Source of the DNA: Desulfatirhabdium butyrativorans DSM 18734
GTDB lineage: Bacteria; Desulfobacterota; Desulfobacteria; Desulfobacterales; Desulfatirhabdiaceae
Direction of reading: 5' to 3'
Assembly (NCBI RefSeq): GCF_000429925.1
Contig: NZ_AUCU01000027.1
Span: forward strand, 1 to 64,000
DNA length: 64,000 nt
The notes beneath the pieces are model-generated. The model searched no databases. It was not told where the DNA came from and saw only the letters and a program-made list of their open reading frames with translations. A program made the translations under genes and the position numbers. Positions 1 to 64,000 of this stretch are shown one piece after another; the stretch's first letter is position 1, and each line of letters starts with the position of its first letter.

Positions 1-235
1 CTATCGCCAACTTTGCATCGACTTCCGCTACCCTAAAAGCGTCGTCTTTCCCATGTTTGTGTATTTCGGGGCTCAATCACTTCAGCCTTGCGGCTTACGG
101 CCTGCCAGTTCGCTGTCCTACGCTTAACGCTCGGGGTCACCCCCTTACGTCCAAGGACTCGCTATCCGGTGGCTGGCTATGCCTTCCGGGATGGGCTTCT
201 CACCCACTAAAACACGCGACCTTGCCCGGCCGCAC
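1..235 (-). mobile_element. Group II intron, 5' end (domain I), cut by window edge
   Basis: Read on the minus strand, the element begins at 235 with GTGCG, the usual 5' end of bacterial group II introns. A GCGGCC/GGTCGC basal stem follows, then sequence typical of domain I. Near positions 26-41 a short hairpin (CGCT/AGCG stem) presents TAGGGT in its loop. This can pair with GCCCTA, the last six bases of the 5' exon on the minus strand, allowing one G-U pair, as expected for EBS1-IBS1. The rest of the intron, including any reverse transcriptase gene, lies to the left of the window. The intron runs opposite to the host gene, so it cannot be spliced from the host gene's mRNA. Confidence 0.8.
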
Positions 236-950
236 TAGGGCCTGTTTTTCGGATCGGTTTGCCGGTCAGACCATTGCCCATTTTGCCCGAAGCGATCTCA
301 AGGCCGATACGGCAATCATCGTCCAGGATGCGACAAGTGACTACAGCATGGGATTATCCGAAGTGTTTGCGGAATCTTTCGAGAAAGAAGGGGGGCATGT
401 TCTGGAGCGGATTTCGTATAAAACCCCTCTCGAATCCTATGAGAACCTCATCGACCAGATTGTCGCTCTCCATGCCGATGTCCTCTTTCTGCCCGGATAC
501 GACGAAAGCGGCACGATCATCAAGCGCTGCCGGGAAAAGGGGATGAAGGCCATTCCACTGGGTGGAGACGGATGGAATTTTCAGGAATTCTATAAACGGA
601 TCGGCACAATGGGCACAGGATCGTATTTTTGCGCCCATTACGTCAAACATTCTGGCAATCTGGAGGCCATGCGCTTCGAAGGCAACTGCCCGGATCTCGT
701 CACGGATGCCGCCTCCCTTTCAGACATCGCTCTCGGATACGACACCGTTCGGTTGCTGGCCGATGCCATCCGGCGGGCCGGAAGCCTCGATCACAAAGCC
801 ATCCGGGATGCCCTCGCCGCAACGAAGGGTTTCCAGGGGGCAACGGGGGAAATCACCTATCCGGAAGGCGGCCGGGATCCCCAAAAAGCCGTGGCCATCA
901 TGAAAATTCAGGGCGATCATGCCGTCCTGGTGAAATGGTACAGACCATAG
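236..950 (+). pseudogene. LivK-type ABC substrate-binding protein, C-terminal remnant
   Basis: The reading frame resumes as RACFSDRFAGQ immediately after the intron boundary and runs to the stop at 950. It encodes about 237 residues of a periplasmic type I binding fold (Peripla_BP_6/LivK family, usually 370-400 residues). The segment covers the second lobe and C-terminus (TAIIVQDATSDYSMGLSEV, DVLFLPGYDESG). Family members bind branched-chain amino acids, amides or similar ligands for an ABC importer or a sensor. An ATG at 57 reads in frame across the intron, but its first 60 codons are intron sequence. With the intron antisense, the gene is probably inactive. The next gene is a sensor kinase, so this protein may once have supplied ligand information to it; that link is inference. 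Confidence 0.75.
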
Positions 951-1009
951 ATGGCGTCGCTTCCCATGCACCATCACTGTTCCGAATCAAACGAGGTCCT
1001 CTGATACAC

Positions 1010-3106
1010 ATGGACTTGCCCCATCACATGCGGCTCAAAATCAATGCCGTCATCCTGACGGTCTGCTGTATCGTCGCCGCTTTCATCTTTTCCATCTGGT
1101 ACCCGCTCGAACAAAGACGGGTTCAAACCCATCAGGAACACATCCGATCCCTGCTGCATGCCGTATTTCTGCAGAAGCGGGATGAGATGGCCAATGAAAT
1201 CTTTGCCGGGCAAAAAGCGGCAATCGAGGCATCGATCGCCGAAATCCGGAAGGTGCCCGGCATTGCGGACGTCCGCCTCTACGATCTGAACGGCGAATTG
1301 ATTGCTGCTTCCGGATCACCGAAGCCATTTTCGATTTCGGCCGCGGAACGTGAGAACCTGATTCGGGCGCCGGTTCTGAAGTTCGAGGAGCTGGACGATG
1401 AAAAGGCATTGGCCCGTTACGAATCGGTCGTGGAATCGCTGGGCGAGCAGGTCGGCTTCATCCACATCGAATATGACATGTCCAATGTGATGCTGGAAAG
1501 GAGAAAAGCCATCGGATTGATGCTGGGTCTGCTGCTGGTCTTGCTGGCGATCGTTTCCGTGCTGATGAATTTTCTGCTTTCCAGATGGGTGCTCAAGCCC
1601 TTGGCCGCGTTTGTCCAGGCCATTCAGGGAATCGATTTCGAGAGTCTCGACCAGCGAATTCCCATTTCTTCTCGGGATGAAATCGGCAAACTGGCTCTGA
1701 CATTCAACCAGATGCTGCAGCGGCTTCAACAGCAGAAACTGGAAGTCGTTCGTGCCATCGATTCCCGCGACGAAGCGCTTGGCAAACTCCAGCAAACCTA
1801 TTGCGAGCTGGCCATGATGAACGAACGGCTCGAAAAACGGGTGCAGGAGCGCACGGAAGTCCTGCAGAAAATCAATCAACGCCTGAGCGCCGAAATCGAT
1901 CAGAAAGAGAAGGCGCTTCAGAAGATCGAGGAACTGAACGAGCGGCTGATCCGCTCCAAGAAAATGGAAACCCTCGGGCTTCTTGCAGGCGGAGTGGCCC
2001 ATGATCTCAACAATGTTCTGGGCGGTATCGTGACCTATCCGGAGCTGCTGCTGATGGATCATAGCCTCAGCCCCACTGTGCGCAAGTCCGTGGATGTCAT
2101 CCACCGCTCGGGCATCAAGGCTGCCGCGATCGTTCAGGATTTGCTGACATTGACCCGCCGCGGCGTCATCAACAGCCTGCCCCTCAACCTCAACGATATG
2201 GTCTCGGAGTACCTGCTCTCTCCGGAACATGAGAAACTGCTTTCCTTCCACCCCGACATACAAGTCGATTTCCGTCCGGAGACCGATTTGAAAAACATCT
2301 TGGGTTCCGCCATTCATCTCAAGAAAACCGTGATGAACCTCGTTTCGAACGCGGCAGAAGCCATGCCGGACGGGGGGACAATATCGATTCACACCCGGAA
2401 TTGCCGCGTAGAATCCCCGATGCCGCTCTATGAGCTCATTCCGGAGGGAGACTACGTTCTGCTGGAAATCACGGATACGGGAATCGGCATTTCCAAAGAT
2501 GATATTTCCCGCATTTTCGAGCCGTTCTATACAAAGAAAATCATGGGAAGAAGCGGAACGGGGCTGGGCATGGCCGTAGTATGGGGTACGATGCGGGATC
2601 ATGACGGCTTTATCGACATCAAGAGCCAGGAAGGGCAGGGTACGACGTTTTTTCTGTATTTTCCGCAGACCGAGGTCAAAGTGGCCGATATGAAGCAGCA
2701 GTTGCCCATGGAAAGCTATGTCGGCAATGGAGAACGAATTCTGGTTGTGGACGATATCGAAGAGCAGCGTGAAATCGCGGCCTCACTGTTGAACAAACTC
2801 GGGTATCGGGTCGAGACGGCGGCATCCGGTGAGGAGGCCCTCCTTCGTCTTTCCGATACCCCTTTTGATCTGGTGGTTCTGGATATGATCATGGATCCGG
2901 GCATGGACGGCCTGGAAACCTATCGGGCCATGATCGCCCTCCGGCCGGGTCAGAAAGCCATCATTGCCAGCGGGTTTGCTGAAAACAGCCGGGTAAAGGA
3001 AGCCCAGGCCCTGGGTGCCGGCGCTTACATCCGAAAACCCTATACCATCGAGAAAATGGGTCTGGCGGTGAAGCAGGCGATCAGCGCAAAGTTGAAAGTT
3101 CATTGA
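1010..3106 (+). CDS. Membrane hybrid sensor histidine kinase (HAMP, HisKA, HATPase, receiver)
   Basis: This is a 698-residue sensor kinase. A first membrane helix (about residues 12-32) and a second (about 168-190) bracket a periplasmic region of about 135 residues. A HAMP domain (190-245), a coiled coil and a HisKA/HATPase_c core follow. The phosphoacceptor is His331 in GGVAHDLNN, and the ATP lid carries GRSGTGLGM. The C-terminal receiver has Asp581/582 and phosphoacceptor Asp625. There is no DNA-binding or Hpt output domain, so the receiver may act within a phosphorelay or as a brake. The ATG at 1010 was chosen because it precedes the first membrane helix, although the Shine-Dalgarno is weak. 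It lies 59 bp after the broken binding-protein gene. Its catalytic half resembles the kinase at 5426-8287, suggesting duplication. Confidence 0.9.
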   Translation: MDLPHHMRLKINAVILTVCCIVAAFIFSIWYPLEQRRVQTHQEHIRSLLHAVFLQKRDEMANEIFAGQKAAIEASIAEIRKVPGIADVRLYDLNGELIAASGSPKPFSISAAERENLIRAPVLKFEELDDEKALARYESVVESLGEQVGFIHIEYDMSNVMLERRKAIGLMLGLLLVLLAIVSVLMNFLLSRWVLKPLAAFVQAIQGIDFESLDQRIPISSRDEIGKLALTFNQMLQRLQQQKLEVVRAIDSRDEALGKLQQTYCELAMMNERLEKRVQERTEVLQKINQRLSAEIDQKEKALQKIEELNERLIRSKKMETLGLLAGGVAHDLNNVLGGIVTYPELLLMDHSLSPTVRKSVDVIHRSGIKAAAIVQDLLTLTRRGVINSLPLNLNDMVSEYLLSPEHEKLLSFHPDIQVDFRPETDLKNILGSAIHLKKTVMNLVSNAAEAMPDGGTISIHTRNCRVESPMPLYELIPEGDYVLLEITDTGIGISKDDISRIFEPFYTKKIMGRSGTGLGMAVVWGTMRDHDGFIDIKSQEGQGTTFFLYFPQTEVKVADMKQQLPMESYVGNGERILVVDDIEEQREIAASLLNKLGYRVETAASGEEALLRLSDTPFDLVVLDMIMDPGMDGLETYRAMIALRPGQKAIIASGFAENSRVKEAQALGAGAYIRKPYTIEKMGLAVKQAISAKLKVH

Positions 3107-3160
3107 ACGAATGGTGAAACCCTTCAAAATGGGATTTTTCCCTCCGACGAGGAGACGCCC

Positions 3161-3850
3161 ATGCGTAAACGAGTGATCTATACCATGCTGTTGTCGATCA
3201 AGGCCCTCAGCCGCATGTTCTATCGCTTCGATATCGGCTGGGTCGGCGCGCCGCCCCCGGAAGACTGGTGGACGAAATACAATCTCGTGGCGTTTTTGAA
3301 CCATACCAGCCTGTATGAACCGCTGTTCGTGGGATGGTTTCCCAACCGGTTTCTCAAGCGCATCGCCTACAACGGTGTGATGCCGGTTGCGGAAAAGGCC
3401 ACCCGAAGGCCGATCATGGGGTATTTTTTCCGCATGGTGGCGAATCAGGTGGTGCAGGTTACCCGGAAACGGGACCATTCCTGGCAGCAGCTCTTCGATT
3501 GCCTGACAAACGACGCCATGGTCATCATCATGCCGGAAGGGCGCATGAAACGGGCCAACGGACTGGACAACAGCGGAAAGCCCATGACCGTGCGCGGCGG
3601 AATCGCCGATATCATTCAGGCCATTCCGGAAGGCAAAATGCTGGTCGCCCTGAGCGCCGGGATGCATCACGTCCAAATCCCAGGCCAATGGGTTCCGAAA
3701 TTCTTCAAGACGCTCAGAATGAGACTTCAGCACCTCGATCTCAAGCAATACCGGGATCACCTGCTGGAAAGGGCCGGATTGGATGGATTCAAGCAAGCGG
3801 TCATCCACGATCTGCAAGAACGCAGAGATCGCTATTGCGGTTCCGCATAA
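3161..3850 (+). CDS. PlsC-like lysophospholipid acyltransferase family protein
   Basis: This 229-residue protein has the two hallmark acyltransferase blocks. The catalytic block NHTSLYE (N47, H48) deviates from the canonical NHxxxxD by having Glu at the acidic position. The second block, MPEGRMKR (124-131), matches the PEG phosphate-binding motif. Members transfer acyl groups to lysophospholipids or related acceptors at the inner membrane. AGGAG eight bases before the ATG supports the start. It lies between two sensor kinases and upstream of hldE, consistent with envelope lipid work. The exact acceptor cannot be read from sequence. The Glu for Asp change makes it a divergent family member, not a certain 1-acylglycerol-3-phosphate acyltransferase. 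Confidence 0.8.
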   Translation: MRKRVIYTMLLSIKALSRMFYRFDIGWVGAPPPEDWWTKYNLVAFLNHTSLYEPLFVGWFPNRFLKRIAYNGVMPVAEKATRRPIMGYFFRMVANQVVQVTRKRDHSWQQLFDCLTNDAMVIIMPEGRMKRANGLDNSGKPMTVRGGIADIIQAIPEGKMLVALSAGMHHVQIPGQWVPKFFKTLRMRLQHLDLKQYRDHLLERAGLDGFKQAVIHDLQERRDRYCGSA

Positions 3851-3950
3851 GCCATTTCAGTTTTGCCGTGGATGATGGAGGAATGGCTAACGATCGATCT
3901 GAAAATCGCCACCCACAAACAATTCACATCAACGTGTTTTTCCAAACGAT

Positions 3951-5429
3951 ATGCGCTTTTCATTTGACTGGACGAAACTTTCCCAAACCCGCGTTCTGGT
4001 GATCGGGGATGTCATGCTCGATCGCTACATCTGGGGCGATGTGCGGCGGATTTCCCCGGAGGCGCCTGTGCCCGTTGTCGCCGTCCGGCACAAGAGCCAG
4101 GTGCCCGGAGGCGCCGGAAACGTTGCCGCCAACCTGGCGGGAATGGAATGCCCCGTTACCTTGATCGGGCTTTGCGGAACGGATGCCAATGCCGATATCC
4201 TGCTGCATCTGCTGAACGAAAGCGGCATCGATGCCCAGCTCCATCAAACCGAGCAACGGCCAACCATCGCCAAGACCCGCGTCATGGCAGGAATCCAGCA
4301 GGTCTGTCGCATCGACGAGGAAAACCCCTTGCCCCTCGATCCCGCTCTTGCCAAAATCCTGCTGCAACGATTCGAAGATGAACTGAAGGAAGCTTCGGTT
4401 GTCATCCTCTCGGATTACGGGAAAGGCATTCTCCAGACCCCCGATCTTTGCCAGGCCATGATCCGTGCATGCCGGGGCCGATCGATTCCGGTTCTTGTGG
4501 ATCCAAAAGGGTCGGATTGGTCCCGCTACCGGGGGGCAAGCGGCATCACCCCGAATACGGCAGAGCTCAATTCCGCCGCAGGAGCCAGCACGGCCTCCGA
4601 GGATGCGTTGCGGAAAGCAGCCGACCGGATGCTGGTCCAGACAAATCTCGAATGGCTGCTGACCACCCGGGGGCCAAAGGGCATGCTGCTGACCCTGCAG
4701 CCGAACGCTGAGCCGCTTTGGATTCCTGCCGTTGCCAAGGAGGTTTATGATGTTTCCGGGGCTGGAGACACGGTGATCGCCGTGACGGCGGCATGCCTGG
4801 CCTGCGGGCTCGATATCCGGGATGCCGCGGCCATCGCCAATACGGCGGCCGGAATCGTCGTCGGCAAACTGGGTACCCAACCCATTCTGAAAACGGAGAT
4901 CGAAGACGCGCTGCAGTCCCGCCAGGATCGGGGACAGAACGGCCTATCCCGAAAAATGCTCGGAGCTCAGGCTGCCATTCACCAGGTGCGAAGCTGGCAG
5001 GCTTCGGGAAAGTCCGTTGTCTTCACCAACGGCTGTTTCGATCTGTTGCATCCGGGACATATCCATATCCTTCACGAAGCGAGGGCCTTGGGCGATCGGC
5101 TCGTTGTCGGTCTCAACTCCGATGCATCGGTTCGCCGGCTGAAAGGCGCGAGCCGGCCGATTCTGAGCGAGCGGGACAGGGCGGCGCTTCTGTCGGCTTT
5201 GGCCGATGTCGATGCCGTGGTTCTGTTTTCAGAAGATACCCCCATCGATCTGATCACCCGCCTCAAACCCGACATTCTGGTCAAGGGAGATGACTACCGC
5301 ATCGATCAGGTGGTCGGCAAACAGGTCGTGGAATCTTACGGGGGAAAGGTAATGCTGGTTCCCCTGCTTCGGGGGTACAGCACAACCGGCATCGCCAACC
5401 GGATTCAGACTGGAGACGGCGGCGCATGA
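3951..5429 (+). CDS. hldE: Bifunctional heptose-7-phosphate kinase / heptose-1-phosphate adenylyltransferase
   Basis: This cytosolic enzyme catalyses two steps of ADP-heptose synthesis for the LPS inner core. Residues 1-330 form a PfkB-type kinase: GDVMLDRYIWGDV near the N-terminus, GGAGNVAANLAG in the substrate region, and the catalytic GAGDT with Asp273. Residues 345-485 form a nucleotidyltransferase with FTNGCFDLLHPGH (His367 and His370). The length (492 residues) fits the fused E. coli type. Its stop overlaps the next start in ATGA, so it is probably co-transcribed with the sensor kinase downstream. Its presence implies a heptose-containing LPS and a Gram-negative envelope. Confidence 0.95.
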   Translation: MRFSFDWTKLSQTRVLVIGDVMLDRYIWGDVRRISPEAPVPVVAVRHKSQVPGGAGNVAANLAGMECPVTLIGLCGTDANADILLHLLNESGIDAQLHQTEQRPTIAKTRVMAGIQQVCRIDEENPLPLDPALAKILLQRFEDELKEASVVILSDYGKGILQTPDLCQAMIRACRGRSIPVLVDPKGSDWSRYRGASGITPNTAELNSAAGASTASEDALRKAADRMLVQTNLEWLLTTRGPKGMLLTLQPNAEPLWIPAVAKEVYDVSGAGDTVIAVTAACLACGLDIRDAAAIANTAAGIVVGKLGTQPILKTEIEDALQSRQDRGQNGLSRKMLGAQAAIHQVRSWQASGKSVVFTNGCFDLLHPGHIHILHEARALGDRLVVGLNSDASVRRLKGASRPILSERDRAALLSALADVDAVVLFSEDTPIDLITRLKPDILVKGDDYRIDQVVGKQVVESYGGKVMLVPLLRGYSTTGIANRIQTGDGGA

Positions 5430-8287
5430 AGCATGTCCTGACTGTGGTTTTCGCCGCCTGCGTCATCGTATCCACCGGCCTGTACGCAACACCGGCCGAG
5501 GCCGCCATCCCCGTTCGAACGATCACCTTTTACGGAGACGTCGATTATCCGCCGTATTGTTTTCTGGATGACAGCGGCAATGCGGCAGGCTTCGATATCG
5601 ATCTGATCCAGGCCATCGCCAGGGAAACCGATATCGAAGTCCATCTGAGACTTTCAGCGTGGAGCGACGCGCTGCAGTCCATGCTCTCGGGTGGTATCGG
5701 CAAGGTGAGCGCCATGTTTCATTCGGATCTTCGCGCCACCAAATTGGATTTTGCCGAGCCGCACGCCCTGGTCGGACATTCCATGTTCGTTCGCAGGGGT
5801 TCCTCCATCGTTTCGATGCAGGATTGCATCGACAAGGCCATCCTGGTTCAGCAAGACGATGTCATGCACCTGCGCCTGAGCAACATCCAGATGACCAAGC
5901 GCCTGTATCCGGAAGCACGCGTCGCCGATGCCATTCACCTTCTTTCCGGTCAGACGCAGTACGATGTCGCCATCCTCCCCAAAGCGCAGGCCATGTTTTT
6001 CATCTACAAACTGGGCATATCGAATGTCGTGCCGGTCGGCGAAACCATCGAGATGCGAAAATACGGATTTGCCGTTCCCAAAGGGGATCCGGACCTGGTC
6101 GCAAAAATCGATGAAGGGCTTCGAAAGCTGAAGGAAAACGGTACGTTCGAGGCTTTGCGTGGAAAATGGTTCGGCGTTTATGAAAGGCAGGACACCTATG
6201 AGCGATTGAAACGAATGGTGCTCTGGGGTGGAACGGGATTTCTCATCCTCGCCGCCATAATTGCTTTGTGGATTGTTCAGTTGCACCGCGCCCTGCAGAA
6301 ACGAACGGCGGAGCTCGAAAATTCCAGAAAGCAGCTCTCCGACATGATACAGCATTCTCATGTCGCCCTGATCGTCCTCAATGAAGACCGTACGATTCGG
6401 GCCATCAACCAGAGCGCCATCGAAATGACACGGTCTGACTGCACAAGAGCTCAGCCTGGACATTCCATAGCTCAATACTGGCAAGCCCTGAGCGGTAATG
6501 CAGAACAGGTGTCCGGTTTGACTGCAGAATGGGAATCCGTTTTTGAATCGCTTTCCCAAGATACCGTTTCCCGTACGATTTTGAAAACGCTCACCATCCA
6601 GACGGCGTCCGGAAGCGAACGGCACCTGGAAATCGAATGCAGCCGATTCGCGTGCTGGCATGTCCTGAGCCTTTCCGATATCACCGATCGGATTGCCGCC
6701 CAGAATTCCCTGAAGAAAAGCGAAGAAAAATTCGCTACGGTTTTTCGCCTCTGTCCGGACGGACTGGTCATCAGCCGTATGGCTGACGGATGCTTTCTCG
6801 ACATCAACGAAAGCCTTCTGCGCATGTTCCGGTATGCGGAAAATGAAATCAGGGGGCATACCTCCCTGGAAAAAGGGCTATGGGTCGAACCCGAACAACG
6901 CAAGTTGTGGATCCACGAAATTTCCATCCGGGGCGAGGTCAACCATTTCGTTACCCGGTTCCGGGCGGCGGACGACACGATTCTCGACGTGGCACTCTCT
7001 TCCCGCTTGATGACCATTGACGGTGTTCCGTGCATTCTGAGCGTCATTCGGGACATTACGGCCTACCTGCGGGAAGAGCGGGAAAATCTCGATCTGAAGG
7101 AAAAACTTGCCCAGAGCCAGAAAATGGAAGCGCTGGGACTTCTGGCCGGTACGGTGGCGCACGATCTGAACAACATCCTGTCGGGTGTCGTCACCTATCC
7201 GGAACTGCTCCTGATGCAACTCTCTACGGAAAATCCGCTTCACAAAGCCATCCGAAAGATTCACGATTCCGGGAAACGAGCTGCAGCGGTCGTCAATGAC
7301 CTGCTGACCGTGGCAAGAGGGGTGGCGACCGAAAAACATGTCTTCTGCCTCAACAGCATCGTGAAAGATTATCTGCAATCTGCGGAGTGTTTCGATCTGC
7401 GCATGCGTTATCCCGCCGTTCATTTCCTGTCGGACATTCCGGAAGAATCCTCCCCAATGGTGATGGCATCCGATGTGCATATCCGGAAGGCCGTCATGAA
7501 TCTGGTGGTGAATGCGGCGGAGGCCATCCAGGAGCGGAAAACCAACGGCATTGTGAAGGTATCCACCAGAACGGTCCGCTTGAAGGAACCGCTGCAGGGA
7601 TACCAGCTTCTAACGCCCGGAGAATATGCCGTCGTCCGCGTATCGGATACGGGCTGCGGAATCTCCCAGACAGATCTGCAGCGGATTTTCGAGCCGTTCT
7701 ACACGCGAAAGGTCATGGGCAAAAGCGGGACGGGGCTCGGACTGACCGTTGTCTGGAACACGGTCAGCGACCACCAGGGCGGCATCGATGTACAGAGCGG
7801 CCCGGATGGAACCTGGTTCGATTTATACTTTCCGGTCCATCATGCAGAAGAACCCGCCTGCATCCAACAACCCTCCGATGAAACGGTACGCTTTGGCCAG
7901 GGAGAGCGCATTCTGGTGGTGGATGACGAGGAAGACCAGCGGCTCATTGTCCGAAGCATGCTGGAGCGCTTGGGGTACCATGTGGAAACGGCGGAAAGCG
8001 GGCAGCAGGCGCTCGCCTTTCTGGCGAACGGGCCAGTGGATCTGGTAGTGCTCGACATGATCATGCCATCCGGCATGAACGGCAGGGAAACCTATCGGTG
8101 CATTCAAGAACTCCGGCCCGGGCTTCGAACGATCATTGCAAGCGGGTATGCCCAAAACGAGGATGTAAAGGCCACGCTGGAAGCCGGAGCCGCGGCCTTC
8201 ATCCAGAAACCCTACTCGCTTGCCGCGATGGCATCGACGCTTCGGCAGGTTCTTAGCGAAAATACGCCATGCGCTGCCTGCTTTTGA
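5426..8287 (+). CDS. Hybrid sensor kinase with periplasmic SBP_bac_3 domain, two PAS domains and receiver
   Basis: This is a 953-residue protein. A signal sequence (1-26) is followed by a family 3 solute-binding domain (about 33-250; ITFYGDVDYPPYCF and FDIDLIQAIARE are typical). A membrane helix (about 268-288) leads to two PAS-like segments (about 310-420 and 430-545). The HisKA domain has His579 in GTVAHDLNN, followed by HATPase_c and a C-terminal receiver with phosphoacceptor Asp877. The binding domain probably senses an amino acid or other small polar solute directly, in the manner of BvgS/EvgS; the ligand is unknown. Its start overlaps hldE. The HisKA-to-receiver half is clearly paralogous to the kinase at 1010-3106, including VTYPELLLM and LVVLDMIM. 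Confidence 0.92.
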   Translation: MKHVLTVVFAACVIVSTGLYATPAEAAIPVRTITFYGDVDYPPYCFLDDSGNAAGFDIDLIQAIARETDIEVHLRLSAWSDALQSMLSGGIGKVSAMFHSDLRATKLDFAEPHALVGHSMFVRRGSSIVSMQDCIDKAILVQQDDVMHLRLSNIQMTKRLYPEARVADAIHLLSGQTQYDVAILPKAQAMFFIYKLGISNVVPVGETIEMRKYGFAVPKGDPDLVAKIDEGLRKLKENGTFEALRGKWFGVYERQDTYERLKRMVLWGGTGFLILAAIIALWIVQLHRALQKRTAELENSRKQLSDMIQHSHVALIVLNEDRTIRAINQSAIEMTRSDCTRAQPGHSIAQYWQALSGNAEQVSGLTAEWESVFESLSQDTVSRTILKTLTIQTASGSERHLEIECSRFACWHVLSLSDITDRIAAQNSLKKSEEKFATVFRLCPDGLVISRMADGCFLDINESLLRMFRYAENEIRGHTSLEKGLWVEPEQRKLWIHEISIRGEVNHFVTRFRAADDTILDVALSSRLMTIDGVPCILSVIRDITAYLREERENLDLKEKLAQSQKMEALGLLAGTVAHDLNNILSGVVTYPELLLMQLSTENPLHKAIRKIHDSGKRAAAVVNDLLTVARGVATEKHVFCLNSIVKDYLQSAECFDLRMRYPAVHFLSDIPEESSPMVMASDVHIRKAVMNLVVNAAEAIQERKTNGIVKVSTRTVRLKEPLQGYQLLTPGEYAVVRVSDTGCGISQTDLQRIFEPFYTRKVMGKSGTGLGLTVVWNTVSDHQGGIDVQSGPDGTWFDLYFPVHHAEEPACIQQPSDETVRFGQGERILVVDDEEDQRLIVRSMLERLGYHVETAESGQQALAFLANGPVDLVVLDMIMPSGMNGRETYRCIQELRPGLRTIIASGYAQNEDVKATLEAGAAAFIQKPYSLAAMASTLRQVLSENTPCAACF

Positions 8288-8296
8288 GCCTCTCTG

Positions 8297-8380
8297 GTGC
8301 CTGAACGGAAAACCCCTATTCGGAGCAGCGCGCCGCCTGCGGGCAGGCTGTACCCAAAACGGGTTTTTCGTTCAGCCACT
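8297..8380. repeat. Modular palindromic element, copy 1 (A-arm then B-arm)
   Basis: This 84-bp interrupted palindrome begins GTGCCTGAACGGAAAACCCC and ends with the inverse CGTTCAGCCACT. The left half is the A-arm (TATTCGGAGCAGCGCGCC then GCCTGCGGGCAGG). The right half is the reverse complement of the B-arm outer part (TACCCAAAACGGGTTTTTCG). It lies between the kinase stop and the transglutaminase-like gene. The same element recurs at seven other places in the window. Confidence 0.85.
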
Positions 8381-8409
8381 CTCTACGTTCTGAATTGAGC
8401 CCCCCTGTC

Positions 8410-9879
8410 ATGAAAAGACATTCGCAAGGATTTTCTGTCTGGCTCTGGACCCTGGTTTCGGGCATGGTGTTTCTCCTGGTACTCGGCATTCGCCAGAACT
8501 GGTTCGGCGGCCCCGTATCGGTAACCACAAGCGGTGCAATCGCCCAGCTTCGACAACTCGATACGTGGTACTGCGTTACCCAGGATAAAGAACCCATCGG
8601 CCATGTGCATCGCACACTGGACGCCACGGATACCGGCTACAGCTCGGAGGAAACGATGCGGATCCGGGTAAACACCATGGGTGTGGTGCAGGAAATATCG
8701 AGCCGGCTTTCGGCTCGGCTCAATCCCGATCTGAGCATCGCCGACATGGAGCTGTTCCTGACCTCGGGCGTGTTCCGGTTTCAGGCGAGCGCAACGGTCC
8801 AGGAAAACGGCAAGCTGCTGTTCAAATCCGGGGCGGGGGAGCAGACCATCGATTTGGATGGTCCCCTGTATCTGCCCGGCCTCTGTTTACTGGCCGAGCT
8901 TCGGGACCGGCCGCCATCGATGGCGGTTTTCGAACCGTTCAGCCTTTCCCGCCACCGGATTCAGATCATTTCCGAAACGAACGAGCGTATCGAAATCATG
9001 GGAAAATCCGTCGACGCAAGGCGCTTCGATGTCGAATTCATGGGGATGCGGCAGAGCGCCTGGATCGATGCAACCGGGCAAATCGTGAGGGAAACATCCG
9101 GGATGGGGCTGGCGCTGGAAAAATGCGAGATGCAAACGGCGCTTGCCGGGATCTCCGGCGCTGCAGGCGCCGATTTCACGGCCCAGGCATCCATTGCCGC
9201 AGACAAAACGATCCCTTCCCCGGCGTATCTGTCCATGCTTCGGGTGCGGTTTTCCGGACCGGTTGCCTTGCCGATGCTCGATGGCGGGAGGCAATCGTTC
9301 GTAGATGGCGATCTGACCATTCGAAAAGAAATGATCCCATCGGCATGCACCCGCACGCTGGAAAATGCGCAACCCTATCTGGGCGCATCGATTCTGGTGC
9401 AAACAGGCAGTCCTGAAATTCAATCTCTGGCGAAAACGTTTCTGCAGAAACTTCCATCAGCATCCTCCGGATCGATGCGTGCCGGAAAAATGTCCCGCGA
9501 GGCGCAGCTTGTTCAAAAAATTCTGGTATGGATGGAGAAAAACATTGAAAAGCGGCCGGTGCTCTCCGTGCCCAATGCGCTGGATACGCTGAAGAACAGG
9601 GCAGGGGACTGCAACGAGCATGCAGCCCTTTTTGCCGCCCTGGCCAGGGCCTGCGGCATCCCGACACGCATCGAAACCGGTTTGGTGTATCTCCGGGGAC
9701 GCTTCTACTACCATGCCTGGAATGCCGTCTTCTGCAACGATTGGATCACCGTGGATGCTTCCATGGGGCAATTCCCGGCAGACGTCACCCACATCCGGCT
9801 TGCCGTCGATGAAGATCAGTCGGCTCTGGTTGCTTCGATCGGCAATATCGGTATCTCCATTCAGGAGATGAAGCCATGA
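8410..9879 (+). CDS. Membrane-anchored transglutaminase-like (cysteine protease fold) protein
   Basis: This 489-residue protein has one N-terminal membrane helix (about residues 13-32) and no obvious cleavage site, so most of it should face the periplasm. The last 110 residues carry a transglutaminase core with a complete catalytic triad: Cys401 in GDCNEHAAL, His435 in FYYHAWNAV and Asp449 in ITVDAS. Residues 40-370 are a beta-rich region of unknown function. The ATG at 8410 was chosen; a TTG at 8395 is an alternative, and neither has a clear Shine-Dalgarno. Its stop overlaps the start of an ABC ATPase, which is followed by the permease. The three genes therefore form a likely operon, and the protein may act on a peptide or protein handled by that transporter. 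Bacterial members of this fold are often proteases or peptide ligases. The substrate is unknown. Confidence 0.85.
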   Translation: MKRHSQGFSVWLWTLVSGMVFLLVLGIRQNWFGGPVSVTTSGAIAQLRQLDTWYCVTQDKEPIGHVHRTLDATDTGYSSEETMRIRVNTMGVVQEISSRLSARLNPDLSIADMELFLTSGVFRFQASATVQENGKLLFKSGAGEQTIDLDGPLYLPGLCLLAELRDRPPSMAVFEPFSLSRHRIQIISETNERIEIMGKSVDARRFDVEFMGMRQSAWIDATGQIVRETSGMGLALEKCEMQTALAGISGAAGADFTAQASIAADKTIPSPAYLSMLRVRFSGPVALPMLDGGRQSFVDGDLTIRKEMIPSACTRTLENAQPYLGASILVQTGSPEIQSLAKTFLQKLPSASSGSMRAGKMSREAQLVQKILVWMEKNIEKRPVLSVPNALDTLKNRAGDCNEHAALFAALARACGIPTRIETGLVYLRGRFYYHAWNAVFCNDWITVDASMGQFPADVTHIRLAVDEDQSALVASIGNIGISIQEMKP

Positions 9880-10601
9880 TCGTGATTGAGGATGTCAGCA
9901 AACGATTTGGGGCGATGTTCGCGGTCGAGCGCCTGAATCTTTCCGTTGCACCCGGAGAAGTCTTCGGTTTTATCGGGCCCAACGGCGCTGGAAAGACGAC
10001 GACCATCCGGATGATGACAGGCGTGCTGCTGCCGACAAGCGGAAGAATCTTCGTATGCGGCCATGACATGATCAACGATCCGATCGAAGCCAAACGCAGG
10101 ATCGGCTTTATTCCAGATCGGGCCTATCTCTACGAGAAACTCACTGCACAAGAGTTTCTGCAGTTCATGGGAGATATGTATCGGGTGAACGGTGCAGTCG
10201 TTCGGAACAGGGCAGGGGAACTTCTGGAACGATTCAGCCTGTCGGAGCGCGCAAGCGAGCGCATCGAAGCCTTTTCACACGGCATGAAGCAGCGTCTGGT
10301 CATGTGCGCAGCCCTGCTGCACGATCCGGATGTCATCGTGGTGGACGAGCCGATGGTAGGGCTCGATCCGCAAGGCATCAAGATGGTACGGGAGCTTTTC
10401 CGGGAGCTTGCCAGGGAGGGAAAAACCGTTTTCCTCTCAACCCACACCCTGAAGCTTGCGGAGGAAATCTGTCATCGAATCGGGGTCATCCACCGGGGAA
10501 AACTCATCGCCACCGGCACGCTCTCGGAGCTTGAACGGCAGACCGATGTGAGCGAAAGCGATTTGGAATCGGTCTTTTTTCAGTTGACGGAGCCACAATG
10601 A
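9876..10601 (+). CDS. ABC transporter ATP-binding protein (NatA/CcmA-like)
   Basis: A 241-residue nucleotide-binding subunit. It has a Walker A GPNGAGKTT with Lys40, an unusual signature SHGMKQRL in place of LSGGQ, a Walker B VIVVDEPMVGLDP and an H-loop STHTLKLAEEI. This pattern is typical of the ABC-2 export group that energises permeases without a binding protein. It overlaps the transglutaminase-like gene by four bases and is followed after one base by the permease, so the three proteins probably form one complex or pathway. The cargo cannot be inferred. Confidence 0.93.
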   Translation: MIVIEDVSKRFGAMFAVERLNLSVAPGEVFGFIGPNGAGKTTTIRMMTGVLLPTSGRIFVCGHDMINDPIEAKRRIGFIPDRAYLYEKLTAQEFLQFMGDMYRVNGAVVRNRAGELLERFSLSERASERIEAFSHGMKQRLVMCAALLHDPDVIVVDEPMVGLDPQGIKMVRELFRELAREGKTVFLSTHTLKLAEEICHRIGVIHRGKLIATGTLSELERQTDVSESDLESVFFQLTEPQ

Positions 10602-10602
10602 C

Positions 10603-12279
10603 ATGGATGGATTGAATCTTCTCCGACCCCGATGGCTCGGGGCGCTGCCAAAGGCCGGGGAAGGGCGGTCGCTGGTGCGGTTGGCGTCGCTTGCCGTTTT
10701 GGGGAGTGTTTTTGTCGTTGGATGCCACCTCATTACGATCCGGGTGTTGCGCCATTTCCAGCAAGCGCAGGATATCGGGAATCTGCTGGCCTACAAGCTG
10801 CTCTCTCTGTTGATGGTCACCTCGTTTTCGCTGCTGCTGTTCAGCGCTATTCTGACCGGGCTTACCAAACTCTTCCTCAGCCGGGACCTGGAATTGATCC
10901 ACAGCCTTCCGGTAGCCTCCGAATCGCTGTTTACAGCCAGATGGCTTGAAAGTGTCGTGGACGCCTCCTGGATGGTGGTCGTTTTCGCCATTCCCGTTCT
11001 GGCTGCTTACGGCAGGATATTCCATGCAGGCATGCTCTTTTATCTGCTGACAATCATCGATCTGGCCGGATTGTGCGTCGTGGCTTCTGCAATTGCGGTA
11101 CTGGCCGTGATGCTCGGCGTGTTCCTGGTTCCGGCATCCAGATTGCATGGGCTTGTCATGTTCCTGGGGATCGCCGCTTTTGTCGGGCTCTATGTAGCCT
11201 TCCGGTTATCGAGACCCGAGCGTCTGGCAGACCCGGAAACGTTTTCTTCCGTTCTGGTGTATGTGGAGCATTTGCGTGGGCAGCAGGCCTGGTATCTTCC
11301 AAGCACCTGGTGCACCGAAAGTCTGAAGGCGGCTCTGAACCGAAGAAGCCTCGCCGGAATCATGGATTCCGCCATGCTGTGGAGCTTTGCTCTATTTCTT
11401 TCGGGTGTTTCCCGAATCGTTGCCCGGCATTTCTATTTCCGGGCATATTCGAGAAGCCGGAGTGCGCCTGTTCCCCTGTTTCGGAACACACCCGTAGCCG
11501 ATATCTGGCAGCGGATATTTCCCATGCCCGGTACGTTTCGCGGTCTTTTCGTGAAGGAATGGCGATGCTTTTTCCGGGATCAGGCCCAATGGTCCCAATT
11601 GATCCTGATCTGTGCACTGGTTGTGGTGTACATTTACAACTACCAGGCGTTGCCGCTCGACAAACTGCCCGTCCGAACGGAATATCTTCAGAATCTGCTC
11701 GCATTCCTGAACATGGCTCTGGCTGCATTCGTATTGACCGCATTGAGCGGCCGTTTCGCATATCCTGCCGTAAGCGCAGAGGGCAGGGCATTCTGGCTCA
11801 TCCGATCCGCCCCGATTACCGTCCGAAGATGGCTGTGGATCAAATTCGGCATGGTATTTTTGCCTTTCTGGTTGTTGGGGCTGGTTCTGGTTGTTGCCTG
11901 CAACCTGAAACTGGATGCGGGCGCATGGATGATGGGCCTTTCGATTTTCACCATGACCATGCTGACGCCTGCGATTCTCGGTCTCGGATTGGGTCTTGGT
12001 GCGGCATTTGCGGATTTCAACATCGAAAATCCGACCCAGAGCATCACGAGCTTCGGTGGGATGGTCTTCATGATCCTGTCGGCATCTCTGATCGGGCTTG
12101 TCCTGATGATCGAAGCAGGGCCCGTGCATCGCTATCTCGTTTCTCAAGTGTACCATCACAGACCCATGGGCTTATGGCACTGGGGTATGTTCGGGCTTTC
12201 CATCTCGACGGTAGCCGCCATTTGCGCCGCAACGCTTCTGGCGGCCATGCGATATGGAGAAAAGAAACTGCTGCAATGA
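10603..12279 (+). CDS. Putative ABC exporter membrane subunit
   Basis: A 558-residue polytopic membrane protein with about 12 hydrophobic stretches and no soluble catalytic motif. The size and arrangement (two sets of helices around a charged middle segment near residues 280-320, which contains FVKEWRCFFRD) fit large ABC-2 type exporter permeases. It starts two bases after the ATPase stop. Together with the transglutaminase-like protein it makes an operon that ends here. The family is recognised only at the level of putative ABC exporter; the transported molecule is unknown. Confidence 0.75.
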   Translation: MDGLNLLRPRWLGALPKAGEGRSLVRLASLAVLGSVFVVGCHLITIRVLRHFQQAQDIGNLLAYKLLSLLMVTSFSLLLFSAILTGLTKLFLSRDLELIHSLPVASESLFTARWLESVVDASWMVVVFAIPVLAAYGRIFHAGMLFYLLTIIDLAGLCVVASAIAVLAVMLGVFLVPASRLHGLVMFLGIAAFVGLYVAFRLSRPERLADPETFSSVLVYVEHLRGQQAWYLPSTWCTESLKAALNRRSLAGIMDSAMLWSFALFLSGVSRIVARHFYFRAYSRSRSAPVPLFRNTPVADIWQRIFPMPGTFRGLFVKEWRCFFRDQAQWSQLILICALVVVYIYNYQALPLDKLPVRTEYLQNLLAFLNMALAAFVLTALSGRFAYPAVSAEGRAFWLIRSAPITVRRWLWIKFGMVFLPFWLLGLVLVVACNLKLDAGAWMMGLSIFTMTMLTPAILGLGLGLGAAFADFNIENPTQSITSFGGMVFMILSASLIGLVLMIEAGPVHRYLVSQVYHHRPMGLWHWGMFGLSISTVAAICAATLLAAMRYGEKKLLQ

Positions 12280-12574
12280 TGTTCGCCGTTGAAGGCGGCT
12301 TTGCATTGCATTTTGTTAACATAATATATCTTATCGGTCTTTTATTTTGAAAAAACGGTGGCGGTGGGCACCCCGTATGGGTGACCGGCCGATCGCCCAT
12401 ACGGGGTCAAGCGCAGGCCGACATATTCTGGATTTTTCTCTCGCAACGTGAGGGATAATCGTTTTCGTTGTCGTAATCGAAATTATCCTGGCCCGTTATC
12501 CCTGCTTTCAGCGGCATGGGAAGAATCCTTGTCGAAATCTCCTTGGTCCGTTACGCCGGTGTCCGTCACGCAGG
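12280..12574. other. Intergenic stretch with a 14-bp stem hairpin
   Basis: The 414-bp gap before xseA holds a strong hairpin at 12371-12406. CCCCGTATGGGTGA pairs with TCGCCCATACGGGG around an 8-base loop, with one G-U pair. No T-run follows, so it is not a standard intrinsic terminator, though it could stop or stabilise the transporter operon transcript. A smaller GC stem with moderate T content occurs just after the permease stop. No credible coding sequence is visible. Confidence 0.5.
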
Positions 12575-12603
12575 TTGTAGATAAGGTTGGATCGTGATAT
12601 GAT
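12575..12603 (+). promoter_or_regulatory. Candidate sigma-70 promoter for xseA operon
   Basis: TTGTAG and TATGAT are separated by 17 bp. The -10 box matches five of six consensus bases and the -35 box three of six. It lies about 90 bp before the xseA start. Confidence 0.4.
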
Positions 12604-12665
12604 TCGACAGCGTTTGAATGGAAAATTCCATATGAATGGAAGTCGCAGGAATCCTCATCCACTCA

Positions 12666-12693
12666 TTAACCCTTAAAACTTAAAACTTATCCC
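12666..12693. repeat. 7-bp tandem repeats abutting the xseA start
   Basis: Four consecutive heptads (TTAACCC, TTAAAAC, TTAAAAC, TTATCCC) end directly at the TTG start of xseA. They replace the place where a ribosome-binding site would lie. The same heptads recur at 47561-47623 (inverted) and 49429-49484. Confidence 0.8.
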
Positions 12694-14037
12694 TTGCAAT
12701 CTCATATATATACCGTATCTGAGCTCACACAGAACATCAAGAATCTTCTTGAGGAAACCTATCCTATCTTATGGATATCCGGTGAGATTTCCAATCTGAG
12801 CATTCCATCCTCAGGTCATTTTTATTTCACGCTCAAAGACGACAAGGCGCAAATCCGCGCCGTGCTCTTCAAAGGCCAAGCACGCAACCTCTCGTTTCGA
12901 CTCGAAAACGGTTTGAGCATTGTCGGTATGGGCCGAATCAGTGTTTACCCGCCACAGGGGCAATACCAATTCATCCTCGAAACGGTGGAGCCAAAAGGCA
13001 GGGGAGCGTTGCAGCTTGCCTTCGAACAACTCAAGGCGAGGCTGCACCAGGAAGGGCTGTTTGATGCTTCGCTCAAAAAGCCCCTGCCCTTCCTGCCCAA
13101 GCGGATATGCGTCATCACCTCGCCAAGCGGTGCGGTCATTCACGATATGATCCAGATCATGGGGCGACGATTTCCGAGCATCCCCATTCAGGTCATCCCC
13201 GTCCGGGTTCAGGGCCAGGGCGCAGAAAACGAAATTGTCGCAGCGCTCGATCTGGCCAATACCCTGCAACAGGCCGATGTGCTGGTAATTGCCCGCGGGG
13301 GAGGCTCTCTTGAGGATCTTCAGCCGTTCAATACCGAAATTCTTGCCCGGGCGATCCATGCTTCCCGGATTCCCGTCGTCTCTGCCATCGGTCATGAAAC
13401 CGACTATACCATAGCGGATTTTGTCGCGGACTTGCGGGCACCGACACCATCCGCTGCAGCAGAGCTCGTCGTTCCTGAAAGAGAAGCCCTGAAGGCCTCC
13501 CTTTCCGAACTGAACCTGCGGGTTAGAGCCGGTCTTGAACGATCCCTTCGCCAACTCCGGGAATCTCTGGTTGGCATTCAATCCAGACTTGTCCGCCCCA
13601 AACGTTTTCTGGCTGACCGCATCCTTGCAATCGACGACTTGCAGAACCGCGCCATTGGCTCGATCCAGCGGCGGATCCATGTCGCCCGTGAACGTTATTT
13701 ACATTTCAAATCAATGATATTTGCTTATCATCCGGGTAGATGGATTGACAAACATCAAGCGATACTGGATAGAATTCACAAAGAAATGATGACCCATCTA
13801 TCGAATCGGATAGCTCAAAAACGTCATCGAGCTCGTGAATTGGTTGCCAGCCTCCAAGCGCTTTCCCCGCTTGCCATCTTGAAGCGGGGCTACAGTATCA
13901 CCCAAACATTACCTGGACAACAGGTTGTTACAACAGCGGAAACCGCACCAGAAACCAGTCTTGTTTCCATTCGCCTGTACCGCGGCAGCCTGATCTGCCG
14001 CGTCGAAAGGAGCCTTCATGGCGAAGATGACATTTGA
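12694..14037 (+). CDS. xseA: Exodeoxyribonuclease VII large subunit
   Basis: A 447-residue catalytic subunit of the ssDNA-specific exonuclease that trims DNA to oligonucleotides in repair. The N-terminal OB-fold opens with YTVSELTQNIK and continues WISGEISNLSIPSSGHFYF. The core includes ITSPSGAVIHD, the RGGGSLEDLQPFN block and SAIGHETDYTIADFVADLRAPTPSAAAE, all diagnostic. Only a TTG at 12694 fits the conserved N-terminus, and no Shine-Dalgarno is visible because heptad repeats occupy the upstream bases. It overlaps xseB by 20 bp. Confidence 0.95.
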   Translation: MQSHIYTVSELTQNIKNLLEETYPILWISGEISNLSIPSSGHFYFTLKDDKAQIRAVLFKGQARNLSFRLENGLSIVGMGRISVYPPQGQYQFILETVEPKGRGALQLAFEQLKARLHQEGLFDASLKKPLPFLPKRICVITSPSGAVIHDMIQIMGRRFPSIPIQVIPVRVQGQGAENEIVAALDLANTLQQADVLVIARGGGSLEDLQPFNTEILARAIHASRIPVVSAIGHETDYTIADFVADLRAPTPSAAAELVVPEREALKASLSELNLRVRAGLERSLRQLRESLVGIQSRLVRPKRFLADRILAIDDLQNRAIGSIQRRIHVARERYLHFKSMIFAYHPGRWIDKHQAILDRIHKEMMTHLSNRIAQKRHRARELVASLQALSPLAILKRGYSITQTLPGQQVVTTAETAPETSLVSIRLYRGSLICRVERSLHGEDDI

Positions 14038-14239
14038 ATCGGCCCTCAAGCAGCTCGAAGCAATCGTTTCGGAACTGGAATCCGGAGATTTGGCTCTGGA
14101 AGAGGCCTTGAAAAAGTTTGAAGAAGGCATGAAACTGTCGAAGTTTTGCAGCCAGAAACTCGACGAAACCGAAAAACGGATCACCCAATTGATCCAACAA
14201 GCGGATGGGCAGGTGACCGAAACACCCTTCGAGGACTGA
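14018..14239 (+). CDS. xseB: Exodeoxyribonuclease VII small subunit
   Basis: A 73-residue protein that binds the large subunit and is needed for exonuclease VII activity. The sequence TFESALKQLEAIVSELESG followed by LEEALKKFEEGMKL is the family signature and predicts two helices. AAGGAG lies seven bases before the ATG. It overlaps the end of xseA and is followed by ispA after four bases, a common bacterial order. Confidence 0.96.
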   Translation: MAKMTFESALKQLEAIVSELESGDLALEEALKKFEEGMKLSKFCSQKLDETEKRITQLIQQADGQVTETPFED

Positions 14240-14243
14240 ATCC

Positions 14244-15149
14244 ATGTCGTTCGAGCTCAAAGCGTATCTCGAGAAACGCCGTCAAACTGTCGAGGCTGAA
14301 CTGAAACAACTGCTCCATGCCGATGAGACTTCCGCCCGAATCGTTCAGGCGATGTCCTATTCCCTGATGGCCGGGGGAAAGCGCTTGAGACCGATTCTGT
14401 GTCTGGCTGCCTGTGAAGCCCTTGGCGGAAATCCCAGCCATGCCCTGCCCATCGGATGCGCCATCGAAATGGTCCATACCTATTCACTCATCCATGATGA
14501 TCTGCCCGCCATGGACAACGATACCCTGCGCCGTGGAAAACCCACCTGTCATGTGGCATTCGATGAGGCGACCGCCATTCTTGCCGGAGACGCCTTGCTG
14601 ACGCTGGCCTTTGGCGTCATCGCTCAGATACAGCCGCAGCAAGAGGGTGATCCGGCCCCCTCCCCCGCCGTTCGGCTTCGCATGATCCAACTGTTGAGCG
14701 ATGCCGCTGGAATCAGGGGAATGATTGAGGGGCAAATGCAGGACATGCTCTCGGAGGGCGCCCCCTCCGGCCTTGAAGCGCTCGAACGAATGCATCGGCT
14801 GAAAACCGGCGCCATGATCGAGGCGTCCGTCGCATGCGGCGTTCTGGCTGGCGGCGGCAGGGAAAACGATGTCGAGGCGTTCCGCCGTTATGGCCATCAC
14901 ATCGGATTGGCTTTTCAGATTCAGGATGATATTCTCAATGTCGAAGGCGATCCCCAAATCATGGGAAAGGCTGCGGGAACCGATCAGATGCGCCGGAAAA
15001 CCACCTACCCTTCCCTGCTCGGGCTGGAGAACGCCCGCAGCATGGCCAAGGCCCATCGGGATGAAGCCATTGAAGCGTTGGAGCGCTACGATGAAAAGGC
15101 CGTTCCCCTGCGCGCGCTGGCAGATTATATCATTCATCGGAACCGCTGA
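14244..15149 (+). CDS. ispA: Farnesyl/geranyl diphosphate synthase (polyprenyl synthetase)
   Basis: A 301-residue cytosolic prenyltransferase that condenses isopentenyl diphosphate with allylic diphosphates. The first aspartate-rich motif is DDLPAMDND (from Asp85) and the second is DDILNVEGD (from Asp228), with GGKRLRP upstream. The length and order fit the farnesyl diphosphate synthase group that normally sits between xseB and dxs. The product chain length (C15 or C20) is not certain from sequence. It supplies quinone and cell-wall carrier lipid precursors. Confidence 0.92.
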   Translation: MSFELKAYLEKRRQTVEAELKQLLHADETSARIVQAMSYSLMAGGKRLRPILCLAACEALGGNPSHALPIGCAIEMVHTYSLIHDDLPAMDNDTLRRGKPTCHVAFDEATAILAGDALLTLAFGVIAQIQPQQEGDPAPSPAVRLRMIQLLSDAAGIRGMIEGQMQDMLSEGAPSGLEALERMHRLKTGAMIEASVACGVLAGGGRENDVEAFRRYGHHIGLAFQIQDDILNVEGDPQIMGKAAGTDQMRRKTTYPSLLGLENARSMAKAHRDEAIEALERYDEKAVPLRALADYIIHRNR

Positions 15150-15155
15150 TCTTCC

Positions 15156-15370
15156 GAGCCAATTGCAAAAGTCCTTCGCGCCATTCCGGCGAAAGCCGGA
15201 ATCCGGTTCTTTCAGTACATTCTGGACCGCGGCTTTCGCCGGGGTGACCCAATAGCGCCTGAACGGAAAACCCCTTTTGGGTGCAACATGAGCCGGAGGC
15301 TGGCTGCGAGCTGCTCCGAATAGGGGGTTTTCCATTCAGGCACAAAATATGCCGATTTTGCAATTGGCTC
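15156..15370. repeat. Nested palindromic repeats between ispA and dxs
   Basis: The outer boundary is a perfect 15-bp inverted pair: GAGCCAATTGCAAAA at 15156-15170 and its reverse complement at 15356-15370. Inside on the left is an ATTCCGGCGAAAGCCGGAAT hairpin (15183-15202), a widespread bacterial intergenic repeat type. On the right is copy 2 of the modular palindromic element (15255-15343; B-arm then inverted A-arm). The structure looks like one repeat inserted into another. Confidence 0.85.
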
Positions 15371-15410
15371 TTCCGGATCATGAATCTGTTCTATCACAAA
15401 GGAACCTGAC

Positions 15411-17297
15411 ATGGGTCTGCTCGAAACCATCCAATCCCCGAAAGATCTCAAACAACTGCCCAGAAAACAACTCCCGGGGCTTGCCGCAGAGATCCGAAGC
15501 CGCATCATCGATGTGGTCTCCAAAACCGGAGGGCACCTTGCATCGAGCCTGGGTGCCGTAGAATTGGCCATCGCCCTTCATTACGTCTTCGATGTTCCCC
15601 GCGATAAAATCGTCTGGGATGTCGGTCATCAATCCTATGCCCACAAGCTGCTGACCGGCAGGCAACGTCGGTTCGATACCCTACGTCAGTATAAGGGGCT
15701 CTCCGGTTTTACCCGCATGAGTGAAAGCCCTTGCGATGCCTTCACGACAGGCCACAGCAGCACGTCGATTTCATCTGCTCTGGGAATGGCCTGTTTCAGG
15801 CGCATCGCCAAAAGGGATGGCGATGTGATCGCCGTCATCGGAGACGGATCTCTCACCGCAGGTCTTGCCTATGAAGGGCTCAATCAGGCAGGCGACATTC
15901 ACAAGAACCTCATCGTCATCCTGAATGATAACGACATGTCGATCGATCACAACGTCGGCGCCTTGTCAAGCTTTCTGAGCCGCAAATTCTCAGCAAAAAT
16001 GCTCCAGGATCTGCGAAGGGAATTTGGAGAATTTCTGAAATCCCTCCCCGGCATAGGCGACGATATTTACCAGTTCGCCAAACGCACCGAAGAATCCTTC
16101 AAATCCTTCGTCACGCCAGGAATGCTCTTCGAAGCCTTCAATTTCGAGTATTTCGGCCCCATCAACGGGCACCATATCGGTCATTTGATCGACATTCTCG
16201 AAAACATCCAGCACATGAGCGAACCCGTTTTGCTGCATGTGACGACAGTCAAAGGAAAAGGGTATCCACCGGCAGAGCGCAATCCGATCTTCTTCCACGG
16301 TGTGGGCTGCTTCGATGCGGCATCAGGGGAATGCTATCCAGCCTCATCCACTGTTCCCAGTTATACCGAAGTGTTTGGTGAAACCCTGGTGGAACTGGCC
16401 AAAACCCATCCGAAGATCGTCGCCGTGACGGCAGCCATGCCGGAAGGAACCGGATTGACGCATTTTGCTGAGCTTTTCCCGGATCGGTTCTTCGATGTCG
16501 GCATCGCCGAGCAGCATGGGGTTACGTTCGCGGCCGGCATGGCTACCGAAGGTGCAAAACCCGTGGTTGCCATTTATTCAACCTTTCTGCAGCGGGCCTA
16601 CGATCAAATCGTACACGATGTGTGCATAGAAGCCCTTCCTGTGGTGTTTGCACTGGACCGTGGCGGTATCGTCGGCGAAGACGGCCCAACCCATCATGGG
16701 CTTTTCGATCTGTCCTATCTGCGCGTTATCCCCAACATGGTCGTCATGGCGCCCAGCAACGAAAATGAGCTGGCCAGAATGCTCTGTACAGCCATCCATC
16801 ATGACGGTCCCTCGGCACTACGGTATCCCCGGGGAAAAGGTGTTGGGGTTGCAATCGAAAGACCTCTCTCTCCCATTCCTGTTGGTAAAGCAGAATTGCT
16901 TTCGGAAGGAAGCGATGTCCTGCTCATCGGCATCGGACGACCCGTCAACGAGTGTCTTGCAGCGGTACAGGAACTCCAAAAGGAAGGCGTCTCTGTCGCC
17001 CTGATCGATGCCCGCTTTGTCAAACCCCTCGATGCTGAACTCATCTGTGAATGGACCCGCCGCACCCCCTGGATCGTCACGGTTGAGGAAAACGCTCTTC
17101 AAGGCGGTTTCGGGAGCGCCATACTGGAATTGCTCTGTGATCGGCAGATCCCCTTTCGGAGGGTGATCCGACTGGGCATCGAAGATCACTTCGTCGAGCA
17201 CGGCCCCCAGCCCATCCTCCGGGAACAGGAAGGCATCGATTCAAAGGCCATCGAACATGCCGTCAGGACATTGCTCCAAAACCGGAAATCCGAATAA
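15411..17297 (+). CDS. dxs: 1-deoxy-D-xylulose-5-phosphate synthase
   Basis: A 628-residue thiamine diphosphate enzyme. It joins pyruvate and glyceraldehyde 3-phosphate to form DXP, the entry step of the non-mevalonate isoprenoid pathway. Recognisable blocks are WDVGHQSYAHKLLTGR, the ThDP site GDGSLTAGLAYEGLNQAG with NDNDMSI, and the pyrimidine-domain segment FFDVGIAEQHGVTFAAGMA with its catalytic Glu. Its place next to ispA matches the pathway. The last 41 bp overlap the tlyA reading frame. Confidence 0.97.
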   Translation: MGLLETIQSPKDLKQLPRKQLPGLAAEIRSRIIDVVSKTGGHLASSLGAVELAIALHYVFDVPRDKIVWDVGHQSYAHKLLTGRQRRFDTLRQYKGLSGFTRMSESPCDAFTTGHSSTSISSALGMACFRRIAKRDGDVIAVIGDGSLTAGLAYEGLNQAGDIHKNLIVILNDNDMSIDHNVGALSSFLSRKFSAKMLQDLRREFGEFLKSLPGIGDDIYQFAKRTEESFKSFVTPGMLFEAFNFEYFGPINGHHIGHLIDILENIQHMSEPVLLHVTTVKGKGYPPAERNPIFFHGVGCFDAASGECYPASSTVPSYTEVFGETLVELAKTHPKIVAVTAAMPEGTGLTHFAELFPDRFFDVGIAEQHGVTFAAGMATEGAKPVVAIYSTFLQRAYDQIVHDVCIEALPVVFALDRGGIVGEDGPTHHGLFDLSYLRVIPNMVVMAPSNENELARMLCTAIHHDGPSALRYPRGKGVGVAIERPLSPIPVGKAELLSEGSDVLLIGIGRPVNECLAAVQELQKEGVSVALIDARFVKPLDAELICEWTRRTPWIVTVEENALQGGFGSAILELLCDRQIPFRRVIRLGIEDHFVEHGPQPILREQEGIDSKAIEHAVRTLLQNRKSE

Positions 17298-18024
17298 GCG
17301 CCGCATCGACCTGATGTTGGTGGAACAAGGGCTTGCCGAAAGCCGGCAGCGCGCGCAGGCCATGATCATGGCAGGCCGGGTGGTGGTTGCCGGAACCGTC
17401 ATCGACAAGCCCGGGTGCCTGATCCGGACCGGCGATCCGATCGAAATCCGGGGGATGGAAATGCCTTATGTCAGCCGTGGCGGTATCAAGCTGGCCGAAG
17501 CTCTGGATCGTTTCGGCATCGATGTGACTGGCAAGATCTGTCTCGATATCGGTGCCTCGACGGGCGGCTTTACGGATTGCCTGCTGCAGCGCGGTGCGGC
17601 ACGCGTCTATGCGGTCGATGTGGGCTATGGGCAACTGGCATGGAAATTGAGAATCGACGATCGCGTCATCGCCATCGAGCGGACCAATATCCGGCAAATG
17701 CCAAAAGAGTCCATCCCGGAACCCGTTCATTTTGCATCCGTCGACGTTTCTTTCATTTCCCTGCGGCTCGTTGTCCCCCGCTTGTTTGACTGGCTCTCGA
17801 ACGACAGCCGGATCGTCGTTCTCATCAAGCCGCAGTTCGAAGTCGGCAAGGGCCTGGTCGGAAAAGGCGGTGTCGTTCGGGATGAATCCCTCCATCGGCG
17901 GGTCATCGATGAACTTGCCGTTTTTTTTTCGGATCTCGGACTTACCGTCGTTCAATGGGTTGCTTCACCGATCCTCGGCCCCAAAGGAAACCGGGAATTT
18001 CTGATGGAACTTCGTCATGAATGA
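17257..18024 (+). CDS. tlyA: TlyA family 2'-O-ribose rRNA methyltransferase (hemolysin A-like)
   Basis: A 255-residue protein with an N-terminal S4 RNA-binding domain (RRIDLMLVEQGLAESRQRAQ, about residues 15-75) and a Rossmann-like FtsJ methyltransferase. SAM binding is seen in CLDIGASTGGFTDCLLQRGA and the catalytic region in HFASVDVSFISL and VVLIKPQFEVG. Family members methylate 16S and/or 23S rRNA; the hemolysin label is historical. No start nearer the conserved N-terminus exists, so the ATG at 17257 inside dxs is taken. It overlaps the following ABC ATPase gene by 8 bp. Confidence 0.88.
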   Translation: MPSGHCSKTGNPNKRRIDLMLVEQGLAESRQRAQAMIMAGRVVVAGTVIDKPGCLIRTGDPIEIRGMEMPYVSRGGIKLAEALDRFGIDVTGKICLDIGASTGGFTDCLLQRGAARVYAVDVGYGQLAWKLRIDDRVIAIERTNIRQMPKESIPEPVHFASVDVSFISLRLVVPRLFDWLSNDSRIVVLIKPQFEVGKGLVGKGGVVRDESLHRRVIDELAVFFSDLGLTVVQWVASPILGPKGNREFLMELRHE

Positions 18025-18760
18025 TATCGGGGGCCCGATCATCGAGATGCGCCATGTTTCCTACCGCTTTGCCGATGGTACGATCGGGCTCGAGAATGTG
18101 AATCTCGAAATCAACGAAGGTGAAGTCATTCTGTTCACCGGGCCAAATGGCGCGGGGAAGACGACGCTGTTCAGACACCTGATCGGGCTTTGCCTGCCCC
18201 AGCAGGGAGAAGTTTTGGTGGAAGGGGTCTCCGTGTCCCGAAATCCACGGCTGGCCAGGGAACGGATCGGCTTGGTTTTTCAGGATGCGGATTGCCAGAT
18301 TGTCGGGGAAACCGTAGGAGGCGATGTGGCCTTCGGGCCCGAAAATCTCCGGCTGGACCGAAAGGAGATCGAGCTTCGGGTGCATCAGGCGCTTGCAGCC
18401 GTCGGCCTGGACGGACTTGCGGAACGTAGGCCGCATACACTCTCCGGTGGTGAAAAACGCAGGCTGGCCATTGCCGGAATTCTTGCCATGGAACCCAGGG
18501 TTCTTGCCCTCGACGAGCCTTTCGCCAATCTCGATTACCCCGGCATTCGCTCCATGTGCGGCATTCTGGCCAAGTTGATCGACAGCCGACGGACGGTGCT
18601 CATCTCCTCCCACCAGGTGGAAGCGCTTCTGCCCCTGCTGAGCCGCATGATCCTGTTGCAGGAAGGAAGATGCATAGCAGATGGACATCCAATGGAAATC
18701 ATGTGCAAAGCTGTTGCAATGGGGCTGATCGCACCGGGTTGTCATACGGAAATGACTTGA
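18017..18760 (+). CDS. CbiO/EcfA-type ABC ATPase (orphan)
   Basis: A 247-residue ATPase with Walker A GPNGAGKTT, Q-loop VFQDADCQIVGETV, signature LSGGEKRRLAIA and Walker B VLALDEPFANLD. The FQDADCQ loop followed by DVAFGPENL is characteristic of energy-coupling factor ATPases, which drive uptake of cobalt, nickel or vitamins. No EcfT or substrate-binding S component lies nearby, so its partners must be elsewhere or lost. It overlaps tlyA by 8 bp and is probably translated from the same mRNA. Confidence 0.82.
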   Translation: MNDIGGPIIEMRHVSYRFADGTIGLENVNLEINEGEVILFTGPNGAGKTTLFRHLIGLCLPQQGEVLVEGVSVSRNPRLARERIGLVFQDADCQIVGETVGGDVAFGPENLRLDRKEIELRVHQALAAVGLDGLAERRPHTLSGGEKRRLAIAGILAMEPRVLALDEPFANLDYPGIRSMCGILAKLIDSRRTVLISSHQVEALLPLLSRMILLQEGRCIADGHPMEIMCKAVAMGLIAPGCHTEMT

Positions 18761-18879
18761 TTTCTTCCCGCACGAGTGTCAAAAATCTGGAACGCGGTAT
18801 CGAAACACTGCAAAGCGCGCAGGGGTATCCGTTTGAATTCGAACCGGTTCCATTGAACTTTCAAGGAGAGGGAATCCCG

Positions 18880-20025
18880 ATGATTCAAGAACGACGTCTG
18901 GCAGAAACCTTTCTTTCCCTGGTTCAGATCGACAGTGTATCCCGGAACGAGGCAGCCGTTTGTCAAGAAATCGAAAAACGGCTGCAGGCTCTCGGTGCTG
19001 AAACCTTTATTGATGATTCGGCAGCCAAGACGGGCAGCGACACCGGCAATTTGATCGCACGCTTTTCAGGGACGGTTGATATCCCTTCGATCCTGTTGAG
19101 CGCCCACATGGATACGGTGGAACCTGGATGCGGAATTCGACCGGTGTTTGAAAACGGGTACTTTCGCAGCGATGGCTCCACGATTCTTGGCGCGGATGAT
19201 AAAAGCGCCATTGCCATTTTACTTGAAGCCCTGAGCGTGATTCAGGAAGACCGGATACCTCACGGCCCCATCGAATGTGTGCTGACCGTATGTGAAGAAA
19301 TCGGACTTCTGGGTGCAAAATTTCTGGATATAGCCAAAATTCGCTCCAGAATCGGGTATGTGCTCGATGCGACCGATACCCATGGCATCATCACCAGAGC
19401 CCCAGGGGCCAACAAACTGACCTATATCGTTCATGGAAAAGACGCGCATGCGGGCGCCGCACCGGAAAAGGGGATCAACGCGATTGCCGTTGCCTGCAAG
19501 GCCATTGCCGCTATCAAGCTCGGCAGAATCGATCATGAAACGACATGCAATATCGGTATCATCCAGGGCGGATTGGCCACCAACATCGTGCCAAACAAGG
19601 TCGTCGTGAAAGGGGAGGTACGGAGCCACGATCCGAACAAACTCGAAGACATCACCAAAATCATGACATCGGCTTTCGAGCATGCCGTGCAAAACACCCA
19701 GCCGACTCCCGAAGAAGGTACGGTGCCAAAACTCGAGGCCCATATCGAAAGCGATTTCGTTCGAACCAACATACCGGATGACCATCCGGTCGTCAAACTG
19801 GCGATGGCGGCTGCCGCTGAGCTGAACATTCCGCTGGTAACCAAGACTACCGGAGGCGGCGCCGACGCCAACGTCTTTTTTTCACACGATATCATCACGG
19901 GCGTTCTGGGAACCGGCATGAAGGACATGCATACCGTTCGGGAATCGGTATCCATGGCAGACATGGTGGAGGCGACCCGGCTTCTGCTCGGTATTTTGCG
20001 GCTTCATGCGAATCGATCATATTGA
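18880..20025 (+). CDS. M20 family peptidase, PepT-like tripeptide aminopeptidase
   Basis: A 381-residue metallopeptidase. Metal-binding positions are visible in LSAHMDTVEPG (His76), GADDKSA (Asp106), CEEIGLLGAK (catalytic and binding Glu) and TGGGADANVF. The M20 dimerisation domain lies between these blocks (about 180-290). This pattern best fits the PepT/YqjE branch, which removes N-terminal residues from short peptides in the cytosol. AAGGAG about 11 bases upstream supports the ATG at 18880; the open frame extends far upstream but without family similarity. The end overlaps pgpA. Confidence 0.85.
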   Translation: MIQERRLAETFLSLVQIDSVSRNEAAVCQEIEKRLQALGAETFIDDSAAKTGSDTGNLIARFSGTVDIPSILLSAHMDTVEPGCGIRPVFENGYFRSDGSTILGADDKSAIAILLEALSVIQEDRIPHGPIECVLTVCEEIGLLGAKFLDIAKIRSRIGYVLDATDTHGIITRAPGANKLTYIVHGKDAHAGAAPEKGINAIAVACKAIAAIKLGRIDHETTCNIGIIQGGLATNIVPNKVVVKGEVRSHDPNKLEDITKIMTSAFEHAVQNTQPTPEEGTVPKLEAHIESDFVRTNIPDDHPVVKLAMAAAAELNIPLVTKTTGGGADANVFFSHDIITGVLGTGMKDMHTVRESVSMADMVEATRLLLGILRLHANRSY

Positions 20026-20524
20026 ACCGGTAAAACGCTCTTCCATGAAGACGATCACCAATCCTGATTACCGCAAATGGATTATCTGGATGGCCAGCGG
20101 CGGGCATTGCGGATTTTTTCCGTTTGCACCCGGCACGGTCGGCTCGCTCGCGGCCCTTCCGCTGGCTTTTGGGATATCCTTTTTGCCGACAACAGCCGCC
20201 GGTGTCGTTCTGATCCTCTTTAGTGTTTTTTCGATGTGGGTGGCCGATCAGGCGGAGTCCATCTCTGGATGTTCCGATCCGGGCTTCATCGTGATCGATG
20301 AAATTGCAGGGATGATGTTTACCCTGCTCGGGCTTCCCTTTGATCTTGGCATCGCAGTTGCCGGGTTTGTTCTGTTTCGCATCATGGATATCATCAAACC
20401 CTTTCCGATCGGATATCTCGAATCGAAAATTCCGGGCGGAGCGGGGATCGTGATCGACGACGTGCTTGCCGGTATTGTTTGCAATGTGCTTTTGCGGCTC
20501 ATAACCACTATTCATCCTTTTTGA
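20006..20524 (+). CDS. pgpA: Phosphatidylglycerophosphatase A
   Basis: A 172-residue inner-membrane phosphatase that converts phosphatidylglycerol phosphate to phosphatidylglycerol. GFFPFAPGTVGSLAALPLAF at the N-terminus and VIDEIAGMM with FRIMDIIKPFPI are family hallmarks, with about four hydrophobic segments. Starts at 20006 or 20045 are both possible, and neither has a good Shine-Dalgarno. The first overlaps the peptidase gene by 20 bp. Confidence 0.92.
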   Translation: MRIDHIEPVKRSSMKTITNPDYRKWIIWMASGGHCGFFPFAPGTVGSLAALPLAFGISFLPTTAAGVVLILFSVFSMWVADQAESISGCSDPGFIVIDEIAGMMFTLLGLPFDLGIAVAGFVLFRIMDIIKPFPIGYLESKIPGGAGIVIDDVLAGIVCNVLLRLITTIHPF

Positions 20525-20694
20525 CTGTTTTGAAGCTTTTTCGGATGCTGCGCTCATGCATCCGGTATGCTTTCGAAGTCATTCGGTGATCGACTTTTCG
20601 GGGTTGCCCTGGAATCGGTCAAAACCGTTACGCCATCGGAAGCCTCAAGCCTGAATTTTTCGAATACAACATCATTATCCAGGAAAGGTATCAT

Positions 20695-21342
20695 TTGTTG
20701 AAAGCGGAAACGATTGTGAACCCAAAACCCCAACCCAAGATCAAAAGCAGGCTTCGTGAAAATGTCGAGGCAATCATTGTGGCCGTCGTTCTGGCCATGT
20801 TCATCCGCACGTTCATTGTGCAGGCATTCAAGATTCCTTCAGGCTCCATGAAGGAGACCCTTCAGATTGGCGATCATATCCTGGTGAACAAATTTATCTA
20901 TGGCGTCAAGTTGCCTTTTGTCCACTACACGTTGATCCCCATTTCGAATCCCAGGCATCACGATATTGTCGTATTCGAGTTCCCGGAAGACCCCGAAAAG
21001 GATTTCATCAAGCGGGTGGTCGGGCTGCCGGGAGATGTCGTCGAAGTCCGGGACAAAGAGGTCTATGTCAACGGGAAACTGCAGCAGGAGCCGTATGCGG
21101 TTCACAGTGACCCCCACATCATCCCACCGCAACTGCAACCCCGCGATTTTTTTGGTCCGATCACGGTGCCGCCTCATTCCATCTTCGTGATGGGCGACAA
21201 CCGTGATCACAGTTATGACAGCCGCTACTGGGGATTTGTGGATCTGAAGGCTGTCAAGGGAAAGGCATTCATCATTTACTGGTCCTGGGACAAGGATCGT
21301 TTCAACGTACGCTGGAGCCGGTTGTTTCATCTTCTGGAATGA
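20695..21342 (+). CDS. lepB: Signal peptidase I
   Basis: A 215-residue inner-membrane serine protease that cleaves signal peptides after export. One N-terminal membrane helix is followed by the catalytic Ser51 in PSGSMKETL and Lys106 in DFIKRVVGLPGD. The conserved VMGDNRDHSYDSRYWG box comes later. The start is TTG (20695 or 20698), preceded by AGGAAAGG at a suitable distance. The 170-bp gap upstream contains a CGGATGC/GCATCCG stem without a T-run. Confidence 0.95.
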   Translation: MLKAETIVNPKPQPKIKSRLRENVEAIIVAVVLAMFIRTFIVQAFKIPSGSMKETLQIGDHILVNKFIYGVKLPFVHYTLIPISNPRHHDIVVFEFPEDPEKDFIKRVVGLPGDVVEVRDKEVYVNGKLQQEPYAVHSDPHIIPPQLQPRDFFGPITVPPHSIFVMGDNRDHSYDSRYWGFVDLKAVKGKAFIIYWSWDKDRFNVRWSRLFHLLE

Positions 21343-21411
21343 ATCGAGCCTCGTTCCAGTAACCCCATCATCTGCCTCATGAAACCCGAGGCGAACACGA
21401 AAGACGAGACC

Positions 21412-22371
21412 ATGCCGTTTTTTATCAAGGACATTCTCGATATCGACTCGCTTTCGAAGGAACAGATCAACCAGATTCTGGATACCGCCGTGGGGATGAA
21501 GGAAATCTCGACGCGGCCCGTCAAAAAAGTCCCTACCCTGCGTGGGAAAACCGTTGTTCTCTATTTTTACGAACCCAGCACCCGAACCCGCACGTCCTTC
21601 GATATTGCGGCCAAACGGCTCAGTGCCGACTGCATTTCACTCACGGCAAGCGGAAGCAGCACGGTCAAAGGGGAAACCCTCTACGATACCGCAAAAAACC
21701 TGGAAGCGATGAACCCGGATATCGTGGTGCTGCGCCACCCCTCTTCCGGGGCACCCTACATTCTTGCCAGGGCGCTTCGATGTTCCATCGTCAATGCGGG
21801 AGACGGCACCCATGCCCATCCCACCCAAGCGCTGCTCGACATGATGACGGTACGGGAAAAGAAGGGAAAGATTGAAGATCTTCGGGTATCCATTATCGGT
21901 GACATCCTGCACAGCCGGGTGGCCCGCTCCGACTGTATCGGATTCACCCGTCTTGGCGCCAGCGTTACGGTTTGCGGTCCATCCACCATGATCCCGAAAG
22001 GCATTGAAACCCTTGGGGTCCGGGTCACGACCTGCATGGAAGAGGCGCTTTCCGATGCCGATGTCGTCATGATGCTTCGCATCCAGAAGGAGCGGCAAAG
22101 CGGGTTCTTTTTTCCCACGGAGCGGGAGTATTCGAGGCTTTATGGGTTGAATGCCAAAAACCTCGCCCTTGCCAAACCCGATGCCATCGTCATGCATCCA
22201 GGTCCCATCAACCGTGGTCTGGAAATTTCATCGGATGTTGCAGACGGTATGCAGTCGATCATCCTGAATCAGGTGACCAACGGGGTGGCGGTCCGCATGG
22301 CGATCCTGTTTCTGCTCGCAACCGGAGGAGGTGGAGGTGCCGCAAGTGCACGAAATGCCCATACTGATTGA
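21412..22371 (+). CDS. pyrB: Aspartate carbamoyltransferase catalytic subunit
   Basis: A 319-residue enzyme that forms N-carbamoyl-aspartate, the first committed step of pyrimidine synthesis. The carbamoyl phosphate site STRTRTSFD, followed by [14 protein letters not shown], and the [12 protein letters not shown] aspartate-site loop are all present. The ATG at 21412 aligns with the usual MxFxxKDLL start; an in-frame ATG at 21379 would add 11 residues. It overlaps pyrC and probably forms a pyrBC operon. No pyrI regulatory subunit is seen. A UMP-responsive leader was not detected. Confidence 0.96.
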
Positions 22372-23659
22372 AAATGCGACTATCATCGATCCTGGAAGAT
22401 ACGATGGAAGATACGATGTGCTGATCGAAAAAGCGAAAATCGTCCGGATCGTTCCCCACGGCACGAGTTGGAATGGCCATCTGCCGCTGGAATCCGCCCG
22501 GATCAGACGCATCGATGCCTCATCCTGGTTTCTCGTCCCAGGTCTGATCGACATGCACGTGCATCTGCGCGAGCCGGGCCATGAATACAAAGAAACCATC
22601 GAGAGCGGTTGCATTGCGGCGGCCTGCGGCGGGGTGACGGCCGTATGCCCAATGCCCAATACCCGCCCTGTCAACGACAACGCGCAGGTTACATCCTTCA
22701 TTCTTTCACAGGCAAGCCGCGCAAACGGCGTTCAGGTCTATCCAGTCGGCGCCATTTCCAAAGGATTGAACGGCGAAGCGCTTTCCGAGATGGCAGACAT
22801 GAAGCAGGCTGGCATCGTAGCAGTGACAGACGATGGAAAACCCGTCACCAACAGCCTGTTGATGCGAAGGGCCATGGAATATGCCAAAAGCCTCGGGCTT
22901 GTGGTGATCTCCCATTGTGAAGACCCGAATCTTTCGGGCGCAGGTTGCATGAACGAAGGAGCGCTCGCCTCCCGTATGGGTCTTGCGGGCATTCCCAATG
23001 CCGCGGAATCCGTGATGGTGCTGCGCGAAATCGCCCTTGCCGAACTCACCGGCGCGGCGGTCCATATCGCACACGTCAGCACGCGAGAATCGGTACAGGC
23101 TATCCGTGAAGCCAAGGCCCGAGGCGTTTCGATTACCTGTGAGACGGCCCCCCATTATTTCACGCTGACGGAGGAGGCTGTCGGCAATTATGACACGCAT
23201 GCCAAGATGAATCCGCCGCTTCGCAGCGCAGCAGACCGCGAAGCCATTCGGACCGGTCTTGCAGACGGCACCATCGATGTGATTGCAACCGACCATGCGC
23301 CCCATTCCCCGGTCGAAAAGGATGTCGAATTTGACCGGGCGGCATTCGGCATCGTCGGTCTGGAAAGCCTGCTGCCGCTTTCGTTGCGCCTCATCGCCGA
23401 CGGCGTGCTGCATTGGGGCGATCTGGTGAAAAAGCTCGTCGCGAACCCTGCCCGCATTTTGGGAATTGAGCGAAAGATAGCGGAGGGCGCCGAGGCGACC
23501 CTGACATTGATCGATCCGAATCACGAATGGATCCTCGATCCTGCAGCACTCCGGTCAAAAAGTCGCAATACGCCCTTTGTCTTCTGGAAAATGCGGGGAA
23601 AGGCCGTCATGACAATGGTCCGCGGTAAAACGGTTTTTTCTGCGCTGGAAAACCCATGA
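22355..23659 (+). CDS. pyrC: Dihydroorotase
   Basis: A 434-residue metal-dependent amidohydrolase catalysing reversible closure of carbamoyl-aspartate to dihydroorotate. The first metal motif is [16 protein letters not shown], with later metal-site residues in CEDP, AHVS and [11 protein letters not shown]. It belongs to the PyrC type most common outside gammaproteobacteria. Candidate starts are GTG 22346, optimally spaced from GGAGG, and ATG 22355, which matches the conserved [13 protein letters not shown] beginning. The gene overlaps the end of pyrB and, by ATGA, the regulator downstream. Confidence 0.94.
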
Positions 23660-25119
23660 GCAAATCGCAAACCGCAAAATCCGCCCATATTCTGGTTGTT
23701 GATGACGAGCTGAGCATGTGTGAACTGCTCGAAATCATGTTAACCCAGGAAGGGTATACCGTCAGTTCCGCCAGAAGCGGCAAGAAAGCCTTGTCGCTTC
23801 TGAACCAGCAGCCGGTCGATCTGTTGATCTGCGATATCCGGCTGGGAGATCTCACCGGAATAGACGTGCTGAAGGCTGCCAAATCAAAGGACGATCGCAC
23901 GCCCGTCATCATGATCTCGGCCTATACCACGACGGAAATGGCCGTCGAAGCGATGAACTGCGGGGCCTACGACTTCGTCCCCAAACCTTTCGACAACACC
24001 GAGCTCAAGCAGACCATCGCCCGGGCGCTCCAGCTTCGAAATGCATGCAATATCCAGGAAAAAGACCTGATCGGCAAGGAAATCGAACAGACCCTTCACT
24101 TTGGAAAATTGATCGGCAACACCTCGGTCATGCTCAAGGTGTATGAGATGATCCGGCAGGTGGCCAACACCACCACGAACATTCTCATCACCGGTGAAAG
24201 CGGGACCGGAAAAGAGCTCGTGGCAAGGGCCATCCATGACGAGAGCAACCGCAGGGACCATCCTTTCGTGACGCTGAACTGCTGCGGAATTCCGGAAACG
24301 CTGCTGGAAAGCGAGCTGATGGGTTACCGGAAAGGAGCATTCACCGGAGCCCTGCAAGACAAGAAAGGGCTTTTCGAATCCGCGGACAAAGGAACGGTCT
24401 TTCTGGATGAGATCGGGGATTTGAGCCCGGTTATCCAGGTCAAATTGCTCCGGCTCGTTCAAGAGAAGGTGCTCAAACCGATCGGCGCAACCGAAGATAT
24501 CAAAGTCGATGTTCGGATCGTTTCAGCCACGAACAAAAACCTGGAAGCCGAAGTCATCGAAGGCCGCTTCCGAGAAGACCTCTTCTACAGGCTCAATGTC
24601 ATCGAAATCCGGATGCCGCCCCTCCGGGAGCGAAAAGAAGATATCCGCTTTCTTGCCCAGCATTTCATCGAAAAATATTCTCGGTTGATGGGCAAGCAAA
24701 TCGTCAAACTGAGCTCTTATGCCATCGATTTGCTGAACCGCTACGACTTTCCGGGAAACGTGCGGGAACTGGAAAACCTGATCGAAAGAAGCGTTGCGCT
24801 TTCCAACACAAACATCATCCTGCCGGACAGCCTGGCCATCGCCGCGCATAAAAAACTTCATCGCAGGCGGTGGATTGAGGGGGTGAAAAACCGAAGATTC
24901 GATCTGGAAGAAGTGAAAACTGGGGTGAACATCGATGCGATTCTGGAGGAAATCGAAAAGGCCTATGTCGAAAAAGCCTTGTCTTTCGCCAATGGAGATC
25001 GGCAGCGAGCAGCGGAACTGTTGGGCATCAATCTCAGATCGATCCGGTACCGCATCGAAAAATTGGGGCTTTCTCCAAGGGCTCGGATGGCGGAATCCGA
25101 TTCGATTGAGGAAGCATGA
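23656..25119 (+). CDS. NtrC-family sigma-54-dependent response regulator
   Basis: A 487-residue regulator. The N-terminal receiver (about 12-125) starts ILVVDDELSMCELLE, and a phosphoacceptor Asp lies in LLICDIRLGD. The AAA+ sigma-54 activator domain (about 155-385) has Walker A GESGTGKE, the sigma-54 contact loop GAFTGA and Walker B GTVFLDEIGDL. A Fis-type helix-turn-helix follows at the C-terminus (RQRAAELLGINLRSIRYRIEKLG). No partner kinase is adjacent, so it is orphan in this window. It starts by an ATGA overlap with pyrC, although its targets need not be pyrimidine genes. PilR-like regulators share this layout. Confidence 0.93.
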   Translation: MSKSQTAKSAHILVVDDELSMCELLEIMLTQEGYTVSSARSGKKALSLLNQQPVDLLICDIRLGDLTGIDVLKAAKSKDDRTPVIMISAYTTTEMAVEAMNCGAYDFVPKPFDNTELKQTIARALQLRNACNIQEKDLIGKEIEQTLHFGKLIGNTSVMLKVYEMIRQVANTTTNILITGESGTGKELVARAIHDESNRRDHPFVTLNCCGIPETLLESELMGYRKGAFTGALQDKKGLFESADKGTVFLDEIGDLSPVIQVKLLRLVQEKVLKPIGATEDIKVDVRIVSATNKNLEAEVIEGRFREDLFYRLNVIEIRMPPLRERKEDIRFLAQHFIEKYSRLMGKQIVKLSSYAIDLLNRYDFPGNVRELENLIERSVALSNTNIILPDSLAIAAHKKLHRRRWIEGVKNRRFDLEEVKTGVNIDAILEEIEKAYVEKALSFANGDRQRAAELLGINLRSIRYRIEKLGLSPRARMAESDSIEEA

Positions 25120-25416
25120 ATGGCTGCGCCTGTTCCCATCAGCTCATTGATCGATCAATGGATGCAGGAGTACCGCAAGGATGGCCCCTCCGTTCTCGAA
25201 CGCATTTGCCGGTGCTGGTCCGACGCCGTAGGAGAAGATGCGGCCCTGGAGGCGAAGCCCTGCGCCATCAAGGGTGATATGCTTCTTGTGCATGTCAGCA
25301 GCCCTGTTTGGGTTCATCACCTGCACTTTCAAAAACAGGACATTCTCAAGCGACTCAATCAATCCGGCGCGTCCGTTACATTGACGGATATCAAATTCAA
25401 GATCGGGCCTGTATGA
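25120..25416 (+). CDS. DUF721/DciA-like protein (probable replicative helicase loader)
   Basis: A 98-residue protein with the DUF721 layout: WSDAVGEDAALEAKPCAIKG, then a strand LLVHVSSPVWVHHL and a helix QDILKRLN followed by VTLTDIKFKIG. DciA, the ancestral bacterial DnaB helicase loader, carries this KH-like fold, and dnaB is encoded about 12 kb away in this window. It is short and contains only the core domain. It lies directly after the NtrC-type regulator (stop and ATG adjacent), and its end overlaps the methyltransferase gene by ATGA. The DciA role is inferred from fold similarity. Confidence 0.72.
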   Translation: MAAPVPISSLIDQWMQEYRKDGPSVLERICRCWSDAVGEDAALEAKPCAIKGDMLLVHVSSPVWVHHLHFQKQDILKRLNQSGASVTLTDIKFKIGPV

Positions 25417-26141
25417 ATCCGGGGTATACGCAGGATACCCTTCTAAATGGAAAGCTCCGCATACGACAGCCCGGCAAAGGGTATCGGTTTTCCGTAGATG
25501 CGCTTCTGCTGGCGCAGTTTGCGAATGTAAAAGCGGGCGAGCACATCCTCGAATTGGGCGCCGGATGCGGCGTGATTTCCTTGATGCTGGCTTTTCAGAA
25601 CCCGGATATCCGAATAACGGCTATCGAAATTCAGCCGGAACTGGCAGAACTGGCGAGACACAACATCGCAGCCAACGGCCTCGAAAAGCGGATGCAGGTG
25701 CTATGCCAGGATCTTCGGAAATTATCGCTCCATCATTTCGCCTGTCCCGTAGATCGGGTGATCGCCAATCCACCTTTTCGAAAAAAGGAATCAGGCCGCA
25801 TCAATCCGCATCTGCAACAAGCCATCGCCAGGCACGAGATTTCTGTAACGATCCAGGACATGATCCACGCGACATCGAGATTGCTGAGAAAAGGAGGCAG
25901 GTTCGATGTGATTTACTGCACCGAGAGACTTTCGGAATTGCTCTGTGAAATGAGCTCGGCCCAGATCGAGCCCAAGAGCATGCAGTTCGTTCATGGCAAC
26001 GGGGGTTTGCCTGCTCGCATGGTGCTGGTATCAGGCGTGAAGGGAAGCAGGCCGGGCGGGTTGATGGTCTGCCCGCCGTTGCTGCTGAAAGGCGCTGCGT
26101 TCAGGGATTCTCCCACAGCGGATGAAGGGCCAGCCCCGTGA
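25413..26141 (+). CDS. TrmN6-like tRNA1(Val) adenine N6-methyltransferase family protein
   Basis: A 242-residue class I methyltransferase. SAM binding is at HILELGAGCGVISLML and ITAIEIQPELAELARHN, and the amino-methyltransferase motif NPPFRKKESGR is diagnostic of adenine N6 enzymes. The N-terminal TQDTLLNGKLRIRQPGKGYRFSVDA block is shared with YfiC/TrmN6, which modifies A37 of tRNA(Val). The ATG at 25413 overlaps the DciA-like stop. Its 3' end overlaps the convergent DUF1015 gene by 41 bp. Confidence 0.85.
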   Translation: MNPGYTQDTLLNGKLRIRQPGKGYRFSVDALLLAQFANVKAGEHILELGAGCGVISLMLAFQNPDIRITAIEIQPELAELARHNIAANGLEKRMQVLCQDLRKLSLHHFACPVDRVIANPPFRKKESGRINPHLQQAIARHEISVTIQDMIHATSRLLRKGGRFDVIYCTERLSELLCEMSSAQIEPKSMQFVHGNGGLPARMVLVSGVKGSRPGGLMVCPPLLLKGAAFRDSPTADEGPAP

Positions 26142-27447
26142 TCACCTTTGGATAGAAATAGGTCGATTTTCTGGGCATGATCTGCCCTGCTGCAGCCGCG
26201 CGACGCACCTGATCCACCCGTGTCGGATTCAGAATGAACGCCAGATCGCAACGGCCTGCAAAAACAGATGCCATTGCCTGCGATGCGGATTTCGAATAAC
26301 GGATCCGCGCCTCGTCGTCCAGATCCTGCGAATTCAGACCCAGGATATCCATCAGCAGCAATCGTGTCAGAACGGTCACATCCAGATCGAGAAGGGTATC
26401 CGCAAATTCGTCGCCGTAGCGTTTCTTCATCACACCGGGTTTGAGTTCCAGCACCAAAATCCGGGGATGATCCCGGCGTATCAGACCTATCCGGCTGCCG
26501 GTATCGGATTGCAGCAGACGCTGCTCCAGGCGGGCAGCCAGTCCCTCGGGCCCAAGATCCTCCGCTTCGACTTCCTCCACCCGAAAATAGGGGCGAACCA
26601 TTTCCAGCATTGCGGCCAGACGTTCCGGATCGATGCGATGCACCATCCGATGCGCCGGAAGCACAACCAGGCCGGGAGCCTCCATGGCCGTCAGGTACAT
26701 CATGACAAAATTGACGGGATGGTTCTTGCCGTATTCCGGATGTCGGCATAAAACCATGTCCCTGTATTGCAATGCTGTCTCATACCGGTGGTGACCGTCA
26801 GCGATCAGCACGGGGCACTCTTTCAGATGATCGCTGATGAGCTGCTGCAAGCCTGGATCGGTCAATTTCCATACCCGATGTCCCTGCCCTTCACTGTCCA
26901 TGAACGCAATATCCGGCTCCGGTCGATTGCTCGCAGCAATGGCGCTGCGAATATTTTCGATCAGGCGGTTCTGGGGATCGGAATAGATCGAAAAAATCGG
27001 GCTTAGATTGGCGTTGCAGGCCTGAATCAAACCGAGCCTTTCCGATTTGACCCGGGAAAATGTCGTTTCGTGCGGCAGAACGATCCCTTTTTCGAAAGGC
27101 TCCAACTGTACGCCGGCAATGAAACCCCATCGGGTCAAGCGCTTCCCCCGAGTTTCGAAATCGATGGCTGTGAGATAGATGGTCGGAGAGGGCTCGCGAA
27201 CCAGAATACCCTCGTCCAGCCATTGCCGAAGTGTGGCGGCGGCCCGGGTGTGCGGGTTATCGGAAAGCGTATCCGTCGGATATGGTTTTCCGAGAATCAG
27301 GCGGATGATATTGTGCGGATCTCTTTGGTGAAAGGCATCCCGCTCTTCTGCAGATATGACGTCATAGGGTGGTGTAACGACCGCCGATATGTCCGGCACC
27401 TTGAGTACATTGTAAACGATTGCCCGAATCGGTTGAATGTTGGCCAT
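26101..27447 (-). CDS. DUF1015 family protein
   Basis: A 448-residue soluble protein of the conserved DUF1015 family, recognisable from IQPIRAIVYNVLKV, TPPYDVISAEERDAF, the HETTFSRVKSERLGLIQACNANLSPIFS block and IADGHHRYETAL. The function of the family is not established; it is often linked to phosphoserine or amino acid metabolism by context only. AGGAAT precedes the ATG. It is monocistronic here and converges on the methyltransferase gene. Confidence 0.9.
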   Translation of the reverse strand: MANIQPIRAIVYNVLKVPDISAVVTPPYDVISAEERDAFHQRDPHNIIRLILGKPYPTDTLSDNPHTRAAATLRQWLDEGILVREPSPTIYLTAIDFETRGKRLTRWGFIAGVQLEPFEKGIVLPHETTFSRVKSERLGLIQACNANLSPIFSIYSDPQNRLIENIRSAIAASNRPEPDIAFMDSEGQGHRVWKLTDPGLQQLISDHLKECPVLIADGHHRYETALQYRDMVLCRHPEYGKNHPVNFVMMYLTAMEAPGLVVLPAHRMVHRIDPERLAAMLEMVRPYFRVEEVEAEDLGPEGLAARLEQRLLQSDTGSRIGLIRRDHPRILVLELKPGVMKKRYGDEFADTLLDLDVTVLTRLLLMDILGLNSQDLDDEARIRYSKSASQAMASVFAGRCDLAFILNPTRVDQVRRAAAAGQIMPRKSTYFYPKVITGLALHPLWENP

Positions 27448-27568
27448 GATAATTCCTGTTGTTGGATAGACGACGAGGTTCTTGCCTGCGCGGCCCGATC
27501 AGTTGCAAAAGGTATCTCCTTTAACTGATTGGCAATGGAAGTTCAAGTATCTTTTTTCCATATCCATG

Positions 27569-27597
27569 TTGACAGCCCCGGCAAAAAACGGTAGAAA
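27569..27597 (+). promoter_or_regulatory. Probable sigma-70 promoter of tRNA-Ser gene(s)
   Basis: TTGACA (perfect -35) and TAGAAA are separated by 17 bp. The predicted transcription start is about 20 bp before the first tRNA. Confidence 0.7.
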
Positions 27598-27624
27598 GAG
27601 GCGCTTTTTTCATCGACGCAGCAA

Positions 27625-27718
27625 GGAGAGGTGGCCGAGCGGCTGATGGCGCCGCTCTCGAAAAGCGGTATCCTGTATAAAAGCGGGATCGTGGGTTCAA
27701 ATCCCACCCTCTCCGCCA
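27625..27718 (+). tRNA. tRNA-Ser (anticodon CGA)
   Basis: A 94-base cloverleaf with CCA encoded. The acceptor stem is GGAGAGG/CCTCTCC, and the anticodon loop CTCGAAA sits on a CCGCT/AGCGG stem. A long class II variable arm and a GGTTCAAATCC T-loop are present. The anticodon CGA reads UCG. Confidence 0.95.
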
Positions 27719-27783
27719 CATCGATATCCCTATCCGGGGACGATGAGCGGCCATTTCGTGAAAATGCCCATTCCGATCAACAA

Positions 27784-27877
27784 GGAGAGATGTCCGAGCG
27801 GCTGAAGGAGCACGACTGGAAATCGTGTGCACTGTCTAAAAACGGTGCCGAGGGTTCAAATCCCTCTCTCTCCGCCA
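27784..27877 (+). tRNA. tRNA-Ser (anticodon GGA)
   Basis: A 94-base class II tRNA with CCA encoded. The acceptor stem is GGAGAGA/TCTCTCC, and the anticodon loop CTGGAAA sits on a CACGA/TCGTG stem. The long variable arm is present. The anticodon GGA reads UCC and UCU. It lies 65 bp after the first tRNA-Ser and probably shares its transcript. Confidence 0.95.
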
Positions 27878-27956
27878 AAATGGGTTCCAAAATCCATCCA
27901 CGCATCAGGTTCCCGTCATCCGCGATACGGCAGGAACATCATTCGGATACCGCCGC

Positions 27957-29726
27957 ATGTCTTATCTGGTCCTGGCACGAAAATACAGACCCCAGACGTT
28001 CGAAGAAATCGTTCAGCAGGAACATGTCACCCAGACCCTGATCCATGCCATTGAAGCAAACCGGGTGGCGCATGCCATTCTGTTTTCCGGCCCGAGAGGT
28101 ACCGGAAAAACAACGATTGCCCGTATTCTGGCCAAGGCATTGAATTGCGAGCAGGGCCCAACGCCTAAACCCTGCGGTGTCTGCGCCTCCTGCAAGGAAA
28201 TTGCGACAGGTCTGACGGTGGACGTCTTCGAAATCGACGGTGCATCCAACAACAGTGTGGATCAGATCCGAGAACTGCGGGAAAATATCGTTTACCTGCC
28301 GGTTCACGGCCGCTTCAAGATTTATATCATCGATGAAGTGCACATGCTGTCGATGGCCGCCTTCAATGCCCTGCTCAAAACGCTCGAAGAGCCGCCTGCC
28401 CATATCAAGTTCTTCTTTGCCACCACAGAGCCTCAAAAAATTCCGGCGACCATTCTGTCGCGGTGTCAGCGCCACGACCTCAAACGGATCACGCTGCAGG
28501 CCATCGTCGATCACCTGCAACGCATCGCGATCACCGAGAATATTACCATTTCAGAGGATTGCCTGAGACTGATCGCCCGAGAGGCCACCGGCGGCATGCG
28601 GGACGCTCTGAGTCTGCTGGATCAGGTGATCTCTTTTTGTGAAGGCGCCATCGAATATGCCGATGTGATCCGTTTGTTCGGGGTGATCGACCGTCGGATT
28701 CTCATCGAATTTTCCAATGCCCTTCTGAAAGGACAACCGGCGGAGGCGCTGGAGCACATCCATCTCCTGTACGAAACCGGCAAGGATCTGAAACGGTTTT
28801 ATGCGGATTGCATGGATCATATCCGAAATCTTCTTCTGGCAAGGCTGGGTATTACCGATGTCCTGCTGGATTCGCTTTCTCCAGAGGAAATCGCCGCCAT
28901 ACAAGGACAGGCGGCTTCCATCGATGTCACTCGTCTTCGACAGCTTCTCGATGCATTCCATCGAGACGAACCCGCCGTACGATTCGCTGCCAACCCCCGG
29001 CTTGTCATGGAAATGGTGGTATTCAAATGGATCGAAATCCGGCCTGCTCTCTCCATTGATCGGTTGATCGATGCCATCGACAGGCTGATCCAGAATCCCG
29101 CGCTGAACGCCGCCCCCCCTGCTCATACCGATGGTTTTGATGCAGCCAACGATACGGTTGAAAGACGGAGCACCGACACCCGGATCCAGGAAGCCCGGAC
29201 ACGATTCGAAACACCGCTTGGGGCCAAAGAGACGGTATCTGCACAAGATCCGCAAGAGATACGTGCGGGTTTTACCGACACGATAGCGGAAAACATTCCT
29301 CTTGAGGGTACCCAATCGAATACCCAACCCGTTTCCGGTCCAGCGGATCTTCTCGAACGCCTGCGGGACCGTCTCGGCCGGGAACACAACAACATGTCAC
29401 TGCCGGGTTTTCTGGCGGATGCATGCATTGTCGAAATCAAGGGCGATGACGTTACCCTCGCACTGAATGCGGCGCCACCGATTGCAGCCAGGATTCGCAA
29501 GAACGAAGGACTGCTTCGCCAGTCACTGTCTGAACTACTTGGAAAACCGATCCATCTCCAATTACTGGATCGCTATGCCGATCCGCAGCCAACCCCGTCC
29601 GCTGTTTTCAAAACCCCAACCGATATCCGGACGGAAGCGCTGAATCATCCAAAGGTTTCTGAAATCATTGATATATTCGGCGGATCTGTCGTCGATATTC
29701 GCATCACCAAGGAGGAAGTCCAATGA
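27957..29726 (+). CDS. dnaX: DNA polymerase III subunit gamma/tau
   Basis: A 589-residue clamp-loader ATPase. The AAA+ domain opens [24 protein letters not shown] and has Walker [11 protein letters not shown] four-cysteine zinc module (C...CGVCASC) follows, then Walker B IIDEVHML and sensor [18 protein letters not shown]. The C-terminal third is a low-conservation tau-type linker with a folded end (about 455-589). No A-rich programmed frameshift site is evident beyond the conserved Gln-Lys codons, so only one product is predicted. It is followed by ybaB and recR, the classical order. Confidence 0.96.
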
Positions 29727-30031
29727 AAGGCATGGGAAACATGATGAAGCAGGCCCAGAAAATCCAGGCCCGCATTCTGAAAATGCAGGAAGAACTGGCC
29801 ACCCGAACTATCGAAGGCTCTGCCGGTGGGGGGATGGTGAAGGCTGTTGCCAACGGAAAACAGCAGATCGTCTCGATCTCGATCGAAAAAGAAGTGGTCG
29901 ATCCGGAAGACATCGACATGCTGCAGGATCTGGTGCTTGCCGCTGTTAACGATGCGCTGAGCAAATCTCAGGAAATGATGTCCTCGGAGATGAGTAAAAT
30001 CACCGGCGGGCTGAATATTCCCGGATTGTGA
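29723..30031 (+). CDS. YbaB/EbfC nucleoid-associated protein
   Basis: A 102-residue DNA-binding protein of the YbaB family ([20 protein letters not shown] then [20 protein letters not shown]). Members form tweezer-like dimers that bind DNA and organise the nucleoid. It overlaps dnaX by ATGA and precedes recR by nine bases. Confidence 0.95.
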
Positions 30032-30040
30032 ACCTATCCG

Positions 30041-30640
30041 ATGAACTACTATCCGGAACCCATACGCCGTTTGATCCGAAGCTTTTCGAAGCTTCCCGGC
30101 ATTGGCGAAAAAACCGCCGAGCGCCTGACCATGCATGTGCTGAAAGCGCCGCGCTTCGAAGCGGAACATCTGGCGCGGCACCTGATCGACATGAAGGAGA
30201 AAATCCGCCTCTGCAGCGTCTGTTTCGGATTGAGTGAGGGGGAGACCTGCGCGCTGTGCAGTGATTCGGGACGGGACCATACATTGATTTGCGTTGTGGA
30301 ACAGCCTGCAGACATGATCGCCATCGAAAAATCGGGGGCCTATCGCGGCGTGTACCACATTCTGCAGGGCGCGCTTTCCCCGATCGACGGAATCGGCCCC
30401 GACAACCTGCGGATAGCCGAGCTGCTGCAGCGAATCCGCACCCAACAGGTTGCCGAACTCATCCTGGCCACAAGCACCAGCGTGGAAGGTGAATCGACGG
30501 CTGCCTATCTGAAGGAAATCCTTCAGGGGGCTGCAATCCGGATCACCCGCATCGCATCTGGCGTTCCGATGGGCGGCGACCTGAAATATGTCGACCAGGT
30601 AACCCTCAAACGCGCCATGGACAGCCGCCATGCAATCTGA
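30041..30640 (+). CDS. recR: Recombination protein RecR
   Basis: A 199-residue protein acting with RecFO to load RecA at gaps. It has the HhH motif LPGIGEKTAERL, a four-Cys zinc finger (CSVC...CALC), a Toprim domain (TLICVVEQPADMIAIE to GALSPIDGIGPDNLRI) and a C-terminal Walker B-like segment. Length and order are typical. Its end overlaps the YkgJ-like gene by 11 bp. Confidence 0.97.
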   Translation: MNYYPEPIRRLIRSFSKLPGIGEKTAERLTMHVLKAPRFEAEHLARHLIDMKEKIRLCSVCFGLSEGETCALCSDSGRDHTLICVVEQPADMIAIEKSGAYRGVYHILQGALSPIDGIGPDNLRIAELLQRIRTQQVAELILATSTSVEGESTAAYLKEILQGAAIRITRIASGVPMGGDLKYVDQVTLKRAMDSRHAI

Positions 30641-31061
30641 GGCAAATGGGGATATGGAAGAACCGATTTTTGATTGCAGGCAATGCGGAGACTGCTGCAA
30701 GGGATACGGCGGAACCTACATCACCCAGCAGGATATGGAGGCCATCAGCCGCTATATCGATGTAGATCCGGCCCGCTTTGTCGAAACCTATTGTGTTCTG
30801 TCCGGGTCTCGGCCCGTTCTGGCCCAGCGGGCTGATGGCTACTGCATTTTCTGGGACAACATCTGCACCATCCATCCCGTCAAGCCTTTCATGTGCCGGG
30901 CATGGCCCTATATCCGCAGTGTGCTGATCGATCCCGCCAATTGGTATGTCATGGCGGGCTCCTGCCCCGGCATGCGGACCGATGTACCAACAGAAGTGAT
31001 CCTGAAACAAGTCCTGGATGAATGGGACCGGTTGAACGCTCTGAAAAACGGAAACGAATAG
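30630..31061 (+). CDS. YkgJ family cysteine cluster protein
   Basis: A 143-residue protein carrying the N-terminal cysteine cluster CRQCGDCCKGYGG and later Cys residues in GYCIFWDNICTIH, FMCRAWP and GSCPG. This spacing defines the YkgJ/CxxxCxxCC family, predicted to bind a metal or an Fe-S cluster. The biochemical role is unknown. The ATG at 30630 overlaps recR; an ATG at 30654 would also keep the cluster. It converges on a small minus-strand gene 17 bp downstream. Confidence 0.82.
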   Translation: MQSEANGDMEEPIFDCRQCGDCCKGYGGTYITQQDMEAISRYIDVDPARFVETYCVLSGSRPVLAQRADGYCIFWDNICTIHPVKPFMCRAWPYIRSVLIDPANWYVMAGSCPGMRTDVPTEVILKQVLDEWDRLNALKNGNE

Positions 31062-31078
31062 AAGGGGACGACCGGATT

Positions 31079-31345
31079 TCACCAGGCTCTCCACCCATCT
31101 GGATCAAGCAACATATAGACCGTCGTTTTTCCATCGGTCATGACCTGCCGCAAAATGTTCCGTTGGATCAATGTATGGATGCTTTTGGAAAGTTGTTCCG
31201 CATTTCCCGTCCATCGCTCACCGATATATTTGTTCGAAATATGAAGCGATTCATCGACAAGACTGCAGCACAACAGATATAGGGATACCGCCTCGGTATC
31301 CAGGCCCATCTTGAATATTCGCTGATCCATCACAGAGTCTGCCAT
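31079..31345 (-). CDS. Small hypothetical protein, possible winged-helix fold
   Basis: An 88-residue protein not assigned to a named family. Predicted helices (EAVSLYLLCCSLVDESLHIS, AEQLSKSIHTLIQRNILRQV) followed by a short beta pair (DGKTTVYMLLDPDGW) would suit a small winged-helix domain, but no DNA-binding evidence exists. AGGAGA seven bases before the ATG supports it as a real gene. It lies 27 bp downstream of the GT-C/TPR membrane protein gene and is probably co-transcribed with it. Confidence 0.6.
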   Translation of the reverse strand: MADSVMDQRIFKMGLDTEAVSLYLLCCSLVDESLHISNKYIGERWTGNAEQLSKSIHTLIQRNILRQVMTDGKTTVYMLLDPDGWRAW

Positions 31346-31372
31346 CGTATTCTCCTGTTTTCTGGGGTGACT

Positions 31373-33022
31373 TCAGCCCCCCTGCCCTTCTCGTGTTTCG
31401 AGTTTTCGCAGATTGATTCGAGCCGGTTCATAATCCGGATCGATTTTCAACGTTGTTTCGAACGTCGCGCGCGCCTGCTGCCGATCGCCCATCAGGTCCA
31501 ACACCACACCCAGGTTGTTCCATGCCTCCACATACCCCGGATTGCGCTCGAGCGCCTTCCGATAGTGCACGGCAGCTTCGGCATACCGGCCCAGTTGCCG
31601 GAAGGCCAGTCCCGCATTGAACTGCGCTTCCACATCATCGGGTTTGATGGCGATGGCCCGGAGAAAATAAGGCAAAGCGGCCTGGGGGCCTTCGTTTTCC
31701 GCGACATAGACGCCCATGTTGATCTGCGCGACATGATTGGCCTGGGTAACCTGTTCGGCATGGCGGAACAGGGTCATGGTGTTTTGCCAATAACCGATCT
31801 GCACAACGGTGAGCCCGCCCAGTACACCCAAAACGACAGCGCTCGCCCATGCCACCGGCCGGTATAACCTTGGCCTTGGTTTAACCCATGAGGCAACGCT
31901 CCAGCAGATGACCAGAAAAAACCCGATGGTGGGGATATAGGTATAGCGATCCGCCATGCTCTGGCCGCCCACCTGGACCAGCCCGATGACCGGAACGAGA
32001 GTCCCCAGAAACCACGACCACCCGACGATTCGTTCGGGATGCGTTTTTCTCTCCCGCCAGAAATAAGCACTTACCCCGATCAAAAAGGACGCGCAAAGAG
32101 CAACCTGCCAGCTATCCCAGCCTTCAGGCCAGGGATAGAATACGGCAAGATCGGTTGGGAAAAACAATTTACCGATATATCGCAGGTAGGCGATCACGGT
32201 GTTTGCCAGCCGATCCGGTAACGGAAGGGCGGCAAGGGATCCCATGGCCTTTCGCTGAACCACGAGTGTCATCACACACGATATGGCCGAAAGGGCCAGC
32301 AGGGGAAGTTTTTCGACGAACAGATATCCCCACCGATGGAACTGCGATCTTGTTTCGACTCCATTCATCAGGGCGATGGCATCGGGATTTTGCCAACGGC
32401 GATAGGGCCAGAAATCGAGCAACAACAGAACGCAGGGCAAAGTGACCACCATGGGTTTGGATAGCAGGCCCATGCAGAACCATCCCATCACGAGCAGATA
32501 GCGGCCCATAGACTGCCTGAGCACAAACCGGCGATAGGCAACCAGTGTCATCAGAAAGAAAAATGCGCTCAGAACATCTTTTCTTTCCGAAATCCAGGCT
32601 ACAGATTCGACATGCATCGGATGCCACGCAAACAATGCGGCCAGCACGGCGGAAGGCCATACCTCATCCGTCATTTTCGTCCAGATATGAAAGAGCAACA
32701 CGGTGTTCAGAATATGGAACAGCACATTGATTACATGATGACCGAGTGGATGCGGACCGAAAAGACTTACATCGAGCATGAGGGAAAGCCAGGTGAGCGG
32801 ATGCCAGTTGCTGGCATGCCCCGACACCAGCGCCCACCGAAACCCGTCCCAGCTCAGCCCTTTCGATACGACGGCATTTCGCCAGACATATTCGGTGTCA
32901 TCATAATGGATGAAACCCAGATGGATGACCGGGGTATAGATCCATGCCGTCAGCAGGACCAGGGAGCAAATCAGGGCAGGTTGTCGCCAGGAGGGAGACC
33001 GGTTGTCGTCGGTTGAAAGCAT
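31373..33022 (-). CDS. Polytopic membrane protein with TPR tail (GT-C glycosyltransferase-like)
   Basis: A 549-residue protein. About ten membrane helices occupy residues 13-415. An acidic pair near the first periplasmic loop (YDDTEYV) and HPMHVESVAWISERKD are typical of the GT-C-like/TMTC group. The C-terminal 120 residues hold two to three tetratricopeptide repeats (ALPYFLRAIAIKPDDVEAQ, AVHYRKALERNPGYVEAWNN). Homologues are common in environmental bacteria and are suggested to glycosylate surface or periplasmic proteins; this has not been shown for most. Start ATG at 33022 with a weak ribosome-binding site. Confidence 0.75.
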   Translation of the reverse strand: MLSTDDNRSPSWRQPALICSLVLLTAWIYTPVIHLGFIHYDDTEYVWRNAVVSKGLSWDGFRWALVSGHASNWHPLTWLSLMLDVSLFGPHPLGHHVINVLFHILNTVLLFHIWTKMTDEVWPSAVLAALFAWHPMHVESVAWISERKDVLSAFFFLMTLVAYRRFVLRQSMGRYLLVMGWFCMGLLSKPMVVTLPCVLLLLDFWPYRRWQNPDAIALMNGVETRSQFHRWGYLFVEKLPLLALSAISCVMTLVVQRKAMGSLAALPLPDRLANTVIAYLRYIGKLFFPTDLAVFYPWPEGWDSWQVALCASFLIGVSAYFWRERKTHPERIVGWSWFLGTLVPVIGLVQVGGQSMADRYTYIPTIGFFLVICWSVASWVKPRPRLYRPVAWASAVVLGVLGGLTVVQIGYWQNTMTLFRHAEQVTQANHVAQINMGVYVAENEGPQAALPYFLRAIAIKPDDVEAQFNAGLAFRQLGRYAEAAVHYRKALERNPGYVEAWNNLGVVLDLMGDRQQARATFETTLKIDPDYEPARINLRKLETREGQGG

Positions 33023-33055
33023 AGGGATTCGTTTTACACCGAAAGCACCTTGGAC

Positions 33056-33274
33056 GACTTTGTAAAAAGTCCGGATATCCCGCGCGTCGCGGGATTGCGC
33101 TGCATCCTTCGTCGCTGCGGCATAGGTTAACTAGTGCCTGAACGGAAAACCCGTTTGGGGTACAACCTGCCCGCAGGTGACGCGCTGATCCAAATAGGTG
33201 TTTTCCGTTCAAGCACTAACTACGCCTCATTCCTCAGGATTTGCGCGCCTTGTCTGCGGCCTTTTTACAAAGCC
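33056..33274. repeat. Nested palindromic repeats with modular element copy 3
   Basis: The outer 17-base segments (GACTTTGTAAAAAGTCC at 33056 and GGCCTTTTTACAAAGCC at 33258) are near-complementary. Copy 3 of the modular element (33133-33217; AGTGCCTGAACGG to its inverse GCACT) lies in the middle. Left of it a CCCGCG-TCG-CGCGGG type repeat and right of it a TTTGCGCGCCTTGTCTGC segment belong to the outer repeat. The arrangement repeats the nesting seen at 15156-15370. The rest of the 330-bp gap shows no gene. Confidence 0.8.
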
Positions 33275-33353
33275 TTCTAAATTATGACTTTTTACGAGTT
33301 CATCACATTTACGGGTGGGGAAATCCGGCGGGTGCTCCTTGCCCGCATCCCTG

Positions 33354-34127
33354 TTACAGGAGCCTTCGTTTCAGGAAAACCGCATTGGCCGCCAGAAGAA
33401 GGGTTACGACCCATCCCAGCCAGCTCATCACAGCCAGGCCAACCAGATCGGGTGGAACAGCGTCTGCGTATAGTGCGGCCTGACGGAAATTGAGTGCCTC
33501 GAGATTGGGAAGCGCCTGATAGGCGGCAATCAATAGTGAATGGATCAGGGGATTTTCAACCCGCTGGGAGAAAAGCAGCAAATCCTGCAGCCAGTGCCCC
33601 AGAAATACAATTCCTGTCAAAAAAAACAGATGCAGAACAGGTGTCGTCACTGTGGCAAAAAACAGGCTTAGCGCCGCCATCAAGATCCATTCCGCAGCAA
33701 TGAAGACGAGCGCTGGCAGATAAGAACCATTGAATGCAATCCCATTCCATTTCAGGTGCAGCAGGAAAATGCCGCACAGAATAGCATAGACGACCATCAG
33801 CACCAGAACGACCCCAGCGAATTTACCCATCAGAAAGACCGATCGGCTGATGGGACGATACAGGATAAGATAGGCTGTCTGGCGCTGAAATTCCTGGCGG
33901 ATCAGGTTGAAGCCAAGATAGGCAACCGTAATCAGCCCCCATATCCCGAGGATCCAGAAGCCTGCGTTTTGCAGCACGCGGTCCTTTCCGCCGACGGCCA
34001 TGTTGCCGAGGACATTCGAGACAAAAAGCATCAGGATACCGCTGGAAACCAGGCCCTGAATCCCCCTGTTCCGCAGTGCATCCCGCCATACATGCAAAGC
34101 CAGCGATTTGATCTGTGCGGTGATCAT
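33354..34127 (-). CDS. ABC-2 type transporter permease
   Basis: A 257-residue membrane protein with six predicted helices. The N-terminal layout (ALHVWRDALRNRGIQGLV, then RQEFQRQTAYLILYRPISRSVFLMGKF) fits ABC-2 permeases of the NosY/exporter group. AGGAAA precedes the ATG at 34127; an upstream ATG at 34172 is less likely. No ATPase gene is adjacent in the window, so its partner is elsewhere. The transported molecule is unknown. Confidence 0.75.
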   Translation of the reverse strand: MITAQIKSLALHVWRDALRNRGIQGLVSSGILMLFVSNVLGNMAVGGKDRVLQNAGFWILGIWGLITVAYLGFNLIRQEFQRQTAYLILYRPISRSVFLMGKFAGVVLVLMVVYAILCGIFLLHLKWNGIAFNGSYLPALVFIAAEWILMAALSLFFATVTTPVLHLFFLTGIVFLGHWLQDLLLFSQRVENPLIHSLLIAAYQALPNLEALNFRQAALYADAVPPDLVGLAVMSWLGWVVTLLLAANAVFLKRRLL

Positions 34128-34387
34128 GTCATTTCCTGATGCCCCATATGGCCAATTGGCCCGCATTGACAAATCAATGCAGACAGTGGGCTGTGTGGCC
34201 CGTCATCCCTGCGAAATCCAGCCTGTGGCGGGAGGGTTCAGAACCTGTCAACGTCCCGCTATGATTGAATTGGTTTCCGGCTTTCGCCAAAATAACGGCC
34301 CAAAGATTCCATATTCGGGATAAAAGCACGGTTGCCTCTTGTTTTCACTTCAGGGAGGTGACACGACACACCCCGTAATACGGATTT

Positions 34388-34416
34388 ACCGTAAACAACC
34401 CGTATCTCGATGTCAA
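34388..34416 (-). promoter_or_regulatory. Candidate promoter for the ABC permease gene
   Basis: On the minus strand, TTGACA and TACGGT are 17 bp apart, about 260 bp before the permease start. The -35 box is perfect; the -10 box is weak. Confidence 0.35.
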
Positions 34417-34533
34417 CAGGATTTGAAGTCGTGTTCATGCAGCGCCTCGATGTGCATTCCGATCCCCTTTGCACCAGGAGCAATCGCGCGAATGGCTTGT
34501 AATGCAATGAGGATTCGTTTGAAATTGAAATGT

Positions 34534-34562
34534 TGACATTATGATAGACAGAATGGTAAAAA
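34534..34562 (+). promoter_or_regulatory. Candidate promoter of the rpsF-rpsR operon
   Basis: A perfect TTGACA is followed after 17-18 bp by GTAAAA/TAAAAA. The start would give a leader of about 90 nt before rpsF. Confidence 0.45.
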
Positions 34563-34564
34563 TA

Positions 34565-34648
34565 TCGGATTTCGAGACGATCCGGAGCGGTTCCGGGCGG
34601 CCCTCGGTTCCATCCTTGCTCTGAATGCAATTCAGGGCTTTATTATCC
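34565..34648 (+). promoter_or_regulatory. Structured 5' leader of rpsF, possible S6:S18 control site
   Basis: The leader contains a CCGGA-GCGGT-TCCGG hairpin (34582-34596), a GCGGCCC/CCG-rich stretch and a CTGAAT-GCA-ATTCAG hairpin (34621-34635) near the ribosome-binding site. Many bacteria regulate rpsF autogenously through an S6:S18-binding leader motif in this position. I see the location and CCG-rich stems but cannot confirm the conserved motif. Confidence 0.3.
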
Positions 34649-34661
34649 AAAAGGAGGCTTG

Positions 34662-35114
34662 ATGAGAAGATACGAAAGCGTTGTCATTATCAACCCCGAT
34701 GTTTCCGCCGAAGAGCGAGATGCGATCAAGGCGAAGCTCCAGGAAATCATCGCACAAAATGGCGGAGAAATTCTGAAAGTCGATGATTGGGGGGTCAAAC
34801 GATTGGCCTACCTGATCCGCAAAAAGGCAAGGGGCTATTACCTGCTCTTTGATTACTGCGGCATGGGGCCAGCGGTCGGAGAAATCGAACGTTTCTGCCG
34901 TATTAGCGATAAATGCCTAAAATATATGACCATCGTTGTCGATATGGATGCCGATCCGGAAAAGATTAAGGCGGATATTGCATCGGAACAGTCCAAAGCT
35001 TCCCTGCCCGATACCGAAACATCTCCGATGAGACCCATCGATACGGCGGAAGATGATCAGGAAGATATGGACGAAGCAATTGACGAAGAGAATGCCGAAG
35101 AAGCGGAGGAATAG
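34662..35114 (+). CDS. rpsF: 30S ribosomal protein bS6
   Basis: A 150-residue protein. The first 100 residues are a standard S6 domain (MRRYESVVIINPDVSAEERD, LKVDDWGVKRLAYLIRKKARGYYLLFDY). A 45-residue C-terminal tail is rich in Asp and Glu, longer than the glutamate tail modified by RimK in E. coli. AAGGAGG lies four bases before the ATG. It heads the ribosomal operon and binds S18 and the 16S central domain. Confidence 0.97.
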   Translation: MRRYESVVIINPDVSAEERDAIKAKLQEIIAQNGGEILKVDDWGVKRLAYLIRKKARGYYLLFDYCGMGPAVGEIERFCRISDKCLKYMTIVVDMDADPEKIKADIASEQSKASLPDTETSPMRPIDTAEDDQEDMDEAIDEENAEEAEE

Positions 35115-35117
35115 GAT

Positions 35118-35393
35118 ATGGCACAACACTCAACCACCCGGAAAAAAGTATCCGCCAAGAAAAAACGCGTTTTTCATCGCCGCAAGGTCTGCCGATTCTG
35201 TGCAGACAGCAGTCTGGTCATCGACTACAAGGACGTCAAAACGCTGAGATTTTTCATTACCGAACGCGGGAAGATCATTCCCAGAAGAATCAGCGGAACC
35301 TGCTCCAAACATCAGCGTTCCCTGAACGAGGCCATCAAACGGGCCCGGACCATCGCCCTGCTGCCATTTGTCGGCACACTGGAAGCCAATTGA
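35118..35393 (+). CDS. rpsR: 30S ribosomal protein bS18 (zinc-binding type)
   Basis: A 91-residue ribosomal protein with a basic N-terminus and the conserved [13 protein letters not shown] core. It keeps four potential zinc ligands (Cys25, Cys28, Cys62, His65), marking it as the C+ form that lacks the zinc-independent substitution. It follows rpsF after three bases. Confidence 0.97.
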
Positions 35394-35448
35394 CGATCCG
35401 ACCGGGAGCCTTACCCCTATCGTTTCCAGACCCATCGAGGTATCGACG

Positions 35449-36399
35449 GTGACCCTTTCCCGCCTGAAGCCAATGGGATGGTGTGTGGTGATGATTCTTA
35501 CACTGGCTGAAGCCGCACACTTCATCCCGCTTTTCGGATTCATCCTGGCAGGCATGGTACCCTTTCCGGCTCTCATCTTGCGCTTGAAACAAGGCGCTGT
35601 CGATGGAAGATGGGCTACAGCCTCGGCTTGTTTGTTGATTTTCATTTTGTTTTCACAATCCGGAACCGATCGGATCATCTTTGCGGCGATGGCCGTTTTG
35701 GGCCTCCTGATCGGTGAAGGGTTCGATCGGCAAGTCGCAATCGATTGGGCAATCGGTGGCAGTGCCGCTATCGTATGGATCGGTGTCTGGCTGATCGTTG
35801 TAATGTTTTCGACGCTTGCGGGTTTTTCCTTCTTCTCGACTGCGGAACAAACCATGAAGCAAAGCCTCGAAATCACCGCTTCTCTGTATGAACAGATGAA
35901 CGTTCCGCCGGAAACCATCGCAACCCTGCAGCAATCGATGGATCGGATTGCGTATGTTCTGGTCCGCCTTCTGCCGGGATTTTCGATGATGTCTCTGCTT
36001 TTTGTCGGATGGGTTCAGCTGCTTCTGGTTCGAATCCTCGCCCTCAGATGGCCCATAGCACTCGGCAAGACCCAAATCGATGCCCCGCTGAACCAGTGGC
36101 GGGCGCCCGATTTGTTGATCTGGATCCTGATTGGATGCGGCGCCATGATGATGGTTCCGCATCCAATCATTCGGCTGATCGGCATCAACGTTCTCCTGCC
36201 GGTGCTCATTGTCTATATGTTCCAGGGAATCGGGATCGTCTCTTTCTTCCTGGAGAAAAAGCATGCACCCAGATGGCTGCGGGTTTGTATTTATATCGCC
36301 GTTTTTTTCCAGCAGATTGCCATGATCATCGTAATGCTGCTCGGGATATTCGATTTATGGATTGATTTTCGCAAAACGGCGTCCAAACAGGACGCATGA
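35449..36399 (+). CDS. DUF2232 (YybS-like) membrane protein
   Basis: A polytopic membrane protein of about 316 residues with eight or so helices, located between rpsR and rplI. The region from LSRLKPMGWCVVM through FPALILRLKQG and later MMMVPHPIIRLIGINVLLP fits DUF2232. The family often sits in this ribosomal operon and has no proven function, although transport or small-molecule sensing has been proposed. The open frame extends back into rpsR. The GTG at 35449 is preferred because it leaves the preceding gene and has GAGGT about eight bases upstream; the start is uncertain. Confidence 0.75.
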   Translation: MTLSRLKPMGWCVVMILTLAEAAHFIPLFGFILAGMVPFPALILRLKQGAVDGRWATASACLLIFILFSQSGTDRIIFAAMAVLGLLIGEGFDRQVAIDWAIGGSAAIVWIGVWLIVVMFSTLAGFSFFSTAEQTMKQSLEITASLYEQMNVPPETIATLQQSMDRIAYVLVRLLPGFSMMSLLFVGWVQLLLVRILALRWPIALGKTQIDAPLNQWRAPDLLIWILIGCGAMMMVPHPIIRLIGINVLLPVLIVYMFQGIGIVSFFLEKKHAPRWLRVCIYIAVFFQQIAMIIVMLLGIFDLWIDFRKTASKQDA

Positions 36400-36415
36400 C
36401 GAATATGGAGGAAAT

Positions 36416-36859
36416 ATGCAGGTCATTCTGAAAGAAACCATTGAATCTCTGGGAACCATCGGCAGCGAGGTCAAGGTAGCGGATGGGTATGCCAGGAATT
36501 ATCTGCTGCCCCAGGGAAAAGCCCTGTTGGCCAATGAACACAACCGAAAGATCATGGCCCAGCAGAAATCCAAAATCATCCTGCAACTGGCCAGGGAAAA
36601 GGCATCCGCCGAAGAGGCGGCCAAACGCATCGAGGGTCTTCAGGTGCAGGTTCGGGCCAAGGTCAGCGAAGAAAATCGACTCTATGGTTCCGTAGGTGTG
36701 CGGGATATTCAGGAAGCCCTGAAAGAAAAGGGCATCGAGGTCGAAAAGAAGATGATCCTGCTCGCAGAACCGATCAAGATGCTGGGCACCTATACCGTAC
36801 CCATCCGCATCTACAAGGAAGTCGAGCCCGAAATCACTGTCGAGGTCATTGCAGAGTAG
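36416..36859 (+). CDS. rplI: 50S ribosomal protein bL9
   Basis: A 147-residue protein of standard length. The N-terminal rRNA-binding domain (MQVILKETIESLGTIGSEVKVADGYARNYLLP) is followed by a long helix and the C-terminal domain. GGAGG precedes the ATG at 36416. Confidence 0.97.
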   Translation: MQVILKETIESLGTIGSEVKVADGYARNYLLPQGKALLANEHNRKIMAQQKSKIILQLAREKASAEEAAKRIEGLQVQVRAKVSEENRLYGSVGVRDIQEALKEKGIEVEKKMILLAEPIKMLGTYTVPIRIYKEVEPEITVEVIAE

Positions 36860-37088
36860 GCGAAATCGTTTCGCCCTTTTCTTTCAAGAACACTCCAAGC
36901 CAAAACACTGTCGAATCGTCGGGTGCAGAAGCCGGAACCATCCGGTTCCGCACCCAGATGATTCCGCATCAACTGCTATCCTTCGGCGTTTTTGCCATTA
37001 CTGTCCAGCATGCATGACTTGCAAAGCCGGGGGATCAGAATCCGCAAGCTGCTTTTCGAAACACGCCTTCAAGGTTGAGCTATCTGCC

Positions 37089-38447
37089 ATGCGTTCAAAA
37101 AAGACCTCGGATCCATCGCTGACTCATCTTCCTCCCCAGAGTATCGAAGCAGAAGAGTCCATCCTGAGTGCGATTCTTTTGGATAATGGTGTATTGCCCG
37201 ATGTGGTGGAAGTATTGCGTGCGGAAGATTTTTACAAAGGCGCCCACCAGAAGATCTTTTCCGCAGTCCTCGATCTCTTCGATCGCAGCGAGCCGGTCGA
37301 TCTGGTCACCCTGGCCGAAGCGCTCAAATCCAAAGGGCATCTCGAATCCATCGGGGGGCCATCGGTCCTGCTTCACATCCTGGAAAACGCGCCCATTGCG
37401 GTCAATGCAGCCCAATATGCCCACATCGTCCGGGACAAGGCCTGCCTGAGGCGTCTGATCGAAAAATCCACTCAGATTGTCCAGCGATGTTTCGAGGACC
37501 AGGGAGACGTGGATGACGTGCTGGATTTCGCCGAGGCTTCCATTTTCGAGGTTTCCGCGCACAAGGTCAAGCAGGCCTTCAGCCAGATCGGGGAACTGAT
37601 CGACAGCAACATTTACAAGCTCGAAGAGCGCCAGGAAAACAAGTCGCTATACACGGGCATCCCCACGGGCTTCGAAGGTCTCGACAAGCTGACATCCGGA
37701 CTTCAAAAAGCCGACTTGCTTATTCTGGCGGCAAGGCCCAGCATGGGCAAGACGGCCCTGGCGCTCAACATCGCACGGAACGTGGCAGTGGAATCCAACG
37801 TTCCATGTGCGATTTTCTCGCTCGAAATGTCCAAGGAACAACTGTCGATGCGGATGCTCTGCGCCGAGGCCCGCATCGATTCCGGAAGACTGCGGGATGG
37901 TTTCTTCAGCCGGGAAGACTGGGGGCGCATCACCCACGCCGCCTCCGTGCTGACAACCGCGCCGATCTACATCGATGACTCGGCGGATATTTCCGCACTG
38001 ACCATCCGCGCCAAGGCCAGGCGATTGAAAATGGAAAAGAATCTCGGACTGATCATCATCGACTACCTGCAACTGATGAAAAGCTCGGTTTCCGCTGAAA
38101 GACGGGACCTGGAGATTTCCGATATTTCCCGCTCCATCAAGTCCCTGGCCAAGGAGATTGACATTCCCATCATCGCGCTTTCCCAGCTCAACCGGAAACT
38201 CGAAGAGCGCAGCGACAAGCGTCCCCAGCTCTCCGATCTTCGGGAATCCGGCGCCCTGGAGCAGGATGCGGATATCGTCGCCTTTATCTATCGGGATGAA
38301 GTCTACAATCGCGAGGAAAACAATCCGAACAAGGGAAAGGCCGAAATCATCGTGGCAAAGCACCGCAACGGCCCGACCGGTATGGTCCCGCTGGTCTTTC
38401 TCAAAGCCTATACCCGTTTCGAAAACCCTGCCCCGGACATGCGATGA
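37089..38447 (+). CDS. dnaB: Replicative DNA helicase
   Basis: A 452-residue hexameric 5'-3' helicase. The N-terminal domain (LPPQSIEAEESILSAILLD) joins a RecA-like ATPase with Walker A ARPSMGKTAL, Walker B LIIIDYLQLM and the signature DLRESGALEQDADIV. The ATG at 37089 gives the normal length. A 229-bp gap separates it from rplI. The end overlaps hflX by ATGA. A DciA-like loader is encoded about 12 kb upstream. No intein is present in the ATPase domain. Confidence 0.97.
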   Translation: MRSKKTSDPSLTHLPPQSIEAEESILSAILLDNGVLPDVVEVLRAEDFYKGAHQKIFSAVLDLFDRSEPVDLVTLAEALKSKGHLESIGGPSVLLHILENAPIAVNAAQYAHIVRDKACLRRLIEKSTQIVQRCFEDQGDVDDVLDFAEASIFEVSAHKVKQAFSQIGELIDSNIYKLEERQENKSLYTGIPTGFEGLDKLTSGLQKADLLILAARPSMGKTALALNIARNVAVESNVPCAIFSLEMSKEQLSMRMLCAEARIDSGRLRDGFFSREDWGRITHAASVLTTAPIYIDDSADISALTIRAKARRLKMEKNLGLIIIDYLQLMKSSVSAERRDLEISDISRSIKSLAKEIDIPIIALSQLNRKLEERSDKRPQLSDLRESGALEQDADIVAFIYRDEVYNREENNPNKGKAEIIVAKHRNGPTGMVPLVFLKAYTRFENPAPDMR

Positions 38448-40135
38448 AAACGATTTTCGGTGAAACGACCGGGCTCAAACCCAGCCAAATCAAACGGCTG
38501 GAAGCCTTCTACCGCAAGCGCATTCCCCCGATGCATCTGCTTTCCTGGGACATGGCCCGGGATTTGTGTGCGCTTTCAGCAGAAACCGGCAAACAGATCG
38601 GCGTGCTGGTGGATCGGCAGGGCCGCATCGCGTTCGTTCTGGTTGGCGACCACGAACGCATCGTCATTCCGGAATTGAAGGAATATCGGCGTGTGGCCGG
38701 AAGATTGTGCGGACTTCGGTTCGTGCATACCCATTTTTCACCCGGCGGTCTGACAACGGATGACCTCACGGACCTTTCGCTGCTGCGGCTCGATCTGATC
38801 GCGGTCATCACCCTTCAAGCCGGAGCCGCCCTCCCCCATCGCGCGCAGATGGCCCATATCCTGCCCGGAGCGGATCCGCTGAAACCCTATCGAGTCCAGC
38901 CCCTTGAGGCTGCGCACAGCACGTTCTTCGAAAGCGGTGATTGCCTGGATACGATCCTTGCCATCGAGGCCGAACTGGTCAGGCAATCGGAACAACGTCC
39001 GGATTTTCAGCAGCCAAACCGGGAAGCGGCCATTCTGGTAAGCGTTTCCACAGGCCCGAAAGCGCAGGCGCTCGAATCGCTCGATGAGCTCGAGGAGCTT
39101 GCCACATCCAGCGGCATAAAGGTCGCAGATCGTTTTCTGCAGGTGCGGAGCCATGCCGACCCGAGATTTCTCCTGGGTGCCGGGAAGTTGCAGGAACTTA
39201 CTCTGAAGGCCCTTCATCATGGTGTGGGGCTGCTGATCTTCGATCAGGAGCTCAACCCTTCCCAGCTTCGCTCCATTACGGACGCCATCTCCATGAAAGT
39301 GATCGACAGAACCCAACTGATTCTCGATCTTTTCGCGCAGAGGGCCCGATCCAGGGAAGGAAAGCTGCAGGTCGAGCTCGCACAGCTCAAATACATGCTC
39401 CCGAGGCTTGTCACCAAAAATACCGCCATGTCCCGGCTGACTGGCGGCATCGGCGGAAGAGGACCTGGCGAGACCAAACTCGAAATCAACCGAAGACGGG
39501 CAAGAGAGCGGATTCATCGTCTGGAGCAGGCACTGATCGAGGTAAGTCGCCAGCGGAAACAGCAGAAGTCCCAGCGAAGCAGGATGCGGCTTCCGATCAT
39601 CTCGATCATCGGCTATACGAACGCCGGAAAATCCACCCTGCTCAATACCCTCACCCACAGTCAGGTTCTTGCGGAGCAGCGGATGTTCGCAACCCTCGAT
39701 CCTTCGAGCAGGCGCCTGCGCTTTCCCCAGGACATCGAGGCCATCATCACCGATACGGTGGGGTTCATCAAGGATTTGCCCAAAGACCTCCAGGTAGCCT
39801 TTCGCGCTACGCTCGAAGAGCTGGAAAGCGCCACCATTCTGCTGCATGTCATCGACATTTCCAACGAGCGCTGCGAGTCCCAACTGGCATCCGTCGAGCG
39901 CATCGTCGCAGACCTCGGCTTGAACCATATCCCGATGCTGCGCATCTGGAACAAGATCGACCGTGTCCATCCGGAAACGGTCTCCTTCCATCTTTCCCGC
40001 CATGGCGGGATTCCCGTCAGTGCGATCCAGCGAAAAACGCTTGTTCCTCTGATCGAAACACTCACACAGATGCTCGATCTTCAGCGCAAATCCGCTCTTT
40101 CCGAAGATAGGGATCCCATCTTGCTCTCGGATTGA
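38444..40135 (+). CDS. hflX: GTPase HflX with N-terminal extension
   Basis: A 563-residue ribosome-associated GTPase that helps rescue stalled ribosomes. Residues about 190-375 form the HflX-specific domain ending in GGIGGRGPGETKLE. The G domain begins IIGYTNAGKSTLLN (G1) and includes DTVGFIKDLP (G3) and NKID (G4). The first 190 residues form an extra domain with VHTHFSPGGLTTDDLTDLSLL, found mainly in delta-group and related bacteria and missing in the E. coli protein. It overlaps dnaB and ends five bases before the convergent radical SAM gene. Confidence 0.95.
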   Translation: MKTIFGETTGLKPSQIKRLEAFYRKRIPPMHLLSWDMARDLCALSAETGKQIGVLVDRQGRIAFVLVGDHERIVIPELKEYRRVAGRLCGLRFVHTHFSPGGLTTDDLTDLSLLRLDLIAVITLQAGAALPHRAQMAHILPGADPLKPYRVQPLEAAHSTFFESGDCLDTILAIEAELVRQSEQRPDFQQPNREAAILVSVSTGPKAQALESLDELEELATSSGIKVADRFLQVRSHADPRFLLGAGKLQELTLKALHHGVGLLIFDQELNPSQLRSITDAISMKVIDRTQLILDLFAQRARSREGKLQVELAQLKYMLPRLVTKNTAMSRLTGGIGGRGPGETKLEINRRRARERIHRLEQALIEVSRQRKQQKSQRSRMRLPIISIIGYTNAGKSTLLNTLTHSQVLAEQRMFATLDPSSRRLRFPQDIEAIITDTVGFIKDLPKDLQVAFRATLEELESATILLHVIDISNERCESQLASVERIVADLGLNHIPMLRIWNKIDRVHPETVSFHLSRHGGIPVSAIQRKTLVPLIETLTQMLDLQRKSALSEDRDPILLSD

Positions 40136-40140
40136 ATCCC

Positions 40141-41874
40141 TCACGCCATCGCAGGCGTCACCACGGCAACAGGCCGGAACGTATCTTCAACAGGCTTATG
40201 TTTGCCTGCCAGCTCACGATCGACGGCCATGGCAGCCGGATTCTTTTCGAAAAACGTTTCCGGCTCGTAGGTGATTCCCTCCTGAAGCCGCCTGTTTTCC
40301 GCCTTCATGGACATCAACAGCCGCATGCCGATGATCGGAGCCAGAACTTTCGCCTGCCATCCGAAATGCCGCTGGATATCGGCCAGTAAATCCGACAGAT
40401 CGGCAACGGGCCTTCCGGATGCCTTGAACCACCGGTCCATGGCCCAGACGGCTCCGGCATACGTTGTCCCCAGGAATCGATTTTCCCAGGCGATTCTTCT
40501 TCGGATTCGCGCATCCGGGTGCTGGTGATATCGCTTCCAACCGGCAAGCTGGGTCCGGATCAGACGGGCAAGGCTTGGACCGTTCACCTCGAAATCCCGC
40601 ATGAAGGCATCGGCGAGAAACCGGGTCTCCCATCCGGCCGGAATGTGCGGATGCCGGAATGAAAAGCGGTCCTGCCCATGGGTGTCCGCGACATCGATTT
40701 CATCGGAAGAAAGCAGGGAGCCGTCGGCCTTGTGCTTTTCGTACAGCGCGGTGCCGGGGTTGGGGGTGTAGAGCATGAATTGATGGAAATCGGTGGCATG
40801 CGAGACGGCATAATCGATGATTTCCGGCATATCTTCGGGCCGATGTTCCTCAAGGCCGATGATGGTGGAGCCCAGCACCCGAATACCGTGCGATTGCAGC
40901 TTCCTGACGAGCGCCTTGGTATCGACATGACTGAGTTTGGCATAAGAAGCGTTGTTCCCCTCCAGCCCTGTCCAGACCCATGAAATGCCCAATCCCACCA
41001 GTTGCTCGATGTCGTAGGATTCGAGTACGCGAGCAGAGCTGAAGACATACAGCGCCCAGCTCTTGTCGTTCTGTTGCATCAATTCGAGCAGCCGGAGTGC
41101 CCGCTTGCGATGCAGCAGAAAATTTTCATCCAGAACGAAAAAGGAATGGATGCCGATGCGCTGCTCGATCTGGTGCATGACATCGAAAAGTGCATCCCCG
41201 GTTTCATAGAAATTGACGAAATGGCCTTTGCCGCCAAAGAGGGCAGAGGTGGAACAGAAATTACACCCCATCGGGCAACCGACGGAAGGCATCAGAACAG
41301 CCGCCGTATCCCCTGGTTTTTCCTTTGGATTGTATCCGAGAATCCGCATGCCGAACCCCGAATATATGGCTGGATGCCGTACGGGCGCGGCTGGCTCCTG
41401 CCCGAGAAACCGCCGGAACCAGGCCACGCCATCTCCCTTGACGAAATGATCCGCATCGACCATGGATTCCACATCGATGGCATTGGTGACGTGTCCGCCG
41501 ACAACGATGGTGGCCTTGGGCTGAATCTGCCGCGCCAGTCGGCACATTTCAGCAACTTTGCGCACATTGGGAATGATGCCGCTGATGCCGATGATGTCAT
41601 AGCTTCTTTCCTGCAACTCCTCTACAAAACGCTCCCGTGTCGGAAAGTCGAGAAGCGTGCAGGGTGCATCGATGTTCGACTGAATCATCAGCAAGCCGAA
41701 GCTGCGGTGGAACATCCTCAGGGAAAACACGCCCTGAAACCGGGTAACCTGGTTGTGGTAGAGCTCCATCGGATTGATTTTTCGACTGCCGTAAGCGTCA
41801 TCCTGGGCATAGGGTCCAAAGACACTCGACAGCAGAACTTTCGCACGAATCCCCAGTGGATGAATGTCAGGCAT
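40141..41874 (-). CDS. Cobalamin-binding-domain radical SAM protein
   Basis: A 577-residue enzyme. The N-terminal half has a B12-binding-like fold (DIIGISGIIPNVRKVAEMCRL, IVVGGHVTNAID, DHFVKGDGVAWFRRFL). A radical SAM domain follows with the cluster motif CPMGCNFC, then LDENFLLHRKRALRLLELM and a GSTIIGLEEHRPEDM segment. No cobalamin-binding DxHxxG is obvious, so the domain may be degenerate. The C-terminal 130 residues are helical and unassigned. AAGGAG precedes the ATG at 41874. The substrate is unknown; relatives modify lipids, tetrapyrroles or natural products. It stands alone, convergent with hflX. Confidence 0.8.
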   Translation of the reverse strand: MPDIHPLGIRAKVLLSSVFGPYAQDDAYGSRKINPMELYHNQVTRFQGVFSLRMFHRSFGLLMIQSNIDAPCTLLDFPTRERFVEELQERSYDIIGISGIIPNVRKVAEMCRLARQIQPKATIVVGGHVTNAIDVESMVDADHFVKGDGVAWFRRFLGQEPAAPVRHPAIYSGFGMRILGYNPKEKPGDTAAVLMPSVGCPMGCNFCSTSALFGGKGHFVNFYETGDALFDVMHQIEQRIGIHSFFVLDENFLLHRKRALRLLELMQQNDKSWALYVFSSARVLESYDIEQLVGLGISWVWTGLEGNNASYAKLSHVDTKALVRKLQSHGIRVLGSTIIGLEEHRPEDMPEIIDYAVSHATDFHQFMLYTPNPGTALYEKHKADGSLLSSDEIDVADTHGQDRFSFRHPHIPAGWETRFLADAFMRDFEVNGPSLARLIRTQLAGWKRYHQHPDARIRRRIAWENRFLGTTYAGAVWAMDRWFKASGRPVADLSDLLADIQRHFGWQAKVLAPIIGMRLLMSMKAENRRLQEGITYEPETFFEKNPAAMAVDRELAGKHKPVEDTFRPVAVVTPAMA

Positions 41875-42021
41875 GTCAGTACTCCTTTCGTTGGGTTGGT
41901 GGCCAAAATAAGGATTGAAACATTTTGGATGGACCATACCCCAGCGTAAGGTTCCTGCACAGCAGAAATTCGTTTTGTGACATTCGTTTTACATGTACGG
42001 GCATGCGGAAACGGAGGGGTT

Positions 42022-42049
42022 AGTGGGCAGTGGGCAGTGGGCAGTGACT
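42022..42049. repeat. 7-bp tandem repeat, AGTGGGC type
   Basis: AGTGGGC is repeated three times, followed by a degenerate AGTGACT. It lies in the 460-bp gap upstream of the radical SAM gene and next to a CCGGCGAAAGCCGG hairpin (42057-42070). Confidence 0.8.
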
Positions 42050-42156
42050 TGTCACCCCGGCGAAAGCCGGCGGAAATCGTTTGGCAAACTCCCGCTATGG
42101 TAAAGCAGGATTGCGGGTTCCGCCGGAATCCTTCATGCAGGCAGGGTTGCCCCGTT

Positions 42157-42302
42157 GAATGAAAGTCGCGGGAGCGATTTTCGTAGGAATCGCCCATGCA
42201 ACCGGGATTTCACCCCGGTTAATGAAAGTCGCAGGAGCAAGCTACAAAAAATGGGAACGATCCGCTTTCTTCTAACCCCTAACCCCTGACCCCTGACCCC
42301 TG
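42157..42302. repeat. Repeat block P, copy 1, with CTAACCC/CTGACCC heptads
   Basis: The block starts with AATGAAAGTCGC, then two hairpins (GCGATT/AATCGC and AACCGGG/CCCGGTT), a second AATGAAAGTCGCAGGAGC and CTACAAAAAATGGGA. It ends with the heptads CTAACCC x2 and CTGACCC x2 (42272-42299). A close inverted copy is at 46650-46790. Confidence 0.8.
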
Positions 42303-42336
42303 GTTTTCGACTTTCGCAGAAAAACAGGAAGCCCGA

Positions 42337-43998
<1,662 letters not shown>

Positions 43999-44063
43999 TC
44001 AATAAGGTTTTGACAACAATGGTCGATCGATCGAAATCGTACGCTTTTCATCCGCTTTTAGTT

Positions 44064-44377
44064 AGTGCCGAACGAAAAACTCCTATTTGGAGCAGTGCGC
44101 CGCCTGCGGGCAGGCAATTTTGCGATGCAGCGTGAAATCCTGCGGAACACAGGACAGCCGCCCGATCTCGTACGGGTCGGGCGGATCCGGGTCCATCAAG
44201 AAAAGTCGAATCCTGTGGATTCATGTGGGTTATATCGTGCTTTCTCGTTGAGAACGCCCGACCCAATCACGCCTTTGGCGTGATCTTCGGCGGCTTCAGA
44301 CAGGTTCCCGCTGCATCGCAAAACAGTCTGCCCTCCGGCTCAGGTTGTACCCAAAACGGGTTTTCCGTTCAGGCACT
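44064..44377. repeat. Modular palindromic element copy 4, long form with internal hairpins
   Basis: This 314-bp element has an A-arm at the left end and an inverted B-arm at the right. Inside, TTTTGCGATGCAGCG (44118-44132) pairs perfectly with 44310-44324. Further perfect hairpins are CCGCCCGA/TCGGGCGG (44158-44184), ATCACGCC/GGCGTGAT around TTT (44266-44284) and GAATCC-TGT-GGATTC (44208-44222), with a TCCTG/CAGGA stem at 44138-44154. The right terminus overlaps the stop codon (TAG) of the minus-strand gene at 44376-45200. It lies between that gene and pyrG. Confidence 0.85.
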
Positions 44378-45200
44378 AGTTAGAAGGTGCTGACGGCGAT
44401 GGTGCAGCCACACGCTGTTTGAGCTCTTCGATGGCCTGATGAACGGGTTTCAAAGCTTCCGATGGCTGATATCCGGCATCCGGGGTCTCGGGCTGGACAG
44501 CTCCGGATTGACCGTCGGCAGGCTTTGTTCCAGTCTCCGGTTGTGCATCGATCTGTTGAACACGGATATCCTGCAGGACAAAGCCCTGTCGGGATACCTG
44601 AATGGAATAGGGATAATGAATCCCCTGAATCATCTTCCAATCCGAGAAACGGATTTCTCCATTGGGCTGCTGCAATCCATCGGATAAAACGTTCAGTCGA
44701 ACCGGTAAAAAACTGTCCACATCCACCCATAGCTGGGTAACGGGATCATCCGACTTGCTGGCGCCAAGAATCCAAACCGGTTTTCCCTCGAAGCGCCACA
44801 GGGCGCACTTTTCCAATTGCAATCCCATCCGCAAGGCCCACTGGTTGAAAGATACCCGGTTTCTACACCAGGGAAGCATGGCTCCCAATTCCATCCGGTT
44901 CATGGAATCATCCGAAAACAACGGTATGGCCTGCCCCCCGTTTCTGGAACGGTTGGCAGTGCCATCCTGCTGATAGGTAATCGAATCCGTCACCGTGGTG
45001 GTGGAACGATCCGGGTTCGTCATTTCCTGGACAATCTTCAGCGCAGAACATCCGCCCAGACTGACCAGCATCTGATCAACGACCTGATTCCCCTGGGGTA
45101 TGAACCCGGACATCACGATCCAACCGAAAATGCACACCGGTATCAATCGAATTGCAACCGGGGAGCGATGCGATTCCGTCTTTTGGTCTTTTCTCAACAT
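44376..45200 (-). CDS. Hypothetical membrane-anchored/exported protein
   Basis: A 274-residue protein of unrecognised family. A hydrophobic segment at about residues 15-35 (AIRLIPVCIFGWIVMSGFI) suggests a signal anchor. The body contains a beta-rich domain (WALRMGLQLEKCALWRFEGKPVWILG, then LWVDVDSFLPVRLNVLSD) reminiscent of lipoprotein-localisation-like folds, but I cannot assign it. The C-terminal 60 residues are rich in Pro, Gln and Ala. Starts at 45200 or 45212 are possible, and neither has a good ribosome-binding site. The stop TAG lies inside the terminus of a repeat element, so the natural C-terminus may have been altered by insertion. It follows eno on the same strand. Confidence 0.65.
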   Translation of the reverse strand: MLRKDQKTESHRSPVAIRLIPVCIFGWIVMSGFIPQGNQVVDQMLVSLGGCSALKIVQEMTNPDRSTTTVTDSITYQQDGTANRSRNGGQAIPLFSDDSMNRMELGAMLPWCRNRVSFNQWALRMGLQLEKCALWRFEGKPVWILGASKSDDPVTQLWVDVDSFLPVRLNVLSDGLQQPNGEIRFSDWKMIQGIHYPYSIQVSRQGFVLQDIRVQQIDAQPETGTKPADGQSGAVQPETPDAGYQPSEALKPVHQAIEELKQRVAAPSPSAPSN

Positions 45201-45258
45201 CTTTGAGCACATCCATGCGATGAGACCCCGCCCCGGGAAATCGGGCGAGGTCGATCTC

Positions 45259-46575
<1,317 letters not shown>

Positions 46576-46609
46576 TCATCGGACCGAAAAACGTCTATAG
46601 TGAGTCTAT

Positions 46610-46830
46610 TGCAAATGTCCTTCTTCGTCATTCCGGCGAAAGTCGAATATCAGAAGTCAGAAGTCAGGAGTCAGAAGTCAGAATAAAGCGGATGGCTCCC
46701 ATTTTTTGTAGCTTGCTCCTGCGACTTTCATTAACCGGGGTGCAGCCCCAGCTGCATGCGCGATTCCGGCGAAAGTCGCAGTCCGGTTCTTTTCAGTACA
46801 CTCTGGACCCAGGCATTCTCCGGGGTGAGA
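46610..46830. repeat. Repeat block P, copy 2 (inverted), with TCAGAAG heptads
   Basis: ATTGCAAATGTCCTTC and CATTCCGGCGAAAG resemble the repeat at 15160-15197. Next come five heptads TCAGAAG, TCAGAAG, TCAGGAG, TCAGAAG and TCAGAAT (46650-46684), then the reverse complement of block P from 42157-42270 (TCCCATTTTTTGTAGC, TTGCTCCTGCGACTTTCATT). A degenerate CGGCGAAAGTCGCAGTCCGG with CCGGGGTGAG tail ends it. No gene is seen in this gap. Confidence 0.8.
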
Positions 46831-46950
46831 TGCTGGTGTTGGAATTGACTCAAGTGATTTCGGATTTCATTCCGCCAATGATCGACTGACCGGCATTCGT
46901 GTTACTCCTGTCGCCAATTTTTGTCAAGAACGCAAGGCTTCAGATACATC

Positions 46951-47034
46951 GTGCCTGAACGAAAAACCCTGTTTTGGGTGCAACCCGAGCCGGAGGGCAG
47001 GCTGCTCCGAATAGGAGTTTTTCGTTCAGACACT
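46951..47034. repeat. Modular palindromic element, copy 5
   Basis: This 84-bp copy has a B-arm on the left (GTGCCTGAACGAAAAACCC, then CCGAGCCGGAGGGCAG) and an inverted A-arm on the right (GCTGCTCCGAATAGGAG to GTTCAGACACT). It lies just upstream of the small wHTH gene. Confidence 0.85.
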
Positions 47035-47098
47035 ACATAACCCGGCTGTTTTGTTTTGAAAAGTTTTTGATCCGAAAATGGAACGAGGAATGACGTTC

Positions 47099-47509
47099 AT
47101 GGAAGGCACACTTTACGAAAAAGCCCATTTGGTTGCTGCCGCTATCCGGGTGTTGACCCATACCCTGCATACGCCGCCTGAAACGGATAACATATCGGAT
47201 TTGCTCGGTATATCGCTTGAAGAAACCGGCTGGATCCTTCACAGCATGAGCGAATACGGTATCGTGGAGCAGGTCAGCGCCGGATCTGTGACGCGGTATT
47301 TTCTCGCCGATGCGCTGAAAATTGAAAACCTTCCCCGAAAATCCGGGCAAACGCATCTGGATCAGGAATTGGCCAAGTTTAAAAGCGCCAGGCAAGAAAT
47401 CCGGACAAAGGTGGAATCCATCCAGAATGCTCAGGTGGAAAAGCAGAAAAGCCTGTTTGCTGAAATCGAGAAGAAACTGAAGCAAGCCTCTGCTGGTACC
47501 GGGAAATGA
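47099..47509 (+). CDS. Hypothetical protein with winged-helix-like N-terminus and coiled coil
   Basis: A protein of about 136 residues without an assigned family. Residues 1-80 suggest a helix-turn-helix (AAAIRVLTHTLHTPPET, ISDLLGISLEETGWILHSMSEYGIVE). Residues 85-135 form a charged coiled coil (ELAKFKSARQEIRTKVESIQ). GAGGA nine bases before 47099 favours this start over ATG 47078 or 47090. It is flanked by repeats and shows no operon partner. A regulatory or scaffold role is possible but unproven. Confidence 0.65.
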   Translation: MEGTLYEKAHLVAAAIRVLTHTLHTPPETDNISDLLGISLEETGWILHSMSEYGIVEQVSAGSVTRYFLADALKIENLPRKSGQTHLDQELAKFKSARQEIRTKVESIQNAQVEKQKSLFAEIEKKLKQASAGTGK

Positions 47510-47530
47510 CCTCAGTAACAAGCCAAGGTC

Positions 47531-47750
47531 ATTTATCGTGAAAATGTGAATTCAGGGAAAAGTTTTAAGTTTTAAGTTTTAAGTTTTAAGTATTAAGTAT
47601 TAAGTATTAAGGGTTAAGGGTTAAGATGTGAATGGGAACGTTCTGATTTTGTAGGGGCATCGTTTCCATTGACATTTTCATTCCCGGGGATGCCGACCCT
47701 CGCCATGAGCATTTATCGTGAAAATGTGAATTCAGGGAATAGGGTGTTCT
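47531..47750. repeat. Repeat block Q, copy 1, with nine 7-bp repeats
   Basis: ATTTATCGTGAAAATGTGAA and TTCAGGGAA lead into nine heptads (AGTTTTA x4, AGTATTA x3, AGGGTTA x2; 47561-47623). Next come GGGAACGTTCTGATTTTGTAGG and a tail with CCATGAGCATTTATCGTG. The leading sequence is repeated at 47710-47740. An inverted copy lies at 49320-49505, on the other side of the MFS gene. Confidence 0.85.
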
Positions 47751-47803
47751 GGAAAAGCCGTTCCCGTTGAATTGGCATTTGGTCGGAGGATCCTGCGCAG
47801 AGA

Positions 47804-49081
47804 TCATTTTCCTTGATCGGGCGGACCAGGATTCCGGTCTTGCCCGATCAATGTCTCCCGGGTAAGCAGATACAAGCCAGCGGTCAATCCGAGGCAGATG
47901 GCACAGAACCAAAATGCATCCGTAAATGCGCCATTACCCAGGGAATCTCCCGGATGCAACGCCTCCATCATACCTCCCAGCCCCTGAAGGAAAACAGCCA
48001 CCCCGAACATCGTAAAAAAATTGATCCCGGTCATGGCTGTTCCAGCCTGTTCGATCGGCATCCGCTCCTTGATATGGGCGTACATGATGCCTCCGGCACC
48101 GTTGAAAAATCCGAATCCGAAAAAGAGAGCACCCAAAACAGGCATCGAGGCATTGCCTCTCAGAGAGCTTACCAAGACGAGACAAATGCCCATGCCCAGC
48201 AGACCTGCGATAATGATCCGCTTCCGGTTCTTGAGGGCATCCGATAGCCATCCACAAATCGGGCTTCCGATAACGGTTCCGATGCTCATGATCAAGAGCA
48301 GGTTCCCTGTGGAAACCGCCGAAATGCCCATGACATGGATGAGGAACGGTGCCGCCCAAAGGGATTGTACGGCCGCGAAAATACCGTATCTGCAAAAAGT
48401 TCCGAGGGAAATGACCCAGTAATCTCTTTTGCGGAACAATCTCAGTAGATTGATCCACATCTCCGCAAACTGCAGCGTCTTGGCACCTGAAATTTCGGGG
48501 AATCGCGATTGTGAGGGCCGATCCCGGACGACCAGATAAAATGCCATCGTGATCAGAAAGTTGAAACCGGCGATGATCAGAAAGGCGTTTCGCCATCCAA
48601 CGGCCTGAACCATGAGAACCAATGGGGTAGCTGCAACGAGGTTCCCAAGTGTTCCAAGCGAAAATACCAGGGCGGAAAGCGTCCCGAAACGAAAGGGATT
48701 GTACCAGAGGGTGATGAGTTTGAGTGTGCCCACCAGATTGCAGGCCATGCCGATACCCATCAATATCCGTCCGGCCGCAAGCACCGCCAGCGAGTCTCCC
48801 ATCGCAAACATTACGGCGCCGATCGCTGCAACCAGGGAAAGCATGGTCATGGATTTCCGGGCGCCGATGCCGTCCAGCACCAGACTGATCGGTATCTGCA
48901 TCAGGGCAAAGGCGTAGAAAAAAGCGGCGGATATCAGGCTCAACCCAGCGGTGTCGATGGCCAGGTCCCGGACAAGATCCAGGGTAATGACAGCCACCGA
49001 AACCCGATAGAACTGGGAAAGCACAAAGAGCGTGCAGGCGAGGGGAAAGATGAGCCAATATCGGATGGAATCGTTTCGCAT
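47804..49081 (-). CDS. Major facilitator superfamily transporter
   Basis: A 425-residue protein with 12 predicted membrane helices. The loop 2-3 motif appears as DGIGARKSMTML and a matching GWLSDALKNRKRII occurs in the second half. A central loop (about 185-215) divides the halves. It resembles the organic-anion and oxidant-resistance branches of MFS in general form only; the substrate is unknown. A repeat copy begins one base upstream of the ATG, so no normal ribosome-binding site is visible. Inverted copies of repeat block Q flank the gene. Confidence 0.85.
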   Translation of the reverse strand: MRNDSIRYWLIFPLACTLFVLSQFYRVSVAVITLDLVRDLAIDTAGLSLISAAFFYAFALMQIPISLVLDGIGARKSMTMLSLVAAIGAVMFAMGDSLAVLAAGRILMGIGMACNLVGTLKLITLWYNPFRFGTLSALVFSLGTLGNLVAATPLVLMVQAVGWRNAFLIIAGFNFLITMAFYLVVRDRPSQSRFPEISGAKTLQFAEMWINLLRLFRKRDYWVISLGTFCRYGIFAAVQSLWAAPFLIHVMGISAVSTGNLLLIMSIGTVIGSPICGWLSDALKNRKRIIIAGLLGMGICLVLVSSLRGNASMPVLGALFFGFGFFNGAGGIMYAHIKERMPIEQAGTAMTGINFFTMFGVAVFLQGLGGMMEALHPGDSLGNGAFTDAFWFCAICLGLTAGLYLLTRETLIGQDRNPGPPDQGK

Positions 49082-49231
49082 CGTATCTGAACGGAAAATA
49101 TAGTGTTCCCGGACGAAGCCCCCTCATTCGGGGCAGCGAGCCGCCTTTGGACAGGCAATATTTCGATACAGCGTGAAACAGCCTACCCTCCGGCTTGGGT
49201 CTCACCCAAAACGGGGTTTCCGTTCAGGCAA
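49082..49231. repeat. Modular palindromic element, copy 6 (degenerate, long form)
   Basis: It starts CTGAACGGAAAATATAG directly upstream of the MFS start codon. A second arm-like segment (GGACGAAGCCCCCTCATTCGGGGCAGCGAGCCGCC), a GATACAGCGTGAAA internal module shared with copy 4, and an inverted B-arm ending CGTTCAGGCA follow. Two partly fused copies are possible. Confidence 0.7.
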
Positions 49232-49319
49232 TCCATCTGTTTTGAGCGCCCGCAACGGTGATCGCAACATGAAACCTGGTCTCGCTCAAGCGAGATTTCC
49301 TCTGCTTTTCGCCCTTCTT

Positions 49320-49505
49320 TTAGCCGGAAAAAGAGAACGAAATGTTCATGGCGGTGTCGCCACCCCCGTCGATAAAAATGCCAAGGCAGACGATTCGCCT
49401 ACAAAATTAAAACGTTCTCATCCACCTCTTAACCCTTAACCCTTAAAACTTAAAACTTAAAACTTAAAACTTAAAACTTTTCCCTGAATTCTCATTTTCA
49501 CGGTA
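49320..49505. repeat. Repeat block Q, copy 2 (inverted), with seven 7-bp repeats
   Basis: Reading on the minus strand it repeats block Q of 47531-47750. The shared parts are the TCAGGGAAAAGTTTTAAG lead, heptads (TTAACCC x2, TTAAAAC x5 on plus; 49429-49477), AGAACGTTTTAATTTTGTAGG, and a tail with GCCATGAACATTT. It ends a few bases before the stop of the sensor kinase gene. Confidence 0.85.
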
Positions 49506-49512
49506 AAACCGT

Positions 49513-52056
49513 TCAAGTCGATAAGGCCGCCTCGAGCACGGTTTTGATTTTCTCTGAAAATGTCTTCATGCTGAATGGTTTCTGAATGAAGGCGTTTCCT
49601 CCTTTTTTGAGAATTTCATTGGCCTTTCCATCAATGGGATAGCCGCTCGATACGATCACCTTGATCTGAGGATTCATGGCCTTGAGGGCATCGAAAAGCG
49701 CCTCGCCATCCATCACCGGCATCACCAGATCCAGGATCACCAGATCGATTTCCTGCATCTTGGCCTGGTAAATCTGGATCGCCTTTTCACCGCCATCCGC
49801 CACCAGAACGCGATAACCCAGTTTTTCGAGCAGGCCTGTACCGATATCGAGAATCATTTCGTCATCATCGACCAGCAGGACCGTTCCCTTGCCAGCGTCC
49901 AGATTCACCGTTTCGACACCACCTGCCATGGAATCTTCTCCACAGGGCAGATAGATACCGAAGGCGCTCCCCTTCCCGATTTTGCTCTGCACCGTAATGA
50001 AACCGCCGTGATTCCGAATGACACCATAAGCCGCAGCCATACTCAGCCCAACGCCTGCGCCGATTTCCCTTGTCGTGAAAAATGGTTCGAAGATTCGTTC
50101 GACAATTGTTTCATCCATGCCAATTCCGGTATCCTGTACCGAAATCCCGAAATAGCGCCCCGGTCGAACATCGTTGCGGTCCGCCTGAACCCTGTTGATG
50201 GTGGTTACAAAGCTTCGAATGGTAATCCACCCGCCATTCGGCATGGCTTGAACGGCATTTTGCAGGATATCTGTAATGACTTGCTCCATCTGCTTGCGAT
50301 CGACGCGCAGCGCGTACGTTTCCTTCGTTAAATCGAGCAAGACGTCGATATTGCCGCCTTCGGGGTTGCTGCTGTCCACGACCTGCTGGATCAGCCGGTT
50401 CATGTTCGTCTCCTCGACGATGTACTTTCCCCCTTGGGCAAACCCCAGCAACTGGGAAGTGAGTCTCGCACCCCGTTTGACCAGTTCCTCGATATGCTGG
50501 AGCTTCCTGCGATTCGGGTCGTTTTCCTCGAGATCCAGGGCGATCAGCGCCGCATTACCCATGATACCCATCATCAGGTTATTGAAATGATGAGCAATAC
50601 CACCAGCCAACCCAGCGATGTAATCGAGCTGTCTGGATTTCTCGATCATGCGCTGCATCTGCTGCTTTTCTTCTTCCTCTTTCACCTTTTCGCTCATATC
50701 CACAATGATCCCCCGAAACCCTGCAGGCAGGCCATTCATGGTTTTCAAGACAGATCGAATCAGAGCCGGAAAACGCGTTCCATCCTTTTTGATCAGGGTA
50801 TATTGGGTCATTTTCGAAACGCCGCCCTGCAGAAGACTGCTCCAGGAGCTCCGGGCGCGTTCATGCTCTTCCGGAACGAGAAAATGGAAGACATTGAACG
50901 TGGCGGTCATTTCTGCTTTCGTGTAACCGAAAAGCGCAATCCCCGCCGGATTGATCAGGGTAAGGTTGCCTTCGAGATCCGTTTCCCAAACGGCCACTGG
51001 GATCATGTCCATCACATCCCTGAATTTGGCCTCGCTTTCGGCAAGCGCTTTGCCGCTTTTCTCGATCCTGCGAAGATATCCAAGCGAAAACAGATACAGC
51101 GAAACGACGGCAGCCAGAACAACCGCAAGACACAGCCCCAGGATGGCCATCCACATCGAAACCGGTTTTCCGAAAATTCGGGCATTTTCATCCAACCGTA
51201 TGAATTGATATACTTTCCAGCCCGGAACGGCCGCGATTGGCTGTTGCGCAACCACATAGCGACATCCTGCAGGGTCGACGAGGGTTTGCTCCTGCTGAAA
51301 CTGAATCCCGATGGATGGAAACGGTCCCGGACCAAATTGGCTGGTGCTGGAAAGCGCCTCTGCTTCAGCATCGCTCAGGGGAAACAACGAATGGAACAAC
51401 CACTCCTGGCGGTTACTGATAAATACGATGCCATGGGGATCGGCAACCAGGAAAACATCCGAGTTCCCCGGATCGATTTCCCCCAGATATGATTCGATCC
51501 GATCCACACCGCTCTTTGCAACCAGGACCCCTTCTATTCCAGTTTCGACGGCGTTTCCGACTGGATAGGCGTAGTAGAGCCCTCTTTTCTCCGATGTGAT
51601 TCCCCTGGCGAGATAAGCTGACGGAGATCCGGAGAGGGCTTGTTGGAAATATGGCCGGAAATGGTAGTTGTTCCCGACGAAACTATCCGGGCTTTCCCGG
51701 TTGCTCGATGCGATCGTCAGGCCAGCAGCGTCCATCAGATAGCACACGTCCGCATCGAGATACATGACGCAACGATCCAGGATCGCATTGACATCTTCCA
51801 GCCCGTTGTCTGCATATCCGCGAATTGCGGCCGCCAGGGGAGACATCCCGGAAAAAATGGCCAGCGGGCGACTCGGCTCTTCGATAATGGCAGAAAACCG
51901 AAGGCTCAGCGCGGTTGCACGCAGGACGGCCTGCTTCTCCGTTTCCCTCAGGGCGTATTCCTGAATCGCCACATAGGCGCCGTATCCCGTGGCAATGGCC
52001 AGCGCGAGCAAGAGAACGGCCAAAGCTGTCAGCGAAGCGATCAGTTTTTTTTGCAT
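49513..52056 (-). CDS. Cache-domain hybrid sensor histidine kinase
   Basis: An 847-residue membrane kinase. The first membrane helix (10-30) and second (301-325) enclose a double-Cache periplasmic sensor (about 40-290; CYLMDAAGLTIASSNR and VFLVADPHGIVFISNR are typical). A PAS domain (about 335-460), HisKA with His489 in GGIAHHFNN, HATPase_c with GAGVGLSMA and a C-terminal receiver (about 730-845; LLVDDDEMILDIG, LVILDLVMPVMDG) follow. Cache sensors usually bind small organic acids or amino acids; the ligand here is unknown. It belongs to a different subgroup from the two kinases near the left end. No regulator gene is adjacent. Confidence 0.93.
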   Translation of the reverse strand: MQKKLIASLTALAVLLLALAIATGYGAYVAIQEYALRETEKQAVLRATALSLRFSAIIEEPSRPLAIFSGMSPLAAAIRGYADNGLEDVNAILDRCVMYLDADVCYLMDAAGLTIASSNRESPDSFVGNNYHFRPYFQQALSGSPSAYLARGITSEKRGLYYAYPVGNAVETGIEGVLVAKSGVDRIESYLGEIDPGNSDVFLVADPHGIVFISNRQEWLFHSLFPLSDAEAEALSSTSQFGPGPFPSIGIQFQQEQTLVDPAGCRYVVAQQPIAAVPGWKVYQFIRLDENARIFGKPVSMWMAILGLCLAVVLAAVVSLYLFSLGYLRRIEKSGKALAESEAKFRDVMDMIPVAVWETDLEGNLTLINPAGIALFGYTKAEMTATFNVFHFLVPEEHERARSSWSSLLQGGVSKMTQYTLIKKDGTRFPALIRSVLKTMNGLPAGFRGIIVDMSEKVKEEEEKQQMQRMIEKSRQLDYIAGLAGGIAHHFNNLMMGIMGNAALIALDLEENDPNRRKLQHIEELVKRGARLTSQLLGFAQGGKYIVEETNMNRLIQQVVDSSNPEGGNIDVLLDLTKETYALRVDRKQMEQVITDILQNAVQAMPNGGWITIRSFVTTINRVQADRNDVRPGRYFGISVQDTGIGMDETIVERIFEPFFTTREIGAGVGLSMAAAYGVIRNHGGFITVQSKIGKGSAFGIYLPCGEDSMAGGVETVNLDAGKGTVLLVDDDEMILDIGTGLLEKLGYRVLVADGGEKAIQIYQAKMQEIDLVILDLVMPVMDGEALFDALKAMNPQIKVIVSSGYPIDGKANEILKKGGNAFIQKPFSMKTFSEKIKTVLEAALST

Positions 52057-52080
52057 TCTATCGCCATCAGGTACTCATTG

Positions 52081-52208
52081 GTGCCTGAACGGAAATCCCG
52101 TTTTGGTTACAACCTGAGCCGGAGGGCAGACAAGTTCCCGCTGCATCTCAAAACTGCCTGCCCGCAGGCGGCGCGCTGCTCCGAATAGGGGCTTTCCGTT
52201 CTGGCACT
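52081..52208. repeat. Modular palindromic element, copy 7 (medium form)
   Basis: This 128-bp copy has a B-arm (GTGCCTGAACGGAAATCCCG, CCTGAGCCGGAGGGCAG), a short middle module containing CCCGCTGCATCTCAAAA and an inverted A-arm (TGCCCGCAGGCGGCGCGC to CGTTCTGGCACT). Its right terminus contributes the TAG stop of the gene at 52207-52716. Confidence 0.88.
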
Positions 52209-52716
52209 AATTGGTCTTCATGGACCGTTCCTTGGCCAATTCCTCGGGGCTCAGGCCCCAGAAAGGCGTTCCGTCTCTGGTCAAGCGAAGCTTGTATTCA
52301 AAAAATTCGCCTTTCGAAATCTTTGCGGCCATAAAAACATCCTTCCCGTCGATCTCCGCCCATACGCCCTTGACTTTCACCTTGTCATCCCGCTTTATGC
52401 CGGTATCCCCGGGGGTAACAAACCATTTGGGACCAAGATGAACCGTGATGACATCTCCGCTTGCATCTTTGACCAGCAGTGCGATGCCAGGTGACATCCC
52501 GGGCAGGGGAACGATTTCCTTGAAGCCCATGACAACACCTTTGAAGCTTTCCCTTTGGCCTGAACGGAAATATTTGTCGTATTTGCCGCCCATCTCCCAT
52601 CCGCCCGTATTCTTGGGCGTATCGGCCGCAAACAGGTTCCCAGCAAAAACGATCCAGCAAAGAATCAAAGCCGTCGCGATAAAGCGATATTCTTTGCATA
52701 TTGCAGTTGATTTCAC
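52207..52716 (-). CDS. Secreted small protein, OB-like domain
   Basis: A 169-residue exported protein. The N-terminal segment (YRFIATALILCWIVFAGNLFA) is a likely signal peptide cleaved near ALA-type FAADT. The mature part has strands VVMGFKEIVPLP, IALLVKDASGDVITVHLGPKWFV and KVKVKGVWAEIDGKDVFMAAKI. This pattern is seen in small OB-fold periplasmic proteins. The GTG start follows AAGGAGGA and overlaps the cyclase stop (GTGA). The TAG stop lies in a repeat element terminus. Function unknown; coupling to the two enzyme genes upstream suggests shared expression. Confidence 0.72.
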   Translation of the reverse strand: MKSTAICKEYRFIATALILCWIVFAGNLFAADTPKNTGGWEMGGKYDKYFRSGQRESFKGVVMGFKEIVPLPGMSPGIALLVKDASGDVITVHLGPKWFVTPGDTGIKRDDKVKVKGVWAEIDGKDVFMAAKISKGEFFEYKLRLTRDGTPFWGLSPEELAKERSMKTN

Positions 52717-53387
52717 GAAAAATCCTCCTTTCCATTTTCGATACAAGCTACAGCCCGCACCGGTGATGCGTCTGCACCGTGTCCAAGCGACAACGGAAAA
52801 GCGCTGAACCAGATACCCGTTCGCGGAAGATGCACCAATCCGGTCAAATTCTCGATCAAGATTTTGCCGGCACCGAGCAGCAGCCGGTGGATCGGATAAT
52901 CTTCGCTGTCTGCAGCATCGAAGGAAGGCGCATCGATGCCGACGGCTGAAATTCGTGATTGCGCCAAGACCATGGCTGCCTCCGGTTGCAGCATTGGATA
53001 TCCCTGAAAATAATCCGCCGATCCCCACTGGCGCTCCCATCCCGTCTGCAGCAACAGGATGTTTAACGTGCGTATCAGCGGTTCTGCATTCTGAACGAAA
53101 TCACGATCGATCAGCGGATGTCTGTCCCTGCAATCGATGACAGCCGCCTTTCCGATAAAACGATCCAGCGGAATTGCTTCGATTCCGGCCGCTCCCCGGA
53201 GAATGTGCGCCGGCGCATCCACATGCGTTCCCGCATGCGAGGAAATCCGGATCGAGCGCAGCGCATAACCATCCGCATCGATAGTGGCTTCCTGTCGAAT
53301 CTGCACGTTCGGATCGCTCGGATAAACCGGCATTCCTTCATAAATCGGGTGGCTCAGATCGACATAGCGGTGTTCACGATCACCCAC
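52713..53387 (-). CDS. Cyclase/kynurenine formamidase-like metal hydrolase
   Basis: A 224-residue protein of the Cyclase family. The metal-binding signature HAGTHVDAPAH (51-61) is intact, after DLSHPIYEGMPVYPSD. Family members include kynurenine formamidase and isatin hydrolase; the substrate here is not predictable. The start is GTG at 53387, overlapping the threonine dehydratase stop by 8 bp. It is translationally coupled to its neighbours on both sides. Confidence 0.85.
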   Translation of the reverse strand: MGDREHRYVDLSHPIYEGMPVYPSDPNVQIRQEATIDADGYALRSIRISSHAGTHVDAPAHILRGAAGIEAIPLDRFIGKAAVIDCRDRHPLIDRDFVQNAEPLIRTLNILLLQTGWERQWGSADYFQGYPMLQPEAAMVLAQSRISAVGIDAPSFDAADSEDYPIHRLLLGAGKILIENLTGLVHLPRTGIWFSAFPLSLGHGADASPVRAVACIENGKEDFS

Positions 53388-54366
53388 GAGCCTTCCCTTC
53401 CTCCAGGATTGAAATCATTGTCGGCCCGTCGATGTTTCCGCCACTCAAAATGATGCCGATTTTCCCCTTGCCTGAAAAGGCGCCGCCAAGCAGTGCAGCA
53501 AGCCCCAGTGCCCCGGATGGCTCGACGACGAGCTTCATCCGGTAGAACAGCCATCGGACGGCCTGGGCGATATCTTCCTCGCTGACCAGGACCATGTCGT
53601 CAACATGATCGAGGATCAGGGGGAACGTATATTTCCCCAGTGACGGTGTCCGAACGCCATCCGCAATGGTTTTTGGATGCTCGATGCGCTGCAGGGTTTT
53701 TGTCCGGAACGAACGGGTGGCATCGTCCGCGCCTTCCGGCTCCACACCGATCACCCGACAGCCGGGACACCGGCCACGCGCCGCAACCGCCGTGCCGCTC
53801 AGCAGCCCGCCGCCGCCACAAGGCGCCAGAACGGCATCGAGAGAGCCCGCCTGATCGATCAATTCGAGTGCCGCCGTTCCCTGCCCGGCAATCACATCCG
53901 GATGATCGAAAGGCGGAACCAGCGTCATTCCCCGCTCCCGCGCAAGCTCTCTTGCGATCATCTCCCTGCTGGCGACTGCAGGATCGTATGCAACGATCTG
54001 CGCGCCATAAGACATCGTGGCATCCCGTTTCGTCACGGGCGCATCATTCGGCATCACCACCGTAACGGGAATGCCGAAGCTTTTACCGACCAGGGCGACA
54101 GCTTGCGCATGGTTTCCCGATGAAAACGTGACGATGCCTTTTCGACGCTCGGTCTCGTTCAGTCTGCTCACGGCATAGAAAGCCCCCCGGAATTTGAAGG
54201 CCCCCATGCGTTGCAGATTCTCGCATTTGAAAAAGACTTCGGCCCCGATTTTCTCGTTGAGCGTTCTCGAGGTAACGACGGGGGTTCGATGGACATGCCC
54301 TTCGAGCATCCGGGCAGCGTCCAGCACATGTTCATAACGTGTTGAATGATCGAATGTCTGTTCCAT
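53380..54366 (-). CDS. Threonine/serine dehydratase (PLP-dependent)
   Basis: A 328-residue fold type II PLP enzyme. Lys58 in GAFKFRGAF is the Schiff base residue. SSGNHAQAVAL binds the substrate carboxylate and CGGGGLLSGT binds the PLP phosphate. It lacks the C-terminal ACT-like regulatory domain of biosynthetic IlvA, so it resembles the catabolic TdcB type, converting threonine to 2-oxobutyrate and ammonia. It starts an operon with the cyclase and secreted protein genes. Confidence 0.9.
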   Translation of the reverse strand: MEQTFDHSTRYEHVLDAARMLEGHVHRTPVVTSRTLNEKIGAEVFFKCENLQRMGAFKFRGAFYAVSRLNETERRKGIVTFSSGNHAQAVALVGKSFGIPVTVVMPNDAPVTKRDATMSYGAQIVAYDPAVASREMIARELARERGMTLVPPFDHPDVIAGQGTAALELIDQAGSLDAVLAPCGGGGLLSGTAVAARGRCPGCRVIGVEPEGADDATRSFRTKTLQRIEHPKTIADGVRTPSLGKYTFPLILDHVDDMVLVSEEDIAQAVRWLFYRMKLVVEPSGALGLAALLGGAFSGKGKIGIILSGGNIDGPTMISILEEGKARG

Positions 54367-54574
54367 TGTTATCTCTTGGTACTATTCCTATCTGCGGATT
54401 GCAACAGAAAAAAAGGGGATAGCGTTCTCTTTCGAGACCTACCCCCTTTGAAAAGTCGGTATTGTTTCCCCAATGCCCGGAAGGCCGCCGTTTCCGATTC
54501 GGACCACGGCAGCGTCTTTCGGACGGAAGAACAGACCGATGGAACGGGTTTATCGACTCGCGATCATTTCATGG

Positions 54575-54898
54575 TTATCGCTGCGCGGAACGCGGGGCTT
54601 TTCCGGCCAATGGATTGTAAATCTTCATGATGGCGAATTTCATGACATCGAGCGTTTTCATGTTGACCACGATATCGAAGACCGTTTTTTCGGCGGCTTC
54701 GGGAAGCACGCAGGCATTGTCCGCATCGAAAGCCAAGCCGGGAAATCCCTTGACCATTTTCTTCTGTTCCTTGTCGGTCGCCTTGACCTGAATGGCCTTC
54801 TTCCCGCCGAGTTCCTTGATCTCTCCGCCAAGGCCGGCCGCTTCGAGCTGTTTGATCCGTTCATCGTTCAGAAAAATGTTGATAAAACAATCCGCCAT
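54575..54898 (-). CDS. Small conserved hypothetical protein
   Basis: A 107-residue soluble protein without an assigned family. The sequence is helical with strands (INIFLNDERIKQLEAAGLGG, KKAIQVKATDKEQKKMV, CVLPEAAEKTVFDIVVNM). AAGGAGG lies upstream of the ATG and a strong promoter is about 75 bp upstream, so expression is likely. Cysteines are few and no catalytic motif is seen. The 208-bp gap downstream contains nothing recognisable. Confidence 0.65.
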   Translation of the reverse strand: MADCFINIFLNDERIKQLEAAGLGGEIKELGGKKAIQVKATDKEQKKMVKGFPGLAFDADNACVLPEAAEKTVFDIVVNMKTLDVMKFAIMKIYNPLAGKAPRSAQR

Positions 54899-54978
54899 GA
54901 ACCTACCTCCTTGCCTGTTTTGGGTTATATGTGGAAAAAACGGACTGCCGCAACGAAGTATTGATAATTTCCTCGGTT

Positions 54979-55007
54979 TCTATAGTATGACGCTCTTGAG
55001 AAGTCAA
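54979..55007 (-). promoter_or_regulatory. Strong sigma-70 promoter for the small hypothetical gene
   Basis: On the minus strand, TTGACT and TATAGA are spaced by exactly 17 bp. The start would be near 54972, giving a 5' leader of about 75 nt. The same A/T core reads TATAGT on the plus strand, but without a well-spaced -35. Confidence 0.7.
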
Positions 55008-55038
55008 TACAGAGAATCGAAAAGAAACGAAACGATCC

Positions 55039-57879
55039 ATGCGCAACTTCCCGAATACCGCCTTTGACCTGCAATCCCTGATCTGCGGGGATGTTGCCGG
55101 CGATACCGTATCCAGAGCACTGGTCTCAACCGATGGCAGCATCTATCGCCTGTTGCCCCAAGCCGTATGCTACCCCAAAAACGTGGGGGATGTTCAACAG
55201 ATCGTGCACTTCTGCAACGATCGGGGCATCTCCCTCCATCCCCGCGGGGCAGGAAGCGGCCTTTGCGGCGGGTGTCTGGGCAACGGCATCGTGATCGATT
55301 TCACCCGGTACATGAACCGGCTCATCCGAATCGATCCCGAAGAACGCTGGTTCGAATGCGAACCCGGCTACAGGCTCGGTGAGCTCGATACCGCCTTGGC
55401 CAGCGCCGGGCTTTTTTTCCCACCGGACCCGTCCAGCGGCGAGTTCGCGACCTTCGGCGGCATGTTTTCCACCAACGCAAGCGGCTCCCACTCGGTCAAA
55501 TACGGGAATGTGGCAGACTACGTTCTCGACGCGGAAATCGTTCTTTCAGATGGCGGCATCACGAGCCTTGCCGATTTGCAACACACATCGATTGCGGAAC
55601 TGCAGATGCCGTTTCGAAACCTCGCAGCTCTATACGCTGAAAATCGGCAAACCATCGAGACCGGTTATCCCGCCATTGCCTGCAATACGGCTGGATACAA
55701 CCTGCGGGGTCTGGTTCGGGAGGGCCGTCTGGATGCCCGAAAGCTGTTTTCCGGAGCCGAAGGCACCCTCGGGATCGTCACCAAAATCCGCTTCCGGCTG
55801 ATCGAGCGGCCTTCCCACGACGCACTGGTCATCGCTTTTTTCGGACACCGGGCTGCTGCGGCTGCAGTGGTTCCCGAGCTGCTTTCGCTTCAGCCTGCAG
55901 GCATCGAAATCATGGATCGTTCCTTGCTTTCCCTGGCGCGGGAACAGAGCCCGATCCTGAGAAAGGAAATCCCGCAGGGAATCGATGCGGTCCTCATGAT
56001 CGAATTCGACGGAAACGACGAAGCCGGATGCAGGGATAAGGCCCTCGAAGCCCATCGCATGCTCCAGCATCTGCAGCACCCCGTCGAATCCTTCACGGCA
56101 CTCACCAGGGATCAGCAGAACCGCTTCTGGGCCGTTCGAAAGGCAGCCGTTCCCCTGCTGTACAAACTTCCCGGCAGACGCAAAATCCTCGCCCTCATCG
56201 AAGATGCGGCCGTTCCGACACAGCACGTCGCCGCCTATCTGGAACAACTCGAAACCATTCTCAACGCAAAAGGGGTCCCCTTTGTCCTCTATGGCCATAT
56301 CGCCAAAGGACTGATTCACACCCGCCCGCTTCTTGACCTGAAGCAGACCGAGGACCGGGCGCTTCTCCAGCCACTCGTTGCGGAAGTGGGCGATCTCGTG
56401 CGCTCGCTTGGCGGAACCGTTTCCGGTGAACACGGGGATGGCAGGCTTCGCAGCGGATACCTTGCCCGGCAATATCCCGCACTGTATCCGCTGTTCGTGA
56501 AAACCAAGCATCTGCTGGACCCAGGGGGCATATTCAATCCGGATATCGTCGTTTCATCGGATCCGGGGCTGGTTACCAGGCATCTTCGGGCCGAGTGCAC
56601 GGCCCGCCCCATTCAGCGGCGCTTCCTGCGGTGGCCCACCGATATGCAGGAGGCCATCGACGCCTGCCATGGTTGTTCCAAATGCACCACGGTAACGACT
56701 GCCACACGGATGTGCCCCGTCTATAAATTCACCCGGGAAGAGGCCGCGGCCCCGAAGGCCAAGGCCAACATCCTTCGGGAGATGATGATCCAGGAATTTT
56801 CCGAGGCTGAATCGCAGCACGCCATCCGCGAAGTGATCGACCGGTGCATCGGCTGCGGAAGCTGCCGGATGGAATGTCCATCCGGTGTAGACATTCCAAA
56901 ACTCGCACTGGAGGTAAAACACAGGAAGGAAAAGGGCTCCATCGAAAAACTCCGGGATTGCGTCCTGACTGGACTTGAATCTGGTGCCAGACTATCCGGT
57001 CTCTCCCGGGGCAGGCTTGATCGCATCCTGTCTCTTGCCCCCCTCAGACGTCTTGCCCAGCAGAGCCTGGGCATCGCCGGATGGCGGAAACCCGTGCGGT
57101 ATCAAACCCCTGCCCTCTCCTCCCTTCTTGCCCCCCGTCAAGGCGGCGGATCGGTTCATGTCCTGTATTTTCTGGGTTGCTTCGCAAACCATATCCGGCC
57201 ATCCATTGGCAGGGCAACGCTCAACGTGCTGCTCCGGATGGGCTTTTGTGTGCATATTCCCAAGCAGGTTTGCTGCGCTCTGCCCATGATCGCACATGGC
57301 ATGATTCAGGAGGCCCGAAAACGCATTGCATGCAATATGGCATCATGGGCTTCACTGCTCCCGGAGATCGACTTCATCGTTGTCAGTTGCTCATCCTGCG
57401 GACTGAGCCTCATGCACCACTGGATGGATGTGCAAAACGGGCCGACGATCGCATCCATTGCCGATCGGACCATCCATGTGAGCGATCTGATCGAACGATT
57501 CCGGGATCGTCTTCCGCCGCTGAACGACATGCCGCATCGCAATCTCGGTTATCACCAGCCCTGCCATCTCCGGCTGCAGCCCAATGCCGATGCAAGCATT
57601 CACCTGCTGAAGAAATTACCCGGAATCACGCTTCACACACCGACAACGCATTGCTGCGGCATGGGTGGAACCTGGGGATACGAAAGCGCCCACGATGCCT
57701 TGAGCCGGGAAATCGGGGCGGATTTGATCGAAAGATTACAGGCTGCCGAAACGGTCGTCACCGATTGTCCGACATGCATGTTGCAGATCGAAGATTTGTC
57801 GCATTTTCAGACGCGCCATCCGATCGAGGTGCTTGCCGAGCGCATTCCGCGATCCGCAGGCGATGCCGCTGTGGTGTAG
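55039..57879 (+). CDS. D-lactate dehydrogenase-like FAD/Fe-S fusion protein
   Basis: A 946-residue oxidoreductase. The FAD-binding type 4 domain (about 40-215) includes PRGAGSGLCGGCLGNGIVID, and the FAD-linked oxidase C-terminal domain spans about 240-500 (VSGEHGDGRLRSGYL). Two 4Fe-4S motifs follow: CHGCSKC...CPVYKF (about 540-560) and CIGCGSCRMECPSG (about 605-620). The C-terminal part has two CCG-like modules, CSSCGLSLMHHW and HCCGMGGTWGYE. One-chain enzymes of this build oxidise D-lactate or glycolate and pass electrons to the quinone pool or cytochromes. In sulfate reducers lactate is a major electron donor, so a D-lactate role is likely but unproven. Confidence 0.88.
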   Translation: MRNFPNTAFDLQSLICGDVAGDTVSRALVSTDGSIYRLLPQAVCYPKNVGDVQQIVHFCNDRGISLHPRGAGSGLCGGCLGNGIVIDFTRYMNRLIRIDPEERWFECEPGYRLGELDTALASAGLFFPPDPSSGEFATFGGMFSTNASGSHSVKYGNVADYVLDAEIVLSDGGITSLADLQHTSIAELQMPFRNLAALYAENRQTIETGYPAIACNTAGYNLRGLVREGRLDARKLFSGAEGTLGIVTKIRFRLIERPSHDALVIAFFGHRAAAAAVVPELLSLQPAGIEIMDRSLLSLAREQSPILRKEIPQGIDAVLMIEFDGNDEAGCRDKALEAHRMLQHLQHPVESFTALTRDQQNRFWAVRKAAVPLLYKLPGRRKILALIEDAAVPTQHVAAYLEQLETILNAKGVPFVLYGHIAKGLIHTRPLLDLKQTEDRALLQPLVAEVGDLVRSLGGTVSGEHGDGRLRSGYLARQYPALYPLFVKTKHLLDPGGIFNPDIVVSSDPGLVTRHLRAECTARPIQRRFLRWPTDMQEAIDACHGCSKCTTVTTATRMCPVYKFTREEAAAPKAKANILREMMIQEFSEAESQHAIREVIDRCIGCGSCRMECPSGVDIPKLALEVKHRKEKGSIEKLRDCVLTGLESGARLSGLSRGRLDRILSLAPLRRLAQQSLGIAGWRKPVRYQTPALSSLLAPRQGGGSVHVLYFLGCFANHIRPSIGRATLNVLLRMGFCVHIPKQVCCALPMIAHGMIQEARKRIACNMASWASLLPEIDFIVVSCSSCGLSLMHHWMDVQNGPTIASIADRTIHVSDLIERFRDRLPPLNDMPHRNLGYHQPCHLRLQPNADASIHLLKKLPGITLHTPTTHCCGMGGTWGYESAHDALSREIGADLIERLQAAETVVTDCPTCMLQIEDLSHFQTRHPIEVLAERIPRSAGDAAVV

Positions 57880-57881
57880 AT

Positions 57882-57930
57882 AGTGCCTGAACGAAAAACC
57901 CAGTTTTGGTTACAACCTGAGCCGGAGGGC
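57882..57930. repeat. Modular palindromic element, copy 8 (B-arm only)
   Basis: Only the left B-arm is present: AGTGCCTGAACGAAAAACCC to CCTGAGCCGGAGGGC. The sequence then changes to AAAAACAGG and no inverted A-arm follows, so this copy is truncated. It starts two bases after the D-lactate dehydrogenase-like stop codon. Confidence 0.8.
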
Positions 57931-57969
57931 AAAAACAGGACGGGCGTTCAAGTACGATAATTTTTTTTA

Positions 57970-57998
57970 TTGACAGAAATGGGTTTCCTACTGTAGGG
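57970..57998 (+). promoter_or_regulatory. Possible promoter upstream of the HU gene
   Basis: A perfect TTGACA lies after a T-run, but the -10 region (GTAGGG at 17 bp, or TACTGT at 14 bp) is poor. The remaining 235 bp to the HU start hold no other recognisable feature. Confidence 0.3.
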
Positions 57999-58233
57999 AG
58001 TCCAAAATACGTTTGAAACAGACGTTTTTCATCCGCCGGTTTGGAAAATGTGCTGGGAAGCTGGATGGTCTCCCAAAAAGTCCCTCCAACTCCGATTTTC
58101 CCTGATTGCCCATTCAGCTCGGTTGTATATCGACTTTTTTCGAGAGCATCCAGCTTGGTTGTGACATCAGGCAGCCAGGTCAGGAGGAAGCAACAAGTCC
58201 GTAATGGAAAACCACATCAAAAAGGGGGAAAGC

Positions 58234-58506
58234 ATGACAAAGACGGAATTGGTCGACAAGATCGCTCAGGATGCAGGCATCACCAAAGCGGCGGCCTCGG
58301 CCGCACTCCAGTCCTTCATGGACGGCGTGGGCAAGGCGCTCAAGAAAAAGGATGGCAAATTGACACTGGTAGGATTCGGCACATTTTACAAAACCAAGCG
58401 CAAGGCGCGGAAAGGCCGCAATCCCCGCACCGGCGAAGCCATTAAAATCAAGGCTTGCAATGTCATCAAATTTCGGCCTGGAAAGACCCTGAAAGAAGAA
58501 GCCTGA
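58234..58506 (+). CDS. HU family DNA-binding protein
   Basis: A 90-residue histone-like protein. MTKTELVDKIAQDAGITKAA begins the dimerisation helices, and VGFGTFYKTKRKARKGRNPRTGE is the DNA-binding arm with its proline tip. GGGGGAAAG before the ATG at 58234 fixes the start; an ATG at 58204 is less likely. Followed by a clear intrinsic terminator, so it is monocistronic. Confidence 0.96.
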   Translation: MTKTELVDKIAQDAGITKAAASAALQSFMDGVGKALKKKDGKLTLVGFGTFYKTKRKARKGRNPRTGEAIKIKACNVIKFRPGKTLKEEA

Positions 58507-58542
58507 TTCCAGAAATCGTTGCTGTTTGACCCCGCGATCCAG

Positions 58543-58583
58543 GGCCATGGGTGTTTGAGAAATCTCATCCATGGCCTTTTTTT
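58543..58583 (+). terminator. Intrinsic terminator after the HU gene
   Basis: GGCCATGGGTG pairs with CATCCATGGCC (11-bp stem, one G-U) around a 12-base loop. Seven T residues follow directly. Confidence 0.9.
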
Positions 58584-58595
58584 ATCCGCTTGTCT

Positions 58596-58880
58596 TCAGA
58601 CGGTTCGTATAATCTGAAAATCCCGAAACGCGTTCCGGTACGGTTCTTCGCTGACGGTCACCTCTACCACCCGGGAAAATGGAGAGCCTTTCCAGCACCA
58701 GGCGATCATCTCCCGGATGCGATCTTCCCTTCCCTCGAAAACGGCCTCCACCGATCCGTCGCGAGCGTTTCGGACCCAGCCGTACACCCCGATCCGATTG
58801 GCTGCACTCTGGGTTTCGGCCCGAAAATACACGCCCTGCACCCTTCCGGTAATCCGTACGTGAATCCGTTTGTTTTCCAT
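58596..58880 (-). CDS. Acylphosphatase
   Basis: A 94-residue hydrolase of acyl phosphates. It has the catalytic loop GRVQGVYFRAET (Arg) and an Asn in GWVRNARDGSVEAVFEG. AAGGTGAAG precedes the ATG at 58880, whose codon lies just after the ligA stop; a GTG at 58886 overlaps ligA. Last gene of the glyS-to-acylphosphatase operon. Confidence 0.93.
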   Translation of the reverse strand: MENKRIHVRITGRVQGVYFRAETQSAANRIGVYGWVRNARDGSVEAVFEGREDRIREMIAWCWKGSPFSRVVEVTVSEEPYRNAFRDFQIIRTV

Positions 58881-58882
58881 GA

Positions 58883-61675
<2,793 letters not shown>

Positions 61676-61692
<17 letters not shown>

Positions 61693-61930
61693 GCTTGCCG
61701 AGCTCGTCCCGCACTTCATCGATCACCGAGTAGAGCCAATCGACATCCTCAACGGTCAGGCGGCCCGCCTTGACCGGTGTCCGCTGCCCGCCCTCCTTGC
61801 GCTGCAGGATGCGCGGCCCGATCTGCAATTTGGGCTCTCCCTGATCATATTGGTTGATGGAAACGATCAGCCCGGTTTCTTCACATTTCCAGGCTTTGAG
61901 AATCTTGTCTTTGGATGGATCGAAGGCCAA
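61676..61930 (-). CDS. Small protein, possible PC4-like nucleic acid-binding domain
   Basis: An 84-residue protein with strands LKAWKCEETGLIVSINQYDQG and KLQIGPRILQ, a basic segment GGQRTPVKAGRLT and a C-terminal helix VEDVDWLYSVIDEVRDEL. This strand-basic loop-helix layout resembles the PC4/YdbC ssDNA-binding fold, but the match is only moderate. It lies 18 bp after glyS and overlaps the phosphorylase, in an operon that also contains ligA. Confidence 0.6.
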
Positions 61931-61948
61931 TGAATGTTCTCCTTGTAT

Positions 61949-64000
61949 TTACGATAATTTTGAAAAATCGGCCACTTTGGCAAAAAGTCCGGCGATTCGG
62001 GCAAGAAGCCCGAGGCGGTTTTTTCGAATCGTCACATCCTCTGCCATCACGAGCACGGCATCAAAGAACGCATCGACCGGTTCACGAAGCTTGACCATCT
62101 GCTGCAGCGCCTGGGTAAACTTGCCTTCTTGGCAAAGACTTTCACACCGCGACTGGATTTTCTGAATCAACCGGTAGAGCCGTATCTCGCTCGCATCCGT
62201 CAAGGCATCGGGATCCAGGCCCGCCGTTTCTTCTGGATCGGCTTTCCGGATAATGTTCACCACCCGCTTGAAGCAAACGGAGAGCGGTTCATAATCCGGC
62301 GCTTTCTTCAACTGCTCCACGGCCTGCGCCCGCTTCCACAGCCGCGTCATGGAATCCATGCCCACAGCGAGCACGGCGGCGGTCACATCCTTCGAAAACC
62401 CGTTATCCACCAGAATATTGGCAAGTCTCGTTTCGAAAAACTCCATGACATTTCCCCGAATCCGGTCGATCTCCGCATCCTGCAACCCGTATTGCCGAAG
62501 GGCTTCGTTCACCGCCGTCTCAAGAGGCCATTCGAGACGATGTTCCTTCATTGTCAGCAAAACACCGATGGCCTGCCTGCGGAGCGCGTATGGATCGGAT
62601 GCCCCGGTCGGCGCCAGACCCGCGCTGAAACAGCCACAAATGCTGTCCAGCTTGTCGGCCAGACCGACGAGGGCGCCCACCAGACTCCTGGCCAGCTCAC
62701 CCCCGGATGCCGTCGGCCGGTAATGTTCTTCGATGGCCTGAGCCACGGCCTTGGCTTCTCCCGATTTGAGGGCGTAGACCTTGCCCATGGTTCCCTGAAG
62801 CTTCGGAAATTCGACGACCATCTGGGTCACCAGATCGGCCTTGCACAGCCATGCCGCTCGCAAAACCAGTTCCTTCGTTTCTGCATCGAGACCGCTCATG
62901 GACGCCAGAGTTCCCGCAAGACGCTGTATCCGAAGGGTCTTGTCATACATGGTTCCCAGTTTGGCCAGAAATAGAACTCCCTTGAGCTTTTCGATGCTGG
63001 CTTCGAGCGGCTTTTCCAGATCGGCCCGGTAAAAAAAGCGGGCATCGTTGAGCCTTGCCCGCAGCACCCGCTCATGACCGTTTCGCACCACATCCATGTC
63101 TTTGGCGCAGGTATTGTTGACCGCAATGAAACAGGGCATGAGCTTGCCCTTTGCATCCTGGATGGCGAAATATTTCTGATGCTCCTTCATGGCCGTAATG
63201 AGAACGGCATCCGGAAGTTCCAGAAAGCCTTTTTCGAATCTGCCGCATACCGCGGTCGGATATTCCACCAGTTGGGTGACGATATCGATCAGCTCCGGAT
63301 CTTCGATGACCCGGCCCTTCTGCTTTGCCGCCTGTTCAGCTACATCCCGCGCCACCATATTTCGACGCTTTTCGATATCCGCGATCACCCAGGCCCGAGC
63401 CAACTGATCCAGATAAGTGGCCGGATCATCGATCTTGATTCTGGCCGGCGCCATAAACCGGTGCCCGAACGTGATCCTCTGGCTCTTGACATCTCCGAGC
63501 TCGAAACCGATCGTCTGTTTCCCGTACATGGCCAATATGAAATGGATCGGTCTGGCGAAACGGACATGGAGGCTTCCCCATTTCATGGTCTTGGGAAAGG
63601 GAATGGCCTCGATCAATTCAGGCAGCAACCGGCTCAGCACGACGGTGGCTTTCTCCGATGGCTCCTGTACACGGGCACAGAGATATTGACCTTTGGGTGT
63701 CTGCTGGATCTTCAGACGGGAAACCGGCAGATTCACTTTTTCGGCGAATTTGGTGGCTGCCGTCGTCCACTCGCCCTTCTCGTTCCTGGCAACCTTGAGC
63801 GGAGGGCCGATCACCTCGGATTCGAGCGCCTGCTGGCGGCCTGCCGTATCCATGACCATCACGCCAAGACGTCTCGGGGTTCCAAATACCTTGGCATCTC
63901 CGCAGGCGATCCGGTTCTCCTTCAATTTCCGGACGAGGGATTCCGAAAAAGCCTTCAGCGCCGGCTCGATATATCCAGCCGGGATTTCTTCTGTACCGAT
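61949..64000 (-). CDS. glyS: Glycyl-tRNA synthetase beta subunit, 5' end outside the window
   Basis: At least 683 residues of the beta subunit of the tetrameric glycyl-tRNA synthetase. The reading frame is still open at 64000, where it reads IGTEEIPAGYIEPALKAFS; only the first few residues are missing. Characteristic segments are RPIHFILAMYGKQTIGF, FMAPARI, the HD-like FYRADLEKPLEASIEKLKGVLF and the C-terminal anticodon-binding helices ending in FAKVADFSKLS. The beta subunit binds tRNA(Gly) and works with GlyQ, whose gene should lie just to the right. It is the first gene of the operon seen here. Confidence 0.95.
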   Translation of the reverse strand: MGTEEIPAGYIEPALKAFSESLVRKLKENRIACGDAKVFGTPRRLGVMVMDTAGRQQALESEVIGPPLKVARNEKGEWTTAATKFAEKVNLPVSRLKIQQTPKGQYLCARVQEPSEKATVVLSRLLPELIEAIPFPKTMKWGSLHVRFARPIHFILAMYGKQTIGFELGDVKSQRITFGHRFMAPARIKIDDPATYLDQLARAWVIADIEKRRNMVARDVAEQAAKQKGRVIEDPELIDIVTQLVEYPTAVCGRFEKGFLELPDAVLITAMKEHQKYFAIQDAKGKLMPCFIAVNNTCAKDMDVVRNGHERVLRARLNDARFFYRADLEKPLEASIEKLKGVLFLAKLGTMYDKTLRIQRLAGTLASMSGLDAETKELVLRAAWLCKADLVTQMVVEFPKLQGTMGKVYALKSGEAKAVAQAIEEHYRPTASGGELARSLVGALVGLADKLDSICGCFSAGLAPTGASDPYALRRQAIGVLLTMKEHRLEWPLETAVNEALRQYGLQDAEIDRIRGNVMEFFETRLANILVDNGFSKDVTAAVLAVGMDSMTRLWKRAQAVEQLKKAPDYEPLSVCFKRVVNIIRKADPEETAGLDPDALTDASEIRLYRLIQKIQSRCESLCQEGKFTQALQQMVKLREPVDAFFDAVLVMAEDVTIRKNRLGLLARIAGLFAKVADFSKLS

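Follow-up and report, generated by a model that had tools for sequence, protein, structure and literature searches.

A hairpin-rich 312-bp stretch before the CTP synthase gene of Desulfatirhabdium butyrativorans is very probably a type II MITE with the ends of ISNCY insertion sequences

The hairpin-rich DNA before the CTP synthase gene of Desulfatirhabdium butyrativorans DSM 18734 has a mostly ordinary explanation: positions 44065-44376 of the window (the whole stretch analysed, 64,000 nucleotides of contig NZ_AUCU01000027.1) are very probably one full-length member of a type II MITE family, sharing their ends with ISNCY (NF033593) insertion sequences, which would mobilise the element. This reading is based on interspersed copies, shared ends, 6-bp duplications, two empty sites, and an ISNCY transposase in relatives. 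Ends, duplications and empty sites together connect a repeat family of high copy number with a transposase group that already has a name, and the hairpins are explained without a new RNA.

The element proper measures 312 bp (44065-44376, plus strand from A arm to B arm), as assigned by whole-genome matches to other long copies and by alignments, and its limits were set by an exact TAGTTA on either side (left target-site duplication, 44059-44064; right, 44377-44382). The A arm (44065-44138, plus strand) consists of the terminal repeat GTGCCGAACGAAAA, which is the consensus GTGCCTGAACGRAAA minus one base, followed by subterminal GCCTGCGGGCAGGC and TTTTGCGATGCAGCG. The inner module (44139-44303, plus strand) carries the palindromes CCGCCCGA/TCGGGCGG, GGGTCGGGCG/CGCCCGACCC, ATCACGCC/GGCGTGAT and GAATCC/GGATTC, and the B arm (44304-44376, plus strand) carries CGCTGCATCGCAAAA and then the terminal repeat CCCAAAACGGGTTTTCCGTTCAGGCAC. 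As expected of a MITE, the element has terminal inverted repeats, a fixed-length duplication, a size within 50-500 bp and many copies, and carries no transposase gene. Its neighbours are co-directional, as initially described, with CTP synthase (pyrG, 42337-43986) on one side and an ORF ending at 44376 (no Pfam match) and then enolase (45259-46527) on the other, all on the minus strand. It sits 78 bp ahead of the CTP synthase start, with the upstream minus-strand ORF on its other side. To the TAG stop of that ORF the right duplication contributes TA and the element its final C; if the element is cut out on paper, the stop reads TAA, so that the upstream protein is unaltered by the insertion. 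At the window edge, positions 1-200 (minus strand) match a Group II intron (D1-D4-6), truncated by that edge.

The hairpins reported in the initial annotation are present, with one correction of coordinates: the 15 bases of TTTTGCGATGCAGCG at 44118-44132 pair with CGCTGCATCGCAAAA at 44309-44323, one base off the 44310-44324 first given. All the inner stems listed there were found in the sequence, namely CCGCCCGA/TCGGGCGG (8 bp, 44158-44165 with 44177-44184), ATCACGCC/GGCGTGAT (44266-44273 with 44277-44284, TTT loop), and GAATCC/GGATTC (44208-44213 with 44217-44222). They cannot all coexist, since a longer 10-bp pairing of 44174-44183 with 44255-44264 competes with the 8-bp CCGCCCGA hairpin. 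Folding of the minus-strand transcript, the check that had been proposed, gave a structure far beyond chance: against dinucleotide-shuffled sequence, the 312-nt fold scored z -10.1 for the minus strand and z -8.1 for the plus strand. With the arms removed, the core (44137-44304) still folded better than shuffled sequence, though more weakly than the whole element (z -4.9 minus, -2.5 plus). Strong folding of both strands is the outcome expected from inverted repeats in DNA, and the nested folds look like DNA features, produced by a MITE's terminal inverted repeats and by the palindromes inside it.

Copies were searched for in the organism's own genome (4.48 Mb in 73 contigs, 97.3% complete), stretches of which were sampled for closer reading. 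Other long copies, which the initial annotation had proposed to collect, exist: at least 40, including the window's own, were found at 82-93% identity in both orientations (40 of 390 candidates scored). The terminal repeat GTGCCTGAACGRAAA gave 428 matches in this genome at up to one mismatch, whereas its reversal, used as a control, gave 1. In a set of 57 copies for which the flanks were read, an exact 6-bp direct repeat lay just outside the ends in 14 (shuffles: mean 0.68, maximum 4), and the target consensus was TANNTA; when duplication lengths of 2 to 12 were tried on these 57 copies, no length other than 6 gave a comparable excess, apart from a few 7-bp cases. Against the MITE reading, the duplications are imperfect in many copies, so the family is old.

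The lengths of the short copies cluster at 82-84, 88-89 and 127 bp, and each of these classes can be read as an A arm joined to a B arm at a short match (CAGG; GCCTGC; AAA/AACAG), the ends being retained. Those in the window comprise three 83-bp copies (8297-8379; 33134-33216, with an exact TAACTA duplication and inside another repeat; 46951-47033, duplication 5/6), an 89-bp copy (15255-15343), a 127-bp copy (52081-52207, duplication 5/6), and a 149-bp copy (49083-49231) that retains GATACAGCG of the long form. The initial suggestion that short copies are deletion derivatives accounts for the 83-, 89- and 127-bp classes through A/B junctions at short matches, and judged by these junctions the short copies look like products of internal deletion from the long form.

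For the detection of empty sites, the flanks of 81 copies were joined, one duplication was removed, and the product was compared with the sampled sequence. The evidence comes from two copies, one of them of the long form, both lying within other repeats and both distinct from the window copy at 44065-44376. The short copy at 33134-33216 has an empty sister site (L038:6525-6677) that aligns at 89.5% and runs through the junction without gaps. In L041, a long copy of 285 bp interrupts a third repeat, about a dozen sisters of which are uninterrupted. Uninterrupted sisters show that the copies arose by insertion and not by loss elsewhere. The third repeat (GAATGAAAGTCGCAGGAGCAAGCTACAAAAAATGGGAGCC) itself has window copies at 42188-42302 and 46648-46765, and a dozen or more in the sampled genome.

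The same terminal repeat is present in 25 of 242 genomes of the same taxonomic order, and in one of these (G093) it bounds an 1874-bp insertion sequence whose 490-aa protein scores 507 bits, against a cut-off of 325, with the ISNCY family transposase model NCBIfam NF033593. When 194 genomes were searched at the protein level, further insertion sequences came up in G067, G055, G089, G185, G053 and G189; those that were readable have ends GTG[CT]CTGAACGRAAA, lengths of 1.85-1.9 kb, and 6-bp TANNTA-type duplications, which are exact in two G067 copies (TAAATA, TAATTA) and in G055 (TAATTA) and 4-5/6 in others. MITE and ISNCY insertion sequences have sequence in common at their ends and none inside. 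A protein search of the organism's own genome detected two decayed NF033593 transposase fragments, each with the same end (GTGCCTGAACGAA..) at the expected distance; an intact transposase of the ISNCY/NF033593 type was not found in its 73 contigs (97.3% complete), and none of the long-spaced terminal-repeat pairs in about 400 kb of it, searched for an autonomous copy, held a transposase. From the relatives and these fragments, the mobilising enzyme is probably an ISNCY-type transposase. Such an enzyme would recognise GTGCCTGAACGRAAA on the MITE and cut and paste it, and the family would have been amplified while an insertion sequence of this kind was active in the lineage, which now appears to be left with decayed pieces only. 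Short copies would be internal deletions that keep both ends and could still be mobilised. In a genome of the same family, a 348-bp AT-rich element (L031:1509-1857) has the same ends, an exact TAAGTA duplication and an unrelated interior. In G047 (L065), six contigs start or stop about 80 bp inside the terminal repeat, as would be expected if an element there had several copies and had been active recently.

It is very unlikely that transcription of the element yields a structured regulatory or small RNA whose branched fold is the selected function. In favour of such an RNA, the fold is very stable on either strand, and core stem columns show lower variation (3.2%) than unpaired columns (10%), for which selection on DNA palindromes, position effects or palindrome-guided repair are possible causes. 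The test for compensatory changes that had been proposed for the branched fold went against an RNA: over 33 long copies analysed with RNAalifold, any double change at all occurred in 4 of 80 consensus pairs, and the covariation energy term was 0.07. The sole frequent double change, from U-A to C-G at one pair (13 of 33 copies), would favour an RNA, but it tracks a subfamily split marked by linked differences. A second pairing test followed 48 copies along a tree, with 90 pairs chosen to be strand-symmetric since RNAalifold favours columns with G-U, and with this set an apparent G-U bias vanished. Single stem changes produced G-U about as often as C-A (68 and 62 events; 72 and 92 cells). Neither strand is thus favoured as RNA, where selection on the RNA of either strand should favour one. 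On the side of an RNA, co-occurring changes were in slight excess over a shuffle control that still contained relatedness; same-branch double changes numbered 10 against a mean of 3.3 by random re-pairing (1 of 1000), 3 of the 10 keeping a Watson-Crick pair and 7 not. The gene arrangement and orientation of copies are mixed, the ATCACGCC hairpin is absent from some copies and threefold in others, and Rfam gave no match at the element at the gathering cut-off or up to E 1. The ATCACGCCTTTGGCGTGA hairpin (L022 and L028 versus L026, L027, L029 and L041) is tandem-tripled in some long copies and absent from others.

Local co-option of single copies is possible but unlikely: some of them, including the one between the ORF and pyrG, would act in cis within the gap between genes, terminating transcription or stabilising mRNA, roles proposed for prokaryotic MITEs (PMC10969869, PMC2229807). 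Two terminator-like stem-loops with T runs lie on the minus strand (44093-44079 and 44223-44207; 2 found, 0.5 expected) in a copy that occupies a co-directional gap 78 bp ahead of pyrG, but matches to a consensus are no proof of function, and placement and orientation are not conserved, with long copies flanked by divergent genes in 8 cases, by convergent genes in 8 and by co-directional genes in 6, and in inconsistent orientation as judged with a simple ORF caller. The terminator-like tips may have local effects; a read-through transcript would fold, and its tips resemble weak outward terminators, apparently incidentally. A palindrome of the REP/BOX/ERIC type, unconnected to any transposase, would share the high copy number, the palindromic structure and the largely intergenic placement, yet the empty sites and the terminal repeats identical to those of ISNCY insertion sequences make it hardly credible, and a REP-type origin was rejected on account of the 6-bp target duplications. 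The relation of long to short copies could alternatively run in the opposite direction, the short form having grown by taking up the inner module. A relative of this module was found in a second repeat family, whose ends differ, and in L120 the A side of the element is fused to an end of that family. The second, MITE-like family (L035:10683-10997, L145:69-380, L096:2116-2430) is bounded by GATGGACTCGCAAAAAGTC / GACTTTTTGCGAGTCCATC and seems to have duplications of 6-7 bp; one of its copies holds the relative of the inner module, and L120 around 1424-1750 is a chimera of A arm plus inner module joined to a second-family end. It is improbable that the inner module (L096, L120 and window) is exchangeable structured cargo under DNA- or RNA-level selection and acquired by different MITE families; such cargo might be, for example, a palindrome for replication, supercoiling or protein binding.

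The type II MITE reading of 44065-44376 illustrates how strongly folding MITEs can be mistaken for structured RNAs. The ends also occur in tiny elements of 36-40 bp that consist solely of the two terminal repeats around a spacer of 6-10 bases. Of 389 genomes of the order, 10 contain such elements (L182, L186, L187, L189, L191, L194-L197 and L072, all in related genomes). An exact 6-bp duplication flanks 10 of the 22 read, and spacers differ among copies of one genome. These are possibly among the smallest transposed units and give an opening to ask what the minimum size of a transposable unit is.

On the sequence comparisons made here, the elements form a family of type II MITEs that is new but of a known kind, and that is probably mobilised by ISNCY transposases. 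In 37 relatives, the long form was not found apart from one weak end, and a search of named genomes by one DNA pattern found none, in a set that possibly excludes the organism's own genome and near ones. No description of the terminal repeat GTGCCTGAACGRAAA was found in the literature searched, a search outside of which most subscription literature and ISfinder lay, and the string matches were due to chance. Among the closest known systems are the ISNCY insertion sequences (NF033593), which have the same terminal repeat and the same 6-bp TANNTA-type duplications; unlike them, the MITE has no transposase and its interior is unrelated. ISDol1 elements are about 1.6-1.9 kb long with 6-7 bp duplications, and the insertion sequences found here are similar in size and duplication length. 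ISDol1 is a named subgroup of ISNCY (PMC8147514). In the type II class of MITEs, only the ends are shared with the autonomous element (review, PMC10969869), and the type II MITEs Chunjie of Geobacter uraniireducens and QMITE1/2 of Coxiella burnetii show the same sharing of ends with insertion sequences, sizes of 50-500 bp and target duplications, and likewise many length variants from internal loss and transcripts predicted to fold strongly (PMC10969869). Compared with Chunjie and QMITE1/2, the family described here differs in its ends and transposase family, and its copy number is larger, with hundreds of ends.
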